Positions 1-64,000 of a stretch of 64,000 nucleotides of DNA are shown here, one piece after another. The DNA lies in contig NZ_CP061204.1 in NCBI RefSeq assembly GCF_014621775.1, positions 1,322,501 to 1,386,500 of the forward strand, read 5' to 3'. The DNA comes from Stenotrophomonas sp. 169. GTDB lineage: Bacteria; Pseudomonadota; Gammaproteobacteria; Xanthomonadales; Xanthomonadaceae. A program made the translations under genes and the position numbers. Every line of letters starts with the position of its first letter. Position 1 is the stretch's first letter. The notes under the pieces are model-generated. The model had not been told where the DNA came from, did no database searches, and saw nothing but the letters and a program-made list of their open reading frames with translations.

Positions 1-183
1 GCACAGCACGTGTTCGCTACCCAGCCGATGAACTTCAAGAATCTGCAGACGGGCGAGATATCGTCGTACTGGGTGGATTTCTACAAGAGCAAGGGTATGG
101 AGGTTCCACAGGGTGCACCAGGAACCAATCCGAATGACATGTCCGCATCGCCGGTGCTGGAACGCATCGGCAGCGCGCTGTAA
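1..183 (+). CDS. C-terminal fragment of an unidentified protein
   Basis: The frame is open from the first base of the window and ends at TAA (181-183), so only the last 60 residues are present. They contain short aromatic and polar stretches (YWVDFYKSKGME) and a Gly/Pro/Asn-rich stretch before the end (QGAPGTNPND). I do not recognise a domain, and there is no membrane segment. The next gene starts 87 bp downstream on the same strand with its own ribosome-binding site, so co-transcription is possible but not shown. The call rests only on the open frame with a clean stop. Confidence 0.5.
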   Translation, partial: AQHVFATQPMNFKNLQTGEISSYWVDFYKSKGMEVPQGAPGTNPNDMSASPVLERIGSAL

Positions 184-270
184 GGCTGCACGCGCAGGCG
201 TCGGCGCTCTTTCGCCTGCCGAAAGGGAATCGTCCCTGCTTTTGGATTCAGACGTATCGGAGATAGCGGG

Positions 271-1179
271 ATGAACATGGTGTTGACTGCCGTGCTGGCG
301 GTTTTTCTTGTGGGATGCGGATCGGTTTCGGCATCCGTGCCGGTCGCGCAGCGGGGCCAGGGGCAGCCGTATGAGATCGTTGGCAGCGAGGTGTGGGACG
401 TGCCCGATCCGGTGTCGGGCCGCGGGTACCAGGTGTTCGTCAACCTGCCTGCGTCGTATGCGAAGGACCCTGCACGCCGTTACCCCGTGCTGTATGTCAC
501 CGACGCCGACTATGCCTTCCCGGTCCTGCGCCAGGTGGGCAGGCGGCTGGGCAGTTCGGTGCAGGAATTCATTCTGGTGGGCGTGTCCTACGCGGTAGGC
601 GAAGAGGGCACGACCAGCCGGCGTCGCGACTACACGCCCACGGCGCTGGGCGCGGCCGATGCGCCGGATGGCGCGGTGCATGGCGGTGGTGCCGCACACG
701 CCGCCTATCTGCGGGACCAGGTGCTGCCCTTCGTCGCGCAGCGTTTCCGAACGGATGAAACGCGTCGGCTGTTCCTGGGGCACTCCTACGGGGCACTGCT
801 GGGTACGCAGATCCTGTTCAGTGATCCCGCGCTTTTCTCCGGCTACGTGCTCGGCAGCCCCTCTTACTGGTACGACGACCACGTCATGGACCGCATGGAG
901 CGGGAGTCTGCGCAGACGCTGCGTGACATGCCGGCCACTGTGTATTTCTACATCGGCGAGTACGAGGCCAAGAAGGTCGGTGACCCGCGCTACCTGCAGG
1001 ACGATGACATGGTGGAGGATGCCCGCCGGATGGAGCGCACGTTGCGCGCGCGCAAGTATCCGTCACTGAAGCTGCGGCTGGATGTGTTGAACGATGAAGA
1101 CCACCTGACGGTCGCCCCGCGCGGGTTCACGTTGGGCTTGAAGTATCTGCTGCCAGGGCCGAGCAAAACCGACCCGTAA
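271..1179 (+). CDS. Alpha/beta-hydrolase, putative lipoprotein esterase (Fes/IroE-like fold)
   Basis: A 302-residue serine hydrolase of the putative esterase (COG2819, IroE/Fes-like) family. The first 16 residues form a lipoprotein signal with the lipobox LVGC, so Cys16 is the expected lipidation site and the enzyme should be anchored in the cell envelope. The nucleophile elbow GHSYG places the catalytic Ser near residue 172, and the His in NDEDHLTV (about residue 278) is the likely triad base. Members of the family hydrolyse ester bonds in siderophores, formyl-glutathione-like thioesters or small esters; the substrate here is unknown because no siderophore genes are nearby. The ATG at 271 directly precedes the signal peptide. 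Family assignment is firm, substrate is not. Confidence 0.85.
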   Translation: MNMVLTAVLAVFLVGCGSVSASVPVAQRGQGQPYEIVGSEVWDVPDPVSGRGYQVFVNLPASYAKDPARRYPVLYVTDADYAFPVLRQVGRRLGSSVQEFILVGVSYAVGEEGTTSRRRDYTPTALGAADAPDGAVHGGGAAHAAYLRDQVLPFVAQRFRTDETRRLFLGHSYGALLGTQILFSDPALFSGYVLGSPSYWYDDHVMDRMERESAQTLRDMPATVYFYIGEYEAKKVGDPRYLQDDDMVEDARRMERTLRARKYPSLKLRLDVLNDEDHLTVAPRGFTLGLKYLLPGPSKTDP

Positions 1180-1218
1180 CGCATGCAGGCCGGTAGAACC
1201 GCGTAATAGAGCCGCGTG

Positions 1219-1314
1219 GTAGAGCCGACTTCAGTCGGCTGCCTTGGAGCAAGGCTGAGGTAGAGCCGACTTCAGTCGGCTGGTTGAAGATCAGCCGACT
1301 GAAGTCGGCTCTAC
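1219..1314. repeat. Cluster of three SMAG (GTAG) palindromic elements
   Basis: Three near-identical 22-bp elements with a GTAG head followed by AGCCGACTTCAGTCGGCT: two on the plus strand (1219-1240 and 1260-1281) and one on the minus strand (1293-1314). The second and third form an inverted pair able to fold into one long hairpin. These match the SMAG repeats known from Stenotrophomonas maltophilia, which are REP-like elements thought to be mobilised by RAYT transposases. No RAYT gene is present in the window. Confidence 0.9.
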
Positions 1315-1317
1315 CAC

Positions 1318-1447
1318 CGCCACACCGTCCCATCGCCCGACCCAGTCCCACCGTCCCCACACCGTCCCATCGCCCGAACCCGTCCCATCGTCCCACCCAG
1401 CCCCATTACCCCCACCCCGTCCCATCGCCCACCCCGTCCCATTCCCG
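1318..1447. repeat. C-rich imperfect tandem repeat (CCGTCCCATCGCCC-like units)
   Basis: About 130 bp built from degenerate copies of CCGTCCCATCGCCC and CCCACCC. The plus strand is almost free of G, so the minus strand carries many GGG runs and could form G-quadruplexes. It lies just past the stop codon of the minus-strand zinc-ribbon gene, so it would be in the 3' end of that transcript. Open frames crossing it are low-complexity Pro/Ser or Gly/Trp strings and are not genes. Confidence 0.75.
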
Positions 1448-1765
1448 CTACGGGGTCGCGTCCGGTTCGGGCGGCATGAAGAACTCCACTTTGCCGCAGC
1501 CCGTGCAGAGAAACGATTCGAAGCGCTTTCGGTTGACCAGCAGCTCACCGATGTTACCCAGCAGGAAAGGCCACATGCGCGTGCCTTCATGCAGTTGCAG
1601 GGTGCCGGCGAACTGCATGGGCGATGCGCAGCGCAGGCAGCGCTCGGGCGCGTAAGCACCGGGATGCGCAGCCAGGGGTGCGGTGGAATCAAATCCGCAG
1701 TTGCCACAGACGTCGGATTCCTGCGGAACGGCGGCGCCACAGTGGTTGCAGGACCAGCAGATCAT
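1448..1765 (-). CDS. Small zinc-ribbon protein
   Basis: A 105-residue protein with four Cys pairs: CWSCNHC at the N-terminus, CGNC near residue 20, RCLRC mid-protein and CTGC near the C-terminus. This is the layout of two zinc ribbons. No enzyme domain, signal peptide or membrane segment is seen. The start at 1765 is chosen because AGGAAA lies just upstream on the coding strand; an upstream in-frame extension to 2023 would run through a SMAG repeat pair and part of the next gene antisense, which is implausible. The role is unknown; such ribbons often mediate protein or nucleic acid contacts. The stop abuts a C-rich tandem repeat. Confidence 0.7.
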   Translation of the reverse strand: MICWSCNHCGAAVPQESDVCGNCGFDSTAPLAAHPGAYAPERCLRCASPMQFAGTLQLHEGTRMWPFLLGNIGELLVNRKRFESFLCTGCGKVEFFMPPEPDATP

Positions 1766-1814
1766 CGTGTGTTGTTTCCTCTGACGGTGCAGGACCGAGT
1801 GTAACCGGCGGAGG

Positions 1815-1870
1815 GTAGAGCCGACTTCAGTCGGCTTCGCCGATAAGCAGCCGACTGAAGTCGGCTCTAC
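1815..1870. repeat. Inverted pair of SMAG elements
   Basis: Plus-strand element 1815-1836 and minus-strand element 1849-1870 face each other around a 12-nt spacer and can form a long hairpin. The GTAG head of the minus-strand copy contains the stop codon of the barstar-type gene (TAG, 1867-1869). Confidence 0.9.
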
Positions 1871-2259
1871 CTGCTGGGTTGCAGGTGGATGTTCGGGTGG
1901 GCGGCGAATATTTCCAGCACGATGTCGAAATAGGTCTGACCGGTGCCGTCTTCCAGCGCCTGCAGTTGCTGGCTTATGCGGCCGGTCGAAAAGCCGGGCT
2001 GCGCGAGTTTCTGCTGCAGCCATTCGCGGGTGGCCTCAAGGCCGAGAGACGCCCTGCTGATGTCCATGTTCCGCCACACCACCGTGGCTTGCTCCATGCC
2101 CAGCAGCTTCCCGTAGCCGCCGTACAGCAGGTCGTCCAGCGCATCGAGGCTGGCGCCCAACGTCCAGTCTTCGTCTTCCATGAACACCCGGTTGAGCTCG
2201 GCATACAGTGCCGGTATGTCGGTAATGCGGGATCCTTCGATGATGAAGCGGTCGGTCAT
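1867..2259 (-). CDS. Barstar-family protein (orphan ribonuclease-inhibitor fold)
   Basis: A 130-residue protein whose N-terminal half matches the barstar family (Pfam Barstar): a beta strand with FIIEG, then a helix, then the acidic stretch LGASLDALDDLLYGGYG that resembles the barnase-binding helix and loop of barstar. Barstars bind and inhibit secreted or contact-delivered ribonucleases of the barnase type. No barnase-like toxin is encoded next to it, so it is an orphan immunity-like protein or has been co-opted for another role. The start at 2259 is preceded by CAGGAG. The stop codon TAG comes from the GTAG head of a SMAG repeat, so the last residues (QPSR) run directly into the repeat. Confidence 0.8.
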   Translation of the reverse strand: MTDRFIIEGSRITDIPALYAELNRVFMEDEDWTLGASLDALDDLLYGGYGKLLGMEQATVVWRNMDISRASLGLEATREWLQQKLAQPGFSTGRISQQLQALEDGTGQTYFDIVLEIFAAHPNIHLQPSR

Positions 2260-2284
2260 CTGGCTCTCCTGCGCGGGGTGGACG

Positions 2285-2316
2285 TTGACATGTTCTTCGC
2301 GCGACTGGAATAAATT
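2285..2316 (+). promoter_or_regulatory. Candidate promoter of the hybrid kinase gene
   Basis: A perfect -35 hexamer TTGACA (2285-2290) is followed 18-20 bp later by AATAAATT, a weak -10-like stretch. It lies about 30 bp before the TTG start of the kinase gene. The spacing is longer than ideal, so this is only a candidate. Confidence 0.3.
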
Positions 2317-2345
2317 GCCACCATTAAGGCTGTGGCGTACGCAGG

Positions 2346-5231
2346 TTGTCCATCTCGTTTTCCTCCAGCGTCACCCCCCGCACGTTTCCTTTCCACGATG
2401 GCCCGGCGGCGGCGCAGATCCGTGCGCGGGACTGGGCCGACACGGCCATCGGGCCGCCGCCGCAGTGGCCGGCTGCGCTTCGCCAGGCCACCAGCCTGAT
2501 GCTGTCTTCGCCGGAAAGCATGTACATCGCCTGGGGTGAGGATCTGACGTTCCTGTTCAATGATGCGTACAGCCCGATCCTGGGTCCGCGCCTTGCCGGG
2601 GCCATGGGAAAGCCGCTGCGCGCAGTGTGGGCCGATGCATGGGACGCGGTGCGCGTGCCGATCGAACAGGCGTTGGCGGGCGAGGGCTCACGCTTTGACA
2701 GCGTGCCGGTGCAGATGAACCGCCAGGGCGAACCGGAAGATACCTGGTGGACTTTCTCGTTTTCGCCCATCCATGACGACGAAGGATGCATAGAGGGCGT
2801 GTTCTGCGTGACGCGCGAGGTCACGCAGATCGTGGTCGCGCAGCAACGGCTGGCGCACGAGAACGAGCGCCTGATCGGGCTGTTCGAGAAGTCGCCGATG
2901 TTCATGGTCTTCCTCAACGGGCCCGAGCACCGGATCGAACTGGCCAACCCGCGCTATACCGAGCTGGTCGGCCATCGCGATCTGATCGGGCAGCGGTTGG
3001 TCGACGCAGTGCCGGAAGCCATCGACCAAGGCTACCTGCCGTTGCTGGACGAGGTGTACCGTACCGGCGAAACCTACATCGGCAGCGAAGTCTCTTACGC
3101 GCCCCTCTCGGTAGACGGCAGACTGGGCGACAAACGCCTGCTTGATATCGTCTTCCAGCCGGTCAAGGATGCGCAGGGCGCCCCGCTTGGCATATTCGTG
3201 CAGGGGCTGGACGTAACGTCGCAGGTCGACCTGCAGCGGAGTCTGAGGTCCAGCGAATCCCTCCACCGGCAGATCATGGACAGCGCGATGGACTACGCCA
3301 TCTTCGCGATGGATCTGCAGGGGCGCATCACGTTGTGGAACGAGGGTGCGCGGCGTACGTTGGGCTGGACAGAAGAAGAGATGCTGGGGCAGACCCCGGA
3401 GCGGCTGTACAACGAGGTGGATCGCCGCGCCAAGCGTTTCCAGCACGGCATGCGGGTCGCGCTCGCCGAGGGAGGTCTGACGGGCGAGCGACCGTTCCTG
3501 CGCAGGTCGGGCGAAACCTTCTCGGCGCAGGGCGCAATGACCGTGCTGCGGGACGAGGACGGTACGGCGCACGGGTTTGTCATCGTGCTGCGTGATCGCA
3601 GCGCCGAGCGCGCCGCCATCGATGCGTTGGCCGACAGCGAGCGGCGGCTGGGAGCATTGGTCGGTGCGTCATCCCAGGTGTTGTATGCGCTGTCGGCCGA
3701 CTGGACGGAACGTCGGCAGATACTGCGCCAGGGCGATACGGTGCGCTTGCTGCCGCCGGACTGGAACTGGCGAGAGGCGTTCGTCCATCCCGATGACCAT
3801 GCGCTGCTGGCCGCCGAGATCGCGAAGGCGAGTTCAGAGAAGAAGCCGTTGGAGATCCACCACCGTACGCCGCTGAACAAGGGCAGCCATCGCTGGGTGC
3901 TGATGCGCGTGGTGCCGATGCTGGATGCCGATGGCAACGTCAGCGAATGGTTCGGCACGGCAACCGACGTCACCGAGAAACGCGAGGCGGAGGAGCGCCT
4001 GCAGCAGTTGACCATTACCTTGGAAGAGCGCGTGCGCGACCGCAGCGCCGAATTGCTGATGACCGAGGAGAAACTGCGCCAGAGCCAGAAGATGGAGGCG
4101 GTGGGCCAACTGACCGGTGGCATCGCCCATGACTTCAACAACCTGCTCACTGCAGTCTCGATGGGGCTCGAGCTGTTGGAGATGCGTGTCGCCCAGGGCC
4201 GCTTCGATGACCTTGGCCGTTATGTCGAGATGGCGCGCTCCGGTGCAGACCGCGCCGCAGCGCTGACCCAGCGCCTGCTGGCGTTCTCCCGTCGGCAGAC
4301 CCTGGCCCCGACGGCGGTGGTGATGGAGACGATGGTGCAGGGCATGCTGGAGATCATTTCGCGCTCGTTGGGGCCTTCCATTGCCATCCGCACCCGTTTC
4401 CACGATGGCGGCGCCGCGGTGCAGGTGGACGGACCGCAGCTGGAGAATGCGCTGTTGAACCTGTGCATCAATGCGCGGGATGCCATGCCCGCCGGCGGCA
4501 CGCTGGCCATCACCAGCGAGGCCATGGATCTGGCAGCGGTGGAGGCTGCCGCGCTGGAGGTGCCGCCCGGCCCGTACGTGCGCCTGTCGGTGGAAGACAG
4601 TGGCACCGGCATGGAGCCGGAGGTGGTCGAGAAAGTGTTCGAGCCGTTCTTCACCACCAAGCCGATCGGGCAGGGCACGGGCCTGGGGTTGTCGATGATC
4701 TATGGGTTCACCCGCCAGTCCGGTGGTCAGGTGCGGGTGGATTCCCGGCCGGGCGAGGGCACCACGATGCATCTCTACCTGCCGCAGTTGGTGGGTGATG
4801 TGCAGCCGGCAGGCATCGCACCGGTGGAGACGGGAGAGCGCGCCCTGCAGGGCCGTCCCTTGCGCACCGTGTTGCTGGTGGAAGATGAGACCGCAGTGCG
4901 GGTACTGGTCAGCGAGGTGCTGGTGTCGGCGGGCTACCGGGTGCTGGAAGCATCGGAGGGCCCTCCGGCTGTGGACATGCTGCGCTCGGTGGAGGCGATT
5001 GATCTGCTGGTGACGGATGTGGGGTTGACCGGCCCGTTGAACGGGCGTCAGGTGGCCGATGCCGGACGGCAGTGCCGCCCCGGCCTGCCGGTGCTGTTCA
5101 TCACTGGCTACGTGGCCACCGCGGCAGTGGGGGCGGGGCACCTGGAAGACGGGATGGAGGTGCTCGCCAAACCGTTCGCCGCCGCAGAATTGATGCGACG
5201 CGCGAATGCGTTGGTGGAGCGCGGTCGGTAG
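2346..5231 (+). CDS. PAS-rich hybrid sensor histidine kinase
   Basis: A 961-residue cytoplasmic hybrid kinase with no membrane segment. In order: an N-terminal PAS/GAF-like sensor (about 25-160), three further PAS domains (about 175-300, 305-430, 435-555, the later ones ending in typical PAC motifs such as [16 protein letters not shown]), a short coiled coil, a HisKA dimerisation domain with GGIAHDFNN (phospho-acceptor His595), an ATPase domain with the N box [10 protein letters not shown] and G boxes, and a C-terminal receiver domain from about 840 with phospho-acceptor Asp891 (LLVTDVG). The ligand or light signal is unknown; I see no diagnostic LOV cysteine motif. The start is a TTG; the N-terminal FPFHDG...WPAALR segment is conserved in this family, which supports it, but the ribosome-binding site is weak. 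No response regulator gene is adjacent. Confidence 0.88.
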
Positions 5232-5278
5232 GCCCTTTGGTATTGGTCGGTCCTCCGCCGAGTATGGCTCGGGCCTAC
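5228..5278. repeat. Degenerate SMAG-like inverted pair between two convergent genes
   Basis: The 51-bp spacer is bounded by perfect inverted ends GTAGGCCC (5228-5235) and GGGCCTAC (5271-5278). The right part (5257-5278, minus strand) keeps the SMAG layout, GTAG head plus CCGAG/CTCGG dyad; the left part has lost its dyad. Both flanking genes use the TAG of a GTAG head as stop codon. Confidence 0.6.
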
Positions 5279-7896
5279 GGAGTGCGGTCGAGTGAGGCTT
5301 TCAGGAAGGGGGCGGTGATGCTGTCCTTGGCCTTTGCCACGTGCCGCGGTGTGCCTTCGCTGATGATCTTTCCGCCGCGCTCACCGGCGCCCGGCCCCAT
5401 GTCAATCACCCAATCCGCATCGGCCACCACGCGCATGTCATGTTCAACGGCGACCACGGTGTTGCCCGCATCGACCAATCCGTGCAGCTGCACCATCAGC
5501 TTGTCCACGTCGGACGGATGCAGCCCCGTGGTCGGTTCGTCCAGCACGTACAGCGTGTTGCCGCGCTGCGCGCGCTGCAGTTCCGTCGCCAGTTTGATCC
5601 GTTGCGCCTCGCCGCCGGACAGCTCGGTGGCCGGCTGACCCAACCGGAGGTAGCCCAGCCCGATCGCCTGCAGCAGCGCCAGCGGTTTGTGCACGGCGGG
5701 CTGCTGATCGAAGAAAACCAGGGCGTCGTCGACGGTCATGTCCAGCACCTCGGCGATGTTGCGGCCTTCCCAGGTGACTTCGAGCGTCTTGGCGTTGTAG
5801 CGCGCACCGTGACACGTGGGGCAGGGCGCGTAGACGCTGGGCATGAACAACAGCTCGACGCTGGTGAAGCCTTCGCCTTCGCAGGTGTCACAGCGGCCCT
5901 TTGCCACGTTGAACGAAAAGCGCCCGGCGTCGTAACGGCGCGCGCGTGCCTGCCGGGTGGCGGCGAACAGCTTGCGCACGTGGTCGAACAGCCCGGTGTA
6001 GGTGGCCAGGTTGGAGCGTGGGGTACGTCCGATCGGCTTCTGGTCAACGTTCACCAGCCGCCGGATACCTTCGCCGCCGCTGGCAATACGCCCGGCGGAC
6101 TGAACCAGCAGGTTCGGGCGCGGATCATCCCCCTCGCTTTCTTCGACCTGCGGCTCATGTCCCAGTTGCAGACCGACCAGTTCCACCAGCGCTTGGCTTA
6201 CCAGGCTGGATTTGCCCGATCCGGAGACGCCGGTGACGGCGGTCAGTACGCCCAGCGGGATGCGGGCGGACAGCCCCTGCAGGTTGTTGCGCTGCAGCCC
6301 CTCGAGCTGCAGCCAGGCCGCTACGGTGCGTGGGGTACGCGGCGCAGGCGGCTGCTGGTTGAAGAGATAGCGCGCGGTGCGCGACTGTTCAACCGCCGCC
6401 AATCCGGCCGGCGGGCCGCTGTGCAGTATCCGACCCCCGTGCTGGCCCGCATCCGGGCCCACGTCCACCAGCCAGTCGGCCCGCCGCATCATCTCCAGAT
6501 CGTGCTCGACGACGAACACCGTGTTGCCCGATTGCTTGAGCGCATCCAGCGATGCGTGCAGCGCGGCGCTGTCCGCCGGGTGCAGCCCGGCCGTCGGTTC
6601 GTCCAGTACGTAGACCACGCCGAACAGGTTGGAGCGGATCTGCGTGGCCAGGCGCAGGCGCTGCAGTTCGCCGGGTGACAGCGTGGGCGTGGCCCGATCC
6701 ATCGAGAGGTAACCCAGGCCGAGCCCCTGCAGCGTGGCGATGCGCTGCACCAGGTCGTACGTGATGCGCTGTGCGGCGATACGCTTGTCTTCGCTGAGCT
6801 CCGGCGTGCGGCGTACATCGGAGCCACCGGCGTGCGCTGAGCCGCCCGCGGCAACGCGTCGCGCCGTGGCCTTGCCAGAGGCCTTGCGGCTCAGCGTGGC
6901 CTTGCCGGCTTCACGGGTCGACTCGAAACGGCCTTCCGATGCAGGCCGCAGCACCTCGGCCATGCGATCCAGCGAAAGCTGCGACAGCGATCCGATATCC
7001 CGTCCAGCGAAGGTGACCGACAGCGCTTCGCGCTTGAGCCGACGGCCGTCGCAGAGAGGACAGACGCTGCCCACCATGTAGCGAGAGACGCGTTTTTTCA
7101 TCAACGCGCTCTGCGTGCTGGCAAAGGTGTGCAGCACATAGCGGCGGGCCCCGCTGAAGGTGCCCATGTAGGCCGGCTCGGTCTTGCGACGCAGTGCGGT
7201 GCGCGTCTCCGCCGGCGTGAAGCCGGGATAGACCGGCACCACGGGCTGCTCTTCGGTGAACAGTATCCAGTCCCTCTGTTTCTTCGGCAGGTCGCGCCAC
7301 GGAACATCGACGTCGTAGCCCAACGTGACCAGGATGTCGCGCAGGTTCTGGCCATGCCAGGCAGGCGGCCATGCGGCGATGGCGCGCTCGCGGATGCTCA
7401 AGGAAGGATCCGGCACCATGGAGGCCTCGGTCACGGCGTAGACGTGGCCGAGTCCGTGGCACTCCGGGCACGCGCCCTGCGCGGTGTTCGGCGAGAAATC
7501 CTCGGCATACAGCATCGGCTGCGACGCGGGATAGCTGCCTGCGCGCGAGTACAGCATGCGCAGCAGGCTCGACAGGGTGGTCACGCTGCCCACCGATGAC
7601 CTCACGCTGGCCGTGCCGCGTTGCTGCTGCAGTGCTACCGCAGGCGGCAAGCCTTCGATGGAGTCGACGTCCGGAACGCCGACCTGATCAATGAGTCGAC
7701 GCGCATAGGGAGCGACCGACTCGAAGTAGCGACGTTGTGCTTCCGCGTACAAGGTGCCGAACGCCAACGAGGATTTGCCCGAGCCGGATACACCGGAGAA
7801 CACCACCAGCGCATCGCGCGGAATATCGACATCCACGTCCTTGAGGTTGTGTTCGCGAGCGCCGCGCACGCGGACGAAGTCGTCGTGTTTTTTCAT
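5275..7896 (-). CDS. UvrA-like ABC ATPase (class II UvrA)
   Basis: An 873-residue double ABC-type ATPase of the UvrA family. Walker A motifs are GVSGSGKSS in both halves; the second signature motif is LSGGEAQR, while the first is altered to LSPGELQR. Zinc-binding CPECHG, CPLCDG and CDTCEGEG...CPTCHG modules are present. It is shorter than canonical UvrA (about 940) and lacks clear UvrB-binding content, as in class II UvrA proteins, which are linked to tolerance of DNA-damaging drugs and can sit beside export genes. A Ser/Lys/Ala-rich low-complexity insert lies around residues 365-405. The start at 7896 (MKKHDD) fits the family N-terminus; a longer frame to 8052 adds unconserved sequence. The stop TAG lies in a SMAG-like GTAG head. 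It converges with the hybrid kinase. Confidence 0.9.
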   Translation of the reverse strand: MKKHDDFVRVRGAREHNLKDVDVDIPRDALVVFSGVSGSGKSSLAFGTLYAEAQRRYFESVAPYARRLIDQVGVPDVDSIEGLPPAVALQQQRGTASVRSSVGSVTTLSSLLRMLYSRAGSYPASQPMLYAEDFSPNTAQGACPECHGLGHVYAVTEASMVPDPSLSIRERAIAAWPPAWHGQNLRDILVTLGYDVDVPWRDLPKKQRDWILFTEEQPVVPVYPGFTPAETRTALRRKTEPAYMGTFSGARRYVLHTFASTQSALMKKRVSRYMVGSVCPLCDGRRLKREALSVTFAGRDIGSLSQLSLDRMAEVLRPASEGRFESTREAGKATLSRKASGKATARRVAAGGSAHAGGSDVRRTPELSEDKRIAAQRITYDLVQRIATLQGLGLGYLSMDRATPTLSPGELQRLRLATQIRSNLFGVVYVLDEPTAGLHPADSAALHASLDALKQSGNTVFVVEHDLEMMRRADWLVDVGPDAGQHGGRILHSGPPAGLAAVEQSRTARYLFNQQPPAPRTPRTVAAWLQLEGLQRNNLQGLSARIPLGVLTAVTGVSGSGKSSLVSQALVELVGLQLGHEPQVEESEGDDPRPNLLVQSAGRIASGGEGIRRLVNVDQKPIGRTPRSNLATYTGLFDHVRKLFAATRQARARRYDAGRFSFNVAKGRCDTCEGEGFTSVELLFMPSVYAPCPTCHGARYNAKTLEVTWEGRNIAEVLDMTVDDALVFFDQQPAVHKPLALLQAIGLGYLRLGQPATELSGGEAQRIKLATELQRAQRGNTLYVLDEPTTGLHPSDVDKLMVQLHGLVDAGNTVVAVEHDMRVVADADWVIDMGPGAGERGGKIISEGTPRHVAKAKDSITAPFLKASLDRTP

Positions 7897-8079
7897 GTTT
7901 CCAGTCTGCCACGTTGTCTGGCAGATCCAGAAGCGGGGACACGCTCCCGTGACGCCCAGCTTGGACGCGAGCTGAATGGGACTGTCGTCGTGCACGCGGC
8001 CTGCACGCGAATTCACGCGGGTTTGCACCGGCGGGGCGAAGACTGGCACCACGTTACCGAACCGTATCAGGAGTCCTCC

Positions 8080-8442
8080 ATGAAGATGTCCATCCCCTTG
8101 TTGTGCGCTGGCGCCCTGATGGCCGTTTCAACGGCGGTTTCGGCGCAGAATTACGGTCCTCGCGATGAAGGACGCCGCTTCGACGATGGCAGCCGCGTGG
8201 TCTGCCGCAATGTCGAAGTGCAGCGCAACAGCAAGGATTCCAATCGCATCGCCGGCACCGCGACCGGTGCGGTGGTGGGCGGCCTGCTGGGCAACCAGGT
8301 AGGCGGCGGCAACGGCAAGAAGCTGGCCACCGTGGCTGGCGCGGTTGCGGGCGGCGCGGCCGGGCGCAACATCCAGGGTCGTCAGCAGCAGAAGAACGGC
8401 GACCGCGTGGTAGAGCGCCGCTGCGAGCGCGAATACAGGTAA
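8080..8442 (+). CDS. Exported glycine-zipper 2TM protein
   Basis: A 120-residue protein with a classical signal peptide (residues 1-22, cleaved after VSA). A glycine zipper of the Rick_17kDa/2TM type follows: GTATGAVVGGLLGNQVGGG then VAGAVAGGAAG, two small-residue helices that can pack in a membrane. The C-terminus is Arg/Gln-rich and ends in ERRCEREYR. Relatives are outer-membrane or periplasmic proteins of the 17-kDa antigen/SlyB group with poorly defined envelope roles. CAGGAG lies six bases before the ATG, which fixes the start; the upstream in-frame extension runs antisense to the UvrA-like gene. A strong terminator follows. Confidence 0.85.
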   Translation: MKMSIPLLCAGALMAVSTAVSAQNYGPRDEGRRFDDGSRVVCRNVEVQRNSKDSNRIAGTATGAVVGGLLGNQVGGGNGKKLATVAGAVAGGAAGRNIQGRQQQKNGDRVVERRCEREYR

Positions 8443-8476
8443 CCCCTGCAGCGCGCCCTGTCTTGAATCGAACAAG

Positions 8477-8503
8477 CGGCAGCCCTCTGGGCTGCCGTTT
8501 TTT
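8477..8503 (+). terminator. Rho-independent terminator after the glycine-zipper gene
   Basis: A stem of CGGCAGCCC and GGGCTGCCG with a 3-nt loop is followed by six T residues. Confidence 0.9.
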
Positions 8504-8521
8504 CATGCGCGCCGCCGTCGC

Positions 8522-9577
8522 TTATCCGGCCAGAGCGGCCGCGAACGCGTCGAGTTCCTCGCTGCTCGTGGACCACGCAGTGACGAAGCGCACGGGCAGC
8601 TCGTCTTCGCCCAGCACGAAGCCGGTCGGCAGGCTGCCCGGATACCAGTCGTAGCACAGCACGCCGGCGGCATGCAGGTGGGCGAGCAGGGTCTTGGGCA
8701 TCACAACGAAGACCTCGTTGACCTGCACTGGCCACGTCATGCGCACTGCAGGGTGGGACTGCAGGAGGGTGGCAAGCGCGGCGGCGCGATCGTTCGCCGC
8801 CTGGGCCAGTTCCAGCCAGTGGCCGTCCTGCAGCCACGCGCTGAACTGCGCGCCGAACAGCCGTCCCTTGGACACAAGCTGGCCCGCGCGCTTGAGGCGG
8901 AGATCGAAGTCCCGCGCCAGCGATGTGTTGAAGAACACCACCGCTTCAGCCACCAGTGCGCCGTCTTTCGACGCGCCGAAGGACAGCACGTCGATGCCGG
9001 CCTTCACCGAAAGTTCGGCCGGTGTGCAGCCCAGGTAGGCCACTGCATTGGCAAAGCGTGCGCCATCCATGTGCACATGCAGCCCGCGCTCATGGGCGAG
9101 GGAGGTCAGTGCCTGCAGTTCGCTGGGCGTATAGACCAGGCCGTTCTCGGTTGCCTGGGTCAGCGTCAGGGCAGACGGCCTGACGCTGTGCGGGCGTGCA
9201 TCCGGCAGGCGCTGCAGGGTGTCGCGCAGGGCCGCGGGGGTGATCTTGCCCGAGTCGGTTGCGATGGGAAGCAGCCGTGCGCCGCCGGTGAAAAACTCCA
9301 GCGCCGTGGATTCGTCGCTGATCAGGTGCGCCTGCGCGTGGCACAGGATCGAATTCCAGGGCTGCGCCAGTGCTGAGAGCGACAGGCAGTTGGCGGCGGT
9401 CCCGGTCGCGACGAAGAAGACCCGCACATCGTGCTCGAACAGCTCGGCGATTTTCTGCTCTGCTTGTCGGGTGTACGTGTCGGTACCGTAAGGTGCGGCG
9501 GTGCCGCTGCACGCACGTACCAGCGCGTCAAGGATCCGCGGGGAAACGCCGGATTGATTGTCGCTGCCGAAATTCAT
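8522..9577 (-). CDS. ltaE: Low-specificity L-threonine aldolase
   Basis: A 351-residue PLP enzyme (fold type I) that cleaves L-threonine or L-allo-threonine to glycine and acetaldehyde in the cytoplasm. The substrate and PLP-binding HMDGARFANA (Asp171) and the Schiff-base lysine in SFGASKDGA (Lys204) are visible, as is the glycine-rich FVATGTAANC near residue 55. Length matches the family (about 340-350). The start at 9577 gives the conserved N-terminus MNFGSDNQSG; the frame remains open upstream without conservation. It is a single gene, convergent with the glycine-zipper gene and divergent from the TonB receptor. Confidence 0.93.
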   Translation of the reverse strand: MNFGSDNQSGVSPRILDALVRACSGTAAPYGTDTYTRQAEQKIAELFEHDVRVFFVATGTAANCLSLSALAQPWNSILCHAQAHLISDESTALEFFTGGARLLPIATDSGKITPAALRDTLQRLPDARPHSVRPSALTLTQATENGLVYTPSELQALTSLAHERGLHVHMDGARFANAVAYLGCTPAELSVKAGIDVLSFGASKDGALVAEAVVFFNTSLARDFDLRLKRAGQLVSKGRLFGAQFSAWLQDGHWLELAQAANDRAAALATLLQSHPAVRMTWPVQVNEVFVVMPKTLLAHLHAAGVLCYDWYPGSLPTGFVLGEDELPVRFVTAWSTSSEELDAFAAALAG

Positions 9578-9895
9578 GGAGAGACCTTGGTTGATGACAG
9601 GGGCAGAGCGTAGCGCGTCGGCACGCGATGGTCGCGTCTCCTGCGCGACAGATGGGAGCGAACAGCGATCCGCATCGGCACGCACAACAACTGCCTCACC
9701 GTCAGCGAACGGAAAATTAAGTTTCCGGTTGCTCTAATGCCGCCACCGATTCTGTCGTGATCGGCTCACAACCAGTATCCATATCGCCGCAGCGTCGTTG
9801 CGTGCGCCCCCTTTGATCGACCTGTGCGCCCGACGCTGCGGGCAGGGCAGGTGCGCGCCTTCGCTACGCGGCACGCATTGAAAGGCCTTGCCCGC
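9578..9895. promoter_or_regulatory. 318-bp intergenic region with two dyads, upstream of ltaE and the TonB receptor
   Basis: No gene is seen here. Two inverted repeats stand out. CGGAAA-ATTAAG-TTTCCG (9710-9727) is an operator-like palindrome with an AT-rich centre. CGCAGCGTCG (9788-9797) and CGACGCTGCG (9831-9840) form perfect 10-bp arms around a 33-nt loop, 55 bp before the receptor start, and could fold as a leader hairpin in its mRNA. No known regulator motif is recognised. Confidence 0.4.
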
Positions 9896-12577
9896 ATGAC
9901 GTCATCCTCGCCCTTGCCCGTTGCGCCCCGCTTCCGTCCGACGCGCCGCCTGCTGCGACGCGCGCTGCTGCCTTCGATGATCTTCGGCATCGTGAGCGTG
10001 GCCCACGCCCAGGCGCAGACACCGGCCTCCACCGAGGGGCAGACGCCTGCCGCCGCGGGTGCGCAGGATCTGGATGCCGTGCAGGTCCGGGGCGTGCGTG
10101 GCAGTGCGACCGGTGCGGTCGACGCCAAGCAGTCGAAGGCGGAAATCAGCGACTCGGTGGTGGCCGAAGATATCGGCAAATTGCCGGACAACAGCGTCGC
10201 CGCGGCGTTGCAGCGGGTGACCGGCGTCCAGGTCGCGCGGGGTGGCGCGGAGGTCGGTACCGTGTTGGTGCGCGGCCTGCCCGATGTGGTGACCACGTTT
10301 GATGGTCGCAATGTGTTCACCGCCAGCGGCCGGGGCATCGCGCTGCAGGATATTCCGGCCGACCTGCTGCAGAGCGTGGACGTCTACAAGACCGGCAGCG
10401 CGAAGTTCATCGAAGGCGGCATCGGTGGCACCATCGACGTGCACCTGCGCAAGCCCTTTGATCTGGACAAGGACACGACACTGGCGGGCAGCATCAGTGC
10501 CGTGCAAGGGGATCAGGCCGATGAGACAAAGCCGAACGGCAGCCTGACGGCCGCGCACAACTGGGACAGTGGCCATGGTCGAATGGGCGTGCTGGGCAGT
10601 GTGTCGCTGCAGCAACGCCCTTATCAGGAAAGCAACAGTTTCCACGGCACGTATGACCGCGTCGCGAATCCGGCCGACCCTGCGCAGCAGATCTTCGTGC
10701 CCTACAACGCAGGCGGGCTGGTCGCGCGCAACACGCACAAGCGCCGCTCGGCGAACTTCACCTTCCAGTGGGCACCGACCGACAACAGCGAGGTTTACTT
10801 CGACACGTTCTACGTGAACTACGAAGGCCGCAACAACGTCAACTACTGGATGCCGTTCCCGGGCCTGGTCAACGCGGGCAATGTGCAGTCGGTCAGCCTG
10901 CGACCCGGGACCGACGTCATGGACGGCTTCGTCGCCCGTGATCTCTACACACTGTCCAGCACGCAGGCGCACAAGCAGACATCGGATACGTTCCAGGCCG
11001 CACTGGGCGGAAAGTGGAACAACGAGAACGTCACTCTGTCGACCGAGCTGGCCTACACGTGGAGCACCAACAAGCACCGTGCCATGACCTTGGACATGGG
11101 CATGGACGCGCCGTTGATGCACATGCGGGATGCGGGCGGTGTGCCCGATACCTGGGCGACCCAGGCTGACGGGTCTCCCTACGATGTCACCAACCCGGCC
11201 AACTGGTACTTGAGCCAGTACTACGACAGCTGGGACGAGCAGAAAGGCGAGGAATGGGCGTGGCGAGGCGACAGCACGTTCGCCTTCGAGGCCGGTCCGT
11301 TCAGTTCGCTGGATGCCGGCGTCCGGGTCAGCCGCCGCACGGCGTCGAATCATGGTGGCGGTCCGGGTGCGATGGACAACGTGACCGGCCGCCGCGTGTA
11401 CGCCAACGAGGTACCGGGGCTGGCCGATGTATCGCCGGGCGGCATGCTGGACGGTGCGCGCGCGTTCTCCACGGACCGTTGGGCAGTCGCCAACGCGGCC
11501 TATCTGCTGCAGCAGACCGAACAGGTACGGCAGGTGATGGGGCAGTCAGCGGAAGCGCCGCCGGAGCTGGCGTCGCTGTTCTTTGACACACGCGAAGACA
11601 ATTACGCCGCGTATGTGCAGCTCAACTGGGGCACCACGCTGGGCAGCATTCCGGTGGACGGCCGCATCGGCGTGCGCGCAACGCGCCTGGAATCCCAGCT
11701 CGCCGGCACGCGGACGGTGGATGGGGTGGATCGTGCCAGCCAGATCGACACCACCCAGACAAAGTACCTGCCCAACGCCAGCGCGAACTTTTCGCTGCGC
11801 GAGGACCTGATCCTGCGCCTTTCCGGCAGTGAAACGATTGCTCGGCCGAACTTTGCCGACCTCAATCCGCAGCTCAGCCTGTTCGAATCCACCGACAGCC
11901 TGCCGGCGCGTGGCAGCGGCGGCAATCCCGATCTGCAGGCGGTGGAATCGAAGAACCTGGACGTGTCGCTGGAGTGGTATTTCAAGCCGGGCTCGTTGCT
12001 GTCGGTGGCAGGCTTCCACCGCAAACTGGATGGCTATGTGCAGAGCTATGCGGACGACGAGACCATCGGCGGAACGACCTACTCCATCACCCGGCCGCGC
12101 AACACCGGCGAGGGCACGCTGAAAGGGTTCGAGGTGGGCTACAGCCAGTTCTATGACTTCCTGCCGGGTTGGCTGTCCGGCTTCGGCACGCAGCTGAACT
12201 ACACGCGCATCAGCGCCGAAGCCGAATCGCCGACGGGGCAGGTCCAGCCGCTGACCAACGTGTCCAAGCACGCGTTCAATGCGGTACTGATGTATCAGTA
12301 CGACCGCTTCTCCGCGCGCGTGGCGTGGAACCGGCGCACCGACTATGCGACCAGTTTCAACAGCTCCGGTGACCAGCCCAGCGAGATCCGCCAGGGTGAC
12401 GAGGATTGGCTGGACGTGGCGTTGAACTACGACATCAATGACCACATCACCGTGTTTGCCGAGGCAACCAACCTGTTGGGTGGCTCGACCCGCAACTACT
12501 TCGGCAGTCCACAGTTTCCGCGCGATTTCGCATCGCCGGAGCGGACCTACACCGTGGGTGCGCGCTTCAGGCTCTGA
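9896..12577 (+). CDS. TonB-dependent outer-membrane receptor (Xanthomonas/Caulobacter type)
   Basis: An 893-residue receptor: a signal peptide with an unusually long Arg-rich n-region (cleavage near AHAQAQ, about residue 40), a plug domain (about 55-180, with EDIGKLPDNSVAAALQRVTG) and a beta-barrel ending in the aromatic C-terminus TYTVGARFRL. The plug pattern is that of the TIGR01782 TonB-Xanth-Caul family, whose members take up sugars, oligosaccharides or other scarce nutrients by TonB energy. The ligand is not shown by sequence; the downstream exported hydroxyisourate hydrolase suggests a purine-derived substrate, which is inference. The start at 9896 is preceded by AAAGG; a more upstream start at 9824 is possible but adds no conserved residues. 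Confidence 0.9.
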   Translation: MTSSSPLPVAPRFRPTRRLLRRALLPSMIFGIVSVAHAQAQTPASTEGQTPAAAGAQDLDAVQVRGVRGSATGAVDAKQSKAEISDSVVAEDIGKLPDNSVAAALQRVTGVQVARGGAEVGTVLVRGLPDVVTTFDGRNVFTASGRGIALQDIPADLLQSVDVYKTGSAKFIEGGIGGTIDVHLRKPFDLDKDTTLAGSISAVQGDQADETKPNGSLTAAHNWDSGHGRMGVLGSVSLQQRPYQESNSFHGTYDRVANPADPAQQIFVPYNAGGLVARNTHKRRSANFTFQWAPTDNSEVYFDTFYVNYEGRNNVNYWMPFPGLVNAGNVQSVSLRPGTDVMDGFVARDLYTLSSTQAHKQTSDTFQAALGGKWNNENVTLSTELAYTWSTNKHRAMTLDMGMDAPLMHMRDAGGVPDTWATQADGSPYDVTNPANWYLSQYYDSWDEQKGEEWAWRGDSTFAFEAGPFSSLDAGVRVSRRTASNHGGGPGAMDNVTGRRVYANEVPGLADVSPGGMLDGARAFSTDRWAVANAAYLLQQTEQVRQVMGQSAEAPPELASLFFDTREDNYAAYVQLNWGTTLGSIPVDGRIGVRATRLESQLAGTRTVDGVDRASQIDTTQTKYLPNASANFSLREDLILRLSGSETIARPNFADLNPQLSLFESTDSLPARGSGGNPDLQAVESKNLDVSLEWYFKPGSLLSVAGFHRKLDGYVQSYADDETIGGTTYSITRPRNTGEGTLKGFEVGYSQFYDFLPGWLSGFGTQLNYTRISAEAESPTGQVQPLTNVSKHAFNAVLMYQYDRFSARVAWNRRTDYATSFNSSGDQPSEIRQGDEDWLDVALNYDINDHITVFAEATNLLGGSTRNYFGSPQFPRDFASPERTYTVGARFRL

Positions 12578-12672
12578 CGCGCGCGACGCGTTGCGGATCA
12601 GGACCGATCCGATAGTGCTGCATGCGTGCCCATCGCACCATGCAGCACCGTCCGATGGAAAGGTTACCCAAC

Positions 12673-13089
12673 GTGAAGAAGAACATCATCCGGGTCGCGG
12701 CGCTGCTGATGGCCTTGTTCACCGTGGCCTGCGTCAGCGCGGCCCCGCGCAATCCGATGAGCGTGCATGTGTTGGACCAGCAGACCGGCTTGCCGGCTGA
12801 AGGGGTGCAGGTGATGCTGGCAAAAGCGGAAGGGGATCGCTGGGCGGTGATCAGCAACGGCACCACCGACGTCGACGGCCGCGTGGCCGCGCTCTATCCG
12901 CCGGGCAAGGCGCTCGATCCTGGCCGCTACCAGGTCACCTTTCTGACCGGTGCGTGGTACACGCAGCACGGCGGAACCACGTTCTACCCGGAGGTCCAGG
13001 TGATCGTGGATGTCGACGGGAAGCTGCCGCATTACCACATCCCGTTGTTGCTCAGCGCTTACGGTTATTCGACCTACCGCGGCAGCTGA
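12673..13089 (+). CDS. Exported 5-hydroxyisourate hydrolase (transthyretin-like)
   Basis: A 138-residue HIU hydrolase: after a signal peptide comes the family opening NPMSVHVLDQQTGLPAEGV, a central Arg/Trp strand and the diagnostic C-terminal tetrapeptide YRGS. The enzyme hydrolyses 5-hydroxyisourate to OHCU in uric acid breakdown. The signal peptide (ending VACVSA) makes it periplasmic, as in some other proteobacterial HIU hydrolases; FTVAC only weakly resembles a lipobox. I chose the GTG at 12673 because AAAGG lies 9 bp upstream and the signal peptide then begins correctly; the ATG at 12622 would add 17 residues in front. It follows the TonB receptor by 95 bp, consistent with one operon. 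No other urate genes are in the window. Confidence 0.85.
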   Translation: MKKNIIRVAALLMALFTVACVSAAPRNPMSVHVLDQQTGLPAEGVQVMLAKAEGDRWAVISNGTTDVDGRVAALYPPGKALDPGRYQVTFLTGAWYTQHGGTTFYPEVQVIVDVDGKLPHYHIPLLLSAYGYSTYRGS

Positions 13090-13097
13090 CATGGCCT

Positions 13098-13869
13098 TCA
13101 GGCGACATCGGCGAAGAACCGCCGGTAGCCGAGCTGCAGCAGCCTGCGTCGATACGCCAAGGTGGGCGCGGCGGCCAGAGTCGACGGGGTAGTCGGGCAT
13201 GTCGCTGTCGTAGTCCATCGCGAAGCCATCGCTGGGATGATGCACGTCGTAGGACGGCACACCGCGCCGGTCCGGATCGGCGAAGGTGCCCGCGTGCACC
13301 CAGGGCAGGTGAGCCACATCGATGAAGCCCTCAAGCTTGCGGCCTGCAAAGCAGTCCATCGGGTAGCAGGGACACACGGCCTGCTGGAAGCCCGCTTTGT
13401 CCCAGTGAGGCATCACGGGAATATCGGGCCGCACGCTCTCCTGCGGCCACAGGCAGGTCCATAGCAGTCCATAGCGCTCGACGGTGGGATAGGTGCGCAG
13501 GTGCAACTGCGCCTGCACCGGATGGCCGGGCTGGCAGGGGACATCCAGGCAGCGCCCTTCTGCGCCGAACATCAGGCCATGGTAGCGGCAGCGGATACCG
13601 CCCGGATCCGCCGTGCCCATGCTCAGCGGCACACCCCGGTGCGGACAGGCATCGGCGGCTGCGACGACAGTCCCTGCCGCGCGGTACAGCACCAGCGGTT
13701 GGTCCAGCAGCCGGGCGGCCTGGGGCGCGGCGCGCAGGTCTTCGCTGCGCATCACCGGGAACCAGCAGCGGGCCATGAGGTACCAGTCCGGCGCATCGAA
13801 ACTGCAGCCGGTCGGCAGCTGGGGGCGGTCCTCGTGGCTGCGCGGACCGAGGTGATGGTGCAGGGCCAT
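13098..13869 (-). pseudogene. Rieske aromatic-ring oxygenase alpha subunit, internally deleted/frameshifted
   Basis: The N-terminal part (start 13869, with GGAGAAG upstream) is a clear Rieske oxygenase: the [2Fe-2S] motif CPHRG...CRYHG is intact, followed by a GFIDVAHLPWVH segment that would start the mononuclear iron domain. After DMPDYPVD the frame loses similarity and stays open antisense through the hydroxyisourate hydrolase gene. A neighbouring frame carries a believable C-terminus (TLAYRRRLLQLGYRRFFADVA, stop at 13098). Joining the two gives about 250 residues against 340-350 for the family, so roughly 100 codons of the catalytic domain seem lost and the frame is broken near 13165-13195. 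The product is unlikely to be an active oxygenase. Confidence 0.65.
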
Positions 13870-14085
13870 GCGGTGCTTCTCCAGCGGTGGCGTGAGGAAA
13901 TGCTGGATCCCACGCAGGTCCTGCTTCCATGCAGGATGCTGCAAAGCGCACTTCTGTTGACCGGCCGCGTCGTGTCCCGTCGTGCCGACCAGTCCGCTGC
14001 GCCACGCAGGCGCGATGTTATAACGCGTGTGATGGTGTCCACCGCCCTGCGCGCGTAGCCTGCACGCATCGCACTGGAGATCCCG

Positions 14086-15027
14086 ATGGGACACGATCAC
14101 AACCATCTTCCGAACGAAATCCGCCACGAGAAGCCGCTGTGGTGGGCACTGGGCCTGACGGCCGCCTTCCTGCTGGTCGAGGTGATCGGCGCGTTTGTCA
14201 CCAACAGTCTGGCGCTGCTGTCCGACGCTGCGCACATGGCCACCGATACGCTGGCGTTGATGATCGCGCTGGTAGCGGTGCGCTTGAGTCGCCGGCCGCC
14301 CGATGCGCGACGCACCTATGGCTACGCCCGGTTGGAAGCGCTCGGCGCGATGTTCAACGGCGGCATGCTGTTTGTCGTGGCCGGATACATTCTGTGGGAG
14401 GCCGTCGCACGGTTCCGCCAGCCGCAGGAGATCGCGTCGACCGGCATGTTGGTCATCGCGGCGATCGGCTTGGCGGTGAACCTCATCGCGATGCGCCTGC
14501 TGAAAGCGGGCAGCGGCGAGAGCCTGAACGTGAAAGGGGCCTACCTGGAAGTGTGGGCGGACATGCTCGGCTCGGTGGCGGTGATCATTGGCGCGCTGCT
14601 GATCCGCTGGACCGGCTGGAAAGTCATCGATCCGATCCTGGCGGTGCTGATCGGGTTGTGGGTGCTGCCACGCACGTGGGTGTTGATGCGCGAAGCGATA
14701 AACGTGCTGCTGGAGGGTGTGCCGAAGGGCATCGTATTGTCTGAGGTTCGAGGCAGTCTGTGCAGCCACGCCAGTGTCGTGGATGTGCACGACCTGCACG
14801 TGTGGGCGCTGGCGTCGAGCACCCCGGCGCTGAGCGCGCACGTGGTGGTGGCCGAAGGGGCGGACACCGACCAGGTACGTAGGGAACTGGCCGATGCGTT
14901 GCACGAACGCCACGGAATAGACCACGTCACGTTGCAGCTGGAAGCCGACCACTGCGGCGACGCCTGCGCGGTCGGACCGACGGCAAAAGCGCACGATCAC
15001 GGTCATCACGGTCACGTGCACCACTGA
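14086..15027 (+). CDS. czcD: Cation diffusion facilitator (CzcD/ZitB-type zinc exporter)
   Basis: A 313-residue inner-membrane metal/proton antiporter with six predicted helices. The transport site is built from the SDAAHMATD motif in helix 2 and EVWADMLGS in helix 5; the E-for-H change in helix 5 is usual in CzcD-like members. A cytoplasmic metal-binding domain follows, and both ends are His-rich (MGHDHNH; AHDHGHHGHVHH), typical of Zn2+ (also Co2+, Cd2+) exporters. It fits the zinc theme of the window (zur, ZnuD-like receptor). An AT-rich TGTTATAACGCG lies about 60 bp upstream and could be a -10 element or half a Zur site. Metal specificity is inferred. Confidence 0.88.
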   Translation: MGHDHNHLPNEIRHEKPLWWALGLTAAFLLVEVIGAFVTNSLALLSDAAHMATDTLALMIALVAVRLSRRPPDARRTYGYARLEALGAMFNGGMLFVVAGYILWEAVARFRQPQEIASTGMLVIAAIGLAVNLIAMRLLKAGSGESLNVKGAYLEVWADMLGSVAVIIGALLIRWTGWKVIDPILAVLIGLWVLPRTWVLMREAINVLLEGVPKGIVLSEVRGSLCSHASVVDVHDLHVWALASSTPALSAHVVVAEGADTDQVRRELADALHERHGIDHVTLQLEADHCGDACAVGPTAKAHDHGHHGHVHH

Positions 15028-15072
15028 CGCTGGTGCTGGTGGTGGTGGTGGTGGTGCTGGTGCTGGTGGTAG
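15028..15072. repeat. GGT/GCT trinucleotide microsatellite
   Basis: Runs of GGT interspersed with GCTGGT directly follow the CDF exporter stop codon and run into a SMAG element. It is non-coding as far as can be seen and could vary in length by slippage. Confidence 0.7.
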
Positions 15073-15164
15073 AGCCGACTTCAGTCGGCTGTGTTTCGCG
15101 ATGGACCAGCCGACTGAAGTCGGCGCTACCGAGGGCAATGCCGCCGAGCGCGGCTCGGCGCTAC
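15069..15164. repeat. Three SMAG elements upstream of gpmA
   Basis: Element 15069-15090 (plus) and 15108-15129 (minus) form an inverted pair of the CGACTTCAGTCG subtype. A third, 15143-15164 (minus), has the CGAGC-GCGG-CTCGG core. The third lies 37 bp before the gpmA start, within its probable promoter or leader. Confidence 0.85.
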
Positions 15165-15201
15165 ACTATCGGCCTGCCTTCCCGATGTTGGAGACCCTGC
15201 A

Positions 15202-15951
15202 GTGACCCGTAAACTCGTACTGTTGCGCCACGGCCAGAGCCAGTGGAACCTGGACAACCGTTTCACCGGTTGGGTCGATGTCGAACTCACGGACAAGGGG
15301 CGCCAGGAGGCTGCCGCTGCCGGTCGCCTGATGCGCGAGGAGGGCCTGCAGTTCGATGTGGCGCACACGTCGGTGCTCAAGCGCGCCATCCATACGCTGC
15401 AGGGCGCCCTGGCCGAGATGGACCAGGACTGGTTGCCGGTCAGCAAGAGCTGGCGCTTGAACGAGCGCCACTACGGCGGACTGCAGGGCCTGGACAAGGC
15501 GGAAACCGCGGCCAAGCATGGCGAGGAGCAGGTCAAGATCTGGCGTCGTTCCTACGACATCCCGCCGCCGCCGATGGACCTTGAGGATCCGGGCCATCCG
15601 ATCCACGACCGCCGGTATGCCACACTGGACCGCAATGCGCTGCCGGGCACCGAGTCGCTGGCGACCACGCTGGACCGCGTACTGCCGTACTGGTTCGATG
15701 CCATCGCACCGCAGTTGAAGGACGGCAAGACCGTACTGGTCACCGCGCACGGCAATTCGCTGCGCGCGCTGTACAAGTATCTCAACGGTGTGTCGCGCGA
15801 GCAGATCCTCGAACTCAACATTCCCACCGGCATCCCGTTGCTGTTCGAGCTCAACGACGACCTGACCGTGCAATCGTTCCGTTACCTGGGTGACCCGGAA
15901 GCGGCGCGCAAGGCGGCCGAGGCTGTGGCCAACCAAGGCAAAGCAAAGTAA
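15202..15951 (+). CDS. gpmA: 2,3-bisphosphoglycerate-dependent phosphoglycerate mutase
   Basis: A 249-residue glycolytic enzyme converting 3-phosphoglycerate to 2-phosphoglycerate. The N-terminal [10 protein letters not shown] holds the phospho-accepting His10; the second catalytic His is in [27 protein letters not shown] is the dPGM-specific substrate loop, and length equals that of E. coli GpmA (about 250). The start is a GTG (15202), with GGAGA upstream. It is a single gene flanked on both sides by SMAG repeats, which may act on transcript ends. Confidence 0.96.
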
Positions 15952-15983
15952 AGGCGGCGGCCGATCGGCCGGCTGGTTGCCCG

Positions 15984-16097
15984 GTAGAGCCGACTTCAGT
16001 CGGCTGCTTTCACCAAGCCGACTGAAGTCGGCTCTACCGTTGCTTTAATCAAGCTGACTGAAGTCGGCTCTACCCTCGGCATGACCGTCGGCACTAC
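15984..16097. repeat. SMAG cluster between gpmA and the DUF4262 gene
   Basis: Plus-strand element 15984-16005, minus-strand elements 16016-16037 and 16052-16073 (the last with one core change), and a decayed minus-strand element 16075-16097 that keeps the GTAG head and a weak dyad. The GTAG of the decayed copy contains the stop codon of the DUF4262 gene. Confidence 0.85.
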
Positions 16098-16567
16098 CGG
16101 GCGTTGGCGTGCACGATGCCCAGCGCTTCATCGGCCTGTGCATCGTCATACCCGGCCTGCCACGCGAAGCGGTGCGCGCTGTCGGGCAGGAACATCACCA
16201 CCGCCTGCAGCGGCTGCGGGCCGCAATGGCGCATGGCAGTGGCCAGGTACTCATCGTGGCAGTCCGCGCGTACGGTGCGGAAGATGACTTTGTAACCGCC
16301 ATCGAGGACCTCGCCGTCTTCGACGTCGGTCTGGATCTTGTGCCCTGCGGCCAGCAGGGTGGCGCATTCGCCAAGCAGCGCCTGCGCCTTGGATCGCTGC
16401 AGGCCGAAGACCATGACTTCCGGCGCGCGGTAGGTCGCCTGGAATCCGATCGAATAAGAGAACCCGGATTCACCGTCCGGACCGGGCAGCACATGCAGGC
16501 AATGCCAGCCGTGCTGCTGGATATCGTCGATCACCTTGCGGTCCTTGGAGCTGTCGGGTGCTGTCAT
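16094..16567 (-). CDS. DUF4262 family protein
   Basis: A 157-residue protein of the DUF4262 family, recognised by DDIQQHGWHCLHVLPG, then FSYSIGF and PEVMVFGL, and a terminal domain rich in charged residues. Members are cytosolic proteins of unknown function, often found singly. The ATG at 16567 gives the family N-terminus; a GTG at 16615 in frame would add 16 residues and cannot be excluded since neither has a strong ribosome-binding site. Its stop codon TAG (16094-16096) lies in the GTAG head of a decayed SMAG repeat, and the last codons end exactly at the repeat border. Confidence 0.75.
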   Translation of the reverse strand: MTAPDSSKDRKVIDDIQQHGWHCLHVLPGPDGESGFSYSIGFQATYRAPEVMVFGLQRSKAQALLGECATLLAAGHKIQTDVEDGEVLDGGYKVIFRTVRADCHDEYLATAMRHCGPQPLQAVVMFLPDSAHRFAWQAGYDDAQADEALGIVHANAR

Positions 16568-16701
16568 GAAGGTCACGCTGGCCAGTTGATCGGGAGGTCC
16601 AGCCCAGTGTCCCACGCCCCGATGGATTCGGGTGTGACCTTTGGCGGTCCCCGGTCTTGCATGTCCGGGCTACCCTCGGGGATTACCTGTTGGAGAGTCC
16701 C

Positions 16702-18798
16702 ATGAAGTTGCGCACCTTGGCCCCGCTGGGCCTGACCGTCGCCATCGCGGCATCGCTGGCTGCCTGTGGCAAGTCCGAAACGGCGCCCACTGCCACGGCG
16801 AATGCCAGCACGTCGGCCTTCGACCCGTCGCTGATCAAGACGCCGCTGATTTCGCTCAACAGCGCGGATCTGGATACGGCTATTTCTGCGTGTACGGACC
16901 TGAACGCGTTTGTGAACCAGAAGTGGCTTACCGCCAATCCCGTGCCGGGTGACCAGACCACCTGGGGGAGCTTCGAAATCCTGCGCGAGCGCTCGCTGGA
17001 AGTGCAGCACGCGTTGGTCAAGCAGGCCGCCGACAGCGATGCCAAGGCGGGCTCGGTGGAAGCGAAGATCGGTGACATCTGGAAGACCGGCAGCGATGAA
17101 GCGAAGATCGATGCGGCCGGCTTGGCACCGCTGCAGCCGCAGCTGGACAAGATCGCCGCGCTGAACGATACCGCGGCCATCACCCAGTACCTGCGCGACA
17201 GCCAGGCGCAGGGGCAGGGCGTGCTGTTCTCGTTGTCGGCCAATGCTGATTACAAGGATTCGGCGAACGTCATCGCCTACGTCGGCCAGAGTGGCCTGGG
17301 CCTGCCCGAGAAGGGCTACTACACCGATGCATCGCAGGCGAAGATCCGCGATGCGTACGTGGCCTACATCACCCAGGTGCTGACGCTGTCCGGCGTGGAC
17401 GCGGCGCAGGCGGCCGAGCAGGCCAAGGCCGTGCTGGCGTTTGAAACGCGATTGGCTGCCGCCTCGCTGTCACGCATCGAACTGCGTGATCCGTCCAAGC
17501 GCTACAACCCGGTCAGTGCCGCCGATGCAGACAAGCTGACGCCCAACTTCAGCTGGACCGCACTGTTCGACACGCTGAAGGTACCGGCCGCGCAGAAGTT
17601 CTCGCTGGCCCAGCCGCAGTTCTTCACCGAGGTCGACAAGATGCTGGCCGACGTGCCGGCTGCGACCTGGCAGGCCTACCTGCGTTTTCACACCATCGAC
17701 GATGCCGCGCCCTATTTGAGCAGCAACGTGGAAAAGGCCAACTTCGACTTCTATGGCAAGACGTTGCGGGGCCAGCAGGAAATGCAGCCGCGCTGGAAGC
17801 GGGTGCTGGATTCGGTCAACAACGGCATGGGCGAAGCGCTGGGCCAATTGTATGTGGATGCGGTGTTCCCGGCCGAGAGCAAGGAACAGATGCAGCATCT
17901 GGTGGACAACCTGTCCGAAGCGCTCAAGGCCCGCCTGGAGAAGCTGGAATGGATGGGCGAAGACACCCGCAGGAAGGCACTGGAGAAGTGGGCCAGCTTC
18001 ACCCCGAAGATCGGCTACCCGGACAAGTGGCGTGACTGGTCGGGCCTGCAGACCAACGGTGACAGCTTCCTCGGCAACATGCAGGCGGCGCGCGCGTACA
18101 ACTACCGTTACATGCTGGACAAGATCGGCAAGCCGGTCGACAAGACCGAGTGGGGCATGACCCCGCAGACCGTCAATGCGTACTACAACGCCACCAAGAA
18201 CGAGATCGTGTTCCCTGCTGCGATCCTGCAGGCACCGTTCTTCGATGCCAAGGCAGACCCGGCGTTGAACTACGGTGGCATCGGCGCGGTGATCGGCCAT
18301 GAAATGATGCACGGCTATGACGACTCCGGCAGCCAGTTCGCGGCCAACGGAAACTTCGACAACTGGTGGACCGACGCCGACCGCAGTGCCTTCACCCAGC
18401 GGACGGACCAGTTGGTCGCGCAGTTCGATGGCTATGAGGCCGTGCCCGGTGTGAACGTCAAGGGCAAGCTGACCCTGGGCGAGAACATCGGCGATCTCGG
18501 TGGCCTGACCGTGGCCTATGACGCGCTGCAGATGGCGCTGAAGGAAGATCCGTCGAAGAACGCACCGGTGGACGGTTATACCCAGGACCAGCGCTTCTTC
18601 ATGAACTGGGCCACCGTGTGGCGTCGCAACTTCACCGACGGCGAACTGCGCGTGCGGTTGAACACCGATCCGCACGCACCGGCGAACTTCCGCGCCAATG
18701 GTGCGCCGTCGAACATGCCGTCGTTCGCGGCAGCATTCGAATGCAAGGCGGGGCAGCCGATGGTGCGTGCCGATGACAAGCGCGTTGTGATCTGGTGA
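16702..18798 (+). CDS. M13 family metallopeptidase, lipoprotein (PepO/neprilysin-like)
   Basis: A 698-residue zinc peptidase. The signal ends in the lipobox LAAC, so the mature enzyme is lipid-anchored in the envelope. Peptidase_M13_N covers roughly residues 50-440 and the catalytic M13 domain the rest. The zinc motif HEMMH (533-537), the third ligand in GENIGDLGG and the substrate-binding NAYYN are all intact, so it should be active on short peptides. The ATG at 16702 follows GGAGA by about 5 bp and starts the signal peptide; the longer frame from 16657 lacks support. It is a single gene followed by a strong bidirectional terminator. Confidence 0.94.
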   Translation: MKLRTLAPLGLTVAIAASLAACGKSETAPTATANASTSAFDPSLIKTPLISLNSADLDTAISACTDLNAFVNQKWLTANPVPGDQTTWGSFEILRERSLEVQHALVKQAADSDAKAGSVEAKIGDIWKTGSDEAKIDAAGLAPLQPQLDKIAALNDTAAITQYLRDSQAQGQGVLFSLSANADYKDSANVIAYVGQSGLGLPEKGYYTDASQAKIRDAYVAYITQVLTLSGVDAAQAAEQAKAVLAFETRLAAASLSRIELRDPSKRYNPVSAADADKLTPNFSWTALFDTLKVPAAQKFSLAQPQFFTEVDKMLADVPAATWQAYLRFHTIDDAAPYLSSNVEKANFDFYGKTLRGQQEMQPRWKRVLDSVNNGMGEALGQLYVDAVFPAESKEQMQHLVDNLSEALKARLEKLEWMGEDTRRKALEKWASFTPKIGYPDKWRDWSGLQTNGDSFLGNMQAARAYNYRYMLDKIGKPVDKTEWGMTPQTVNAYYNATKNEIVFPAAILQAPFFDAKADPALNYGGIGAVIGHEMMHGYDDSGSQFAANGNFDNWWTDADRSAFTQRTDQLVAQFDGYEAVPGVNVKGKLTLGENIGDLGGLTVAYDALQMALKEDPSKNAPVDGYTQDQRFFMNWATVWRRNFTDGELRVRLNTDPHAPANFRANGAPSNMPSFAAAFECKAGQPMVRADDKRVVIW

Positions 18799-18824
18799 TC
18801 GCACGCGTGTGCTGAGAAATGAAA

Positions 18825-18848
18825 AACCCGGCGAAAGCCGGGTTTTTT
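18825..18848. terminator. Bidirectional rho-independent terminator
   Basis: AAACCCGGC, a GAAA loop and GCCGGGTTTTTT form a hairpin with A-rich and T-rich flanks. It can end both the M13 peptidase transcript and the opposing transcript of the next gene. Confidence 0.92.
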
Positions 18849-18861
18849 CTGGACAGATCCA

Positions 18862-19458
18862 TCAGCCGGCCGCGACCTCGTCGCACTTCAGGTACTCCTG
18901 CTGCGTGATCTTCCATGCGGTAGCGGCATCGAATCCCGGCACCACCAGTCCGGTGTCCTTGCCGGTGAACGCCGACATGCCGTGGCTCAGCATGTAGGTG
19001 GGGGCGTAGCGCGGCGGACCCAGGCGCTCTGCGAGGAGGCACAGACTTTTCTGGTAGGCGTCCGCGTGGGCCATGCGGTCCTGCAGCGCGGCGCTGAACG
19101 CAGCCATCTGCCCGTCTCCAGCAGACTCGAAGCTGGCGACCAGGTTCATCTTGAGCGCGCCGTAGGCACCGTGTGCGGTTCTGTCTGCCACGCGTTGCGT
19201 ATCGAAGTGGGCGAACACACCGGCGATGGAGAAAAGGTCTGCGCCGTCGGTATTGCGCCCGGCCTGGATGCAGCTGGGGATGGCGGCCATCAGGTCGGCT
19301 GGCGAGTCGTTGGCGGTCACATCCTTCAGCGCGGTGCAGGGCAGCGAGCGGGTTGCCTGCAGGTTGCCCGCCGCACGTTGATCGACCGTCTTGGCGTGGC
19401 CTGCCAAGGGCATGAGCAGGCAAGCAAGCAGGGCGGGGAGGCGCGTGAGTCCGTGCAT
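18862..19458 (-). CDS. Secreted protein of unknown function
   Basis: A 198-residue protein with a cleavable signal peptide (about residues 1-23, ending AGHA). The mature part has three or four Cys, including SLPCTAL, PSCIQAG, SLCLLAE and YLKCDEV, suggesting disulfides in the periplasm. The repeated alanine-rich helices (MNLVASFESAGDGQMAAFSAAL) suggest a helical protein. I do not recognise a family. The ATG at 19458 starts the signal peptide; the frame extends upstream into a SMAG repeat. It is transcribed toward the shared terminator of the M13 gene. Confidence 0.65.
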   Translation of the reverse strand: MHGLTRLPALLACLLMPLAGHAKTVDQRAAGNLQATRSLPCTALKDVTANDSPADLMAAIPSCIQAGRNTDGADLFSIAGVFAHFDTQRVADRTAHGAYGALKMNLVASFESAGDGQMAAFSAALQDRMAHADAYQKSLCLLAERLGPPRYAPTYMLSHGMSAFTGKDTGLVVPGFDAATAWKITQQEYLKCDEVAAG

Positions 19459-19515
19459 GGTGATGCGTCCGTGTTGTGATGCAGAGGATGGAGTGTAGAT
19501 GAGGCATCGCCATTG

Positions 19516-19600
19516 GTAGCGCCGACCCACGGTCGGCGAGCGCAGCGGCAGGTCAGGTCATGCATCGGTGCGTTTGCGGTAGCGCCGACCCATGGTCGGC
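19516..19600. repeat. Two direct SMAG elements (GACCCATGGTC subtype)
   Basis: Elements 19516-19537 and 19579-19600 lie in the same orientation, both followed by the sequence GAGCGCAGCGGCA that often trails this subtype. They separate the secreted unknown from mfd. Confidence 0.88.
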
Positions 19601-19624
19601 GAGCGCAGCGGCAGCCGACTGACG

Positions 19625-22600
19625 TCAGCCCGGGGCCAGCGTGGTCAGCAGTGCGCGCGCTGCGTTGAAGCGGTCTTCCGGCAATGGCAACGGATGCTTG
19701 ATCCGCAGCTTGTCCGGACCGTCCATGCTGTACAGATTGGACTGCTTCTGGATCAGCTGGATCACGGACATCGGATCGATGTTCGGTTTGGCTTCGAAGA
19801 CGATGCGACCGCCGGATTCGCCCAGATCGAGCTTGCGGATGCCCAGTTCGTTGGCCTGCAGTTTCAGCTCGGCAATGGCGAACATATGCTTGGCCGGATC
19901 GGGCAACAGGCCGAAGCGGTCGATCATCTCCACCTGCAGTTCGCGCAGCGATGCACTGTCACGCGCGCTGGAAATGCGCTTGTACAGGGTCAGGCGCGTA
20001 TGCACGTCGGGCAGGTAGTCATTCGGAATCAGCGACGGCACATGCAGTTCCACCTCGGCGCCGCGGACTTCCTGCCCCGCATCCAGATCGGGCAGTTTGC
20101 CCAGCCGGATGCTGCGCACGGCGCGTTCCAGCAGCTCGGTGTACAGGCTGAAGCCCACTTCAGCCATCTGGCCGCTCTGGTCTTCGCCCAGCAGCTCGCC
20201 GGCACCACGGATCTCCAGATCGTGGGTCGCCAGGGTGAAGCCGGCGCCCAGCTCATCCATCGAGGCGATCGCATCGAGCCGCTTTTCCGCGTCGGGTGTG
20301 ATCGACCGGCGGTCCGGCACGACGAGATAGGCGTACGCGCGGTGGTGCGAACGACCGACGCGGCCACGCAGCTGGTGCAGCTGCGCCAGCCCGAAGCGGT
20401 CCGCCCGGTTGATGATGATGGTGTTCGCGTTGGGGATGTCGATGCCCGATTCGATGATCGTGGTCGACAGCAGCACATTGAAGCGCTGCTTCTGGAATTC
20501 CAGCATCACCCGTTCCAGCTCGCGCTCCGGCATCTGCCCGTGGGCAATGCCGATGCGCGCCTCCGGCACCAGCTCGGACAGCTCGCGCTGCATGCGGCCG
20601 ATGCTCTCCACGTCGTTGTGCAGGAAATAAAGCTGCCCGCCGCGCGCCAGCTCGCGCTGGAAGGCTTCGCGCAGCAGCGCGTCGTCCCATTGGGTGATGA
20701 AGGTCTGCACCGCCAGCCGGTTCGGCGGCGGCGTGGCAATGATCGACAGGTCGCGCAGGCCGGCCATGGCCATGTTGAGCGTGCGCGGGATCGGCGTGGC
20801 CGTCAGGGTCAGTAGATGCACGTTGGCGCGCATCGCTTTCAACGCTTCCTTCTGCCGCACACCGAAACGCTGTTCTTCATCGACCACCACGAGGCCAAGA
20901 TCCTTGAACTTCACATCCGGCTGCAGCAGCCGGTGCGTGCCAATGATCACGTCGATGGTGCCCTCGGCGACCTTTTCCAGTTCCGCCTTGATCTCTTTGG
21001 TGGATTTGAAGCGCGACAGCACTTCCACCTTCATCGGATAGTCGGCGAAGCGGTCGCGGAAGTTGCGGTAATGCTGTTCTGCCAGCAGCGTGGTCGGCAC
21101 CAGCACCGCGACCTGCTTGCCGGCGCTGGCCGCAGCGAAGGCAGCACGCACGGCCACTTCGGTCTTGCCGAAGCCCACGTCACCGCAGACCACGCGGTCC
21201 ATCGGTTGGCTGCTGGCGAGATCGCGCAGGGTGGCGTCGATGGCGGCCAGCTGGTCGGGAGTCTCTTCGAACGGAAAGCCGGCCGCGAAGGGTTCGTACA
21301 TGGAACGGTCCACGTCCAGCGCCAGGCCTGCACGCGCCCGACGACGTGCCTGGATTTCCAGCAGTTCGGCGGCGACATCGCGCACCTTCTCCGCGGCCTT
21401 GCGCTTGGCTTTGGTCCACTGTTCGCCACCCAGCGAATGCAACGGCGCGGTATCGGCCGATGCGCCGGAGTAGCGACTGATCAGGTGCAGTTGGGCAACC
21501 GGCACATACAGCCGATCCCCCTTCGCGTACTCGATCTCGAGGAACTCGCCGGGCATTCCGCCCACGTCCATTGCGATCAAGCCGCGGTAGCGACCTACGC
21601 CGTGGTCTTCGTGGACGATCGGTGCACCTTCGGTCAGCTCGCCAAGGTCGCGGATGATCGCTTCGGGCTCGCGACCGGCGCGGCGCGAGCGGCGCTGCTG
21701 GCCTGCGCGCTCCGGGAACAGCTGGCGTTCGGTCAGCACCGCGATGCGCGGATCGTCCAGCGCGAAGCCGTCTTCCAACGGTGCAACGGTGATCGCGAAG
21801 CGCTCGCTGCCGGCAAGGAACGAGGGCAGGTCGACCACGACGGGCGGCTTCAATGAAGCGGCCTGCAGTACTTCCAGCAGCGCTTCCCGTCGGCCTGCCG
21901 TATCGGCGGCGATCAGGATGCGGCCCGGGTATTCCTTGACGAACGAGGCCAGTGCCTGGCCCGCCGTTGCATCACGTGCGGCCACCGGCAGTGGCGGCAG
22001 CTTGGTATCGCCCAGGGGCTGGGCCTGCTCGATGCGTGCGTGTTCGGGCGGCCACACTTCCACCCGTGGCAGGTCGTTGAGCTTCTCGCGCAGCAGATCC
22101 GGCGACAGATACAGCTGGTCCGGCGGCAGCAGCGGGCGTTCGACGTCATGCCGGCGCTGTTCGTAGCGCTGGCTGGTCTGTGCCCAGAACGCAGCGGCCG
22201 CCTCGCCCACGCCCGGTGCCATGACCGGCAGCACGTCGGCGGAAAAGTAATCGAACAGCGTGGCGGTGCGGTCGAAGAACAGCGGCAGGTAATACTCGAT
22301 GCCCGCCGGTGCCAGGCGGGACTTGAGATCCTGGTACAGCGAGCTGCGACGGGTATCCACGTCGAAGCGCTCGCGCAGCGCGTCCATCACCCGCGAGATG
22401 CTGGCGTCGTCCATCGGCACTTCGCGCCCGGGCAGCATGTGCACGGCCTGGACCTTGTCCAGCGAGCGCTGCGTCTCCGGGTCGAAGGCACGGATGGTGT
22501 CGATGTCTTCATCCAGCAGTTCCACCCGCAGCGGCTCGCGGGCTCCCATCGGATAGACATCCAGCAGGCCACCGCGCACGGCGAAATCGCCCGGGTCCAT

Positions 22601-23089
22601 CACCTGCGGCACATTGCGGTAGCCAGCACTTTCCAGACGGCGTTTTTCCGCATCAAGGTCCAGTCGCTGGCCAACCTGCAGATCGAAGCTGCCGCCGATC
22701 ACGTACTGCTTCGGTGCCAGATGCTGCATCAGCGTCTGCACGGGTACCACCACCAGGCCGCGCTTCAGGCCGGGCAGGCGATGCAGTGCGGAAAGGCGCT
22801 GGGAAATGATGTCCGGATGCGGGCTGAAACGATCGTAGGGCAGCGTCTCCCAATCCGGGAACGCCACCACAGGCAAGCTGTCGTCGGCACCGAGCAGGGT
22901 GTGCAGATCGGCTTCGATCTGGTTGGCACCGTGGTTGTCCGGAGCGACGACCAGCAGCGGGCCGTCGTGTGCCTGCGCCGCACGGGCGAGGTACCACGCG
23001 AGCGCCGTGGCGGAGCTGGGAGCGCGCCACCAGGCGCGGAGCTGGCCGGGACGGGGCAGCGGCGGAATGGGATAAGGAGAGCGCGACAT
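19625..23089 (-). CDS. mfd: Transcription-repair coupling factor
   Basis: A 1154-residue DNA translocase that removes RNA polymerase stalled at DNA lesions and recruits UvrA. Order: UvrB-like N-terminal region (about 1-350), RNA polymerase interaction domain (around 480-560, with FLEIEYAKGDRLYVPVAQL), RecG-like translocase (about 610-960; Walker A GDVGFGKTEV, box II VDEEQRFG, TLTATPIPRTL) and the C-terminal TRCF domain (about 1000-1110). Length is normal (E. coli 1148). The start at 23089 gives a Pro-rich N-terminus MSRSPYPIP. It is transcribed alone. Confidence 0.97.
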   Translation of the reverse strand: MSRSPYPIPPLPRPGQLRAWWRAPSSATALAWYLARAAQAHDGPLLVVAPDNHGANQIEADLHTLLGADDSLPVVAFPDWETLPYDRFSPHPDIISQRLSALHRLPGLKRGLVVVPVQTLMQHLAPKQYVIGGSFDLQVGQRLDLDAEKRRLESAGYRNVPQVMDPGDFAVRGGLLDVYPMGAREPLRVELLDEDIDTIRAFDPETQRSLDKVQAVHMLPGREVPMDDASISRVMDALRERFDVDTRRSSLYQDLKSRLAPAGIEYYLPLFFDRTATLFDYFSADVLPVMAPGVGEAAAAFWAQTSQRYEQRRHDVERPLLPPDQLYLSPDLLREKLNDLPRVEVWPPEHARIEQAQPLGDTKLPPLPVAARDATAGQALASFVKEYPGRILIAADTAGRREALLEVLQAASLKPPVVVDLPSFLAGSERFAITVAPLEDGFALDDPRIAVLTERQLFPERAGQQRRSRRAGREPEAIIRDLGELTEGAPIVHEDHGVGRYRGLIAMDVGGMPGEFLEIEYAKGDRLYVPVAQLHLISRYSGASADTAPLHSLGGEQWTKAKRKAAEKVRDVAAELLEIQARRRARAGLALDVDRSMYEPFAAGFPFEETPDQLAAIDATLRDLASSQPMDRVVCGDVGFGKTEVAVRAAFAAASAGKQVAVLVPTTLLAEQHYRNFRDRFADYPMKVEVLSRFKSTKEIKAELEKVAEGTIDVIIGTHRLLQPDVKFKDLGLVVVDEEQRFGVRQKEALKAMRANVHLLTLTATPIPRTLNMAMAGLRDLSIIATPPPNRLAVQTFITQWDDALLREAFQRELARGGQLYFLHNDVESIGRMQRELSELVPEARIGIAHGQMPERELERVMLEFQKQRFNVLLSTTIIESGIDIPNANTIIINRADRFGLAQLHQLRGRVGRSHHRAYAYLVVPDRRSITPDAEKRLDAIASMDELGAGFTLATHDLEIRGAGELLGEDQSGQMAEVGFSLYTELLERAVRSIRLGKLPDLDAGQEVRGAEVELHVPSLIPNDYLPDVHTRLTLYKRISSARDSASLRELQVEMIDRFGLLPDPAKHMFAIAELKLQANELGIRKLDLGESGGRIVFEAKPNIDPMSVIQLIQKQSNLYSMDGPDKLRIKHPLPLPEDRFNAARALLTTLAPG

Positions 23090-23223
23090 TGGCCGCCGAT
23101 TCTATCAGAGGCCGTTGTGCAGACCGGGACAACGCTGCAACAAGCCCGAACGCGGCGCCGCGCCATGCCCGGTGCGCGCGGCGGCCCGGGATGGATCGCC
23201 GGGCAGCGCCCGGCGCACGCGCC

Positions 23224-23769
23224 TCAGTTATCCAGTTCCAGCACCATCCGCACCAGGCCGGGCGTGCCCTGCGGGTGCGGCACCGGCTTGAAGCCCAGCG
23301 AGTCGGCCAGCTGCTTCATCGGCTCGTTCTCTTCGGCGACATCGCCATACAGGCGATCCAGGTACTTGCCGCGAGCCCATTTCACCAGCTTGCGCATCAA
23401 CTGCCGGCCAAGCCCCTGGCCGATCAGGAAGCGGCTGATCAGGATCGCGTACTCGGCTTCACGCGTGCCCTGGATGATCGAGGCGCGGGCTACCGCGCCG
23501 ACCACGGCTTCACCGGCCGGCAGCGATTCGGCCGCGACCAGCGTGATTTCGGTCTTCGGATTGGGGTGGGTGAGCCGCTGGGTGGTCTCCGGCGAAAGCT
23601 CGGTGACCGCCTGCAGGAAGCGGTCACGGATTTCCTCCGGGCCGAACAGGCTGAAAGCAGCCTGCAGCGGCGGGCCGTCTTCTGGCCGGATCGGACGGAT
23701 CAGCAGTTCGTGGCCGCTGGGGGCCTTGAAGATCTCGTGCCAGGGCGGCATGCGGTTGCGAGTGGCCAT
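23224..23769 (-). CDS. GNAT-family N-acetyltransferase
   Basis: A 181-residue acetyltransferase. The acetyl-CoA loop GQGLGRQLMRKLV and the preceding strand (EAEYAILISRFL) are clear. The opening LLIRPIRPEDGPPLQAAF resembles the acetyltransferase domain of YfiQ/Pat protein-lysine acetyltransferases, so the acceptor may be a protein, but the large NDP-forming acyl-CoA domain of Pat is absent. AGGAA precedes the ATG at 23769; a longer frame to 23886 is not conserved. It lies between mfd and rlmJ, all on the minus strand, with gaps of about 95-135 bp. Confidence 0.82.
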   Translation of the reverse strand: MATRNRMPPWHEIFKAPSGHELLIRPIRPEDGPPLQAAFSLFGPEEIRDRFLQAVTELSPETTQRLTHPNPKTEITLVAAESLPAGEAVVGAVARASIIQGTREAEYAILISRFLIGQGLGRQLMRKLVKWARGKYLDRLYGDVAEENEPMKQLADSLGFKPVPHPQGTPGLVRMVLELDN

Positions 23770-23864
23770 ACCGGGTTGTTCCTTGGTGGTCCAGCGATTG
23801 TGGCATTCCCATGGCCGCACACCGTGAACGAATGGTTCACGGCGATGCACGGCGTCACAGGGGC

Positions 23865-24722
23865 CTATTCGGCGGTCTTCAACCAATCGATGCGGGTGCT
23901 GGCACCCGTTTCACCGAGGTGCTGCTTCAGCGCCGGCAGGGCCGGGCCGACGATCCGGTCGAACTGGAAGGGGGCATTGAGGATAAGCATGCCGCTGCCG
24001 TTGAGGCGCAACGGCGATTCGTCCGGGCGCACCAGCAGCTCGATGGTCAGGGCGGACTTGAACGGCAGCGCGGTTGCCTTGCGCAGGAAGTGGAGGATGG
24101 TGCGGCGCTGCTTGATCGGGAACCAGACCGCGCAGGTGGCCTGTGGCCAACGCTCGTAGGTTTCCTTCAACGTGGCCAGGATGCGGATGTACTCAGCGTC
24201 CTGCCCTTCGTAAGGCGGATCGATCAACACCAGACCGCGGCCGATCTTGGCCCCGTTGGCCTTCGGCGGCACCAGGGCCCGCACTTTTTCGTAACCGTCG
24301 CCTTCGTAGACGCCGACCCGCGCATCGTTGGCGAACACCTTCCGCAGGGCAGCGGCTTCTTCGGGCTGCAGTTCGCAGGCCGCAAGACGGTCCTGCGGAC
24401 GCAGCGCCTGGGCGGCCAGCAGCGGCGAGCCCGGGTAGTTGATCATCGCGCCGACCGGATTATCGGCCTGCACCGCCTTCAGGTAGCGCTCGACCACCTC
24501 GGGCAGCTTGGGCTGGGACATCAGGCGCATCACCCCCTCTTCGGCCTCCAGGGTCTTGCGGCCCTCTTCGCTGGCCATCAGGTAGCGGCCGCGGCCGGCA
24601 TGGGTGTCGAGCACGAAGAACGGGCTGTCCTTGCGCTTGAAGCTGTCGATCAGGGCGAGCAGTACGATGTGCTTGAGGACATCGGCATGGTTGCCGGCAT
24701 GGAAGGCGTGGCGGTAGTTCAT
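23865..24722 (-). CDS. rlmJ: 23S rRNA (adenine2030-N6)-methyltransferase RlmJ
   Basis: A 285-residue SAM-dependent methyltransferase (formerly YhiR) that modifies A2030 of 23S rRNA. It opens with the conserved MNYRHAFHAGNHADVLKH, has the SAM-binding DTHAGRGRYLM and the catalytic DPPYE (in LVLIDPPYEG). Length matches E. coli RlmJ (280). It is divergent from creB with only 46 bp between start codons, so the two share a short promoter region. Confidence 0.96.
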   Translation of the reverse strand: MNYRHAFHAGNHADVLKHIVLLALIDSFKRKDSPFFVLDTHAGRGRYLMASEEGRKTLEAEEGVMRLMSQPKLPEVVERYLKAVQADNPVGAMINYPGSPLLAAQALRPQDRLAACELQPEEAAALRKVFANDARVGVYEGDGYEKVRALVPPKANGAKIGRGLVLIDPPYEGQDAEYIRILATLKETYERWPQATCAVWFPIKQRRTILHFLRKATALPFKSALTIELLVRPDESPLRLNGSGMLILNAPFQFDRIVGPALPALKQHLGETGASTRIDWLKTAE

Positions 24723-24768
24723 GGGGCGCAGTGTACGGGTAGGCAGGCGCAGCGGCTATGCTGCCGCC

Positions 24769-25500
24769 ATGACAGAAGCTGCTGCCCACGTACTGGTGGT
24801 CGAAGACGAGACCGCCATTGCCGAAACCGTGCTGTATGCGCTGCGCAGCGAAGGCTACGCGGCGACCCACTGCCTGCTCGGCGGGCAGGCCCTGCAGCAC
24901 CTGCAGGCACACCGCGTGGACCTGGTGATGCTGGATGTCGGCCTGCCCGACCTGGGCGGCTTCGAGGTATGCCGCCGGCTGCGCGCGCTGCCGGGTCCGG
25001 CGGGGCAGGTGCCGGTGATTTTCCTGACCGCGCGCAGCGAGGAGATCGACCGGGTGCTGGGGTTGGAGCTGGGCGCCGACGACTACGTGACCAAGCCGTT
25101 TTCACCGCGCGAACTGGTGGCGCGGGTGCGTGCGCGCCTGCGCCGCAGTGCGTCGGTGGCCACCACGGTGGTACCTGACGAGAAGGGGCAGCAGCACGGT
25201 GCATTCCGGATCGACCCGGAGAGCCACCGCATCCATTACGCAGGGCGGGTGCTCGACCTGACCCGCTATGAGTACGCACTGCTGGCGGCGTTGCTGCAGC
25301 GGCCCGGGGCCATCCTCAGCCGCAACCAGTTGATGGACCGCGGTTGGGACGCTACCAGTGACAGTGCGGACCGCACCGTCGACACGCATATCAAGACGTT
25401 GCGCGCGAAGCTGCGGGCGGCGGGGGCGCAGGACGATCCGATCCGCACCCATCGTGGCCTCGGCTACGCGCTGGAGGTCTGGGCATGCGGCTGGGGCTGA
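24769..25500 (+). CDS. creB: Response regulator CreB
   Basis: A 243-residue OmpR-type regulator: receiver domain (about 7-120; acidic pocket VEDE, phospho-acceptor Asp56 in VMLDVGLPD, Lys in VTKPFS) and a C-terminal winged helix (about 145-238, with VDTHIKTLRAKL and THRGLGYAL). CreB binds TTCAC direct repeats and in Stenotrophomonas and Pseudomonas is tied to creD induction, beta-lactam response and biofilm traits. The ATG at 24769 begins the receiver domain; an earlier ATG at 24721 overlaps the rlmJ start. Its 3' end overlaps creC by 16 bp, indicating coupled translation. Confidence 0.93.
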   Translation: MTEAAAHVLVVEDETAIAETVLYALRSEGYAATHCLLGGQALQHLQAHRVDLVMLDVGLPDLGGFEVCRRLRALPGPAGQVPVIFLTARSEEIDRVLGLELGADDYVTKPFSPRELVARVRARLRRSASVATTVVPDEKGQQHGAFRIDPESHRIHYAGRVLDLTRYEYALLAALLQRPGAILSRNQLMDRGWDATSDSADRTVDTHIKTLRAKLRAAGAQDDPIRTHRGLGYALEVWACGWG

Positions 25501-26918
25501 AGCTGTTCCTGGGATTCTTCCTGATCGTGGGCCTGGCGGCCTTCTTCGTGATGCGGATATTCGTGGATGAAGTGAAGCCGGGTGTGCGGCAAGCCATGGA
25601 ATCCACGCTGGTGGATGCGGCCAACGTGCTGGCCGAGATGGCGGCACCGGAGCTGAAGGCGGGTACGCTGGCCGGGGGCGGTTTCACTGCCAGCCTGGCA
25701 CGCGCCCAGCGCCGCGACCCGAAGGCGATGGTGTGGCGCTTCCCCAAACGCGCGCTGGATTACCAGGTGACCATTACCGATGCCAAGGGCATCGTGGTGT
25801 ATGACTCGCTGGGGCGCGACGTGGGGCGTGACAACTCGCGCTGGAATGATGTCCATCGCACGTTGCGCGGTGAGTACGGTGCGCGGTCCAGCCCCGAAGT
25901 GCCCGGCGATCCCACCCACACAGTGATGCACGTTGCGGCGCCGGTGTACGACCCGGCCGATGGGCACAGGCTGATCGGGGTGCTGTCGCTGTCGCAGCCC
26001 AATCGCAGCATCGACCCCTTCATCGCCGCCAGCCAGCGCCAGATCATGCTGCGCGGCGCGTGGCTGATCGGGCTGTCGGCGCTGATCGGCATCCTGATGA
26101 CAGCATGGCTGATGACCGGCGTGCGGCGCTTGAATCGCTACGCTCAGGCGGTGAGCGCGGGCGAGCCGGTACCGCCGCCCCGCCCGCGGCGCGATGAGAT
26201 CGGCGACCTGGGCCAGGCGCTGGAGACCATGCGGCGCAAGCTGGAGGGGAAGGCGTACGTGGAGCACTACGTGCAGTCGCTGACCCACGAAATGAAGAGC
26301 CCGTTGGCGGCGATCCGTGGCGCGGCCGAGTTGCTGCAGGAGCCCATGGCCGAGGAGGATCGGGCACGCTTCGCGCGCAGCATCGTCGACCAGCAGCAAC
26401 GGCTGACCGAGACGATCGACAAACTGCTGGCGCTGGCCGAAGTGGAGCAGCACGGATGGCTGCAGACGCGCGAGGTGCTGCCGGCATCGGTGTTGCTGGA
26501 CGGCGTGTCCCAGGCTCTGCAGCTGCGCGCGCAGGCGGCGCAGGTCAGCCTGGATATCGACGCGTCTGTTGCGCTGACGGTGCGCGGTGACGGGTACCTG
26601 CTGCGCCAGGCGCTGCACAACCTGCTGGACAACGCGATCGACTTTTCGCCCGTGGGCGGCAGGGTGCACCTGCGTGCGCTGGCGGAGGGCGATGGCGTGG
26701 CGCTGCAGGTAGTGGATCACGGGGAGGGCGTACCGGACTACGCACGCGAGCGGATCTTCGAACGGTTCTATTCACTGCCACGGCCTGCCACGGGACGGCG
26801 CAGCTCCGGGCTGGGGCTGCCGTTCGTGCACGAAGTGGCCCGGTTGCATGGTGGCCGGGTGCGGGTGGAGGCCCGCGACGGCGGGGGTTCGGTGGCCACG
26901 TTGTGGCTGCCGGGTTGA
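25485..26918 (+). CDS. creC: Sensor histidine kinase CreC
   Basis: A 477-residue membrane kinase: helix 1 (about 5-25), a periplasmic sensor of about 150 residues, helix 2 (about 185-205), HAMP, HisKA with LTHEMKSPLAAIRG (phospho-His268) and an ATPase domain (N box LLDNAIDF, G boxes GEGVP and SSGLGLPFV). It phosphorylates CreB. The two-helix sensor layout and gene order creB-creC match other proteobacterial Cre systems; the stimulus is linked to fermentation products in E. coli and to cell-wall stress in pseudomonads. It overlaps creB by 16 bp. Confidence 0.93.
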   Translation: MRLGLKLFLGFFLIVGLAAFFVMRIFVDEVKPGVRQAMESTLVDAANVLAEMAAPELKAGTLAGGGFTASLARAQRRDPKAMVWRFPKRALDYQVTITDAKGIVVYDSLGRDVGRDNSRWNDVHRTLRGEYGARSSPEVPGDPTHTVMHVAAPVYDPADGHRLIGVLSLSQPNRSIDPFIAASQRQIMLRGAWLIGLSALIGILMTAWLMTGVRRLNRYAQAVSAGEPVPPPRPRRDEIGDLGQALETMRRKLEGKAYVEHYVQSLTHEMKSPLAAIRGAAELLQEPMAEEDRARFARSIVDQQQRLTETIDKLLALAEVEQHGWLQTREVLPASVLLDGVSQALQLRAQAAQVSLDIDASVALTVRGDGYLLRQALHNLLDNAIDFSPVGGRVHLRALAEGDGVALQVVDHGEGVPDYARERIFERFYSLPRPATGRRSSGLGLPFVHEVARLHGGRVRVEARDGGGSVATLWLPG

Positions 26919-26932
26919 TGCTGGTATGGCGG

Positions 26933-27020
26933 GCGGGATGATGCCGCTTTGGCTCGCGGGGTGATGCCGCTTTGCCTGGCGTGATGAAGCCGCTTTGCCT
27001 GGCGGGATGATGCCGTTCTG
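26933..27020. repeat. 23-bp tandem repeat, about 3.8 copies
   Basis: Units start at 26933, 26956, 26979 and 27002 (the last partial) and follow the pattern GCGGGATGATGCCGCTTT plus five bases. They begin 15 bp after the creC stop and end exactly where a SMAG element begins. No coding frame fits. Confidence 0.85.
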
Positions 27021-27088
27021 GTAGAGCCGACTTCAGTCGGCTGCGTTGTGCTTGCCCGCAAACGGCAGCCGACTGAAGTCGGCTCTAC
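27021..27088. repeat. Inverted SMAG pair between creC and creD
   Basis: Plus-strand element 27021-27042 and minus-strand element 27067-27088 around a 24-nt spacer. A hairpin here could separate the creBC transcript from creD. Confidence 0.9.
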
Positions 27089-27214
27089 CACGGCAGCTCG
27101 ACACCGCGCGGCGTTTCCACGGCGTCATTGCCGCAGCCGCATCGGAATCGCCGCGTTTACACGGCGGCATGATCGCAACGGACGTGCGCCGCGGGTCGCT
27201 CCACTTCACATTCA

Positions 27215-27230
27215 CTTCAAACTGCGCACA
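27215..27230 (+). promoter_or_regulatory. Cre tag: probable CreB binding site of creD
   Basis: TTCAC (27215-27219), six bases, then TTCAA (27226-27230) match the known CreB box TTCAC-N6-TTCAC in nine of ten positions. It lies 44 bp before the creD start, as expected for the main CreB target. Confidence 0.7.
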
Positions 27231-27273
27231 CCGGCGCTGTCCATCCTGCAGTCCTCTCCAACGAGGATGGACC

Positions 27274-28632
27274 ATGAAATCCCTGCATCTGTTCCTGCGC
27301 TTCGCCATTGTCGGCGGGCTGATCCTGCTGCTGCTGGTTCCGCTGATGATGATCCGCAGCGTCATCACCGACCGTAGCGAGTACCGCGAAGAAGCCTTCC
27401 GTCGCGTGGCCGAAAGCCGTGCGGGTACGCAGCAACTGGTCGGGCCGGTGCGTGTGGTGCCCTGGATCGAGCGCACCACGGTCGCCGTCGTCGACAAGGC
27501 GGGCAAGACCACCACCGAAGTGCAGACCACGCAGGGGCATTGGCTGCAGATGCCGCAGCAGCTGACCGTGGATGGCCGAATGCTGCCGGACCAGCGCTCG
27601 GTCGGGTTGTTCAAGGTGCCGGTGTACAGCTGGCAGGGCAAGATCACGGCTGCATTCTCCGCCGATGACTACCCGATCAAGACGGGCCGCACGTACGGCA
27701 CGCCGTATCTGGCGGTCGGGCTGAGCGACGTGCGCGGACTGGTCGGCACGCCGAATCTGCGGGTCAACGGTGCGCCGCTGCGCCTGCAGCCCGGCGTGGG
27801 CGTGGCCGATGAGCTGGGTCGCGGACTGCAGGCCGAGGTCGCCGGTTTCAGCGATCCCGCCGGTGGCCTGCTGGCGGCCAGCCGCGTGGAGCTGGAGCTG
27901 CAGGTCGATGGCAGCCGCTCGCTGGCCGTGGTGCCGGTGGGCGATGACAACCAGATCGCCCTGCGCTCCACCTGGCCACATCCCTCGTTTGCCGGTGCGT
28001 TCCTCCCCAACGAGCGCCGCGTCGATGCGCAGGGCTTCGAGGCCCGCTGGGCGGTCTCGTCGCTGGCCTCGGATGCACAGCGCCAGCTGCGTGCTGGCGA
28101 TTCCTCGGCCCAGTCGGTGGAGGTATCGCTGGTGGACCCGGTGGACGTGTACACCCAGGCCGACCGCGCATCCAAGTACGGCGTGCTGTTCGTCCTGCTG
28201 ACCTTCGTCGGCTTCCTGTTGTTCGAACTGATCCGACAGCTGCGCATCCACCCGCTGCAATACCTGATGGTGGGCCTGGCGCTGGCGATCTTCTTCCTGC
28301 TGCTGATCAGCCTGTCCGAGCACATCGCCTTCTGGCAGGCGTATCTGGTATCGGCGCTGGCGTGTATCGGGCTGCAGGCGGTGTACCTGGCCAACGTGCT
28401 GGGGCACTGGAAGCGGGGCGCAGGCTTCGCGCTGATGCTGACGGTGCTGTACGGCGCGCTGTATGGCCTGCTGGTGTCGGAAAACAATGCACTGCTGATG
28501 GGTTCGCTGTTGCTGTTCGGCATCCTGGCGCTGGTGATGTGGGTGACCCGCCGGGTCGACTGGTATGCACTGGGGATGGGCGGGCCGCCGGCCCTGCCTG
28601 CGGACGATGACGCGCGCACCGGCGTGCGCTGA
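27274..28632 (+). CDS. creD: Cell envelope inner-membrane protein CreD
   Basis: A 452-residue inner-membrane protein. An N-terminal helix (about 8-28) precedes a periplasmic domain of about 270 residues, then five or six helices in the last third (from about residue 300, VLFVLLTFVGFLLFELI onward). The opening with RSEYREEAFRRVAES and VGPVRVVPW is typical of CreD. CreD expression is a CreBC read-out and supports envelope integrity; its biochemical role is unknown. The ATG at 27274 follows GAGG by 7 bp and starts the first helix; the open frame from 27046 upstream crosses a SMAG pair and the Cre tag. A strong terminator follows. Confidence 0.93.
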   Translation: MKSLHLFLRFAIVGGLILLLLVPLMMIRSVITDRSEYREEAFRRVAESRAGTQQLVGPVRVVPWIERTTVAVVDKAGKTTTEVQTTQGHWLQMPQQLTVDGRMLPDQRSVGLFKVPVYSWQGKITAAFSADDYPIKTGRTYGTPYLAVGLSDVRGLVGTPNLRVNGAPLRLQPGVGVADELGRGLQAEVAGFSDPAGGLLAASRVELELQVDGSRSLAVVPVGDDNQIALRSTWPHPSFAGAFLPNERRVDAQGFEARWAVSSLASDAQRQLRAGDSSAQSVEVSLVDPVDVYTQADRASKYGVLFVLLTFVGFLLFELIRQLRIHPLQYLMVGLALAIFFLLLISLSEHIAFWQAYLVSALACIGLQAVYLANVLGHWKRGAGFALMLTVLYGALYGLLVSENNALLMGSLLLFGILALVMWVTRRVDWYALGMGGPPALPADDDARTGVR

Positions 28633-28655
28633 AGCCGGCCTGATGCATCACCCTG

Positions 28656-28696
28656 GCAGGGCCACATTCCGGATCGGAATGTGGCCCTGCTTCTTT
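28656..28696 (+). terminator. Rho-independent terminator after creD
   Basis: A 15-bp perfect stem (GCAGGGCCACATTCC with its complement) around a 5-nt loop is followed by TTCTTT. Confidence 0.85.
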
Positions 28697-28780
28697 GCGT
28701 GACCTTAGGCATCTGCGACCTGGCGGGGTCGCCTCTACACTCGATGGTTGACCAATGATGGTGTGAGCCGGGGGAAGCCG

Positions 28781-30382
28781 ATGTTGAAGTGGGGAGTGCT
28801 GGCCGTTGCGCTGGCCGTGAGCAATCCGGCGATGGCGCAGCGCGCCGAGCCGGTCGACCTGGACATGGTCAGCAAGATCCGCCAGGAGGCATTCCATCGC
28901 TCGCAGGTGATGGATACCTTCAGCCACCTCACCGAGTCCATTGGCCCGCGGCTGACCAACTCACCGGCGATGGCGCAGGCCAACGCGTGGACGCGCGGCA
29001 AGTTCAGCGAATGGGGGCTGAGCAACGTGCATGACGAAGCCTTCGATGATTTCGGCCGTGGCTGGGAGTTCACCTCCGCCCGCGTGGAGATGCTGGGTGA
29101 GCGCGTGCAGCCGCTGCATGCATTGCCCAAGGCATGGACGCCGGGTACCAACGGACCGGTGGAAGGCGAGCTGGTCCAGGTGGACATCAAGAAGCTGGCG
29201 GACCTGGAAAAGTACAAAGGCACGCTGCGCGGCAAGATCCTGCTGCTGGGCGAGGCACGCGAGTACAAGCGTGGCACCGAGCCGGACTCGCACCGCCATG
29301 ATGCGACCTCGCTGGAGGGCCTGCAGGAGTTCACCCTGCCGAAGAATGCAGCGGCCGAGAAGGAGAAGCGGGTCAAGGAGTACAGCGAGCGGCAGGCGCT
29401 GGCCAAGGCCACCAATGCCTTCTTCGTGGAAGAGGGCGCATTGGCCGCGATCAGCATCAGCGGCTGGGACAACGGCATCATCCGCGTCGCCGGCGGCGGT
29501 TCGCGCAGGGCCGGTGAGTCGGCCGGCATCCCCGAGCTGGCGATGATTTCCGAGCACTTCAATCCGTTGGTGCGGGCGCTTGCCAACAAGCAGGCGGTGA
29601 AGCTGCGCGTGGACGTGGCAGCGCGCTTCACCGATGCAGCCAACCAGCCCGGCTACAGCACGCTGGCCGAGCTACGCGGCAGCAGCAAGGCCGACGAAGT
29701 GGTGATGCTGGGCGCGCACCTGGATTCATGGCATACCGGCACCGGCGCAGCGGATAACGCGGCGGGGGTGGCGGTGATGATGGAAGCGATGCGCATCCTC
29801 AAAGCGGTCGGGGCCAAACCGAAGCGCACGATCCGGGTTGCGCTGTGGAGTGGCGAAGAGCAGGGGTTGATCGGCTCGCAGGCCTACGTAGCCAAGCATT
29901 TCGCGCAGTTCCCGGAGCCCACCGATCCGGCGCAGAAAGCGCTGCCGGCCTCTTTGCGCGAGCCCACCGGTGCGCTGCTCAAGCGCCGCGACTACGACAA
30001 GTTCTCCGTCTACTTCAACATGGACAACGGCTCCGGCCGCTTCCGCGGCATCTACGCGCAGGAAAACCTGGCCGCGATGCCGGTGTTCGAAGCCTGGCTG
30101 AAGCCCTTCAACGACGTGGGCGCCACCACGGTGGCCAGCCGCAACACCGGCTCTACCGACCACATCAGCTTCGATCGCGTCGGCCTGCCGGGCTTCCAGT
30201 TCATCCAGGACAAGCTGGATTACTTCAGCAACGTCCACCACAGCCACCTGGACACCTGGGACCACGCCGAGCCGGAAGACCTCAAGCAGGCCGCCGCCAT
30301 CGTCGCCTCGTTCGTGTACAACGCCGCCACCCGCGACGACCTGTTCCCGCGCAAGACCCTAAAAGGGGACGGAGGGGATTAA
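28781..30382 (+). CDS. Exported M28 family zinc aminopeptidase
   Basis: A 533-residue peptidase with a signal peptide (cleavage after PAMA, about residue 19), a PA-like domain (about 120-270) and an M28 catalytic domain. Metal ligands are visible in GAHLDSWHTG, AADNAAGVAV, WSGEEQG and HHSHLDTWD, so it should be an active two-zinc aminopeptidase in the periplasm or outside the cell. The ATG at 28781 follows GGGGAAG and begins the signal peptide. The last six residues KGDGGD and the TAA stop are encoded by the left arm of an inverted repeat shared with another gene of this window, so the native C-terminus has been replaced or extended. Confidence 0.93.
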   Translation: MLKWGVLAVALAVSNPAMAQRAEPVDLDMVSKIRQEAFHRSQVMDTFSHLTESIGPRLTNSPAMAQANAWTRGKFSEWGLSNVHDEAFDDFGRGWEFTSARVEMLGERVQPLHALPKAWTPGTNGPVEGELVQVDIKKLADLEKYKGTLRGKILLLGEAREYKRGTEPDSHRHDATSLEGLQEFTLPKNAAAEKEKRVKEYSERQALAKATNAFFVEEGALAAISISGWDNGIIRVAGGGSRRAGESAGIPELAMISEHFNPLVRALANKQAVKLRVDVAARFTDAANQPGYSTLAELRGSSKADEVVMLGAHLDSWHTGTGAADNAAGVAVMMEAMRILKAVGAKPKRTIRVALWSGEEQGLIGSQAYVAKHFAQFPEPTDPAQKALPASLREPTGALLKRRDYDKFSVYFNMDNGSGRFRGIYAQENLAAMPVFEAWLKPFNDVGATTVASRNTGSTDHISFDRVGLPGFQFIQDKLDYFSNVHHSHLDTWDHAEPEDLKQAAAIVASFVYNAATRDDLFPRKTLKGDGGD

Positions 30383-30454
30383 GTCGTATCTGGCTTGAAT
30401 TGATGAACAAAAGGGGGCGGGTGGATTGCGACTTAATCCCCTCCGTCCCCTTTT
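30361..30454. repeat. Inverted repeat element with 26-bp arms (copy 1)
   Basis: Perfect 26-bp arms at 30361-30386 and 30429-30454 begin AAAAGGGGACGGAGGGG and surround a 42-nt loop. The left arm encodes the end of the M28 peptidase; the right arm is 37 bp before gltX. The C4T4 end of the right arm could also work as a terminator. An identical-arm copy lies at 54459-54543. Confidence 0.92.
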
Positions 30455-30491
30455 GGTAAAATCGGGGGACAACCGTTGCTCCGAGCGTCCC

Positions 30492-31895
30492 ATGACCTGC
30501 CGCACCCGCTTTGCCCCCAGTCCCACCGGCTACCTGCACATCGGTGGTGCCCGCACCGCGTTGTACTGCTGGCTGGAGGCCCGCCACCGTGGCGGCGAGT
30601 TCGTGCTGCGTATCGAAGATACCGACCGCGAGCGCAGCACCCAGGGCGCCATCGACGCGATCCTGGAGGCGATGGAGTGGCTGGGCCTGGGCTATGACGA
30701 GGGTCCGATCTACCAGACCCAGCGCGTGGCGCGTTACAAGGAAGTGGCCGAGCAGCTGGTGGCTGACGGCAAGGCGTACTACGCCTACGAGACCAAAGAC
30801 GAGCTCGACGCGATGCGCGAAGCCGCCATGGCCAAGCAGGAGAAGCCCCGCTACAACGGCGCGGCGCGTGAGCAGGGCCTGGCCTACCGCGAGGATCCGA
30901 ACCGGGTGATCCGTTTCAAGAACCCGCTTGAAGGCACGGTGGTGTTCGACGATCTGATCAAGGGCCCGATCGAGATCGCCAACAGTGAGTTGGACGACAT
31001 GGTGATCTTCCGTCCGGACGGTTACCCGACCTACAACTTCGCCGTCGTGGTGGACGACTGGGACATGGGCATCACCGAGGTCATCCGTGGCGATGACCAC
31101 ATCAACAACACCCCGCGGCAGATCAACCTGTACGAAGGCATCGGCGCACCGGTGCCGAAGTTCGGCCATATGCCGATGATCCTGGACGAGCAGGGGGCCA
31201 AGCTGTCCAAGCGCACCGGCGCGGCCGATGTGATGCAGTACAAGGATGCCGGCTATCTGCCCGAAGCGCTGCTGAGCTATCTCGCCCGTCTGGGCTGGTC
31301 GCACGGTGACCAGGAGATCTTCAGCCGCCAGGAGCTGATCGACCTGTTCGATGTGACCAACTGCAATTCCAAGGCGGCGCGGCTGGACATGGCCAAGCTG
31401 GGTTGGGTCAACCAGCACTTCCTGAAGACCGAAGCGCCTGCGTCGATCGCGCCGGCACTGGTCTATCAGCTGGAAAAGCTGGGCGTGGACCTGAACGCAG
31501 GTCCGTCGCCGGAGGATGTCGTGATCGCGTTGCGCGAGCGGGTGCAGACCCTGAAGGAAATGGCCGAGAAGGCCGTGGTCTGGTACCAGCCGTTGACTAC
31601 CTACGATGACGCTGCCGTGGCCAAGCACCTCAAGGCGGGCGCGGATGTCCCGCTGGGCAAGGCGCGTGAGCTGCTGGCGGCCCTGCCGGAGTGGACTGCC
31701 GAGAGCGTGGGGGTGGCGCTGCACGATGCGGCCGCGGCGCTGGAGATCGGCATGGGCAAGGTCGCGCAGCCGCTGCGCGTGGCCATCACCGGCACCCAGG
31801 TGAGCCCGGATATTTCGCAGACGGTGTACCTTGCCGGACGCGATGAGGCCTTGAAACGCATCGATGTTGCCATCACCAAGATAGCAGCGGTCTGA
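30492..31895 (+). CDS. gltX: Glutamyl-tRNA synthetase
   Basis: A 467-residue class I synthetase charging tRNA-Glu. The HIGH motif appears as HIGG (residues 16-19, in [13 protein letters not shown]) and the KMSKS motif as KLSKR, both usual for GluRS. Length is standard (about 470). The ATG at 30492 yields the conserved [13 protein letters not shown]; a frame from 30426 would begin within the repeat element and is rejected. zur follows 25 bp downstream and may be co-transcribed. Confidence 0.97.
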
Positions 31896-31920
31896 TCCCG
31901 CCCCGAACCGGAGAATCCGC

Positions 31921-32406
31921 ATGTCCGCCAAGCACGCCTGTACGGCCCCGCATCACCACGTCCATGACGCAACGGATTTCGTCGGGGTGGTCGAGCGTGT
32001 CTGCCGCGAGCGTGGACTGCGGCTGACCCCGATCCGGGCCAACGTGCTGCGCCTGATCGCCGAGGCCGGCAAGCCGGTCAAGGCGTATGAACTGCTGGAG
32101 TGGGTACGCAGTGGCAAGGGCGTGGGGGCCGATGCGCCGCCCACGGTCTACCGCGCGCTGGATTTCCTGATGGCCAATGGCTTCGTGCACAAGCTGGAAT
32201 CGGTGAACGCGTTCGTGGCCTGCCATCACCCCAGCAGTGCCGCACATTCGGTGCCCTTCCTGATCTGCAACAGCTGCCACAGCGCGGTGGAACTGGAAGA
32301 CCGCGAGATTGTCAGCCAGTTGGAAAAGCGCGCCAAGGAGCTGGGTTTCCAGCCGCAGGCGCAGACGCTGGAAGTGCACGGACTCTGCGCCCGCTGCGCG
32401 GGGTGA
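31921..32406 (+). CDS. zur: Zinc uptake regulator Zur (Fur family)
   Basis: A 161-residue Fur-family repressor: winged helix (about 20-95, RLTPIRANVLRLI and TVYRALDFL) and a metal-binding dimer domain with structural-zinc Cys pairs CNSC and CARC. The regulatory site includes the His-rich ACHHPSSAAH stretch. The N-terminal His cluster (APHHHVHDATDF) and these spacings point to Zur rather than Fur. With zinc bound it should repress uptake genes; two Zur-like sites lie before the ZnuD-like receptor and MerC-like gene at 39.7-39.9 kb. It lies just after gltX. Confidence 0.92.
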   Translation: MSAKHACTAPHHHVHDATDFVGVVERVCRERGLRLTPIRANVLRLIAEAGKPVKAYELLEWVRSGKGVGADAPPTVYRALDFLMANGFVHKLESVNAFVACHHPSSAAHSVPFLICNSCHSAVELEDREIVSQLEKRAKELGFQPQAQTLEVHGLCARCAG

Positions 32407-32420
32407 ATTTTTGTGGTGTT

Positions 32421-32450
32421 GCCGGGCCTGCGGCCCGGCACCTGCGTTTT
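32421..32450 (+). terminator. Hairpin after zur, possible terminator
   Basis: GCCGGGC-CTGC-GGCCCGGC forms an 8-bp GC stem (32421-32439), with a TTTT run seven bases later. The T-run is distant, so function is uncertain. Confidence 0.4.
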
Positions 32451-32540
32451 CGAGCAACAGCAAGAGCAACGGCTGCAGGGCTGCGTGTAGGTGGGGCGGG
32501 GTGGGTTGGCGGGAGACGGCAAGAGCCGCATCCATGCGTG

Positions 32541-33834
32541 CCTCGTTTCGCGCCATCCATGGCGGGTCCACGTCATCGCATTCGCGCTGCCGCTCCCACG
32601 CTTTGCTTCGCAAACCGTGGGCCCCGTCTCACCAGCACCCACACCCGCCGCTTCGCGGCCGCCCCTGACTCAGGGGCTCCCTACACCCGACGGATCATCG
32701 CCATCTGTAGCGCCGACCCATGGTCGGCGGAATGTTCCCGCCAACGGCCCGCTGCGCTCGCCGACCATGGGTCGGCGCTACCGCTTTTCTTTTTTTATTA
32801 CGCGGCTGGCGGCCACGGAACCTGCCAGAGGGCCGGGCGGTGGGGCGGGGCGGGGGCGTTGAGCGCCATGGATGGCGGGGTCCACGTCATCGCATTCGCG
32901 CTGCCGCTCCCACGCTTTGCTTCGCAAACCGTGGGCCCCGTCTCACCAGCACCCACACCCCGCCGCTTCGCGGCCGCCCCTGACTCAGGGGCTCCCTACA
33001 CCCGACGGATCATCGCCATCTGTAGCGCCGACCCATGGTCGGCGGAATGTTCCCGCCAACGGCCCGCTGCGCTCGCCGACCATGGGTCGGCGCTACCGCT
33101 TTTCTTTTTTTATTACGCGGCTGGCGGGCACGGAACCTGCCAGAGGGCCGGGCGGTGGGGCGGGACGGGGGCGTTGAGTGCCATGGATGGCGGGTCCACG
33201 TCATCGCATTCGCGCTGCCGCTCCCACGCTTTGCTTCGCAAACCGTGGGCCCCGTCTCACCGGCACCCACACCCCGCCGCTTCGCGGCCGCCCCTGACTC
33301 AGGGGCTCCCTCCTCCAGATGGGTCAATGGGGTCTGCGGTAGCGCCGAGCCGTGCTCGGCGGAATGTCTCCGCCAACGGCCCGCTGCGCTCGCCGACCAT
33401 GGGTCGGCGCTACCGCTTTTCTTTTTTTATTACGCGGCTGGCGGCCACGGAACCTGTCAGGGTGCCGGGCGGTGGGGCGGGACGGGGGCGTTGAGTGCCA
33501 TGGATGGCGGGGTCCACGTCATCGCATTCGCGCTGCCGCTCCCACGCTTTGCTTCGCAAACCGTGGGCCCCGTCTCACCAGCACCCACACCCCGCCGCTT
33601 CGCGGCCGCCCCTGACTCAGGGGCTCCCTACACCCGACGGATCATCGCCATCTGTAGCGCCGACCCATGGTCGGCGGAATGTTCCCGCCAACGGCCCGCT
33701 GCGCTCGCCGACCATGGGTCGGCGCTACCGCTTTTCTTTTTTTATTACGCGGCTGGCGGCCACGGAACCTGTCAGGGGGCCGGGCGGTGGGGCTGGGCGG
33801 GGGCGTTGAGCGCCATGGATGGCGCGAAACGAGG
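32541..33834. repeat. Array of four ~315-bp structured repeat units, framed by inverted repeats
   Basis: Four tandem, nearly identical units start at 32561, 32874, 33189 and 33506 (lengths 313, 315, 317, 315; end 33820). Each has, in order, a hairpin CCCACG...CGTGGG with an inner TTTGC/GCAAA stem, a GCCGC-TTC-GCGGC hairpin, a CCCCTGACTCAGGGG hairpin, an inverted SMAG pair, a T-rich stretch and a G-rich tail. The array is framed by perfect 23-bp inverted repeats (32541-32563 and 33812-33834; core CGTTTCGCGCCATCC), with weaker symmetry extending about 30 bp outward. SMAG pairs: 32707/32760, 33022/33075, 33339/33392, 33654/33707 (22 bp each). Unit lengths are not multiples of three, so no reading frame is kept. 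No gene is seen in 32407-33938. Confidence 0.9.
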
Positions 33835-33938
33835 CCCGCAGGAGCGGCTTTTGCCGTCCCCCGACCAGCGCCACCGCCCGGCCCAAGCTCAGCTGTAGCT
33901 CTCCAGCCAACCGCGAGGGGGGCACCCGTTCGACCTAC

Positions 33939-35144
33939 TCACTGCGCGGGACGCGCGACCACCGGGGCCGCCGGCTCTACCGACGTATCCACTTTCGCGA
34001 TCACCGACATCCCCGGCCGCAGGCGCACCGCCAGCGGTTGATCGGCGTCGATCGCGATCCGCACCGGCAGCCGCTGTACCACCTTGGTGAAGTTGCCGCT
34101 GGCGTTGTCCGGCCGCAGCACGCTGAACTCCGAACCGGTCGCCGGGGCGATCTCTTCGATATGGCCGCGCAGCACCTCGCCCTGGAACGCATCCACCGCG
34201 AAGGTGGCCGGCTGGCCGATGCGCATCGGCCAGGTCTGGCCTTCCTTGAAATTGGCCACCACCCACAACGTGTCCGGCACCAGGAACAGCAGCTGTGAAC
34301 CGGCTGCAACGTATTGCCCGGCGCGCGCGCTGGCCTCGCTGACTTGTCCGTCCCGCGGTGCGTGGATGACCGTGTTGGCCAGGTCGATGCGCGCCAGTTC
34401 CAAGGCAGCCTCGGCGCTTTCCACCTGCGCTTCCAGTCCCTTGCGCGCCACACGGGTGGACACCAGGGTCTCTTCGGCGATCTGGATCTGTGCCTGCGAC
34501 TGCTGCACACCGGCCTGCGCCGAGGCCTGGCCGGTGCGGAACTTGTCGCGGTCGTTCAGGGCGACCAGTCGCTGCGCGGCGAGCTGCTCATACCGTGCCA
34601 GTTCCGCACGCGAACGCTGCAGCTCGGACTGTCCGGCCGACAGCGTGGCCTTGGCCGAGGCGATCTGCGCGCGGTTCTGTGCCTGCGACTGATCGGAGTT
34701 GGCCAAGGCCGCCCTCGCACTGTCCAACGCGGCTTCCGCTTGGGCGACACGCTGGTGGTAGATGCGGTCGTCGATGCGCAGCAGCACCTCCCCCTGTTTC
34801 ACATGCTGGAAGTCCTTGACCAGCACCTCGGTGATGTAGCCGTTGACCTGCGGGGCCAGCACCGTCACCTGTCCGCGCACGTAGGCGTTGTCGGTGGTCG
34901 CGATGGCCGTGGTGAACGGCCACAGCTGCCATGCACGCAGGATCAACGCGATGCCGATCAGGGCGATCACCACCGCCAGGATCACTGCGCGGTTGCTGGG
35001 CGTGAGGTACTTCGGCGCACCGTCGCCGGTGGCCGTGCGGGTCACCGGTGGCGGTGGCGCGGGTGCAGGCGCGGCATCGGTAGGCGGCGGCGGATTGACG
35101 TTGTCCGCTGCATCGTCATCGCGGGGAGGCTGTTGTGGGGACAT
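33939..35144 (-). CDS. emrA: HlyD/EmrA-type membrane fusion protein
   Basis: A 401-residue periplasmic adaptor. A Pro-rich cytoplasmic N-terminus (about 1-45), one transmembrane helix (about 52-72, VILAVVIALIGIALILRAW), a lipoyl/biotinyl-like half (DNAYVRGQVTVLAPQVNGYI), a long alpha-hairpin coiled coil (about 125-235) and beta-barrel follow. It couples the MFS pump encoded just upstream to an outer-membrane channel for multidrug efflux. No TolC-type gene is present here. It starts 9 bp after the pump's stop, as last gene of the operon. In S. maltophilia the comparable system is EmrCABsm, but that one is preceded by MarR and an outer-membrane gene, so this is a different paralogue. Confidence 0.88.
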   Translation of the reverse strand: MSPQQPPRDDDAADNVNPPPPTDAAPAPAPPPPVTRTATGDGAPKYLTPSNRAVILAVVIALIGIALILRAWQLWPFTTAIATTDNAYVRGQVTVLAPQVNGYITEVLVKDFQHVKQGEVLLRIDDRIYHQRVAQAEAALDSARAALANSDQSQAQNRAQIASAKATLSAGQSELQRSRAELARYEQLAAQRLVALNDRDKFRTGQASAQAGVQQSQAQIQIAEETLVSTRVARKGLEAQVESAEAALELARIDLANTVIHAPRDGQVSEASARAGQYVAAGSQLLFLVPDTLWVVANFKEGQTWPMRIGQPATFAVDAFQGEVLRGHIEEIAPATGSEFSVLRPDNASGNFTKVVQRLPVRIAIDADQPLAVRLRPGMSVIAKVDTSVEPAAPVVARPAQ

Positions 35145-35153
35145 GGAATCGAC

Positions 35154-36833
35154 TCAGCGTGGTGCAGCGGCCGGAGGCGGCGCCACAGGAGGGAAAGAAG
35201 AGGAACGGCGCTTGCGCCACTGCTTCATCACCGCGGTCCACGTGGACAGCAGCAACAGCCATCCAAGGAACCCCAGCGCGATCCAGCCGGTGACCGTGAA
35301 TACATCGTTGAAGCCGCGCACGTTGGCCTCGCGTCGGGCGATCTGCGCCAATTGCGCTGTGCCTTGTGCGCTGCGCAGCATCGGATCGGTGATCTGTGCG
35401 GCGTAGATCTGCTGCTGCAGCCGCAGCCGCTGCGCCACCACCGGATCGGCGGGGTCGAGCTGGCTGACCAGGGCGCTGGAATAGATCTGTTCGCGGTGCA
35501 GCTGCACGGTGCCCAGTACGGCCGACCCGGCCAGTCCACCGAGGGTCTGGGTGATCGACAGGGTGACCAGGAAGGTGATCATGTGGTCCACGCCCTGTTT
35601 CAGCACGGCGGTGATGCCGAGCATGATCAGCGGGCCCATGAACATGCCCGAACCCACGGCGGCCAGGAACTGGCTGACGAAGAAATCATGCGGACGGTCC
35701 AGGCTGGTGCGGTGCTGGTCCAGCAGCGCGGCGCTGCCGAGCAGCAGGATGGCCATCAGCAGCTGGGGGATCAGCCGCTTCGGCCCGAAAGTGAGCGAGC
35801 TGGCGGCGATGCCGGTGACCACGCCGGCCAGGATCACCGCGAACAACGGCCGCATCTGGTCCGGCCCCATGCCGAGGATGCGCATCAGCCCGACCACGCC
35901 GTAGGACTGCTCGGTGGTCAGGAAACGCAGCAGGAACGCCCCGACGATGAAATGCATCACAGGCAGGCTGAAAAGCCAGCGCGTCTGCAGCAGCGGATTG
36001 CGCCGATGGTGTTCGATGACGAACGCCGTGGTGGCCAGCGCGATCGAGGCCACCAGGGCCCAGCCCAGCCACGGCGTATCCAGCCACCAGCGCACATAGC
36101 CCTGCGCCAGCACCACGACCAGCAGGCCGACGGCCGGTGCCATCAGGGCGAAGGTGAGGAAGTCCATCGGCTCGAAGGCCTTGATCTGCACGCCCGGTGG
36201 CAGCTTCAACAGGACCACCGCCGCAAACGCGCACAGGGCAAGCCCGGCTTCGAAGAAGTACAGCAGGTGCCATTGGCCGGTGCCGACCAGACTGGGGGAA
36301 ATCACCCACGCCAAGGGCACCGCCAACTGCGAAAGCCCCACCCCGATGACCAGCAGGTTGCCGGTATAGCGGCGCGGCAGCGACTGCAGCATGTACAGCG
36401 TGCCGAGCGTCGAACAGGCGGCACCGGCAAAGCCACTGGCCGCGCGCAGCAGTACCGTGGTTTCGAACGTGCCGACCACCAGGTGCAGCAGCGCAAGTGC
36501 GGCGTACAGGCCGAGCCCGATCTCCGCGAACAGGCGGATGCCATATTGCTGGCGGAACTTGAACGCCAGCAGGTTGGCGGTGACGTTGACCATCACGTAC
36601 GACGCCACCAGCCAGCTGCCCTGGGCCGGGGTCAGGCCCAGCTGACCCTGCAGGAAGGGCAGGTTGGCAGTGACCAGCGCGGTGCCGAGGCCGCCGGTGA
36701 TCGCCACCAGCACCGATACCATCGCATAGGCCATGCGCCGGTGCGGCGGGTGCCACGGCATTGAAGCGGACCCGGGCAGGGTCGGCTTTTCGTGTTCTTC
36801 CCAGTCCGGGATGGGCTTGAGGTACTGCGACAT
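35154..36833 (-). CDS. emrB: MFS multidrug transporter (DHA2, EmrB-like)
   Basis: A 559-residue drug/proton antiporter with about 14 predicted helices. The DHA2 opening (TANLPFLQGQLGLTPAQGSW) and LVASYVMVNVTANLL in helix 2 are family hallmarks. It pairs with the EmrA-type adaptor 9 bp downstream and should extrude hydrophobic compounds across both membranes. Its start overlaps the stop of the TetR gene by one base (TGATG), so expression is coupled to that of its regulator. Substrates are not predictable. Confidence 0.9.
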   Translation of the reverse strand: MSQYLKPIPDWEEHEKPTLPGSASMPWHPPHRRMAYAMVSVLVAITGGLGTALVTANLPFLQGQLGLTPAQGSWLVASYVMVNVTANLLAFKFRQQYGIRLFAEIGLGLYAALALLHLVVGTFETTVLLRAASGFAGAACSTLGTLYMLQSLPRRYTGNLLVIGVGLSQLAVPLAWVISPSLVGTGQWHLLYFFEAGLALCAFAAVVLLKLPPGVQIKAFEPMDFLTFALMAPAVGLLVVVLAQGYVRWWLDTPWLGWALVASIALATTAFVIEHHRRNPLLQTRWLFSLPVMHFIVGAFLLRFLTTEQSYGVVGLMRILGMGPDQMRPLFAVILAGVVTGIAASSLTFGPKRLIPQLLMAILLLGSAALLDQHRTSLDRPHDFFVSQFLAAVGSGMFMGPLIMLGITAVLKQGVDHMITFLVTLSITQTLGGLAGSAVLGTVQLHREQIYSSALVSQLDPADPVVAQRLRLQQQIYAAQITDPMLRSAQGTAQLAQIARREANVRGFNDVFTVTGWIALGFLGWLLLLSTWTAVMKQWRKRRSSSFPPVAPPPAAAPR

Positions 36834-37399
36834 CAGGCCTCCGCGGCGTCGGTTCCCTGCAGGCCCGCGCGCAGCAGCTGCAGCGCACGTCGTGCCAGTT
36901 CAGTCCGCTCGGCGCGGTCCTTGCCGCGCAGCGCGGCCCCCAGCATGCCTGAAATCAGTGAAATGTCCGTGGAGGTCAGGTCGGGCCGGCACAGGCCCGC
37001 CGCGATGGCGCGCTGTATCGGCGCTTCCATCAGGGTGCGGACGGTTTCGCGGGCGATGGTGACGGTCGGATCGTCCGGATGCACCGCGCGCCAGTAATCG
37101 GCCAGTGCGGGCGAGTCGACGATACGGCGACCCATGCCGTCCAGGAGTTCGAACAGCGCATCATCCCGATCACCCAGTTCGACCACCTGTCGTCGGATAC
37201 GCTCGACGGTGCGTTGCAGCAGTGCTTCGATCAACGCCGCGCGGTCGGGGAAGTTGCGGTACAGCGTGGCCCGCCCTACGTGCGCGCGCTCGACGACCAG
37301 GTCCAAGGGCGCGGTGACGCCGTGGTTGCCGAACACATGGTCGGCGGCATCCAGGATCTGTGCGCGGCGTGCTGCCGCGTCGGCACGTAAAGAGGTCAT
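36833..37399 (-). CDS. TetR/AcrR-family repressor of the efflux operon
   Basis: A 188-residue regulator. The helix-turn-helix is in residues about 10-55 (ILDAADHVFGNHGVTAPLDL, then VGRATLYRNFPDRAAL), followed by a helical ligand domain. It is the first gene of the operon and overlaps the pump gene by one base, so it very likely represses the operon and itself. A near-perfect palindrome lies 10 bp before its start. The ATG at 37399 is chosen because the HTH then begins at the usual distance; the frame upstream to 37528 crosses the palindrome. Confidence 0.9.
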   Translation of the reverse strand: MTSLRADAAARRAQILDAADHVFGNHGVTAPLDLVVERAHVGRATLYRNFPDRAALIEALLQRTVERIRRQVVELGDRDDALFELLDGMGRRIVDSPALADYWRAVHPDDPTVTIARETVRTLMEAPIQRAIAAGLCRPDLTSTDISLISGMLGAALRGKDRAERTELARRALQLLRAGLQGTDAAEA

Positions 37400-37408
37400 G
37401 ACGCTATT

Positions 37409-37428
37409 TTCGGACAAAAGTGTCCGAA
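37409..37428. promoter_or_regulatory. Palindromic operator, probable TetR-family binding site
   Basis: TTCGGACA-AAAG-TGTCCGAA is a perfect 8-bp inverted repeat 10 bp upstream of the regulator start, where a bound repressor would block the promoter. Half-site spacing is typical for TetR-family dimers. Confidence 0.75.
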
Positions 37429-37510
37429 ATGCGATGGCCGTTTGCGTCATCGGGCGCCCGCGTTGGCGTCCGGTGGGCTTCGTGAGAGGGCAGTGATCCC
37501 AAGGGAAGCA

Positions 37511-37543
37511 AGCGGGGCCCGGCTGCATGCCGGACCCCGCTTT
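37511..37543 (-). terminator. Hairpin downstream of the ZnuD-like receptor
   Basis: AGCGGGG...CCCCGCT with an inner CCGGC/GCCGG stem forms a long GC hairpin 12 bp past the receptor stop. T-runs are short on both sides, so the direction is uncertain. Confidence 0.5.
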
Positions 37544-37555
37544 GTCACGCGTGCA

Positions 37556-39745
37556 TCAGAAGTAGGCGCGGATGCCGAACGCCACGCCGCGTCCCGGCAG
37601 CGGCGAGTAATCGCGGAGCAGGGACGTGTGCGGGCGTACTTCGCGGTTGGTCAGGTTGTTGCCGTCCAGGAACACCTCGTAGCTGTTGCTGTCGCTGCGG
37701 TCCCAGCGGTAGGCCACGTGCGCGTCGACCAGGGTATAGCCGTCGCTGGCCTGTTCGTTCTGCGCGGTGTCCTTCTGGCTGCTGTAGCGCACGGCGCCCA
37801 GCGATGCACGCCAGCCGTCCTTCGCCCAGCGCAGGTCCGCGCCCACGCGTGCCGGCGAAATGCGCGGCAGGTAACCGCCGTTGGCCAGTTCCACGGTGTA
37901 GTTGTGGTTGTGGTCGCCATGCGGCACCGCGATGTCCACGTTGCGGCTGCCGCTGCCATCCAGCTCGGCCTTGACGTAGTCACCGAACACCCGCAGGTCC
38001 CAATCGCCGGCGCCGCCTTCGAACAGATGGACCAGTGCCTCCGCTTCGGCGCCCTTGAAGGTGGCGTCCTGCTGCGCCCACAGACGTACCGGCAGGTCTT
38101 CCACCACGCCGGTGTCGGCCAGATAGATGAAGTCCTTGAACTTCGTCTGGTACACCGAAGCCGAGAAGTCCACGCGTTCGCTGTGCGTATGGATACCCAG
38201 TTCGATGCGCTGGCCGCGCTCGGTCTTCATGTCAGGGTTGCCCAGCTCGATGGAACGCGTGGCGATATGCGCGCCGGCGGCGTAGAGCTCTTCATTGGTC
38301 GGGGCGCGCTCGGAGCTGTCCACGCCGAAGCGCAGGTCCACGGCATCGTTGAGCGTCCAGATACCGGCGGCAGACAGATTGGTGGCATCGAATTTGCGCT
38401 GCTGGTAATCGCCGGTGGGGTCCAGCTTGACCTGATCGTGGCGTGCGCCCAGCTCCAGCTTGAACGGACCGAACTGCTTTTCCTGCAGCACGAACAGGCC
38501 GGCGTTTTCGGTGCGGGTGTCCGGCACGAACGCTTCTTCGCCCTTCGCACCGAAATCGCTGTTGCCGAACTGCAGGCCGAAGGCGCCGTTCCAACCGGCG
38601 ATTTCATTCTGCACCGCTTCCAGGCGACCTTCGATGCCTTGGTTGGTGAAGCGGGTGGCCGGGGTGCCGGCTTCCAGTTCGACGTGTTCGTAGTCAGTGA
38701 ACGCGGTGCGCAGGGTGACGCTCTTCAGGAACGAGGTCGGGTTGTAGAGGCCGCCTTTGAACTCGAAGCGGTTCTGCACCATGTCGATGCGCACGTCGTG
38801 CTCGTCCCCTTCTTCTTCCTCGCCGCCATGATCGTGGTCGTGATCGTGGTCATCGCCGTCGGCATGCACGTGCGCGCCGTTGGGAATGCCGTAGTTGGTG
38901 CGGTAGGTGCTGGCAGACAGGCCGAAGAAGCCACCATCGCCCAGCCACGTCGCGCCCACGCCGCCGGCGCGGGTACGGATGGAGCTGTTGTCCAGCGTGC
39001 CGCGCCGCGGCTCGGCGGCGTCGCCATCGTCATGCGCATGGTCGTGTTCTTCCAATGCATCGACCACGGCGTAGCCGGGGATGCGGTAATCGTCGCCATT
39101 GCGTACCAGGCCGTCCACGTGCAGCACCCAGTTGCCGTTGACGCCATCCAGCCGGAACATGCCGCTGCGCTCGTCATTGACGCTGTTGCCACGGACTTCG
39201 GCGCGGCCACTCAGCGGGCGATCCGGGATCTCCCGGGCGATGCGGCCATCGACGACGTTCACCGCACCACCGATCGCGCCACTGCCGAACAGCAGGGTGG
39301 CCGGGCCCTTCAGTACTTCGATCTGATCGGCCAGGAACGGCTCGATGCTGGTGGCATGGTCGGCGCTGACCGTGGAGGCATCCATGTTGCCCATGCCGTT
39401 GGACAGCACGGCCACGCGTGGGCCTTCCTGGCCGCGGATGATCGGGCGGCCGACGCCTGGGCCGAAGAAGGTGCTCTGCACGCCGGGCAGCTTGGCGACG
39501 GTGTCACCCAGGGTGCCGGCCTTGGCGTCGTCCAGGCGCTCGCCGGACAGCACCTCGACCGGACGCGCCAGTGATTCGGCATCGCCCTGCAGTGGGGAGG
39601 CGGTGACCTTCACTTCGGACAGTTCGGTCAGGTGGCGATCGCGATCAGCAGGCGCGTCGGCCGCCATCGCCAACGCGGGAACAAGGGCAGCGGCCAGCGC
39701 CAACGCGAGGGCATGCGGGCGGGGCCGGAAACGCAGAGCAGTCAT
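37556..39745 (-). CDS. znuD: TonB-dependent receptor, ZnuD-like (zinc)
   Basis: A 729-residue outer-membrane receptor: signal peptide (to about residue 28, ALAMA), plug domain with GPGVGRPIIRGQEGPRVAV and LKGPATLLFG, and a barrel ending in GVAFGIRAYF. Two acidic His-rich extracellular stretches (EEHDHAHDDGD and HADGDDHDHDHDHG) are the hallmark of ZnuD, the zinc receptor of Neisseria and relatives. It should import zinc by TonB energy during starvation. A Zur-like box (39763-39777) lies 18 bp upstream of the start, and zur is in the same window. The ATG at 39745 starts the signal peptide; the frame upstream to 39781 crosses the box. Confidence 0.88.
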   Translation of the reverse strand: MTALRFRPRPHALALALAAALVPALAMAADAPADRDRHLTELSEVKVTASPLQGDAESLARPVEVLSGERLDDAKAGTLGDTVAKLPGVQSTFFGPGVGRPIIRGQEGPRVAVLSNGMGNMDASTVSADHATSIEPFLADQIEVLKGPATLLFGSGAIGGAVNVVDGRIAREIPDRPLSGRAEVRGNSVNDERSGMFRLDGVNGNWVLHVDGLVRNGDDYRIPGYAVVDALEEHDHAHDDGDAAEPRRGTLDNSSIRTRAGGVGATWLGDGGFFGLSASTYRTNYGIPNGAHVHADGDDHDHDHDHGGEEEEGDEHDVRIDMVQNRFEFKGGLYNPTSFLKSVTLRTAFTDYEHVELEAGTPATRFTNQGIEGRLEAVQNEIAGWNGAFGLQFGNSDFGAKGEEAFVPDTRTENAGLFVLQEKQFGPFKLELGARHDQVKLDPTGDYQQRKFDATNLSAAGIWTLNDAVDLRFGVDSSERAPTNEELYAAGAHIATRSIELGNPDMKTERGQRIELGIHTHSERVDFSASVYQTKFKDFIYLADTGVVEDLPVRLWAQQDATFKGAEAEALVHLFEGGAGDWDLRVFGDYVKAELDGSGSRNVDIAVPHGDHNHNYTVELANGGYLPRISPARVGADLRWAKDGWRASLGAVRYSSQKDTAQNEQASDGYTLVDAHVAYRWDRSDSNSYEVFLDGNNLTNREVRPHTSLLRDYSPLPGRGVAFGIRAYF

Positions 39746-39762
39746 GGGGCTATCCAATGAAT

Positions 39763-39777
39763 TGTTATAACGTATCA
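39763..39777. promoter_or_regulatory. Zur-box-like site before the ZnuD-like receptor
   Basis: TGTTATAACGTATCA agrees with the gamma-proteobacterial Zur core TGTTATA-N-TATAACA at 11 of 14 defined positions. Confidence 0.55.
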
Positions 39778-39858
39778 ACAAGGGGGCGCACGAATCCCGT
39801 CGAGTGCAGCGGGAGAGAGAGACGCTGACGCAAACGGGCCGTGCGGGTTCAGAAGGGA

Positions 39859-39877
39859 TGTTATATTATTCCATAAC
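39859..39877. promoter_or_regulatory. Zur-box-like site before the MerC-like gene
   Basis: TGTTATATTATTCCATAAC contains a full TGTTATA half and 12 of 14 matches to the Zur core in its first 15 bases; it ends in a further ATAAC that makes a wider dyad with GTTAT. It is 24 bp before the MerC-like start. Confidence 0.6.
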
Positions 39878-39901
39878 GCTTCGCCGACCCTGCTGGAAGT
39901 C

Positions 39902-40315
39902 ATGCCCCTCATCCAACGCCTTCGCCATCTGCTCGACCGCTTCGGTGCCACCGGCTCGCTGCTGTGCGCCGTGCACTGTGCGGTGATTCCCATCGTGCTG
40001 GCCGCGGCGCCTTCGCTGGGCCTGTCGGTGTGGCTGGGTGACGGCGTGGAAGCGGCGCTGGTGGTGTTCGTGACGTTGCTGGGGCTGTTCAGCCTGGTGT
40101 GGGGTTATCGCCGCCATGGCGCATTGCGCGCGCTGGGGTTCCTGTTGCCTGGTCTGGTCGCGTTGTGGGCGGGATTGTTGTACTCCCCGCTGCACCACGA
40201 CCCTGTTCCGCACGCGGTGGTGATGACCTTGGGCGGCCTGCTGGTAGGGGTGGCGCACCTGGTGAACCTGCGGCTGAACCACGGCCATGTGCATGACGCG
40301 AGCTGCGCGCACTGA
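39902..40315 (+). CDS. MerC-domain membrane protein
   Basis: A 137-residue inner-membrane protein with four predicted helices and the MerC-type motif CAVHCAVIP (two Cys, one His) in helix 1. MerC proteins import mercury in mer operons, but there are no mer genes here. The His/Cys-rich C-terminus (HGHVHDASCAH) and its position divergent from a ZnuD-like receptor with Zur-like boxes between them suggest a zinc-related role, perhaps moving zinc from periplasm to cytoplasm. This role is inference. The ATG at 39902 is the only reasonable start. Confidence 0.82.
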   Translation: MPLIQRLRHLLDRFGATGSLLCAVHCAVIPIVLAAAPSLGLSVWLGDGVEAALVVFVTLLGLFSLVWGYRRHGALRALGFLLPGLVALWAGLLYSPLHHDPVPHAVVMTLGGLLVGVAHLVNLRLNHGHVHDASCAH

Positions 40316-40425
40316 GGCCGTCGTGGTAGGCTTTCCGATCGTGCGCGGGGGCGTCCAGCAAGACGGCCCCGCCAAACCCGTGTCAGCACGGGGTAATCAG
40401 AATCAACATAGCCAGGAGTTAAGAC

Positions 40426-40608
40426 ATGGGTAAGGGTGACCGCAAGACCGCCAAGGGTAAGCGTTTCAACGCCAGCTACGGCAACGCCCGTTTGCACATC
40501 GTGAGCAAGGCCGCCGTCGGCGCCGCTGCTCCGGTAGCCAAGAAGACCGTGGCCAAGGCCCCGGCAAAGAAGGCCGTTGCCAAGAAGGCCGTCGCCAAGG
40601 CCAGCTGA
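40426..40608 (+). CDS. 30S ribosomal protein bTHX with Ala/Lys-rich tail
   Basis: A 60-residue basic protein. The first 25 residues (MGKGDRKTAKGKRFNASYGN) match the bTHX/Thx family, a small protein that sits at the top of the 30S head. The rest is an Ala/Lys repeat (KKAVAKKAVAKA) resembling histone H1-like tails and probably binds RNA or DNA non-specifically. AGGAG lies 8 bp before the ATG, and a strong terminator follows, so it is a stand-alone transcript. Frequent Lys codons AAG and GCC alternate, making the tail a short coding repeat. Confidence 0.85.
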   Translation: MGKGDRKTAKGKRFNASYGNARLHIVSKAAVGAAAPVAKKTVAKAPAKKAVAKKAVAKAS

Positions 40609-40627
40609 TCGCTGACCGGCAGAACAC

Positions 40628-40661
40628 GAAAAAACGCGGCGCCCAGCGCCGCGTTTTTTTT
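40628..40661 (+). terminator. Rho-independent terminator after bTHX
   Basis: ACGCGGCGC-CCA-GCGCCGCGT with an A-run before and an eight-T run after; likely works in both directions. Confidence 0.95.
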
Positions 40662-40737
40662 ATGCCTCAGATTTCCTGCTCGGCGGTGTCGCTCGCCGGG
40701 TGCTGCCGCACGCATCAGCCCCTGAGCAGGCCAGTGC

Positions 40738-42801
40738 TCACACCACCGGCTCGCGCAATACCGGATTGTCCCAGCCCGGTCGCGGCGAGAACCGATCGCC
40801 ATGGCGCTGCTGCAGTACCTTCAGCCGCTCCACCAGCACGTCCGCGCCGGTGGCCCGGATGTACTGCACCGGACCGCCACGGAACGGGGCAAAGCCGGTG
40901 CCGAAGATCACGCCCGCATCCAGCAGGTCCGCATCGGCCACCACGCCGTCGTGCAGGCAGGCCACCGCTTCGTTGAGCAACGGCAGGATCAGGCGATCCT
41001 CCAGGTCACCCGGTGCCTGGTAGTCCTTGGCCACTTCAGGCTTCTTGGCGCGGCCGTTTTCCCAGGTGTAGATCCCCTGGCCATCCTTCTTGCCGCGCTT
41101 GCCCTGTTCCACCGTCTGCAGCGCCGCAGGAATCTGCAGCCCCAGGAACGGCGCCAGTTCTTCGCCCACGCCCGCGGCCACGTCCAGACCCACCGTATCG
41201 AGCAGCTCGATCGGCCCCATCGGCATGCCGAACTTCACTGCGGCCTTGTCGATCACCGGGCCCGGGATACCTTCGGCATACGCGGTCGCCGCTTCCAGCA
41301 TGTACGGGAACAGCACGCGGTTGACCAGGAAGCCGGGGGTGCCGGCCACCGGTACCGGGAACTTGCCCAGCGCCTTGCAGAATGCCGCCAGGCGGCGCTC
41401 GGTCTCCGGCGCCATGCCATCGTGATGGATGATCTCCACCAATGGCATCTGCGCCACCGGGTTGAAGTAGTGCAGGCCGGCAAACTGCGCCGGGCGCTGG
41501 ATATGGTCGCGCAGTTCAATCAGGGGGATGGACGAGGTATTGGTCGTCAACAGCGCGTCGGCCTTCATGTTCGGCTCCAGCGTCTGGTACAGGTCACGCT
41601 TGGCCTGCGGATTCTCGATGATCGCCTCGATCACCAGATCCGCCTGTGCGGCGCCGGCACCGGCCAGATCGGCCTGCAGGCGCGCGGCCACGGCGGGGCG
41701 CTTGCTCTCGTCACGGACCTTCTTTTCGAACAGCGTCTGCGCACGCTGCATGGCCGGGTCGATGAAGCGCTGCTCGCGGTCCTGCAGGGTCACGTTGAAG
41801 CCCTTGTACGCTGACCAGGCGGCGATGTCGCCGCCCATCACCCCGGCGCCGACCACATGCACATGGTGGATGCCGTGGTCGCCGCCACCGAGGGCCTTCA
41901 GCCGCTCGGTCAGGAAGAAGATGCGGATCAGGTTGCGCGCGGTCGGCGTGCTGGCCAGCTTCACGACCGCGCGGCGCTCGGCATCCAGGCGGGCCTGCAC
42001 CGGCTTGCCCCCTGTGCGCTCCCACGTGCTGATGAGTGCATACGGCGCGGGGTAGTGTTCCTTGCGGGCCTTGCGCGCGACCTGCTTGGCCATCTGCGGG
42101 GCCAACAGCTTGCGCGCCGGCCAGGTGTTGGTCGCCCACGCGGTGGCGCGCTGCTTGAACGGGCGCGTCGTGCCTTTCAGCGCCAACGCAACCGCGGTGT
42201 CGAGCAGCAGCGCCGGGGCCACGACCTTGTCGACCAGACCGATGTTGCGCGCTGCCGATGCCGACAGCGTGCGGCCGGTGAGCATCATGTCCATCGCCGC
42301 CGGTGCGCCGACCAGCTGCGGCAGGCGCGCGCTGCCACCCCAGCCGGGGAAGATGCCCAACTGGGTCTCCGGCAGGCCGATGCGGGTGCTGCTGTCGCTG
42401 GACGCCACGCGGTAACGGCAGGCCAGGGCCAGCTCGGTGCCGCCGCCCAGACAGTGGCCGTGGATGGCCGCGACGGTGGGGCAGGGCAGCTCGGCCAGCT
42501 TCTGGTAGGTGACCTGGCCACGACGGATCGCATCGTTCACGGTGCCACGGCGGTCGAACTCCTGGAATTCCTTGAGGTCGGCCCCGGCAATGAAGCCGGC
42601 CTTCTTCACCGACTGGATCACCACGCCCTTGGGCGGATCGATCGCAATGCGTTCAATCAGGTCGCCCAGCTCGAGCAGGACGTCCTGGGACATCGCGTTG
42701 ACGTTGGCGTCCTGGCGGTCGAGATTGAGCACCACGACACCGTCGTCGCGGATCTCCGGGTGCCAGTGCGCGAGGCGAAGCCCATCGAAGCCTGAGAGCA
42801 T
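40738..42801 (-). CDS. fadJ: Fatty acid beta-oxidation multienzyme (enoyl-CoA hydratase / 3-hydroxyacyl-CoA dehydrogenase)
   Basis: A 687-residue fusion enzyme. The N-terminal crotonase domain (about 1-190) has the oxyanion-hole loop AGADLKEFQEF and HGHCLGGGTELALACR with catalytic Glu. The central NAD-binding domain (from about 325) has VVGAGVMGGDIAAWSAYKG, then NTSSIPL and HYFNPVAQMPLVEII with the catalytic His-Glu pair, and a C-terminal HCDH domain. It hydrates enoyl-CoA and oxidises 3-hydroxyacyl-CoA. Length (687) is nearer FadJ than FadB (about 715-730). No thiolase gene (fadA/I) is adjacent, so exact FadB/FadJ naming is uncertain. GGAACG precedes the ATG at 42801. Confidence 0.9.
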   Translation of the reverse strand: MLSGFDGLRLAHWHPEIRDDGVVVLNLDRQDANVNAMSQDVLLELGDLIERIAIDPPKGVVIQSVKKAGFIAGADLKEFQEFDRRGTVNDAIRRGQVTYQKLAELPCPTVAAIHGHCLGGGTELALACRYRVASSDSSTRIGLPETQLGIFPGWGGSARLPQLVGAPAAMDMMLTGRTLSASAARNIGLVDKVVAPALLLDTAVALALKGTTRPFKQRATAWATNTWPARKLLAPQMAKQVARKARKEHYPAPYALISTWERTGGKPVQARLDAERRAVVKLASTPTARNLIRIFFLTERLKALGGGDHGIHHVHVVGAGVMGGDIAAWSAYKGFNVTLQDREQRFIDPAMQRAQTLFEKKVRDESKRPAVAARLQADLAGAGAAQADLVIEAIIENPQAKRDLYQTLEPNMKADALLTTNTSSIPLIELRDHIQRPAQFAGLHYFNPVAQMPLVEIIHHDGMAPETERRLAAFCKALGKFPVPVAGTPGFLVNRVLFPYMLEAATAYAEGIPGPVIDKAAVKFGMPMGPIELLDTVGLDVAAGVGEELAPFLGLQIPAALQTVEQGKRGKKDGQGIYTWENGRAKKPEVAKDYQAPGDLEDRLILPLLNEAVACLHDGVVADADLLDAGVIFGTGFAPFRGGPVQYIRATGADVLVERLKVLQQRHGDRFSPRPGWDNPVLREPVV

Positions 42802-42970
42802 GGACGTTCCATCCGGTTGTGTATGGAGAAGGGGCTATGATCCAGAGGTTGTTTCCGTTCCGTCAAATCCCAATCAATTACGTGGGATAGGGCAGGCTGG
42901 TTCATATCGTGAACGCATACGTTAACGGAACGTTGGTTAAAAGCTGGTGCGGTGCCCGCATGCGCGGCGC

Positions 42971-42998
42971 TGAACTTTTTCCGGGATTGGCAGTCTCA
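42971..42998 (+). promoter_or_regulatory. Sigma-E-type autoregulated promoter of rpoE
   Basis: TGAACTT (-35), 15 bp, then GTCTCA (-10) match the extracytoplasmic sigma-E consensus GGAACTT-N15-GTCTAA closely. It is 40 bp before the rpoE start and fits autoregulation of the operon. Confidence 0.75.
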
Positions 42999-43038
42999 TT
43001 GCCTGACGTCGGTTGGGCTGACAGGAGTGCGGTCCCGA

Positions 43039-43659
43039 ATGGCCGAGGTTGAAACACCACAGGAGCTGGACCTGGAACTGGTCCGGCGCGTGCAGCGCGG
43101 CGAGAGCGCGGCATTCGATGTGCTGGTGCGCAAGCATCAACACCGTGTCGTGTCGCTCGTGGGGCGCTACATCGCCGACTGGAGTGAATGCCAGGACGTC
43201 GCCCAGGACACGTTCATCCGCGCCTACCGTGCGATCAACAGTTTTCGTGGCGATGCCCAATTTTCGACCTGGTTACACAGGATTGCCGTGAATACAGCCA
43301 AGAACCACTTAGCCGCAAGCAACCGCCGTCCGCCCACCGATGACATCGAGATCGGGGATGCCGAACAGTTCGACTCGGGCACCCGTCTGCGCGATAACGA
43401 CACGCCCGAGCGCCAGCTGATGCGCCAGGAGCTGGAGAACACGGTCATGAAGGCGGTGTCCGCATTGCCGGAAGAACTGCGTCTGGCCATCACCCTGCGT
43501 GAGGTGGAGGGCCTGAGCTATGAAGACATCGCGCTGAAGATGGGGTGCCCGATCGGCACCGTACGTTCGCGGATATTTCGCGCCCGCGACGCCATCGATA
43601 TCCAGCTCCGGCCGTTGCTGGACGTTGGCAGCGCAACACGGGAGAAAAGCCGCGCATGA
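43039..43659 (+). CDS. rpoE: ECF sigma factor RpoE
   Basis: A 206-residue extracytoplasmic function sigma factor (ECF02/RpoE group). Region 2 spans about 25-95 (ECQDVAQDTFIRAYRAI, FSTWLHRIAVN) and region 4 about 135-190 (LPEELRLAITLREVEGLSYEDIA, GTVRSRIFRAR). It directs transcription of envelope-stress genes when released from RseA. The ATG at 43039 follows CAGGAG by 11 bp; a frame from 42952 exists but is not conserved. It overlaps rseA by four bases (ATGA), and mucD follows, so the three form an operon. Confidence 0.95.
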   Translation: MAEVETPQELDLELVRRVQRGESAAFDVLVRKHQHRVVSLVGRYIADWSECQDVAQDTFIRAYRAINSFRGDAQFSTWLHRIAVNTAKNHLAASNRRPPTDDIEIGDAEQFDSGTRLRDNDTPERQLMRQELENTVMKAVSALPEELRLAITLREVEGLSYEDIALKMGCPIGTVRSRIFRARDAIDIQLRPLLDVGSATREKSRA

Positions 43660-44512
43660 ACACGCATCAGCAACCGGTCGACAAGATCGACATGCATAAC
43701 CGGCAGCAGTTGTCTGCGCTGGTGGACGGCGAGCTGTCCTCCGACGAGGCGCGTTTCCTGCTGCGCCGCCTGCAGCACGATCCGGAGCTGCAGGCCTGCC
43801 AGGAGCGCTGGGCGCTGCTTGGCGATGCGCTGCGGGGACAGGCCGTTGCGCCGGCGCCTGCTGATTTCGCCGCACGGGTCAGTGCGGCGCTGGCCGCCGA
43901 GCCGGCACCGCAGGCTGAACCACGACGTGAGCTGCCGCGCGGCTGGATGCGCTGGGGTGGCGGTGCTGCACTGGCTGCCTCGGTGGCGGCCGTGGCGTTG
44001 TTCATGGGACGGCAGTCGCTGGATGCGCCGGACCCCCCCGTCGATGCGCCGACCCAGGTGATCGCCAGCCAGGCCGAGCTTGCCCCCCCGTGCAGGCGCC
44101 GTCGGGCGGCGATGCGACCGGTACGGGCAGCGAGGCCGCCGCGCTGGTGGCCAGCGTCCCAGCTGCCGCTGTCGCCGCAGCCAGCCGGCGCCACGACGCG
44201 GCCGCCCGCCGCGCCAGTGCGACCCGCAGCCAGCAGGTGGCACGTGCCGCGCAACGCGGCGACGTGTCGCAGACCGCCGTCGCCTCCCGCGAGCCGGCGT
44301 CGCTGCCGTCGTTGGCCGCGGCCAACCATCGCGACCTGTCCTTCGGCAATGTCGGGGCGTTGCAGGCACGGCCCTGGCCGCGCTCCAGCGTGGGCCCGGC
44401 AGCCGGTGGCGCACTCAATGCCAGCTACCCAGGCACCGCGCCCGGTGCCACGTTCTACCCCTTCGAACCGCGCCTGCAGGAAGAACTGCAGGTGCCGGGA
44501 CGGCGTGACTGA
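43656..44512 (+). CDS. rseA: RseA-type anti-sigma factor, frame interrupted at a C7 run
   Basis: The N-terminal cytoplasmic sigma-binding domain (RQQLSALVDGELSSDEARFLL) and a transmembrane helix (about residues 98-117, GGGAALAASVAAVALFMG) are intact. At 44083-44089 a run of seven C shifts the frame: the upstream frame then gives Arg-rich nonsense to 44576, while another frame starting with VQAPSGGDATG continues with a plausible periplasmic domain and ends at 44512 (ELQVPGRRD). One extra C restores a 285-residue protein. Either a true frameshift, a slippery-run phase variant, or a homopolymer sequencing error. If real, the periplasmic domain that receives RseB and DegS signals is replaced, but sigma binding could persist. 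It overlaps rpoE by ATGA. Confidence 0.8.
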
Positions 44513-44593
44513 TCGCGCCGTCCCCCTCGCGCCTGCCACCTCGGCAGGTGCGTTTCCCCGTATTCCGTTGATCTGACCGGAGGTTGTAATCCG

Positions 44594-46159
44594 ATGATGC
44601 CGCTCACCCGTTCGTTCCGTACCCAGGCACTGGGCCTGTTGGCCATGACCCTGCCGCTGGCCGCCTGCGCGCAATCGCCGTCGCCGCTGGCGCAGGAGGC
44701 CGCTGCGCAGACTGCCGCCGCCGCGCCGCGCGCACCGGCGCAGCCGCTGGTGACCGGACTGCCTGACTTCACCAACCTGGTGGAGCAGGTCGGGCCGGGT
44801 GTGGTCAACATCGAAACCACCATCGTGCGCAGCAACCGCCAGGCCCGCGGCGGCGGTGCCGGCCCGAGCCAGGACGAGATTCCGGAAATCTTCCGCCGCT
44901 TCTTCGGGCCGGAGTTCGGCATGCCCGGTCCGGGCGGCCCCGGTGGTCCCGGTGGTGATCAGGACGGCGGTCCCAGCATCAAGGGCCGCGGCATGGGTTC
45001 GGGCTTCATCATTTCCGCTGATGGCTACGTGCTGACCAACCACCACGTGGTGGCCGATGCGGCCGAGGTGAAGGTCAAGCTGGGCGACAGCCGTGAGTTC
45101 ACCGCCAAGGTGGTGGGCAGCGACCAGCAGTACGACGTGGCCTTGCTGAAGATCGACGCCAAGGGCTTGCCCACGGTGCGCGTGGGTGATTCCAATTCGC
45201 TCAAGCCCGGACAGTGGGTTGTCGCGATCGGCTCGCCGTTCGGTCTGGATCACTCGGTCACCGCCGGCGTGGTCAGCGCGGTCGGTCGCAGCACCGGCGG
45301 CGCCGAACAGCGCTACGTGCCGTTCATCCAGACTGATGTCGCGATCAACCAGGGTAATTCGGGCGGCCCGCTGCTCAATACCCGTGGCGAGGTCGTCGGC
45401 ATCAACTCGCAGATCTTCTCCGCCTCTGGCGGCTACATGGGCATCAGCTTCGCGATCCCGATCGACCTTGCCATGGGGGCCGTCGAGCAGATCAAGAAGA
45501 CCGGCCGGGTCAGCCGCGGTCAGCTGGGTGCGGTGGTACAGCAGATCGATTCGTTGAATGCGCAGGCCTTGGGGCTGCCGGACAGCCGGGGCGCGCTGGT
45601 CAACGAGATCGTGGTCGGCAGCGCAGCGGCCAAGGCCGGTGTCCAGGTCGGTGACGTGATCCGCTCGGTGAATGGCAGTGCGGTCAACTCGTTCAGTGAC
45701 CTGCCGCCGCTGATCGGTGCGCTGCCCCCGGGCAGCAAGGTACGCATCGGGCTGGTCCGCGATGGCAAGGAGCGTGAGCTCAGTGCCACCCTGACCGAGC
45801 TGGCAGAAGATGCGCAGGCGGCGGCCAATCGCCCGTCAGCGGCCAATGACGCCGCCGCACCGCAGGCCGGTGCCAATGCCCTGCTGGGCCTGGACGTGGC
45901 CGACCTGACCGCCCCGCAGCGCACGCAGTTGGGCCTGGAAGCAGGCGAAGGCGTGCGCGTGACCCGGGTCAACGGGCAGGCAGCGCGCGATGCGCGGCTG
46001 TCGCCGGGGATGGTGATCCTGCAGGTCGGGCGCACCTCGGTGGGCAGTGTGGATGCCTTGAACCGCGCGCTGGCGGGGTACAAGAAAGGTGACGTGGTCA
46101 TGCTGCTGGTGCGCAGCGGCGGCAACAGCGCCTTCGTGGCCGTGAAGATCGGCAGCTGA
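44594..46159 (+). CDS. mucD: Periplasmic HtrA-type serine protease MucD/DegP
   Basis: A 521-residue Do-like protease. The catalytic triad is seen in NHHVV (His), YDVALLKI (Asp) and QGNSGGPL (Ser256). Two PDZ domains follow (about 300-400 and 430-515). The N-terminus ends in a lipobox-like LAAC, which would lipidate Cys25; most DegP proteins are soluble, so this one may be membrane-tethered. A Gly/Pro-rich LA loop (GPGGPGGPGGDQ) lies near 115-125. It degrades misfolded envelope proteins, and as third gene of the rpoE operon closes a feedback loop. A SMAG repeat follows the stop. Confidence 0.94.
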   Translation: MMPLTRSFRTQALGLLAMTLPLAACAQSPSPLAQEAAAQTAAAAPRAPAQPLVTGLPDFTNLVEQVGPGVVNIETTIVRSNRQARGGGAGPSQDEIPEIFRRFFGPEFGMPGPGGPGGPGGDQDGGPSIKGRGMGSGFIISADGYVLTNHHVVADAAEVKVKLGDSREFTAKVVGSDQQYDVALLKIDAKGLPTVRVGDSNSLKPGQWVVAIGSPFGLDHSVTAGVVSAVGRSTGGAEQRYVPFIQTDVAINQGNSGGPLLNTRGEVVGINSQIFSASGGYMGISFAIPIDLAMGAVEQIKKTGRVSRGQLGAVVQQIDSLNAQALGLPDSRGALVNEIVVGSAAAKAGVQVGDVIRSVNGSAVNSFSDLPPLIGALPPGSKVRIGLVRDGKERELSATLTELAEDAQAAANRPSAANDAAAPQAGANALLGLDVADLTAPQRTQLGLEAGEGVRVTRVNGQAARDARLSPGMVILQVGRTSVGSVDALNRALAGYKKGDVVMLLVRSGGNSAFVAVKIGS

Positions 46160-46184
46160 CCCGGTCACGGGTCACGAGTCCTGG

Positions 46185-46206
46185 GTAGCGCCGAGCCATG
46201 CTCGGC
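46185..46206 (+). repeat. SMAG element (GAGCCATGCTC subtype)
   Basis: A single GTAG-headed copy between mucD and lepA, followed by the common trailing sequence GAGCGCAGCGGCA. Confidence 0.88.
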
Positions 46207-46321
46207 GAGCGCAGCGGCATGACGCGTCACGCACCAGGGGAGGTCACCATCCACCGGGGACCCCCTTCCCGTGCGATAATCCAACGTTACCCTGACGACG
46301 CCCGGCGCCGCCGCCACCTCT

Positions 46322-48127
46322 ATGTCCTCTGATTCGATGCGGAACATCCGCAATTTCTCCATCATCGCCCACGTCGACCATGGCAAGTCCACGCTGGCGG
46401 ACCGCATCATCCAGCTGTGTGGCGGCCTGCAGGCCCGCGAGATGGAAGCGCAGGTGCTCGATTCGAATCCGATCGAGCGCGAGCGCGGCATCACCATCAA
46501 GGCGCAATCGGTGTCCTTGCCGTACGTGGCCGTGGATGGACAGACCTACCATCTGAACTTCATCGATACGCCCGGGCACGTGGACTTCTCCTATGAAGTC
46601 AGCCGCTCTCTGGCGGCATGCGAAGGCGCGTTGCTGGTCGTGGATGCGGCCCAGGGCGTGGAAGCGCAGTCCGTCGCCAACTGCTACACCGCGGTGGAGC
46701 AGGGCCTGGAAGTGGTGCCGGTGATCAACAAGATCGACCTGCCCACCGCCGATATCGAGCGCGCCAAGGCGGAAATCGAAGCGGTGATCGGCATCGACGC
46801 GGAAGACGCCGTCGCTGTCAGCGCCAAGACCGGGTTGAACGTGCGCGACGTGCTGGAAGCCATCGTCAAGCGCATTCCGCCGCCGGTGCCGCGCGATACC
46901 GACAAGCTGCAGGCGCTGATCATCGATTCCTGGTTCGACAACTACCTTGGCGTGGTATCGCTGGTACGCGTCATGCAGGGCGAGATCAAAGCCGGTGACA
47001 AGCTGCAGGTGATGTCCACCGGCCGTAACCACCAGGTCGACAACGTCGGCGTGTTCACCCCCAAGCGCAAAGTGCTGGCCAAGCTCGGCGCGGGTGAAGT
47101 GGGCTGGGTAACGGCGAGCATCAAGGACGTGCACGGTGCACCGGTGGGTGACACCCTGACCCTGGCGTCGGATCCGGCGGCCAAGCCGCTGCCGGGCTTC
47201 CAGGAAATGCAGCCGCGCGTGTTCGCCGGCCTGTTCCCGGTGGATGCCGAAGATTATCCGGACCTGCGCGAAGCGCTGGACAAGCTGCGCCTGAACGATG
47301 CCGCGCTGCGCTTCGAGCCGGAAAGCTCCGAAGCCATGGGCTTCGGCTTCCGATGCGGCTTCCTCGGCATGCTGCACATGGAAATCGTGCAGGAGCGCCT
47401 GGAGCGCGAATACAACCTGGATCTGATCAGCACCGCGCCGACCGTGGTGTATGAAGTGCTGAAGACCGATGGCAGCATCGTCAACATGGACAATCCGGCC
47501 AAACTGCCGCCGGTGAACCAGGTGATGGAAGTGCGCGAGCCTATCATCCGCGCGAACATCCTCACCCCCGAGGAATACATCGGCAGCATCATCAAGCTGT
47601 GCGAAGAAAAGCGCGGCAGCCAGTTGGGCATCAATTACCTCGGCAGCCAGGTGCAGATCAGCTATGAGCTGCCGATGGCCGAAGTGGTGCTGGACTTCTT
47701 CGACAAGTTGAAATCCGTCAGCCGCGGCTACGCATCGCTGGACTACGCCTTCGTGCGTTTCGACGCCGGCCCGTTCGTGCGCGTGGATGTGTTGATCAAC
47801 GGCGACAAGGTCGATGCCCTGTCGCTTATTGTCCACCGGTCGCACTCCGATCGCCGTGGCCGCGAGCTGTGCGACAAGATGAAAGAGCTGATTCCCCGGC
47901 AGATGTTCGACGTGGCCATCCAGGCCGCGATCGGCGCGCAGGTGATTGCCCGCACCACCGTCAAGGCCATGCGCAAGAACGTTCTTGCGAAGTGCTACGG
48001 CGGTGACGTGTCGCGCAAGAAGAAGCTGCTGGAGAAGCAGAAGGAAGGCAAGAAGCGCATGAAGCAGGTCGGCCGCGTGGAGATTCCGCAGGAAGCCTTC
48101 CTCGCCGTGCTGCAGATGGACAAGTAA
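46322..48127 (+). CDS. lepA: Elongation factor 4 (LepA)
   Basis: A 601-residue translational GTPase. G1 is [10 protein letters not shown]3 DTPGHVDF and G4 NKID; the LepA-specific C-terminal domain is complete (to MDK). Length is normal (E. coli 599). It promotes correct ribosome assembly or back-translocation. An extended -10-like TGCGATAAT sits at 46272-46280, about 42 bp before the ATG. It heads the lepA-lepB-DUF4845-rnc-era-recO string. Confidence 0.98.
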
Positions 48128-48195
48128 GGTAGCGTTTGGCCCCCCTGGCCCGGGGTAGGGCCGCCCTGCCTTCGATACGTTGCTAAGGACCCTGA

Positions 48196-48990
48196 ATGAA
48201 AGCGTTTGAGTTCCTCCTGGTTGCCCTGACCCTGGCCTCCGGCTTGATCCTGCTGGCTGACAAACTGTACTTCGCCCGTCGTCGCGCCCGTCGCGCCGGC
48301 CTGCTGGACAGCGAGCCGGCGCTGGTGGACTACTCGCGGGCCTTCTTCCCGGTGCTGGCCATCGTGCTGGTGGTGCGCAGCTTCATCGCCGAGCCGTACA
48401 AGATCCCATCCAGCTCGATGATGCCCAACCTGCTGATCGGCGATTTCATCCTGGTCAACAAGTTCGCCTATGGCCTGCGCCTGCCGCTGACCAACACCAA
48501 GTTCATCCCGGTGGGCGAGCCGTCGCGCGGTGATGTCGTGGTGTTCCATTTCCCCGGCCACAACGACCAGGATCCGGCGAAGGGCGAGAACTTCATCAAG
48601 CGTGTGATCGGTGTACCGGGCGACGAGATCCGCTTCGAAGGCAACGCGCTGACCCTCAACGGCCAGCCGGTGAAGTACGAAGACAAGGGCCTGTACGCCG
48701 GCCATCGCGGCCACGGCGAAGGCGCCAGCCTGCTGGTGGAAGAGTTGCCGGGCCGCACCCATACCGTGCTGGAGACGGCGTATCCTGCCGGGCAGGGGGA
48801 ATGGACCGTTCCGGCGGGCCAGTACCTGGTGATGGGCGACAACCGTGACAACAGTGACGACGGCCGCTTCTGGGGCCTGCTGCCTGAGCAGAACCTGCGC
48901 GGCAAGGCATTCCTGATCTGGCTGAACTGCTCGGGCTGGTTCTGCAAGGACGGTTTCGAGCCGTCGCGGATCGGTTCGGGCGTCAATTGA
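48196..48990 (+). CDS. lepB: Signal peptidase I
   Basis: A 264-residue inner-membrane protease that removes signal peptides. Two N-terminal helices (about 3-22 and 49-65) precede the periplasmic domain. The catalytic Ser is in PSSSMMPNLLIGDF and the Lys in FIKRVIGVPGD; MGDNRDNSDD is box E. Length is a little below E. coli LepB (324). The gap to lepA is 68 bp and to the next gene 29 bp. Confidence 0.96.
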   Translation: MKAFEFLLVALTLASGLILLADKLYFARRRARRAGLLDSEPALVDYSRAFFPVLAIVLVVRSFIAEPYKIPSSSMMPNLLIGDFILVNKFAYGLRLPLTNTKFIPVGEPSRGDVVVFHFPGHNDQDPAKGENFIKRVIGVPGDEIRFEGNALTLNGQPVKYEDKGLYAGHRGHGEGASLLVEELPGRTHTVLETAYPAGQGEWTVPAGQYLVMGDNRDNSDDGRFWGLLPEQNLRGKAFLIWLNCSGWFCKDGFEPSRIGSGVN

Positions 48991-49019
48991 TTCATCCACG
49001 CGTATCTGGGGAGAACGCA

Positions 49020-49403
49020 ATGAACAACATGAAAGCGCAGCGCGGCCTGACCTTGACCTCCTTCCTGGTGGTCCTGATCGTGGTGGGGTTCTTCTTGTAC
49101 GTCGGGATGAAGCTGTTCCCGATGTACCAGGAAAACTATGCCGTGCGCTCGGCGATGAAGAGCCTGGCCAAGGAGCCGGGCATCGGGACGATGCAGCCGG
49201 CCAACATCCAGTCGCTGTTCTTCAAGCGCCTGTACATCAATTACTCCGACAACGTGAAGCCTGCCAACGTGAAGTTCGACCGCAAGAACAACGGTTGGAC
49301 CCTGCGTGTGAACTATGAAGTGCGGCGCCCGTTGATCGGCAACCTCGACGTCGTCGGCAAGTTCGACGCCAGCCAGGACCTTACCCGTAGCGGTGTCGAA
49401 TAA
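49020..49403 (+). CDS. DUF4845 membrane-anchored protein
   Basis: A 127-residue protein with a prepilin-like basic start ([20 protein letters not shown]) and one transmembrane helix (about 10-30). DUF4845 proteins are conserved between lepB and rnc in gamma- and beta-proteobacteria; their role is unknown, though the GLTL helix start resembles a pseudopilin. GGGGAG precedes the ATG at 49020. It overlaps rnc by 11 bp. Confidence 0.88.
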
Positions 49404-50076
49404 AACTTTCCAACGTGGTGATCTGATCGGTCACCCTTTCGCCACGCCGGACCTGCTCGTGCAGGCCCTGCGGCACCGCTCTGCGGGTGTGCCACACAAC
49501 GAACGGCTGGAGTTCCTCGGCGACAGCATCGTCAACATGCTGGTGGCCCAGGCCTTATACGAACGCTGGCCGAAGGCCGACGAAGGGGCGCTGACACGCG
49601 GCCGTGCCGAGCTGGTGCGCGAAGGTGCGCTCGCCGAACGCGCGCGCGAACTGATGCTGGGCGACCGGCTGACGCTGGGCGCCGGTGAAATGAAGACCGG
49701 TGGTCATCGCCGTGATTCGATCCTTGCCGATGCGTTTGAAGCCGTGGTGGCCGCGATTTACCTGGATGCCGGCTTCGATGCCTGCCGTGCCCGTGTGCTG
49801 CCCTGGTTCGACGCCGCCATGGATGCGCTGCCGGCGACCGGAAAGCCCGGCAAAGATCCCAAGACCCGCCTGCAGGAATGGCTGCAGGGCCGACAGAAGG
49901 CGTTGCCGCAGTACGAACTGGTGTCAGAATCCGGTGACGACCACGCCAAGACCTTCCAGGTACGCTGCATCTTGACCGAACCAACCGTCAGCACCGAGGG
50001 CGAAGGCTCCTCGCGGCGATTGGCAGAACAACAGGCGGCCGCGGCCGCGTTAGACCTATTGGTGGATTCAAAGTGA
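49393..50076 (+). CDS. rnc: Ribonuclease III
   Basis: A 227-residue double-stranded-RNA endonuclease for rRNA and mRNA processing. The RNase III signature [15 protein letters not shown], the metal-binding acidic residues of [13 protein letters not shown] and a C-terminal dsRNA-binding domain (about 155-225) are present. The start is a GTG at 49393, inside the end of the preceding gene, and the end overlaps era by four bases (GTGA), so translation is coupled. Confidence 0.97.
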
Positions 50077-50969
50077 GCGAACAAACGCCCCATCGTTGCG
50101 GCAGCGTTGCCGTCATCGGCCGCCCCAACGTGGGCAAATCGACCCTGACCAATGCGTTGGTCGGGGCCAAGGTGAGTATCGTCTCGAACCGGCCGCAGAC
50201 CACGCGGCACCGGCTGCTGGGCATCGCCACGTATCCGCAGGGCCAGTTGGTGCTGGTGGATACCCCCGGCCTGCACAAGGTGCAGAAGCGGGCGATGAAC
50301 CGGGTCATGAACCGTGCCGCGCGCGGTTCGCTGGAGGGCGTGGACGCCGGGCTGCTGGTGATCGAGGCCGGTCGCTGGGACGAAGAAGACGCCATGGCCT
50401 TCAAGGTACTGCGTGATTCGGGCATCCCGGTGGTGCTGGTGGTCAACAAGGTCGACCGCCTGAAGGAAAAGGCGGCGCTGCTGCCGTTCCTGCAGCAGGT
50501 GACCGAGGGGCGCGAGTTTTCCTCTGTCCATCCGATTTCGGCGCAGAAGCGCAACGGGCTGGAAGCACTGGTGCACGACGTGCTCGCGCTGATGCCGGAA
50601 GCGCCGCCGATGTTTGGCGAGGATGAAATCACCGACCGCAGCCAGCGCTTCCTGGCCGGCGAACTGGTGCGTGAGCAGCTGATGCGCCAGCTGGGCGAAG
50701 AGCTGCCCTATGCCACCACGGTGGAAATCGAACGCTTCACCGAAGACGGCAACCTGCTGCGCATCGGTGCGGTGATCTGGGTCGAGCGCGAAGGCCAGAA
50801 GGCCATCGTGATCGGCAAGGGCGGTACCCGCCTGAAAGAGATCGGTGCCAAGTCGCGCCTGCAGATGGAGCGCTTGTTCGGTGCCAAGGTATTCCTGGAG
50901 ACCTGGGTACGCGTGCGCGAAGGCTGGTCGGACGACGAGGCCGCGTTGAAGGCCTTCGGTTACGAGTAA
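50073..50969 (+). CDS. era: GTPase Era
   Basis: A 298-residue GTPase for 16S rRNA maturation and 30S assembly. G1 is [10 protein letters not shown]3 DTPGLHK and G4 NKVD; the C-terminal KH domain contains [13 protein letters not shown]. The start is a GTG overlapping the rnc stop by four bases. Length matches E. coli Era (301). Confidence 0.98.
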
Positions 50970-50989
50970 GCGGCGGAGCGCCCGGGTCG

Positions 50990-51712
50990 ATGCTCATCGC
51001 AGCCGAGCCGGGCTTTGTCCTGCATGCGCGGGCTTACCGCGAGACCAGCCTGCTGGTGGATGTACTGACCGCTACGCATGGTCGGCTGGGGCTGTTGGCA
51101 CGTGGCGTGTCGAGTGCGAAAGGGCAGGTGCTGCGCGCCGCCCTGCAGCCGCTGCAGTGGATACGCTTCGATGCCGTGCAGCGGGGTGAGCTGGCGCAGC
51201 TGCGCGCAGCGGAAGCGCTGGATGCCGCACCTCGCCTGGCCGGGCACACCATGCTGGCCGGCTTCTATGTGGGTGAACTGGTGATGCGGCTGGCGCCCCG
51301 CAACGATGCCGTGCCCGATCTGTACCGGGCCTACGGTGAAGTGCGGGCGAGGCTGGGACTGGAGCTCTCGCTGGCATGGAGCCTGCGCCGGTTCGAGCGT
51401 GATCTGTTGGAATCGCTGGGTGTTGGATTCGACCTGGCCTGCGCGGACGACGGTGTCGCGCTGGATCCTGCGGCGCGCTATGAGCTGGATCCGCAGGACG
51501 GGCCGCGTCGCCTGCTCAGCGAGCGCGACGGGCAGGGGCGGCGGGGTACCGCGACCGGAGCGGCGCTGCTGGCGCTGGGCCGCGACAAAGAACCCGCCGC
51601 TGACGACCTGGCCAGCCTGCGGCTGCCGATGCGCACCGTGCTGGCCCACCACCTGGGGGGCCGCGGGCTGAAATCCTGGGAGATGCTGGACGACCTGGCG
51701 CGCCGGCGCTAG
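50990..51712 (+). CDS. recO: DNA repair protein RecO
   Basis: A 240-residue recombination mediator of the RecFOR pathway that loads RecA onto SSB-coated DNA. The OB-fold N-terminus ([30 protein letters not shown]) and helical C-terminal half are typical. No zinc-binding Cys cluster is seen, as usual in gamma-proteobacterial RecO. It follows era by 20 bp at the end of the operon. Confidence 0.95.
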
Positions 51713-51722
51713 GCCCGCACTT

Positions 51723-52457
51723 TCAGTGCAGCAATGCCGCGACCGCGTCGCGGAACCCCGCCTGCGCCTGGTGCGAGGCCGGCATCTGGTGCAGGGTGCG
51801 CACCGCACGGCTCAGCCGCGCCGCGCCGACAAAGCCGCAGCTGGCCTGCAGGCGATGCAGCTGATTGCGCAGCGCCGGCTCGTCATGACGGTCCACGGCC
51901 ATGTCCACCGCATCGCGCACACTGGGCAGTTCGGCCAGGAACAGCTCGCGCAGGGCAACCAGATGGGTCCGCTGGCCGTTCAGCGCGGCCAGTGCCGTGA
52001 TTTCATCCCAGTCCTGCGCTTCGTTGAGCACTAGGCCCGTCGATACCATCGGTGTCGTTCGATACGCGGCGCCGCGCCCCAGGCTGCGGCGCACCACCTT
52101 CAGCAGGTCTTCGCGACCCAGCGGCTTGACCAGCACCTCGCTGAAGCCCGCTTCGCGCAGGCGCACATGCAGGCGGGAGTCGCGGTCTGCGGTGTGGGCC
52201 AGCGCCGGTGTATCGGGGTGCAGCGGATGCAGGCGTTGCAGCAGCTCGCTGCCGTGCCCATCGGGCAGATTGGCATCGATCAGCCACAGGTCATACCGGC
52301 ATTGCTGCACGCAGGCCGTCGCCGCGCGCAGGGAATCGGCGGTGTCCACGTCGGCCGGCAGGGTTTCCAGTGCGGCTTTCAGGAACCCGCAGGTAATGAT
52401 GTCGTCCTCGACCAGCAGGAAACGGGGGCGCGGTGACCGCGACGGGCTCGTCTGCAT
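51723..52457 (-). CDS. Response regulator with receiver and HPt domains
   Basis: A 244-residue protein: receiver domain (about 10-130; acidic LVEDD, phospho-acceptor Asp in LWLIDANLPDG, Lys in VKPLG), then a histidine phosphotransfer domain (about 150-240) with its His in LHRLQASCGFVG. There is no DNA-binding or enzymatic output, so it likely shuttles phosphate within a phosphorelay. A hybrid kinase is 46 kb away at 2346-5231, but no link is shown. The start at 52457 follows GGAGG by 8 bp; a longer frame reads antisense through rlmD and is not real. It is convergent with recO by only 10 bp. Confidence 0.82.
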   Translation of the reverse strand: MQTSPSRSPRPRFLLVEDDIITCGFLKAALETLPADVDTADSLRAATACVQQCRYDLWLIDANLPDGHGSELLQRLHPLHPDTPALAHTADRDSRLHVRLREAGFSEVLVKPLGREDLLKVVRRSLGRGAAYRTTPMVSTGLVLNEAQDWDEITALAALNGQRTHLVALRELFLAELPSVRDAVDMAVDRHDEPALRNQLHRLQASCGFVGAARLSRAVRTLHQMPASHQAQAGFRDAVAALLH

Positions 52458-52583
52458 AAGTGCTGCCTCCATGTCAGCTATGCGCATATTAAACGCCGCG
52501 GGCCACCATGCAAGCGCGAAGAGGCGGTCGCGTGCCCTATCTGAGACAATACGCGCCCTTTTTCTCACGCAGCCCTCCGCCAC

Positions 52584-53918
52584 GTGGCCCGTCACCGTTC
52601 CCGCATCGACCGTACCCCTTTCGAAACCGACATCCTCGACCTCAGCCACGACGGCCGCGGCGTTGCCCGCCGTGAAGGCGAGGGCGGCAAGGTCACCTTC
52701 ATCACCGGCGCCCTGCCCGGCGAGGTGGTGAAAGCCGAGCCGACCGCGCGCAGCAAGCATTTCGACCAGGCACGCACGGTCGAGGTCGTGCAGGCGTCGC
52801 CGCTGCGCGTGCAGCCGAAATGCCCGCATTTCGGTGTGTGCTCCGGCTGCGTGCTGCAGCACCTGGAGGAAAGCGAGCAGATCGTGGCCAAGCAGCGTGT
52901 GCTGATGGATAACCTGCAGCGCATCGGCCATGTGCAGCCGCAACAGGTGCTGCCGCCGCTGGTCGGTGAGAGCTGGGGCTACCGCCGCAAGGGCCGGTTC
53001 TCGGTGCGTCGCGTAGAGAAGAAAGACAAGACGCTGGTCGGTTTCCGCGAGCTGGATCCACGGTTCGTGGCGGACCTGTCGCAGTGCCTGACGGTGATTC
53101 CGGAGATCGGTCTGAAGGTCTCGGTGATCTCGGCGTTCGTCGAGTCGCTGGACGGCAAGCGCGACATCCCGCAGATCGAATTCATCGCAGGTGACGACGC
53201 CATCGTACTCACCATCCGCCACATGCAGCCACTCAGCGCGGCCGATCGTGCTGCGTGGACCGCGTTCGGGCAGGAGCACGGGTTTGCGATCTTCCTGCAG
53301 CCTGATGGCGTGGATTCGGTCCATCCGCTGTGGCCGCAGGAAGTGCCGCTGTCGTTCCGGCTGGCGCCGTGGGACATCGAGCTGGCGTTCCGCCCGCTGG
53401 ACTTCATCCAGGTCAATGCAAACCTGAACGTGAAGATGATCGAGCATGCGTTGGCATTGCTGGACGCCGGTCCGGATGAGCGGGTGCTGGACCTGTTCTG
53501 CGGCCTGGGCAACTTCACCCTGCCGCTGGCGCGCGGGGTGCGCGAAGTGGTGGGGGTGGAGGGCGATGCCGGGCTGGTGGCGCGGGCGAAGGACAATGCA
53601 CAGCGCAACGGGCTGGGCAACGCCAGCTTCCATGCCGCCGACCTCACCCAAGACCAGACCCAGGCGCCGTGGATGCTGGAAGGCTTCGACAAACTGCTGC
53701 TGGATCCGCCGCGCTCCGGCGCGATCGAAGTCCTGCAACAGCTGCCGCTGGAGCAGTTCAAGCGCATTGTCTACGTCAGCTGCCACCCGGGCTCGCTGGC
53801 GCGCGATGCCGGCTATCTGGTCAAGGAGCGCGGCTTCACCCTGGTCAGTGCGGGGGCGATGGACATGTTCCCGCACACCGCACACGTGGAAAGCATCGCG
53901 GTGTTCGAACGCCTGTGA
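52584..53918 (+). CDS. rlmD: 23S rRNA (uracil1939-C5)-methyltransferase RlmD
   Basis: A 444-residue enzyme (RumA) that methylates U1939. N-terminal TRAM domain (about 1-65), Fe-S cluster cysteines in CPHFGVCSGC and a further one in SQCLTV, SAM motif LDLFCGLGNFTLPLA, substrate-binding LLLDPPRSGA and catalytic Cys in YVSCHPGSLARD. Start is a GTG at 52584. A TGAGACAAT sequence about 40 bp upstream resembles that upstream of nagZ and could be a -10 region. Confidence 0.96.
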   Translation: MARHRSRIDRTPFETDILDLSHDGRGVARREGEGGKVTFITGALPGEVVKAEPTARSKHFDQARTVEVVQASPLRVQPKCPHFGVCSGCVLQHLEESEQIVAKQRVLMDNLQRIGHVQPQQVLPPLVGESWGYRRKGRFSVRRVEKKDKTLVGFRELDPRFVADLSQCLTVIPEIGLKVSVISAFVESLDGKRDIPQIEFIAGDDAIVLTIRHMQPLSAADRAAWTAFGQEHGFAIFLQPDGVDSVHPLWPQEVPLSFRLAPWDIELAFRPLDFIQVNANLNVKMIEHALALLDAGPDERVLDLFCGLGNFTLPLARGVREVVGVEGDAGLVARAKDNAQRNGLGNASFHAADLTQDQTQAPWMLEGFDKLLLDPPRSGAIEVLQQLPLEQFKRIVYVSCHPGSLARDAGYLVKERGFTLVSAGAMDMFPHTAHVESIAVFERL

Positions 53919-53973
53919 CCGGGCAGGGGCGTGACGCGCGTCTGTCGTCACGCCGTTGCTTCATAATCGCCGC

Positions 53974-54480
53974 ATGGGCATTGAAATCGAACGCAAATTC
54001 CTGGTGACCGGTGAAGGCTGGCGCGCTGCCGCGCACGCCGTCATCCCGATGGCGCAGGGCTACATCAACGACATGGGCGCGCTGGATCGCGGCGACCAGA
54101 ACGCGTCGGTGCGGGTGCGCATCGAAGGCGATGTTGCCGCGCTCAACCTTAAATCCCGCACGCTGGGCCGCAGCCGGCAGGAGTTCGAGTACCCGATCCC
54201 CCTCGACGACGCGCGGGCGCTGCTGGCGCTGTGCGTGGGTGGCCTGATCGACAAGCGCCGCCATCTGGTGCATCACGAAGGCCTGTTGTGGGAAGTGGAT
54301 GAGTTCCTGGGCGACAACGCCGGCCTGGTGGTTGCCGAAGTCGAACTGGACGATCCCGACCAGCCCGTACCGCTGCCCTCCTGGGCTGGCGAAGACGTGA
54401 CCGACCAGGCCCGCTACTACAACGTCGCCTTGGCCTCCCACCCCTACACCCGATGGCAAAAAGGGGACGGAGGGGATTAA
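53974..54480 (+). CDS. CYTH-domain triphosphate tunnel protein
   Basis: A 168-residue CYTH protein (adenylate cyclase CyaB / thiamine triphosphatase fold). The diagnostic ExExK opening is EIERKF (residues 4-9), followed by alternating basic and acidic strands of the tunnel (SVRVRIEGDVAALNLKSR; WEVDEFLGDNAGLVVAEVEL). Such proteins hydrolyse inorganic triphosphate or ThTP. Length is typical (about 155-165), but the last residues KGDGGD and the stop come from an inverted repeat, so the C-terminus carries a repeat-derived tail. The ATG at 53974 gives the conserved MGIEIERKF. Confidence 0.9.
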   Translation: MGIEIERKFLVTGEGWRAAAHAVIPMAQGYINDMGALDRGDQNASVRVRIEGDVAALNLKSRTLGRSRQEFEYPIPLDDARALLALCVGGLIDKRRHLVHHEGLLWEVDEFLGDNAGLVVAEVELDDPDQPVPLPSWAGEDVTDQARYYNVALASHPYTRWQKGDGGD

Positions 54481-54543
54481 GTCGTTTCTGGCTGTCGGAC
54501 CGCGGGCGGGGTGAACGCGACTTAATCCCCTCCGTCCCCTTTT
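54459..54543. repeat. Inverted repeat element with 26-bp arms (copy 2)
   Basis: Arms at 54459-54484 and 54518-54543 are identical to copy 1 (AAAAGGGGACGGAGGGG start) around a 33-nt loop unlike that of copy 1. The left arm encodes the end of the CYTH protein; the right arm ends in T6 and is 46 bp before nagZ, so it may terminate the upstream transcript. Confidence 0.92.
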
Positions 54544-54589
54544 TTGAGTGGCTCTGAGACAATGCGGCGCCCGGAGTGGAGACCTGACC

Positions 54590-55597
54590 ATGCTGCTGAT
54601 CGGCGTTGCCGGAACTGAACTGACTGCGCAGGAGCGTGACTGGCTGCAGCACGATGCGGTGGCCGGCGTGGTGTTGTTCAAGCGGAATTTCCAGGACCGG
54701 CAGCAGGTGGCAGCGTTGTCCGCTGCCATCCGTGACGCGGCGCCGCGCCCGCAGTTGATCTGCGTGGACCAGGAGGGGGGGCGCGTGCAGCGCTTCCGCG
54801 AGGGCTACAGTGCGCTGCCGCCGCTGCAACAGCTCGGCGCCGGTTATGCGGACGATCCGCAGGCGGCGCTGGCCCGGGCCGAACAGCACGCCTGGCTGAT
54901 GGCCAGCGAGATACGTGCCAGTGGCGTCGACCTCAGCTTTGCACCCGTCGTGGACCTCGGCCATGGCAACCATGCGATCGGCGATCGTGCCTTCAGCGAT
55001 GATCCGCAGACCGTCGCGGCGTTCACCGCGGCGTATGTCCGTGGCATGCACAGCGCCGGCATGGCCGCCACGCTCAAGCATTTCCCGGGACACGGCACGG
55101 TCATCGAGGACACCCACGTGGACACCGCGATTGATCCCCGTGGGCTGGACGAGCTGCGCGCGCGCGACCTGGTCCCCTTCGTCGCGGGCATCGACGCGGG
55201 CGCCGATGCCGTGATGATGGCGCATGTGGTCTACCCCCGTGTAGCGTCCGAGCCGGCAGGCTACTCGCGGCGCTGGATCGAGGAGATCCTCCGCGGCGAA
55301 ATGGGCTTCCGTGGCGTCGTGTTCTCCGACGACATCGGCATGGCGGCTTCGTTCAGCGCCGGTGGAGTGAAGGCGCGCGTGGACGCGCACCTCGACGCGG
55401 GGTGCGATGTCGTGCTGGTATGCCATCCTGAACTGGTGGAAGAATCCCTGCGTGCGGTCGAACACCGCACCTGCAACACCGCCGCGCTGCTGGGCCTGAT
55501 CGGCCGCGGCGCGCTTGGCTGGGACGGCCTGTTGGCCGACGCCCGCCATGGCGATACACGAACCCATCTGCTTGAACTTTCTGGAAGAACCGTCTGA
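54590..55597 (+). CDS. nagZ: Beta-N-acetylhexosaminidase (peptidoglycan recycling)
   Basis: A 335-residue cytoplasmic GH3 glycosidase that removes GlcNAc from anhydro-muropeptides. VDQEGGRVQRF, the GH3 motif KHFPGHG (followed by the catalytic His/Asp loop VIEDTHVD) and the nucleophile in FSDDIGM are intact. Length fits (E. coli NagZ 341). Its products influence AmpC-type beta-lactamase induction in Stenotrophomonas. The ATG at 54590 follows GGAGTGGAGA. It overlaps hpt by one base (TGATG), forming nagZ-hpt-mtiP. Confidence 0.96.
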   Translation: MLLIGVAGTELTAQERDWLQHDAVAGVVLFKRNFQDRQQVAALSAAIRDAAPRPQLICVDQEGGRVQRFREGYSALPPLQQLGAGYADDPQAALARAEQHAWLMASEIRASGVDLSFAPVVDLGHGNHAIGDRAFSDDPQTVAAFTAAYVRGMHSAGMAATLKHFPGHGTVIEDTHVDTAIDPRGLDELRARDLVPFVAGIDAGADAVMMAHVVYPRVASEPAGYSRRWIEEILRGEMGFRGVVFSDDIGMAASFSAGGVKARVDAHLDAGCDVVLVCHPELVEESLRAVEHRTCNTAALLGLIGRGALGWDGLLADARHGDTRTHLLELSGRTV

Positions 55598-56154
55598 TGC
55601 CCAACCTCACCATCTCCCAGGCGCTGGAACAGGCCGACCTGCTGGTCGACCGCGCCACCATCGACCAGGCCATCGGCCGCATTGCCGACGCCATCGCGGC
55701 GGACTACAAGGGCGAAGTGCCGCTGTTCCTGTCGATCATGCACGGTGCGCTGCCGTTCGCCGGCCAGCTCGCACTGGAGCTGGGTGCCCGTGGCCAGGAC
55801 GTGCAGTTCGATTACCTGCATGCCACGCGCTACCGGGGTGAGACCACCGGCGGCGACCTGGTGTGGAAGCACAAGCCGGCCACCGCGCTGTTCGGTCGCC
55901 GGGTGCTGCTCGTCGATGACATCCTCGATGAGGGCTATACGCTGCAGGGCGTGCGCACGTGGTGCCTGGAACAGGGCGCCACCGACGTGCGTATCGCCGC
56001 GCTGACGGTCAAGCAGCACGACCGCGCGCTGCCGGACGTGCACGCCGATTACGCGGGCGTGGACCTGCCGGACCGCTATGTATTCGGCTTCGGCATGGAC
56101 GTGAACGAGACGCTGCGCTGCCTGCCGGCCATCTATGCGATGAAGGAAGGCTGA
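55597..56154 (+). CDS. hpt: Hypoxanthine phosphoribosyltransferase
   Basis: A 185-residue purine salvage enzyme converting hypoxanthine (or guanine) and PRPP to IMP (GMP). The PRPP motif VLLVDDILDEGYTL and the N-terminal flexible loop (HATRYRGETTGG) are present, as is the C-terminal VFGFGMDV base-binding loop. It overlaps nagZ and mtiP by one base at each side (TGATG), so the three are co-translated. It likely uses hypoxanthine made by MtiP. Confidence 0.93.
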   Translation: MPNLTISQALEQADLLVDRATIDQAIGRIADAIAADYKGEVPLFLSIMHGALPFAGQLALELGARGQDVQFDYLHATRYRGETTGGDLVWKHKPATALFGRRVLLVDDILDEGYTLQGVRTWCLEQGATDVRIAALTVKQHDRALPDVHADYAGVDLPDRYVFGFGMDVNETLRCLPAIYAMKEG

Positions 56155-56900
56155 TGCAGCAGATCGCATTGGCGGTCATCGGCGGGACGGGCGTGTATTC
56201 GCTCGCCCAGTTGGACGACGTGCAGACGCACCAGGTCGATACCCGCTACGGCACCCCCTCCGGCCCGATCCGCGTCGGCACGCTGCTGGGCCATCGCGTG
56301 GCGTTCCTCGCCCGGCACGGCGAGGGGCACTCGCTGCCGCCGCACAAGATCAATTACCGGGCCAACCTGGCGGCCCTGCAGCAGATCGGCGCGCAGCGCG
56401 TGCTGGCGCTGAATACGGTCGGCGGTATCGGCGATGCCTTCGGTCCGCGCGTGCTGGCCTGTCCGGACCAGCTGATCGATTACACGTGGGGGCGTATTTC
56501 CACCCTGTGTGAAGAACCGGGCAGCGAGGTGCTGCACGTGGATTTCGGCCACCCCTACACGCCGATGCTGCGGAGCAAAATTCTCGCCGCCGCAAAAGTG
56601 ACTGGTGTCACAGTCCACGACGGCGGCTGTTACGGCGCGACCCAGGGTCCACGGCTGGAAACCAGCGCGGAAATCGCGCGCATGCGGCGGGATGGGTGCG
56701 ATCTGGTCGGCATGACCGGAATGCCCGAAGCAGCCCTCGCCCGCGAGCTCGGACTGGACTATGCCTGCCTCGCAATTGTGGCCAATTGGGCCGCTGGGTG
56801 TGGGTCCGGAGAGGAAATCACCATGGCCGAAGTGCTCGCCAATGTGCAGGCTGCGTCCAACGGATTGCCCGAATTGATTGGTGAATTGGCACGGGGGTGA
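56154..56900 (+). CDS. mtiP: S-methyl-5'-thioinosine phosphorylase
   Basis: A 248-residue PNP/MTAP-family phosphorylase. Phosphate-binding GGTGVYSL and [18 protein letters not shown], and the nucleoside loop [13 protein letters not shown] with MTGMPEA, are visible. In Pseudomonas the equivalent gene next to nagZ (PA3004) acts on methylthioinosine from AHL and polyamine metabolism, yielding hypoxanthine; the adjacent hpt fits this specificity rather than MTA phosphorylase. Its start overlaps the hpt stop by one base. Exact specificity is inferred from context. Confidence 0.9.
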
Positions 56901-56989
56901 TTGTCATCCTCGGGCAAGGTTTGCATACTCGCCCAGTGCGCAGGGTTTTTGCGCACACCACCCATTCATTGCAAAGGTCTCGCATCAAC

Positions 56990-57193
56990 ATGGCAACAGG
57001 TACCGTTAAGTGGTTCAACGACGCCAAAGGATTTGGCTTTATTACTCCGGACGACGGCGGCGCTGATCTGTTCGCGCACTTCTCCGCCATCTCTGGCAGC
57101 GGCTTCAAGTCCCTGCAGGAAGGCCAGAAAGTGACCTTCGAAAAGACCCAGGGCCCGAAGGGCGACCAGGCTTCCAACATCCAGGCTGCCTGA
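56990..57193 (+). CDS. cspA: Cold-shock protein (CspA family)
   Basis: A 67-residue single-domain RNA/DNA chaperone. RNP1 KGFGFITPD and RNP2 DLFAHFSAI are intact, opening [13 protein letters not shown]. The ATG at 56990 with AAAGG 12 bp upstream gives the normal family length; an in-frame extension from 56897 is not conserved. It has its own terminator and is separated from mtiP by 89 bp, which may hold a 5' leader. Confidence 0.97.
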
Positions 57194-57212
57194 TTTCCGC
57201 GTCTGCGTGTTG

Positions 57213-57241
57213 AAAAACCCCGCTTCGGCGGGGTTTTTTTT
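57213..57241 (+). terminator. Rho-independent terminator after cspA
   Basis: AAAAACCCCGC-TTC-GGCGGGG followed by eight T residues. Confidence 0.95.
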
Positions 57242-57272
57242 GCCCGCTGCGCAGATCAGGCACACTCTCCGA

Positions 57273-58553
57273 ATGGACTCCCGCATGCGCATCGCCGTCA
57301 TCGGCTACGGAACCGCCGGCCAGGCATTGGCCATCCTGCTGGGGCGTGACGACCATCACGTCGATATCTTCGAACGGGCACCCGCGCCGGGCCCGGTGGG
57401 CGCCGGGTTCCTGCTCCAGCCCAGTGGCCTGCAGGTGCTGTGGCGCATGGGGCTGCTGGATGCGGTGCGCGCGCACGCGGCCCCGGTGCACCGCCTGCAC
57501 GGCGATACGCCCTGCGGGCGGGCGGTGATGGACATGGGCTACGACGGGCTGGATCCGCGCCTGCACGGGCTGGGCATGCAGCGCGGCGCGCTGTTCCAGC
57601 TGCTGGACCAGGCACGTGAAGGCACCGGTGCCCTGCACGCGGGCACCGCCATTACCGCGGTGGACAGCGAACGCGGCCTGCTGCGTGACGCGCAGGGGCG
57701 GCAGCATGGCCCCTATGATCTGGTCATCGCCGCCGACGGCTCCGCCTCGGCGCTGCGCGCGCAGGTGGGCGGCACCACCCTGGACCGGGTGTATCCCTGG
57801 GGCGCCCTGTGGTGCCTGCTGCCTGCCGAAGACTGGCCCCACGTGAATGAGCTCAGGCAGCGCTACGTCGCCGCGCGCAAGATGATCGGGCTGCTGCCGG
57901 TGGGCACCCGGCCCGGAGATGACACGCCGCGGCTGAGCTTCTTCTGGAGCCTGCCGTGCCACGACTTCGCGCGCTGGGAGCAGGACGGCCTGCAGCCGTG
58001 GCTGGATGAACTCCACGCGTTGTGGCCCGAAGCGGGGCCCCGCTTTGCCCACCTGCAGGACGCCGGCCAGCTTGCCCGCGCCAGTTACCGCGATGCCGTC
58101 GTGCACCGCTGGCACACGGGGCGGCTGGTGCTGGCCGGCGATGCAGCGCATTCGATGAGCCCGCAATTGGGGCAGGGGGTCAACATGGCCCTGATGGATG
58201 CGCTGGTGCTGCGTGACGCGCTGCGGGTGCACGGGCGCGGCGAGGCGGCGTTGCAGGCCTATCAGGCCCAGCGGCGTGCCCACGTGGCCGTGTACCAGCG
58301 CTGGAGCCGCTGGCTGACGCCGCTGTTCCAGTCTGATCGCGATGCCTGGGCAAAGGCGCGTGACGTCCTGCTGGGCCCGATGGGGCGCATGCCGGGAGGG
58401 CGCGGCCACATGCTGCGCGTGCTCAGCGGCACCCAGCAGGGGTGGCTGGGTACGTTGCCGTTGGAGGCCGCATTCATCGATGCGCTTGAACGGCGTCCTG
58501 CGGCGTCCGTGGACACGCCGCTGCCGCCTGATGTTAATGCCGCACTGCAATAA
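57273..58553 (+). CDS. FAD-dependent monooxygenase (PHBH/UbiH-like)
   Basis: A 426-residue flavoprotein hydroxylase. The Rossmann motif is IGYGTAGQALAILL near residue 10, the second FAD/NADPH motif includes IAADGSASALR, and the GD motif is LAGDAAHSMSPQLGQGVNMA (about 290-310). Relatives hydroxylate aromatic or quinone-like compounds using NAD(P)H and O2. The substrate is unknown; no ubiquinone genes are next to it. Start codons at 57273 and 57285 are both possible; I use the first. It follows the cspA terminator and is probably a single-gene unit. Confidence 0.88.
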   Translation: MDSRMRIAVIGYGTAGQALAILLGRDDHHVDIFERAPAPGPVGAGFLLQPSGLQVLWRMGLLDAVRAHAAPVHRLHGDTPCGRAVMDMGYDGLDPRLHGLGMQRGALFQLLDQAREGTGALHAGTAITAVDSERGLLRDAQGRQHGPYDLVIAADGSASALRAQVGGTTLDRVYPWGALWCLLPAEDWPHVNELRQRYVAARKMIGLLPVGTRPGDDTPRLSFFWSLPCHDFARWEQDGLQPWLDELHALWPEAGPRFAHLQDAGQLARASYRDAVVHRWHTGRLVLAGDAAHSMSPQLGQGVNMALMDALVLRDALRVHGRGEAALQAYQAQRRAHVAVYQRWSRWLTPLFQSDRDAWAKARDVLLGPMGRMPGGRGHMLRVLSGTQQGWLGTLPLEAAFIDALERRPAASVDTPLPPDVNAALQ

Positions 58554-58705
58554 GTTGACAGCCGGCTCACCTGCCTCGTGGCACAAGTAGGGGGTACGCA
58601 CACGCGTGTGGCCCCTGTGATACGTGATCCTGCATCGCGCACCGCCTGCGGCCCGGCGCTGCTGCCCCAGTTGGCTCGGGTGAGCCGAATGCAAAGGAGT
58701 CTGTC

Positions 58706-58972
58706 ATGTTGTTCTCGGCCGAAGCGCTGGAATCGGAAATCTGCAAGCTGCGCGGACTGTTGCAGATGCTGCACGAAGACCAGCCGGACGTGCTCGAAGA
58801 CGTGTTCGAGTTCCATGTCGGTAGTCTGATCAGCCATTCTTCGCCAGAGCACCACGGGTATGTCCGTACCTGCGCACAGGAAATGCTCGCGACCATCCGC
58901 GCATTGCCCCGGCGGGTGGAAGGGCGTGAGGTGGATTTTCGGTTGATGCCTGAGATGCTCGCCGTCGCCTGA
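58706..58972 (+). CDS. Small conserved-looking protein of unknown function
   Basis: An 88-residue acidic helical protein with no signal or membrane segment. Notable stretches are LESEICKLRGLLQMLHEDQ (amphipathic helix) and HSSPEHHGYVRTC. AAAGGAG lies 8 bp before the ATG, which is strong support for translation. I do not recognise a family. It is preceded by 152 bp without a gene and followed by convergent pdeM. Confidence 0.7.
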   Translation: MLFSAEALESEICKLRGLLQMLHEDQPDVLEDVFEFHVGSLISHSSPEHHGYVRTCAQEMLATIRALPRRVEGREVDFRLMPEMLAVA

Positions 58973-59040
58973 AGCACCACCCCCCACCAGTAGGATCCCG
59001 TGAGCGATGCGCGCGGGGCCCACCCCGGGCGCAGGACCTG

Positions 59041-59691
59041 CTAAACGCGCTTTGGCAGCAGAAACACCGCCCCATCCCCGCAGGCCGCCATCTGCTCGCC
59101 CGTCTGCAGGCGCGGCACCACGCCGGCAGTGAAGGCCGAGAAGGCCGGCAGCACCGTCATGTGTCCACGCAGCCAGAATGCCGGTAGTCGTCGCGGCAGG
59201 CCAGGCAGCGCAGCCTGCGGGTGCAGGTGGCCCGCAATCACATGCGTGCCGTCCTCGGCCGGTTCCGGCTCATGCCGCAGCACGAAGGGCCCGAGCATCG
59301 CTTGGCGCTCATGCACGTCCACCGCCAGCGTCGCCTTGGACAGGGCGCGATCGTGATTGCCACGCACCACATGGACCTGCAGGCCGGGCTGCTGCTCGCG
59401 CCAGCCCAGCCACTGCGCATGCCATGGGGCGCGATGCACCGGGCCGTGCAGCACGTCTCCCAGGATCCAAAGCTGATTGCAGTCGGTGCGCTCTACCAAC
59501 TGCTGCAGACGCTGCAGGTCGCTGTGGGTGCCGCCCACCGGCAAGGCAATGCCGGCGCGGCGGAAGATGTCCGCCTTGCCCAGGTGCAGGTCGGCGATCA
59601 GCACCGCGCCGCGCTGGGGAAGCCACAGCGCACGCTCGCCCAGCAGCACCGCCTCTTCGTCCCCCAGGTGCACGCGTACGTCATCGTCCAT
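59041..59691 (-). CDS. pdeM: Ligase-associated phosphoesterase PdeM
   Basis: A 216-residue metallophosphoesterase. Motifs ADLHLGK, LGDVLHG, RGNHDRAL and GHLHP give all metal ligands. It is the MPE component of the bacterial four-gene repair cluster and should be a Mn-dependent phosphodiesterase/endonuclease on DNA. The start at 59691 follows GGAGAAG and lies within the Lhr gene by 11 bp, so its translation is coupled. Confidence 0.93.
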   Translation of the reverse strand: MDDDVRVHLGDEEAVLLGERALWLPQRGAVLIADLHLGKADIFRRAGIALPVGGTHSDLQRLQQLVERTDCNQLWILGDVLHGPVHRAPWHAQWLGWREQQPGLQVHVVRGNHDRALSKATLAVDVHERQAMLGPFVLRHEPEPAEDGTHVIAGHLHPQAALPGLPRRLPAFWLRGHMTVLPAFSAFTAGVVPRLQTGEQMAACGDGAVFLLPKRV

Positions 59692-62137
59692 GCCGCTTCT
59701 CCAGTTGCTGCGACGCACGCAGCACCCGCGTGCGCCAGTCTTCGTTGCTCAGCTGGCCGCGCAGGCGCTCGGCCCACAGCGGGAAGCCCAGTGGCGTGAG
59801 TGAGGTCGGCGCACGCAGGCACAGGGCCCGTGCACCCAGCCGCTGCAACGTCGCGTGCAGTCCGTCGATGTCCAGGCTGTCATGCAGCACTTCGTGCTCG
59901 GCCAACTGCAGCAGCATGTGATCGGGATCGTGCTCGCGCAGTACGTCATACAGCAGGCCTGACGATGCCTGCAGTTGGCGCAGCGAACGCGGCATGCCAC
60001 CGGGCAGGCTGGGTACCAGCAGGCCGGCGACGCGGGCAATGCCGCGGAACTGGCGGCGTGCCAGTTCGCCCAGGTTGACCGCCGCGCGCAGGTCATCCAG
60101 CAGGCCGTCGGCGGACAGCAGGGCGCGCCACTGCAGTTCGTCGAGCGCCTGCGGCAGCGCCGGGGCCAGCACCAGGCCATGGTCGTTCACCGCGTAGCCG
60201 ATGCTGTTGCGCTGCAGCCGCGTGCAGCGCAATGCCAGCAGGGCCGCCAGGGCCTCGTGCACATGGCGGCCGGCAAAGGGATACAGGAACAGGAACTGGC
60301 CCTCGCGCCGACGCACGTCTTCGATCAGCACATGGGCCGGCGACGGACGCGCCGACAGCCGCTCCTGCAGGCCCAGCAGCGGGTGCAGCCACTGCGACTC
60401 GGGGCTGTCGTCGGCGCCGCCGAGCACGGCCTCCAGTTCGCGCCCCAGCGATGGGGACAGCGCCAACTGGCCACCCTGCCAGCGCGGTACCGCCCCCTCG
60501 CCGCCACGGGCAAGGCGCACGTAGGCGGTCATGTCCTGCAGCTTCACCAGTTCCAGCAGTCGGCCCGCGAACTGGAAGCGGTCGCCGCGGCGCAGGCGGC
60601 TGGCGAACTGTTCCTCCACTGCGCCCAACCCGCCGCCGCGCATGAACTGCACGCGTACGCTGCCGTCACTGCTGATGGTGCCGATCGACAGCCGATGGCG
60701 CAGCGCCTGGCGGCGGTCATGCACGCGGTACTGGCCATCGTCGTCGCGCACCACCTTGTGGAAGTCAGGGTACTGCGACAACGCGCGACCGCCCTGCACG
60801 ATGAACTCGAGTACGGCCTGCCAGTGTGCATCGGTGACCTCGGCGAAGGCATGGGTGCGGCGCACCTGCGCCAACAGCGCGTCGGCCTCGAAGCCGCCGG
60901 CCAGGGCGCGGCTGATGCAGTGTTGCGCCAGCACGTCCAGCGACAACTGCAACGGCCGCCGCGCTTCCACCACGCCGTCGTCCAGCGCGCGGCGGACGGC
61001 GGCATATTCGGCAAGCTCCAATGCGTGGCTGGGAATGCACACGATCTCGCCACTGGCGCCGGGGCGGTGGCGGGCGCGACCGGCGCGTTGCCGCAAGCGC
61101 GCCACGCCCTTCGGGCTGCCCAGTTGCAGCACCTGGTCGACTTCGGGAAAGTCCACGCCCAGGTCAAGGCTGGAGGTGGCCACCACGCAGCGCAGCGTGC
61201 CGCCACGCAGGCCATCTTCCACCTGCTGGCGCAGGGCCGGGTCCAGCGAGCCGTGGTGCAGGGCCAGGGTGTGCAGGTCTTCCGGCCACACGGCGGCCAA
61301 TGCCTGATGCCACAGCTCGGCCTGCGCGCGGGTGTTGGTGAACAGCAGGCTGCTGCGTGCAGCCATCACCGTCTGCAGCACGCGCGGCAGCTGGCGCAGC
61401 CCGAGATGGCCGGCCCAGGGAAAGCGTTCGCCGGGCTCGGGCAGCAGGCTGCGCACGCGCACCGGGCGCGGCCGCGCGCCTTCCACGCTCAGTGCATCGT
61501 GACGATCAGGCAGCAGCACCGCACGGGCCTGATCAAGGTTGCCGAGGGTGGCAGACAGCCCCCAAAGCTGCACCGCGGGAGCGGCATCGCGCAGCAGTGC
61601 CAGGTTGAGCTGCAGCAGCACACCGCGTTTGCTGCCCAGCAGCTCGTGCCATTCGTCGACGACGATGCAGCGCAGCTGGCGCATGCGGGCCAGCGTATCG
61701 GGGTAGCTCAGCAACAGCGCCAGCGATTCCGGCGTGGTCACCAGCACGTCCAGCCGTCCTTCGCGCGCCAGGCGTTTGTCACGGCTGCTGGCGTCGCCGC
61801 TGCGCAGGCCCACCTGCCAGTCGAGGCCGATGGCCTTCAGCGGCTCCTGGAGCGCGCGTGCGGTGTCGGTGGCCAGCGCGCGCAGGGGCGTCACCCACAG
61901 CACCTGCAACGGCCGTATGGCGCTGCGACGGGCCGGTGTGGGCAATGGATCCAGCAGGGCCTGCAACAGCGGTCCGCCGAACATCGCCAGCGTCTTGCCG
62001 CTGCCGGTGGGCGTGTGCAGCAGGCCGGAGGCACCGCCCAGGTAGTGCCGCCACATCGTGCGCTGGAACGGCAGCGGGCGCCATCCACGTTCGCTGAAGA
62101 ATCCCGTCAAACGGGCCAGCGCCTCGCTTCGGGTCAT
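59681..62137 (-). CDS. Ligase-associated Lhr-type DEXH-box DNA helicase
   Basis: An 818-residue superfamily 2 helicase of the Lhr-Core group. Walker A is TPTGSGKTLAMF, box II VDEWHEL (a DEWH variant), box III SATLGN and box VI QRAGRARHR. A winged helix and the Lhr-specific core domain follow (to about 800). It unwinds 3'-tailed duplexes, favouring RNA:DNA hybrids, in studied relatives. Its start codon overlaps the ligase stop by four bases (ATGA), and it overlaps pdeM by 11 bp. Part of the exonuclease-ligase-helicase-phosphoesterase operon. Confidence 0.94.
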   Translation of the reverse strand: MTRSEALARLTGFFSERGWRPLPFQRTMWRHYLGGASGLLHTPTGSGKTLAMFGGPLLQALLDPLPTPARRSAIRPLQVLWVTPLRALATDTARALQEPLKAIGLDWQVGLRSGDASSRDKRLAREGRLDVLVTTPESLALLLSYPDTLARMRQLRCIVVDEWHELLGSKRGVLLQLNLALLRDAAPAVQLWGLSATLGNLDQARAVLLPDRHDALSVEGARPRPVRVRSLLPEPGERFPWAGHLGLRQLPRVLQTVMAARSSLLFTNTRAQAELWHQALAAVWPEDLHTLALHHGSLDPALRQQVEDGLRGGTLRCVVATSSLDLGVDFPEVDQVLQLGSPKGVARLRQRAGRARHRPGASGEIVCIPSHALELAEYAAVRRALDDGVVEARRPLQLSLDVLAQHCISRALAGGFEADALLAQVRRTHAFAEVTDAHWQAVLEFIVQGGRALSQYPDFHKVVRDDDGQYRVHDRRQALRHRLSIGTISSDGSVRVQFMRGGGLGAVEEQFASRLRRGDRFQFAGRLLELVKLQDMTAYVRLARGGEGAVPRWQGGQLALSPSLGRELEAVLGGADDSPESQWLHPLLGLQERLSARPSPAHVLIEDVRRREGQFLFLYPFAGRHVHEALAALLALRCTRLQRNSIGYAVNDHGLVLAPALPQALDELQWRALLSADGLLDDLRAAVNLGELARRQFRGIARVAGLLVPSLPGGMPRSLRQLQASSGLLYDVLREHDPDHMLLQLAEHEVLHDSLDIDGLHATLQRLGARALCLRAPTSLTPLGFPLWAERLRGQLSNEDWRTRVLRASQQLEKRHGR

Positions 62138-63738
62138 CGAGCGAGGGCCTGCAGCTGTGCCAACTGGTCGGCTTCGCTGGCCGGCTTGTCGTGGCGCCAG
62201 CGCAGGATGCGCGGGAAGCGCACGGCGATGCCGGACTTGTGCCGCTTGCTGATGTTCACTGCCTCAAAGCCCAGTTCGAACACCTGTTCGGCGCGGACGC
62301 TGCGCACTGGCCCGAAGCGTTCGCGGGTGTTGGCCCGTATCCAGCGGTCGAGGGCGAGGATTTCCTTGTCGTCCAGGCCGGAGTAGGCCTTGGCCACCGG
62401 TACCAGTTCTTCGCCGTGCCAGACGCCAAAGGTGTAATCGGTGTACAGCGTGCTGCGCCGGCCATGGCCGGCCTGTGCATACAGCAGCACCGCATCGATG
62501 GTCAGCGGGTCGACCTTCCATTTCCACCAGTCACCGCGTCGGCGCCCGGCCTGATACACCGAGTCGCGCCGTTTCAGCATCAGGCCTTCCACGCCGCGCA
62601 CGCGGGCCTCTTCGCGCAGCGTGGCCGCCTGCTGCCAGTCGTCGGCCTGCACCTGCGGGGACAGCTGGATGCGCGGGTCGGCCAAGCGCTCCAGCAGCGC
62701 GGCCAGACGCTCGCGTCGCTGCTGCAGGGGCACGCCGCGCAGGTCTTCGCCGTCCTGTTCCAGCAGGTCATAGGCCAGCACCCGCACGGGAGTGCTGCGC
62801 AGGGTGGCCGGCCCCGGTTTGCGCCGCTGGATACGGGTCTGCAGGGCGGTGAAGGCGCGCGGCAGGTCGTCGTCGGCGTCCCACGCCAACAGTTCGCCGT
62901 CGATCACGCAGCCATCGGGCAGGGCGGCGGCGGCCTGTTCTATCTCCGGGAAGCGCCCGTCCAGCCGTTCTTCGCCGCGCGACCACAGGGCGACTTCGCC
63001 TTTGCGGCGCAGCAACTGCAGGCGGATGCCATCCCATTTCCATTCCAGCACCCAGTCCTTCACAGGGCCCAGCGTCTGCGCCTCGGCTTCCAGCGGCGAG
63101 GCCAGGTAGAACGGATAGGGTTGCTGCCGATCCAGGGGCAGTTCTTCGTGCGTCAGCAGGGTGCCCAGCAGATCCGGTGAGGGCACCCACTCACCCAGCA
63201 TGCGCTGGGCGATGCGCGCGATATCCAGCCCCGACAGTTCCGCCAGGGCCTGTTGCACCAGGCGCTGCGAAACACCGACCCGCAGCGCCCCGGTCAGCAG
63301 TTTGTTGAAGACCAGTCGCTGCGGTGCCGGCAGCGACTGCCAGCCGAGTTCGACGGCCGCGCGGCGCACGCTTTCATCCCTGTTCGCCACGGCGAGCAGG
63401 TGGCCTTCGATCCACTCCACCAGCGAGCGGTCCGCCGCGGCCTGCGCGGGCTCATCGATCAGCAGGGTAAGTGTCTCGGCAAGATCACCCACCTGTTCGT
63501 AGCTGTCCTCCACCAGCCAGGCGGGCAGGCCAGTGGCTTCGACCAACCACGCGCGCAGTTCGCCACTGGCGGCGATCTTCCTGCGTGCACCGCCCACCTT
63601 GCCGCCGCTGAGCAGGTACAGCGCCCAGGCCGCATCGTGTGGCGGGGCGGAACGGAAGTAGTCGACCAGCGCGGCGCGCTTGTCGCCGGTCGCGGTGCTG
63701 CGGTCAAGGCGCTGGTAGAGCGCGGCGAAGGCCTTCAT
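62134..63738 (-). CDS. ATP-dependent DNA ligase (repair-cluster type)
   Basis: A 534-residue ATP-dependent ligase. The adenylation motif is EWKWDGIRLQL with the catalytic Lys at about residue 225; motif IV VEGLMLK and motif V WKWKVD are visible, and a C-terminal OB fold follows. An N-terminal helical DNA-binding domain (about 1-190) resembles eukaryotic ligase I-type folds. It seals nicks in the dedicated repair pathway; replicative NAD-dependent LigA is elsewhere. The start at 63738 overlaps the nuclease stop by ATGA; a frame to 63999 is antisense-type noise in the nuclease gene. Confidence 0.95.
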   Translation of the reverse strand: MKAFAALYQRLDRSTATGDKRAALVDYFRSAPPHDAAWALYLLSGGKVGGARRKIAASGELRAWLVEATGLPAWLVEDSYEQVGDLAETLTLLIDEPAQAAADRSLVEWIEGHLLAVANRDESVRRAAVELGWQSLPAPQRLVFNKLLTGALRVGVSQRLVQQALAELSGLDIARIAQRMLGEWVPSPDLLGTLLTHEELPLDRQQPYPFYLASPLEAEAQTLGPVKDWVLEWKWDGIRLQLLRRKGEVALWSRGEERLDGRFPEIEQAAAALPDGCVIDGELLAWDADDDLPRAFTALQTRIQRRKPGPATLRSTPVRVLAYDLLEQDGEDLRGVPLQQRRERLAALLERLADPRIQLSPQVQADDWQQAATLREEARVRGVEGLMLKRRDSVYQAGRRRGDWWKWKVDPLTIDAVLLYAQAGHGRRSTLYTDYTFGVWHGEELVPVAKAYSGLDDKEILALDRWIRANTRERFGPVRSVRAEQVFELGFEAVNISKRHKSGIAVRFPRILRWRHDKPASEADQLAQLQALAR

Positions 63739-64000
63739 TCTTCGCTCCCGTAATCGGTACGGAAGGCCTCGGCAGCGGTGCCGTTTTCGCGCAGGTAGCG
63801 GATCAGCGCATCGGTGTTGCCATGGGTGGCGATGATGCGCGACGCGCCGGTCTGCGCGATGGTCTGCAGCAGCGCCGGCCAATCGGCGTGGTCGGACACC
63901 ACGAAGCCGCGGTCGACGTTGCGGCGGCGCCGGTTGCCACGCAGGTGCATCCAGCCGGAGGCAAAGGCCAGTTGATGGCGACCGAAACGCCGCACCCACG
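63735..64000 (-). CDS. Ligase-associated MBL-fold DNA exonuclease, C-terminal part
   Basis: The last 88 or so codons of a gene that runs off the window end. Visible are VVSDHADWPALLQTI (the beta-CASP/MBL metal motif DHADW) and RIIATHGNTDALIRYL. This is the nuclease that opens the exonuclease-ligase-helicase-phosphoesterase cluster. Its stop overlaps the ligase start (ATGA). Confidence 0.88.
   Translation of the reverse strand, partial: WVRRFGRHQLAFASGWMHLRGNRRRRNVDRGFVVSDHADWPALLQTIAQTGASRIIATHGNTDALIRYLRENGTAAEAFRTDYGSEE

Follow-up and report, generated by a model that had tools for sequence, protein, structure and literature searches.

In the genome of Stenotrophomonas sp. 169, a gene for a Zur-like regulator and a gene for an EmrA/HlyD-like adaptor converge on an interval that holds four near-identical repeat units (Table 1). 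This locus lies in the window analysed here, a stretch of 64,000 nucleotides (NZ_CP061204.1, positions 1,322,501 to 1,386,500), and raises the question of what the units consist of, how they came to stand in tandem, and what they might do beside genes. The names of the flanking genes are those of their best matches, and both NCBIfam scores fall under the curated cut-offs.

Table 1. Features of the array and its flanks, in window positions.
Feature	Position	Strand	Basis or remark
Zur-like Fur-family regulator, converges on array	31921..32406	+	PF01475 7e-12; best NCBIfam PRK11639 Zur 131 bits, cut-off 167 not reached
EmrA/HlyD-like periplasmic adaptor, converges on array	33939..35144	-	PF13437 6.2e-19; TIGR00998 1.1e-69, 235 bits, cut-off 390.8 not reached
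Tandem array, four composite units, first to last palindrome	32551..33824	.	TRF and junction palindromes
Unit 1	32551..32863	+	313 bp
Unit 2	32864..33178	+	315 bp; 98.4% identity to unit 1
Unit 3	33179..33495	+	317 bp; linker and first SMAG variant; 92.3-93.3% identity to units 1, 2, 4
Unit 4	33496..33810	+	315 bp
Left terminal half of H (arm and hairpin), broken off at B start; outer inverted repeat	32501..32564	-	limits as tested
Complete H palindrome, small hairpins flanked by 27-nt arms	33777..33884	+	fold and comparison
B copy 1	32564..32677	- (as modelled)	model R1, 128.8 bits
B copy 2	32878..32992	- (as modelled)	model R1, 131.6 bits
B copy 3	33192..33306	- (as modelled)	model R1, 128.5 bits
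B copy 4	33510..33624	- (as modelled)	model R1, 131.6 bits
Inverted SMAG (GTAG-type REP) pair, unit 1	32707..32781	.	repeat search
Inverted SMAG pair, unit 2	33022..33096	.	repeat search
Inverted SMAG pair, unit 3, variant first member	33336..33416	.	repeat search
Inverted SMAG pair, unit 4	33654..33728	.	repeat search
T-rich tract after SMAG pair, unit 1	32785..32800	+	read from sequence
T-rich tract, unit 2	33100..33115	+	read from sequence
T-rich tract, unit 3	33417..33432	+	read from sequence
T-rich tract, unit 4	33732..33747	+	read from sequence

A tandem array of four composite units

The four-unit array is confirmed. Tandem Repeats Finder (TRF) reports 32550-33824 as a single array with a period of 315, 4.0 copies and 94% matches. 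A 14-bp palindrome, [C/T]GCCAT(CC/GG)ATGGCG, stands at 32551, 32864, 33179 and 33496, and a fifth copy (33811-33824) closes the array. Palindrome spacing and TRF agree with the four units of 313, 315, 317 and 315 bp given in a first-pass annotation of the DNA. The enclosing inverted repeats with weaker outward symmetry that it described were also recovered: 32535-32564 and 33811-33840 form an outer inverted repeat of 30 nt at 97% (repeat search), and a gapped comparison extends over the whole 64 nt tested (32501-32564), with a score of 92, where the best of 1000 single-base shuffles scores 37.

Repeat search and reading of the sequence bear out the same annotation in placing an inverted SMAG pair and a T-rich stretch in every unit. 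Pairwise identity among units 1, 2 and 4 is 97.8-98.4%; the divergence of unit 3 lies mostly in a variant block spanning the linker and first SMAG, where a differing SMAG subtype had rightly been noticed. The three small hairpins described for each unit are present, but the count does not hold, since they are part of an element of ~115 nt with four hairpins. The statement that no reading frame is kept needs a similar amendment. Open reading frames do cross the array (464 and 287 aa, for example), yet the unit lengths break the register, and a codon-usage gene caller places no gene between 32406 and 33939. The unit was rejected as a coding tandem repeat on the latter ground.

Tandem repeats are easily misassembled, and this general weakness is what an assembly artefact would have in its favour here. 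Against it, the genome stands in a single contig with 99.99% completeness, the units differ from one another in sequence, and a second genomic place has the same junction type. An artefact is accordingly extremely improbable.

The unit as a dispersed mosaic

Comparison of copies indicates that the unit is a mosaic of three repeats: B (~115 nt, four hairpins), C (the inverted SMAG/REP pair and then the T-tract) and H (a long palindrome of ~110 nt). With unit 2 as query, the source genome gives 115 local matches (best 40 of 381 candidates scored). These include at least 17 near-full copies (query positions 20-315 or more) at 13 places, with four copies in the window and two at one other place; partial copies cover only query positions 1-235, 153-315 or 1-184, for example. 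In the 30 loci read, the separable parts are half of H or none, B, a linker, the inverted SMAG pair, the T-rich tract, a G-rich arm and H. The left end of the array keeps only half of H, and the left H is missing altogether from 7 of the 17 copies classed as near-full. A simple inversion of the interior between two H copies was rejected by inspection, because the G-rich arm beside each complete H matches that H.

Across the genus, 83 of 91 genomes contain a match to the unit (best ≤8 candidates scored per genome). Among the matches listed, those outside close relatives mostly cover ~15-128 of the unit, which is the B part, and a near-full unit occurs only in the source genome and its relative G023. 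The possibility that the unit is unique to the zur locus, which the first-pass annotation had named as counting against its proposals, is rejected by the near-full copies at 13 places in the genome and by the matches across the genus.

H has at least 40 copies in the source genome, and the complete palindrome in the window (33776-33884) folds at -86.2 kcal/mol (z -6.9). The 50 distinct H sequences compared from this genome include 37 whose 27-nt arms mismatch at 0-4 positions. In 11 others B replaces one arm, touching the GCCATGGATGGC hairpin; of the remaining two, one is shifted (in the fixed-width comparison) and one is broken. In an alignment of the 37, with the arm-replaced, shifted and broken sequences left out, 95.4% of cells pair and double changes occur in 16 of 37 pairs (104 cells), as in 0 of 500 shuffles. 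The arms form about three sequence classes that change together, and the independent events are fewer than the cells because these classes are few.

The SMAG pair, RAYT genes and mobility

The arms of the SMAG pair are perfect over 23 bp in units 1, 2 and 4, and match at 88% over 26 nt in unit 3. The arrangement is that of a GTAG-type REP dimer, in which the GTAG tag and a short palindrome occur in inverted pairs (GTAG...CTAC, 23-bp arms). The pair folds at -55.8 kcal/mol (z -8.0) in unit 1 (32700-32802) and at -54.7 kcal/mol (z -6.0) in unit 3 (33333-33434). Together with the T-rich DNA that follows, it would suit a terminator on the + strand, and might thereby stop read-through between the zur-like gene and the emrA-like gene that converges on it. 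A pattern scan limited to loops of 3-8, shorter than the loop of the SMAG pair, found no canonical terminator inside the array. Its only canonical terminator-like site in 32400-33940, where 1.5 are expected by chance, is at 32420-32440, outside the array, and an intrinsic terminator defined by pattern within the array was rejected on this basis. The site at 32420-32440 is a strong hairpin, TGCCGGGCCTGCGGCCCGGCA, directly after zur; hairpins resembling TGCCGGGCCTGCGGCCCGGCA also follow zur in two close relatives, G023 and G011.

The source genome has three Y1 transposase genes. A RAYT-type gene (PF01797, 3.6e-10) at L061 (G000:C1:1747953-1748276 +/- 1500) has dimers like the SMAG pair on both sides (paired by inspection), as a cognate RAYT would, and is the gene most likely to mobilise module C. 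On each side of L061 the SMAG dimers stand several in succession, in a BIME-like cluster.

Comparison with published repeats, in each case with the sections of the cited papers drawn on here, places the array near the BIMEs of Stenotrophomonas, which are built of REP dimers and the segments between REPs (Nunvar et al. 2010, PMC2817692). Both are head-to-tail arrays of a basic module with RAYT-associated REP dimers, here with four tandem modules, and the array resembles a BIME in how it works and for the most part conforms to one. It differs in a module of ~315 bp, in two extra structured families (B and H), and in ends formed by an H palindrome instead of a REP. Tandem SMAG loci have also been described (Roscetto et al. 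2008, PMC2613905). The inverted SMAG pair and its tandem reiteration together with flanking DNA are common to SMAG/GTAG repeats (PMC2613905, PMC3733652) and the array, whereas the reiterated units at those loci are 50 and 103 bp (the two with a length given), and B and H are not SMAGs. By description only, H can be set beside the TIR families, which with the TIRtrons comprise inverted repeats unlike REPs in multiple copies in S. maltophilia (PMC3733652); non-REP inverted repeats and multiple copies are the shared features. At L060 (G000:C1:3915782-3916114 +/- 1500), a Y1 transposase gene of the source genome is enclosed by non-REP inverted repeats with GGGGACGGAGGGGATTAAGTCG in them, an arrangement like that of the TIRtrons in those sections of PMC3733652; these ends are unlike H or B.

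These comparisons bear on a different account of the composite, as a non-autonomous transposable element whose ends would be the outer inverted repeats. A RAYT-type (IS200-like) enzyme would move it, and tandem units would form by rolling-circle copying, the mechanism proposed for Stenotrophomonas BIMEs (Nunvar et al. 2010, PMC2817692, in the sections drawn on). The three Y1 genes, the SMAG dimers of the unit's type on both sides of L061, this published mechanism and the scatter of composite copies through the genome are all consistent with such an element. However, the genome's own three RAYTs give 0 tblastn matches in 212 B-holding loci (more distant RAYTs could escape), and none of 33 Y1-gene loci, each taken with 1.5-kb flanks, contains a match to B. 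At least six genomes, some of them drafts, have B and no Y1 match (G119, G120, G124, G127, G128, G134). Moreover, with the left H absent from 7 of 17 copies, the inverted repeats do not bound every copy, as the terminal inverted repeats of a MITE or IS do. A transposable composite is, on this evidence, unlikely. The two locus searches, a partial sample, give B none of the RAYT linkage of REPs, and a tie between B and RAYT genes was rejected. A composite REP-derived repeat, one of the first-pass candidates, is thus upheld for the SMAG pair, which resembles the RAYT-flanking dimers, and for the dispersed mosaic, but not for B.

Origin of the array and history of the locus

In the window, the leftmost copy of the junction palindrome has a CC core and the four that follow have GG. 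The same order, CC, GG, GG, is seen in the three palindromes of another array of the source genome (L014/L011). The two units of this second array share 98.4% identity with each other and 91.4-93.0% with units 1, 2 and 4. The units of the second array are closer to each other than to those of the window, which argues for two amplifications with one junction type. Two separate amplifications of this kind in turn point to misalignment between near-identical palindromes flanking a single composite. Recombination between the palindromes flanking one original composite is the most likely source of the array, and the recombination proposed among the first-pass candidates thereby finds a place as its origin, given the shared palindromic junctions and the second array. 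Unit 3 is 73-85% identical to units 1, 2 and 4 over alignment columns 120-200 and 90-100% elsewhere, and the best dispersed copies match this block at 87.5 and 97.5%. The pattern fits conversion of the block from another copy.

The proposed course of events starts from a composite of half-H, B, SMAG pair, T-tract and H. In its assembly, B would have been joined to the arm side of the H hairpin and to the SMAG pair, and the mosaic would then have been copied to many intergenic sites. For amplification, the step that sequence comparison supports well, the near-identical 14-bp palindromes bounding the composite on left and right would have permitted misaligned recombination or replication slippage, giving head-to-tail units of ~315 bp. 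Unit 3 may later have taken its linker and first SMAG from another copy, and unit number is probably near-neutral. Tandem amplification of one composite intergenic repeat, when taken to include this assembly, this amplification and a function of B at gene 3' ends, is on balance a probable account of the array.

The locus itself differs between species, each represented by one genome. zur was found in 90 of 91 genus genomes, and 30 loci were retrieved for comparison, the source locus included; B is at zur in one of the 30, that of the source genome. The zur-efflux gap is 1,532 bp in the source genome. In its relatives, with lengths taken from BLAST ends, the gap is ~482 and 508 bp in the closely related G023 and G011, ~0-382 bp in 22 loci and 867-1,110 bp in four. 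The gaps of G023 and G011 contain H-type palindromes and no B, and that of G011 also contains a SMAG pair. An apparent extra reading frame, absent from the source genome, is seen in the four genus members with gaps of 867-1,110 bp (L068, L080, L082, L087). In L083 (G043:C1:1195922-1198505), the efflux gene is not within reach of zur, and a second partial zur match (query 355-486, 92%) lies ~2 kb downstream of zur; the arrangement suggests an insertion by which the 3' end of zur was duplicated.

Structure and covariation of element B

A single copy of B folds stably (z -3.1). Alignment A1 comprises 39 genus-level copies out of 49 distinct B references, the ten left out being source-genome copies, one of them the hybrid L013. 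In A1, 99.0% of cells are paired, and double changes are seen in 5 pairs (28 cells). None of 500 shuffles reaches the observed level in four of the measures; for the fifth, further pair types, 6 of 500 do. Alignment A2 comprises 28 distinct rows of 31 matches, 19 of which come from 18 loci in five other genera. Here, 99.4% of cells are paired, double changes occur in 17 of 28 pairs (91 cells), no measure is reached by any of 500 shuffles, and sliding the partners lowers pairing to 34-58%. A2 was fitted to the model, which favours pairing; its double changes are nonetheless far above those of the shuffles. Covariation of B across genera is strong, and the lack of covariation that the first-pass annotation would have counted against a structured RNA is contradicted by the double changes of both alignments.

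G-U pairs carry information on the strand. In A1, the strand opposite to window + has 33 G-U cells, spread over 7 pairs, and the other strand 3 cells in 3 pairs; two pairs account for 28 of the 33. In A2 the corresponding values are 19 cells in 7 pairs against 2 in 2, and rows from other genera only, with 14 cells against 2, again favour the strand opposite to window +.

B does not have the form of a REP, which is a palindrome of 20-40 bp with a GTAG or CGTC tag; it is ~115 nt long with four hairpins, and no tag is conserved in A1 or A2. An Rfam search of 32100-34200 gives 2 matches up to E 1, both far under the gathering score and the better one at E 0.074, and assigns B to no family. B has no name in Rfam or in the sections drawn on of the literature on such repeats (PMC2613905, PMC3733652, PMC2817692, PMC3686654, PMC12306157), and a term search in PMC2267715 gave no mention of Xanthomonas or Xylella names. 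Neither B nor H is described in the titles or abstract openings of the literature searched, a body of work mostly outside subscription papers, so that B may be in print.

Distribution of element B

Model R1 finds B at 33 places in the source genome (best 150 candidates scored) and, within the family Lysobacteraceae (Xanthomonadaceae), in 188 of 297 genomes and 32 of 54 genera (best ≤12 candidates per genome). An order-wide search matches 100 of 397 genomes (best ≤9 candidates per genome), six of them outside the family, where E does not fall below 2.2e-8; Infernal E-values are rough, the calibration being short. The exact B core pattern occurs in at least 118 stretches of named records, and 79 of the 80 records listed belong to Stenotrophomonas, Xanthomonas, Pseudoxanthomonas, Luteimonas, or unclassified Lysobacterales or Lysobacteraceae. 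The remaining record, L204 (JAHREJ010000027.1), carries B under the label Bacillus subtilis. It is taken as a probable contamination because the neighbouring protein groups with one from Stenotrophomonas rhizophila (L162). B on mobile DNA was rejected, the exact core pattern being absent from viral contigs and a B copy having no blastn match in plasmids or phages.

In G190, a genome of another genus, four consecutive B copies at 112-bp spacing follow a gene stop, and no SMAG or H is visible in the sequence; amplification is therefore not confined to the composite. Six genomes of group g7 (G328, G220, G347, G356, G284, G269) have two B copies in opposite orientation ~19-29 kb apart, one of which, in G328, sits between bamA and lpxD (L141, L285).

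Position of element B beside genes

The genes beside B were examined in 175 loci outside the source genome, which include all 118 exact-core-pattern loci and which, after removal of duplicate DNA, leave 152 copies at 46 sites. Sites were grouped by one shared neighbour and may be merged; genes come from a codon-usage caller trained on the window, with its calls inspected on 28001-37500. Of 115 distinct copies with a sense gene upstream, 85 have the 5' end of B (window + orientation) ≤40 nt from the stop of that gene, and the median distance over the 115 is 3 nt. The other end of B comes as near to the stop of a facing gene in 5 of 32 copies, with a median of 151.5 nt. Counted by site, the 5' end is this close at 22 of 35 (median 20) and the other end at 4 of 25 (median 131.5).

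By context, the 46 sites comprise 15 tandem-sense, 6 tandem-antisense, 10 converging, 4 diverging and 11 tied or with a neighbour unknown; the sense-to-antisense ratio of 15 to 6 distinct sites has p = 0.078. Both orientations occur at three sites, among them ribA-ribH (L037, L053). The largest site, nrdA-nrdB, holds 36 of the 152 copies. Family searches, with one example each, name ribonucleotide reductase alpha and beta, BamA, LpxD, elongation factor P, FolD, IMP dehydrogenase, ribA-type and ribH-type proteins and an HslV-type proteasome subunit at B sites. In the source genome, 30 of the 33 B places divide into 17 converging, 11 tandem and 2 diverging, four of the converging ones being the window array. 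A weak copy there (L281) lies after one gene and before another, which we take to be NAD-kinase-like, in the arrangement seen in other species.

Candidate roles of element B

B is most likely active at gene 3' ends because its upstream end tends to sit at stop codons. There it would act as a cluster of RNA hairpins that protects or cuts mRNA, in the manner of intercistronic REPs. REPs are reported to protect mRNA from decay and to stall ribosomes, with cleavage close to the stop (PMC12306157, in the sections drawn on). B resembles the intercistronic and 3'-terminal REPs of E. coli in lying at stop codons or between cistrons, where such mRNA protection or cleavage is reported, and differs from them in its ~115 nt and four hairpins, its lack of a conserved GTAG tag and the failure to find a RAYT partner (PMC12306157, same sections).

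The strand bias of the G-U pairs does not suit action of B in sense mRNA, and the modest excess of sense over antisense sites (p = 0.078) and the three sites with both orientations also count against such action. The G-U bias favours instead a structured RNA made from the strand on which B folds best, window minus, as small or antisense RNAs from several copies; the strong covariation and the stable fold of one copy (z -3.1) would agree with this. Yet 32400-33940 contains no sigma-70-type promoter (0 found, 0.1 expected), the Rfam search gave no family, and within tandem gene pairs B is read from the opposite strand at 15 distinct sites against 6 from the minus strand. RNAs of this kind are a quite improbable explanation. 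For the structured RNA array suggested by the first-pass annotation, the strong covariation of B speaks in favour, while the evidence on strand, G-U pairs against stop-codon orientation, is in conflict.

Alternatively, B and H could work at the level of DNA, as single strands or cruciforms that bind protein or pause replication, with the array as a binding platform. Long palindromes are what such a role would call for, and H keeps its 27-nt arms within 0-4 mismatches in 37 of 50 distinct sequences; the 10 converging and 4 diverging sites of B, besides the tandem ones, also accord with it. We know of no protein partner for B or H, however, and a 5' end of B at stop codons is hard to explain without transcription or translation. 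A DNA-level role is held to be improbable.

Beyond the activity at gene 3' ends preferred above, B may be an undescribed structured element of the Lysobacteraceae (Xanthomonadaceae), self-spreading or repeatedly recruited, that has no RAYT partner and is amplified in tandem in more than one genus. Seeded at stop codons in core-gene operons (nrdA-nrdB, bamA-lpxD, efp, folD-guaB), it would set the expression ratio of neighbouring cistrons. This wider proposal is tentative, a possibility more than an expectation.

Significance

The array alone is of modest interest, because tandem REP arrays are already known in the genus; its kind is established in Stenotrophomonas, and the new part is B. What sets B apart is a structure kept across genera, a preferred position at stop codons, and a presence in operons as basic as that of ribonucleotide reductase. 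B occurs in genomes that have RAYT genes as well as in others that lack them, and through these copies the spread of non-REP intergenic repeats can be tested directly. If B controls mRNA ends or the ratios of cistrons, it would be a shared regulatory part that has been missed since it resembles repeat noise.
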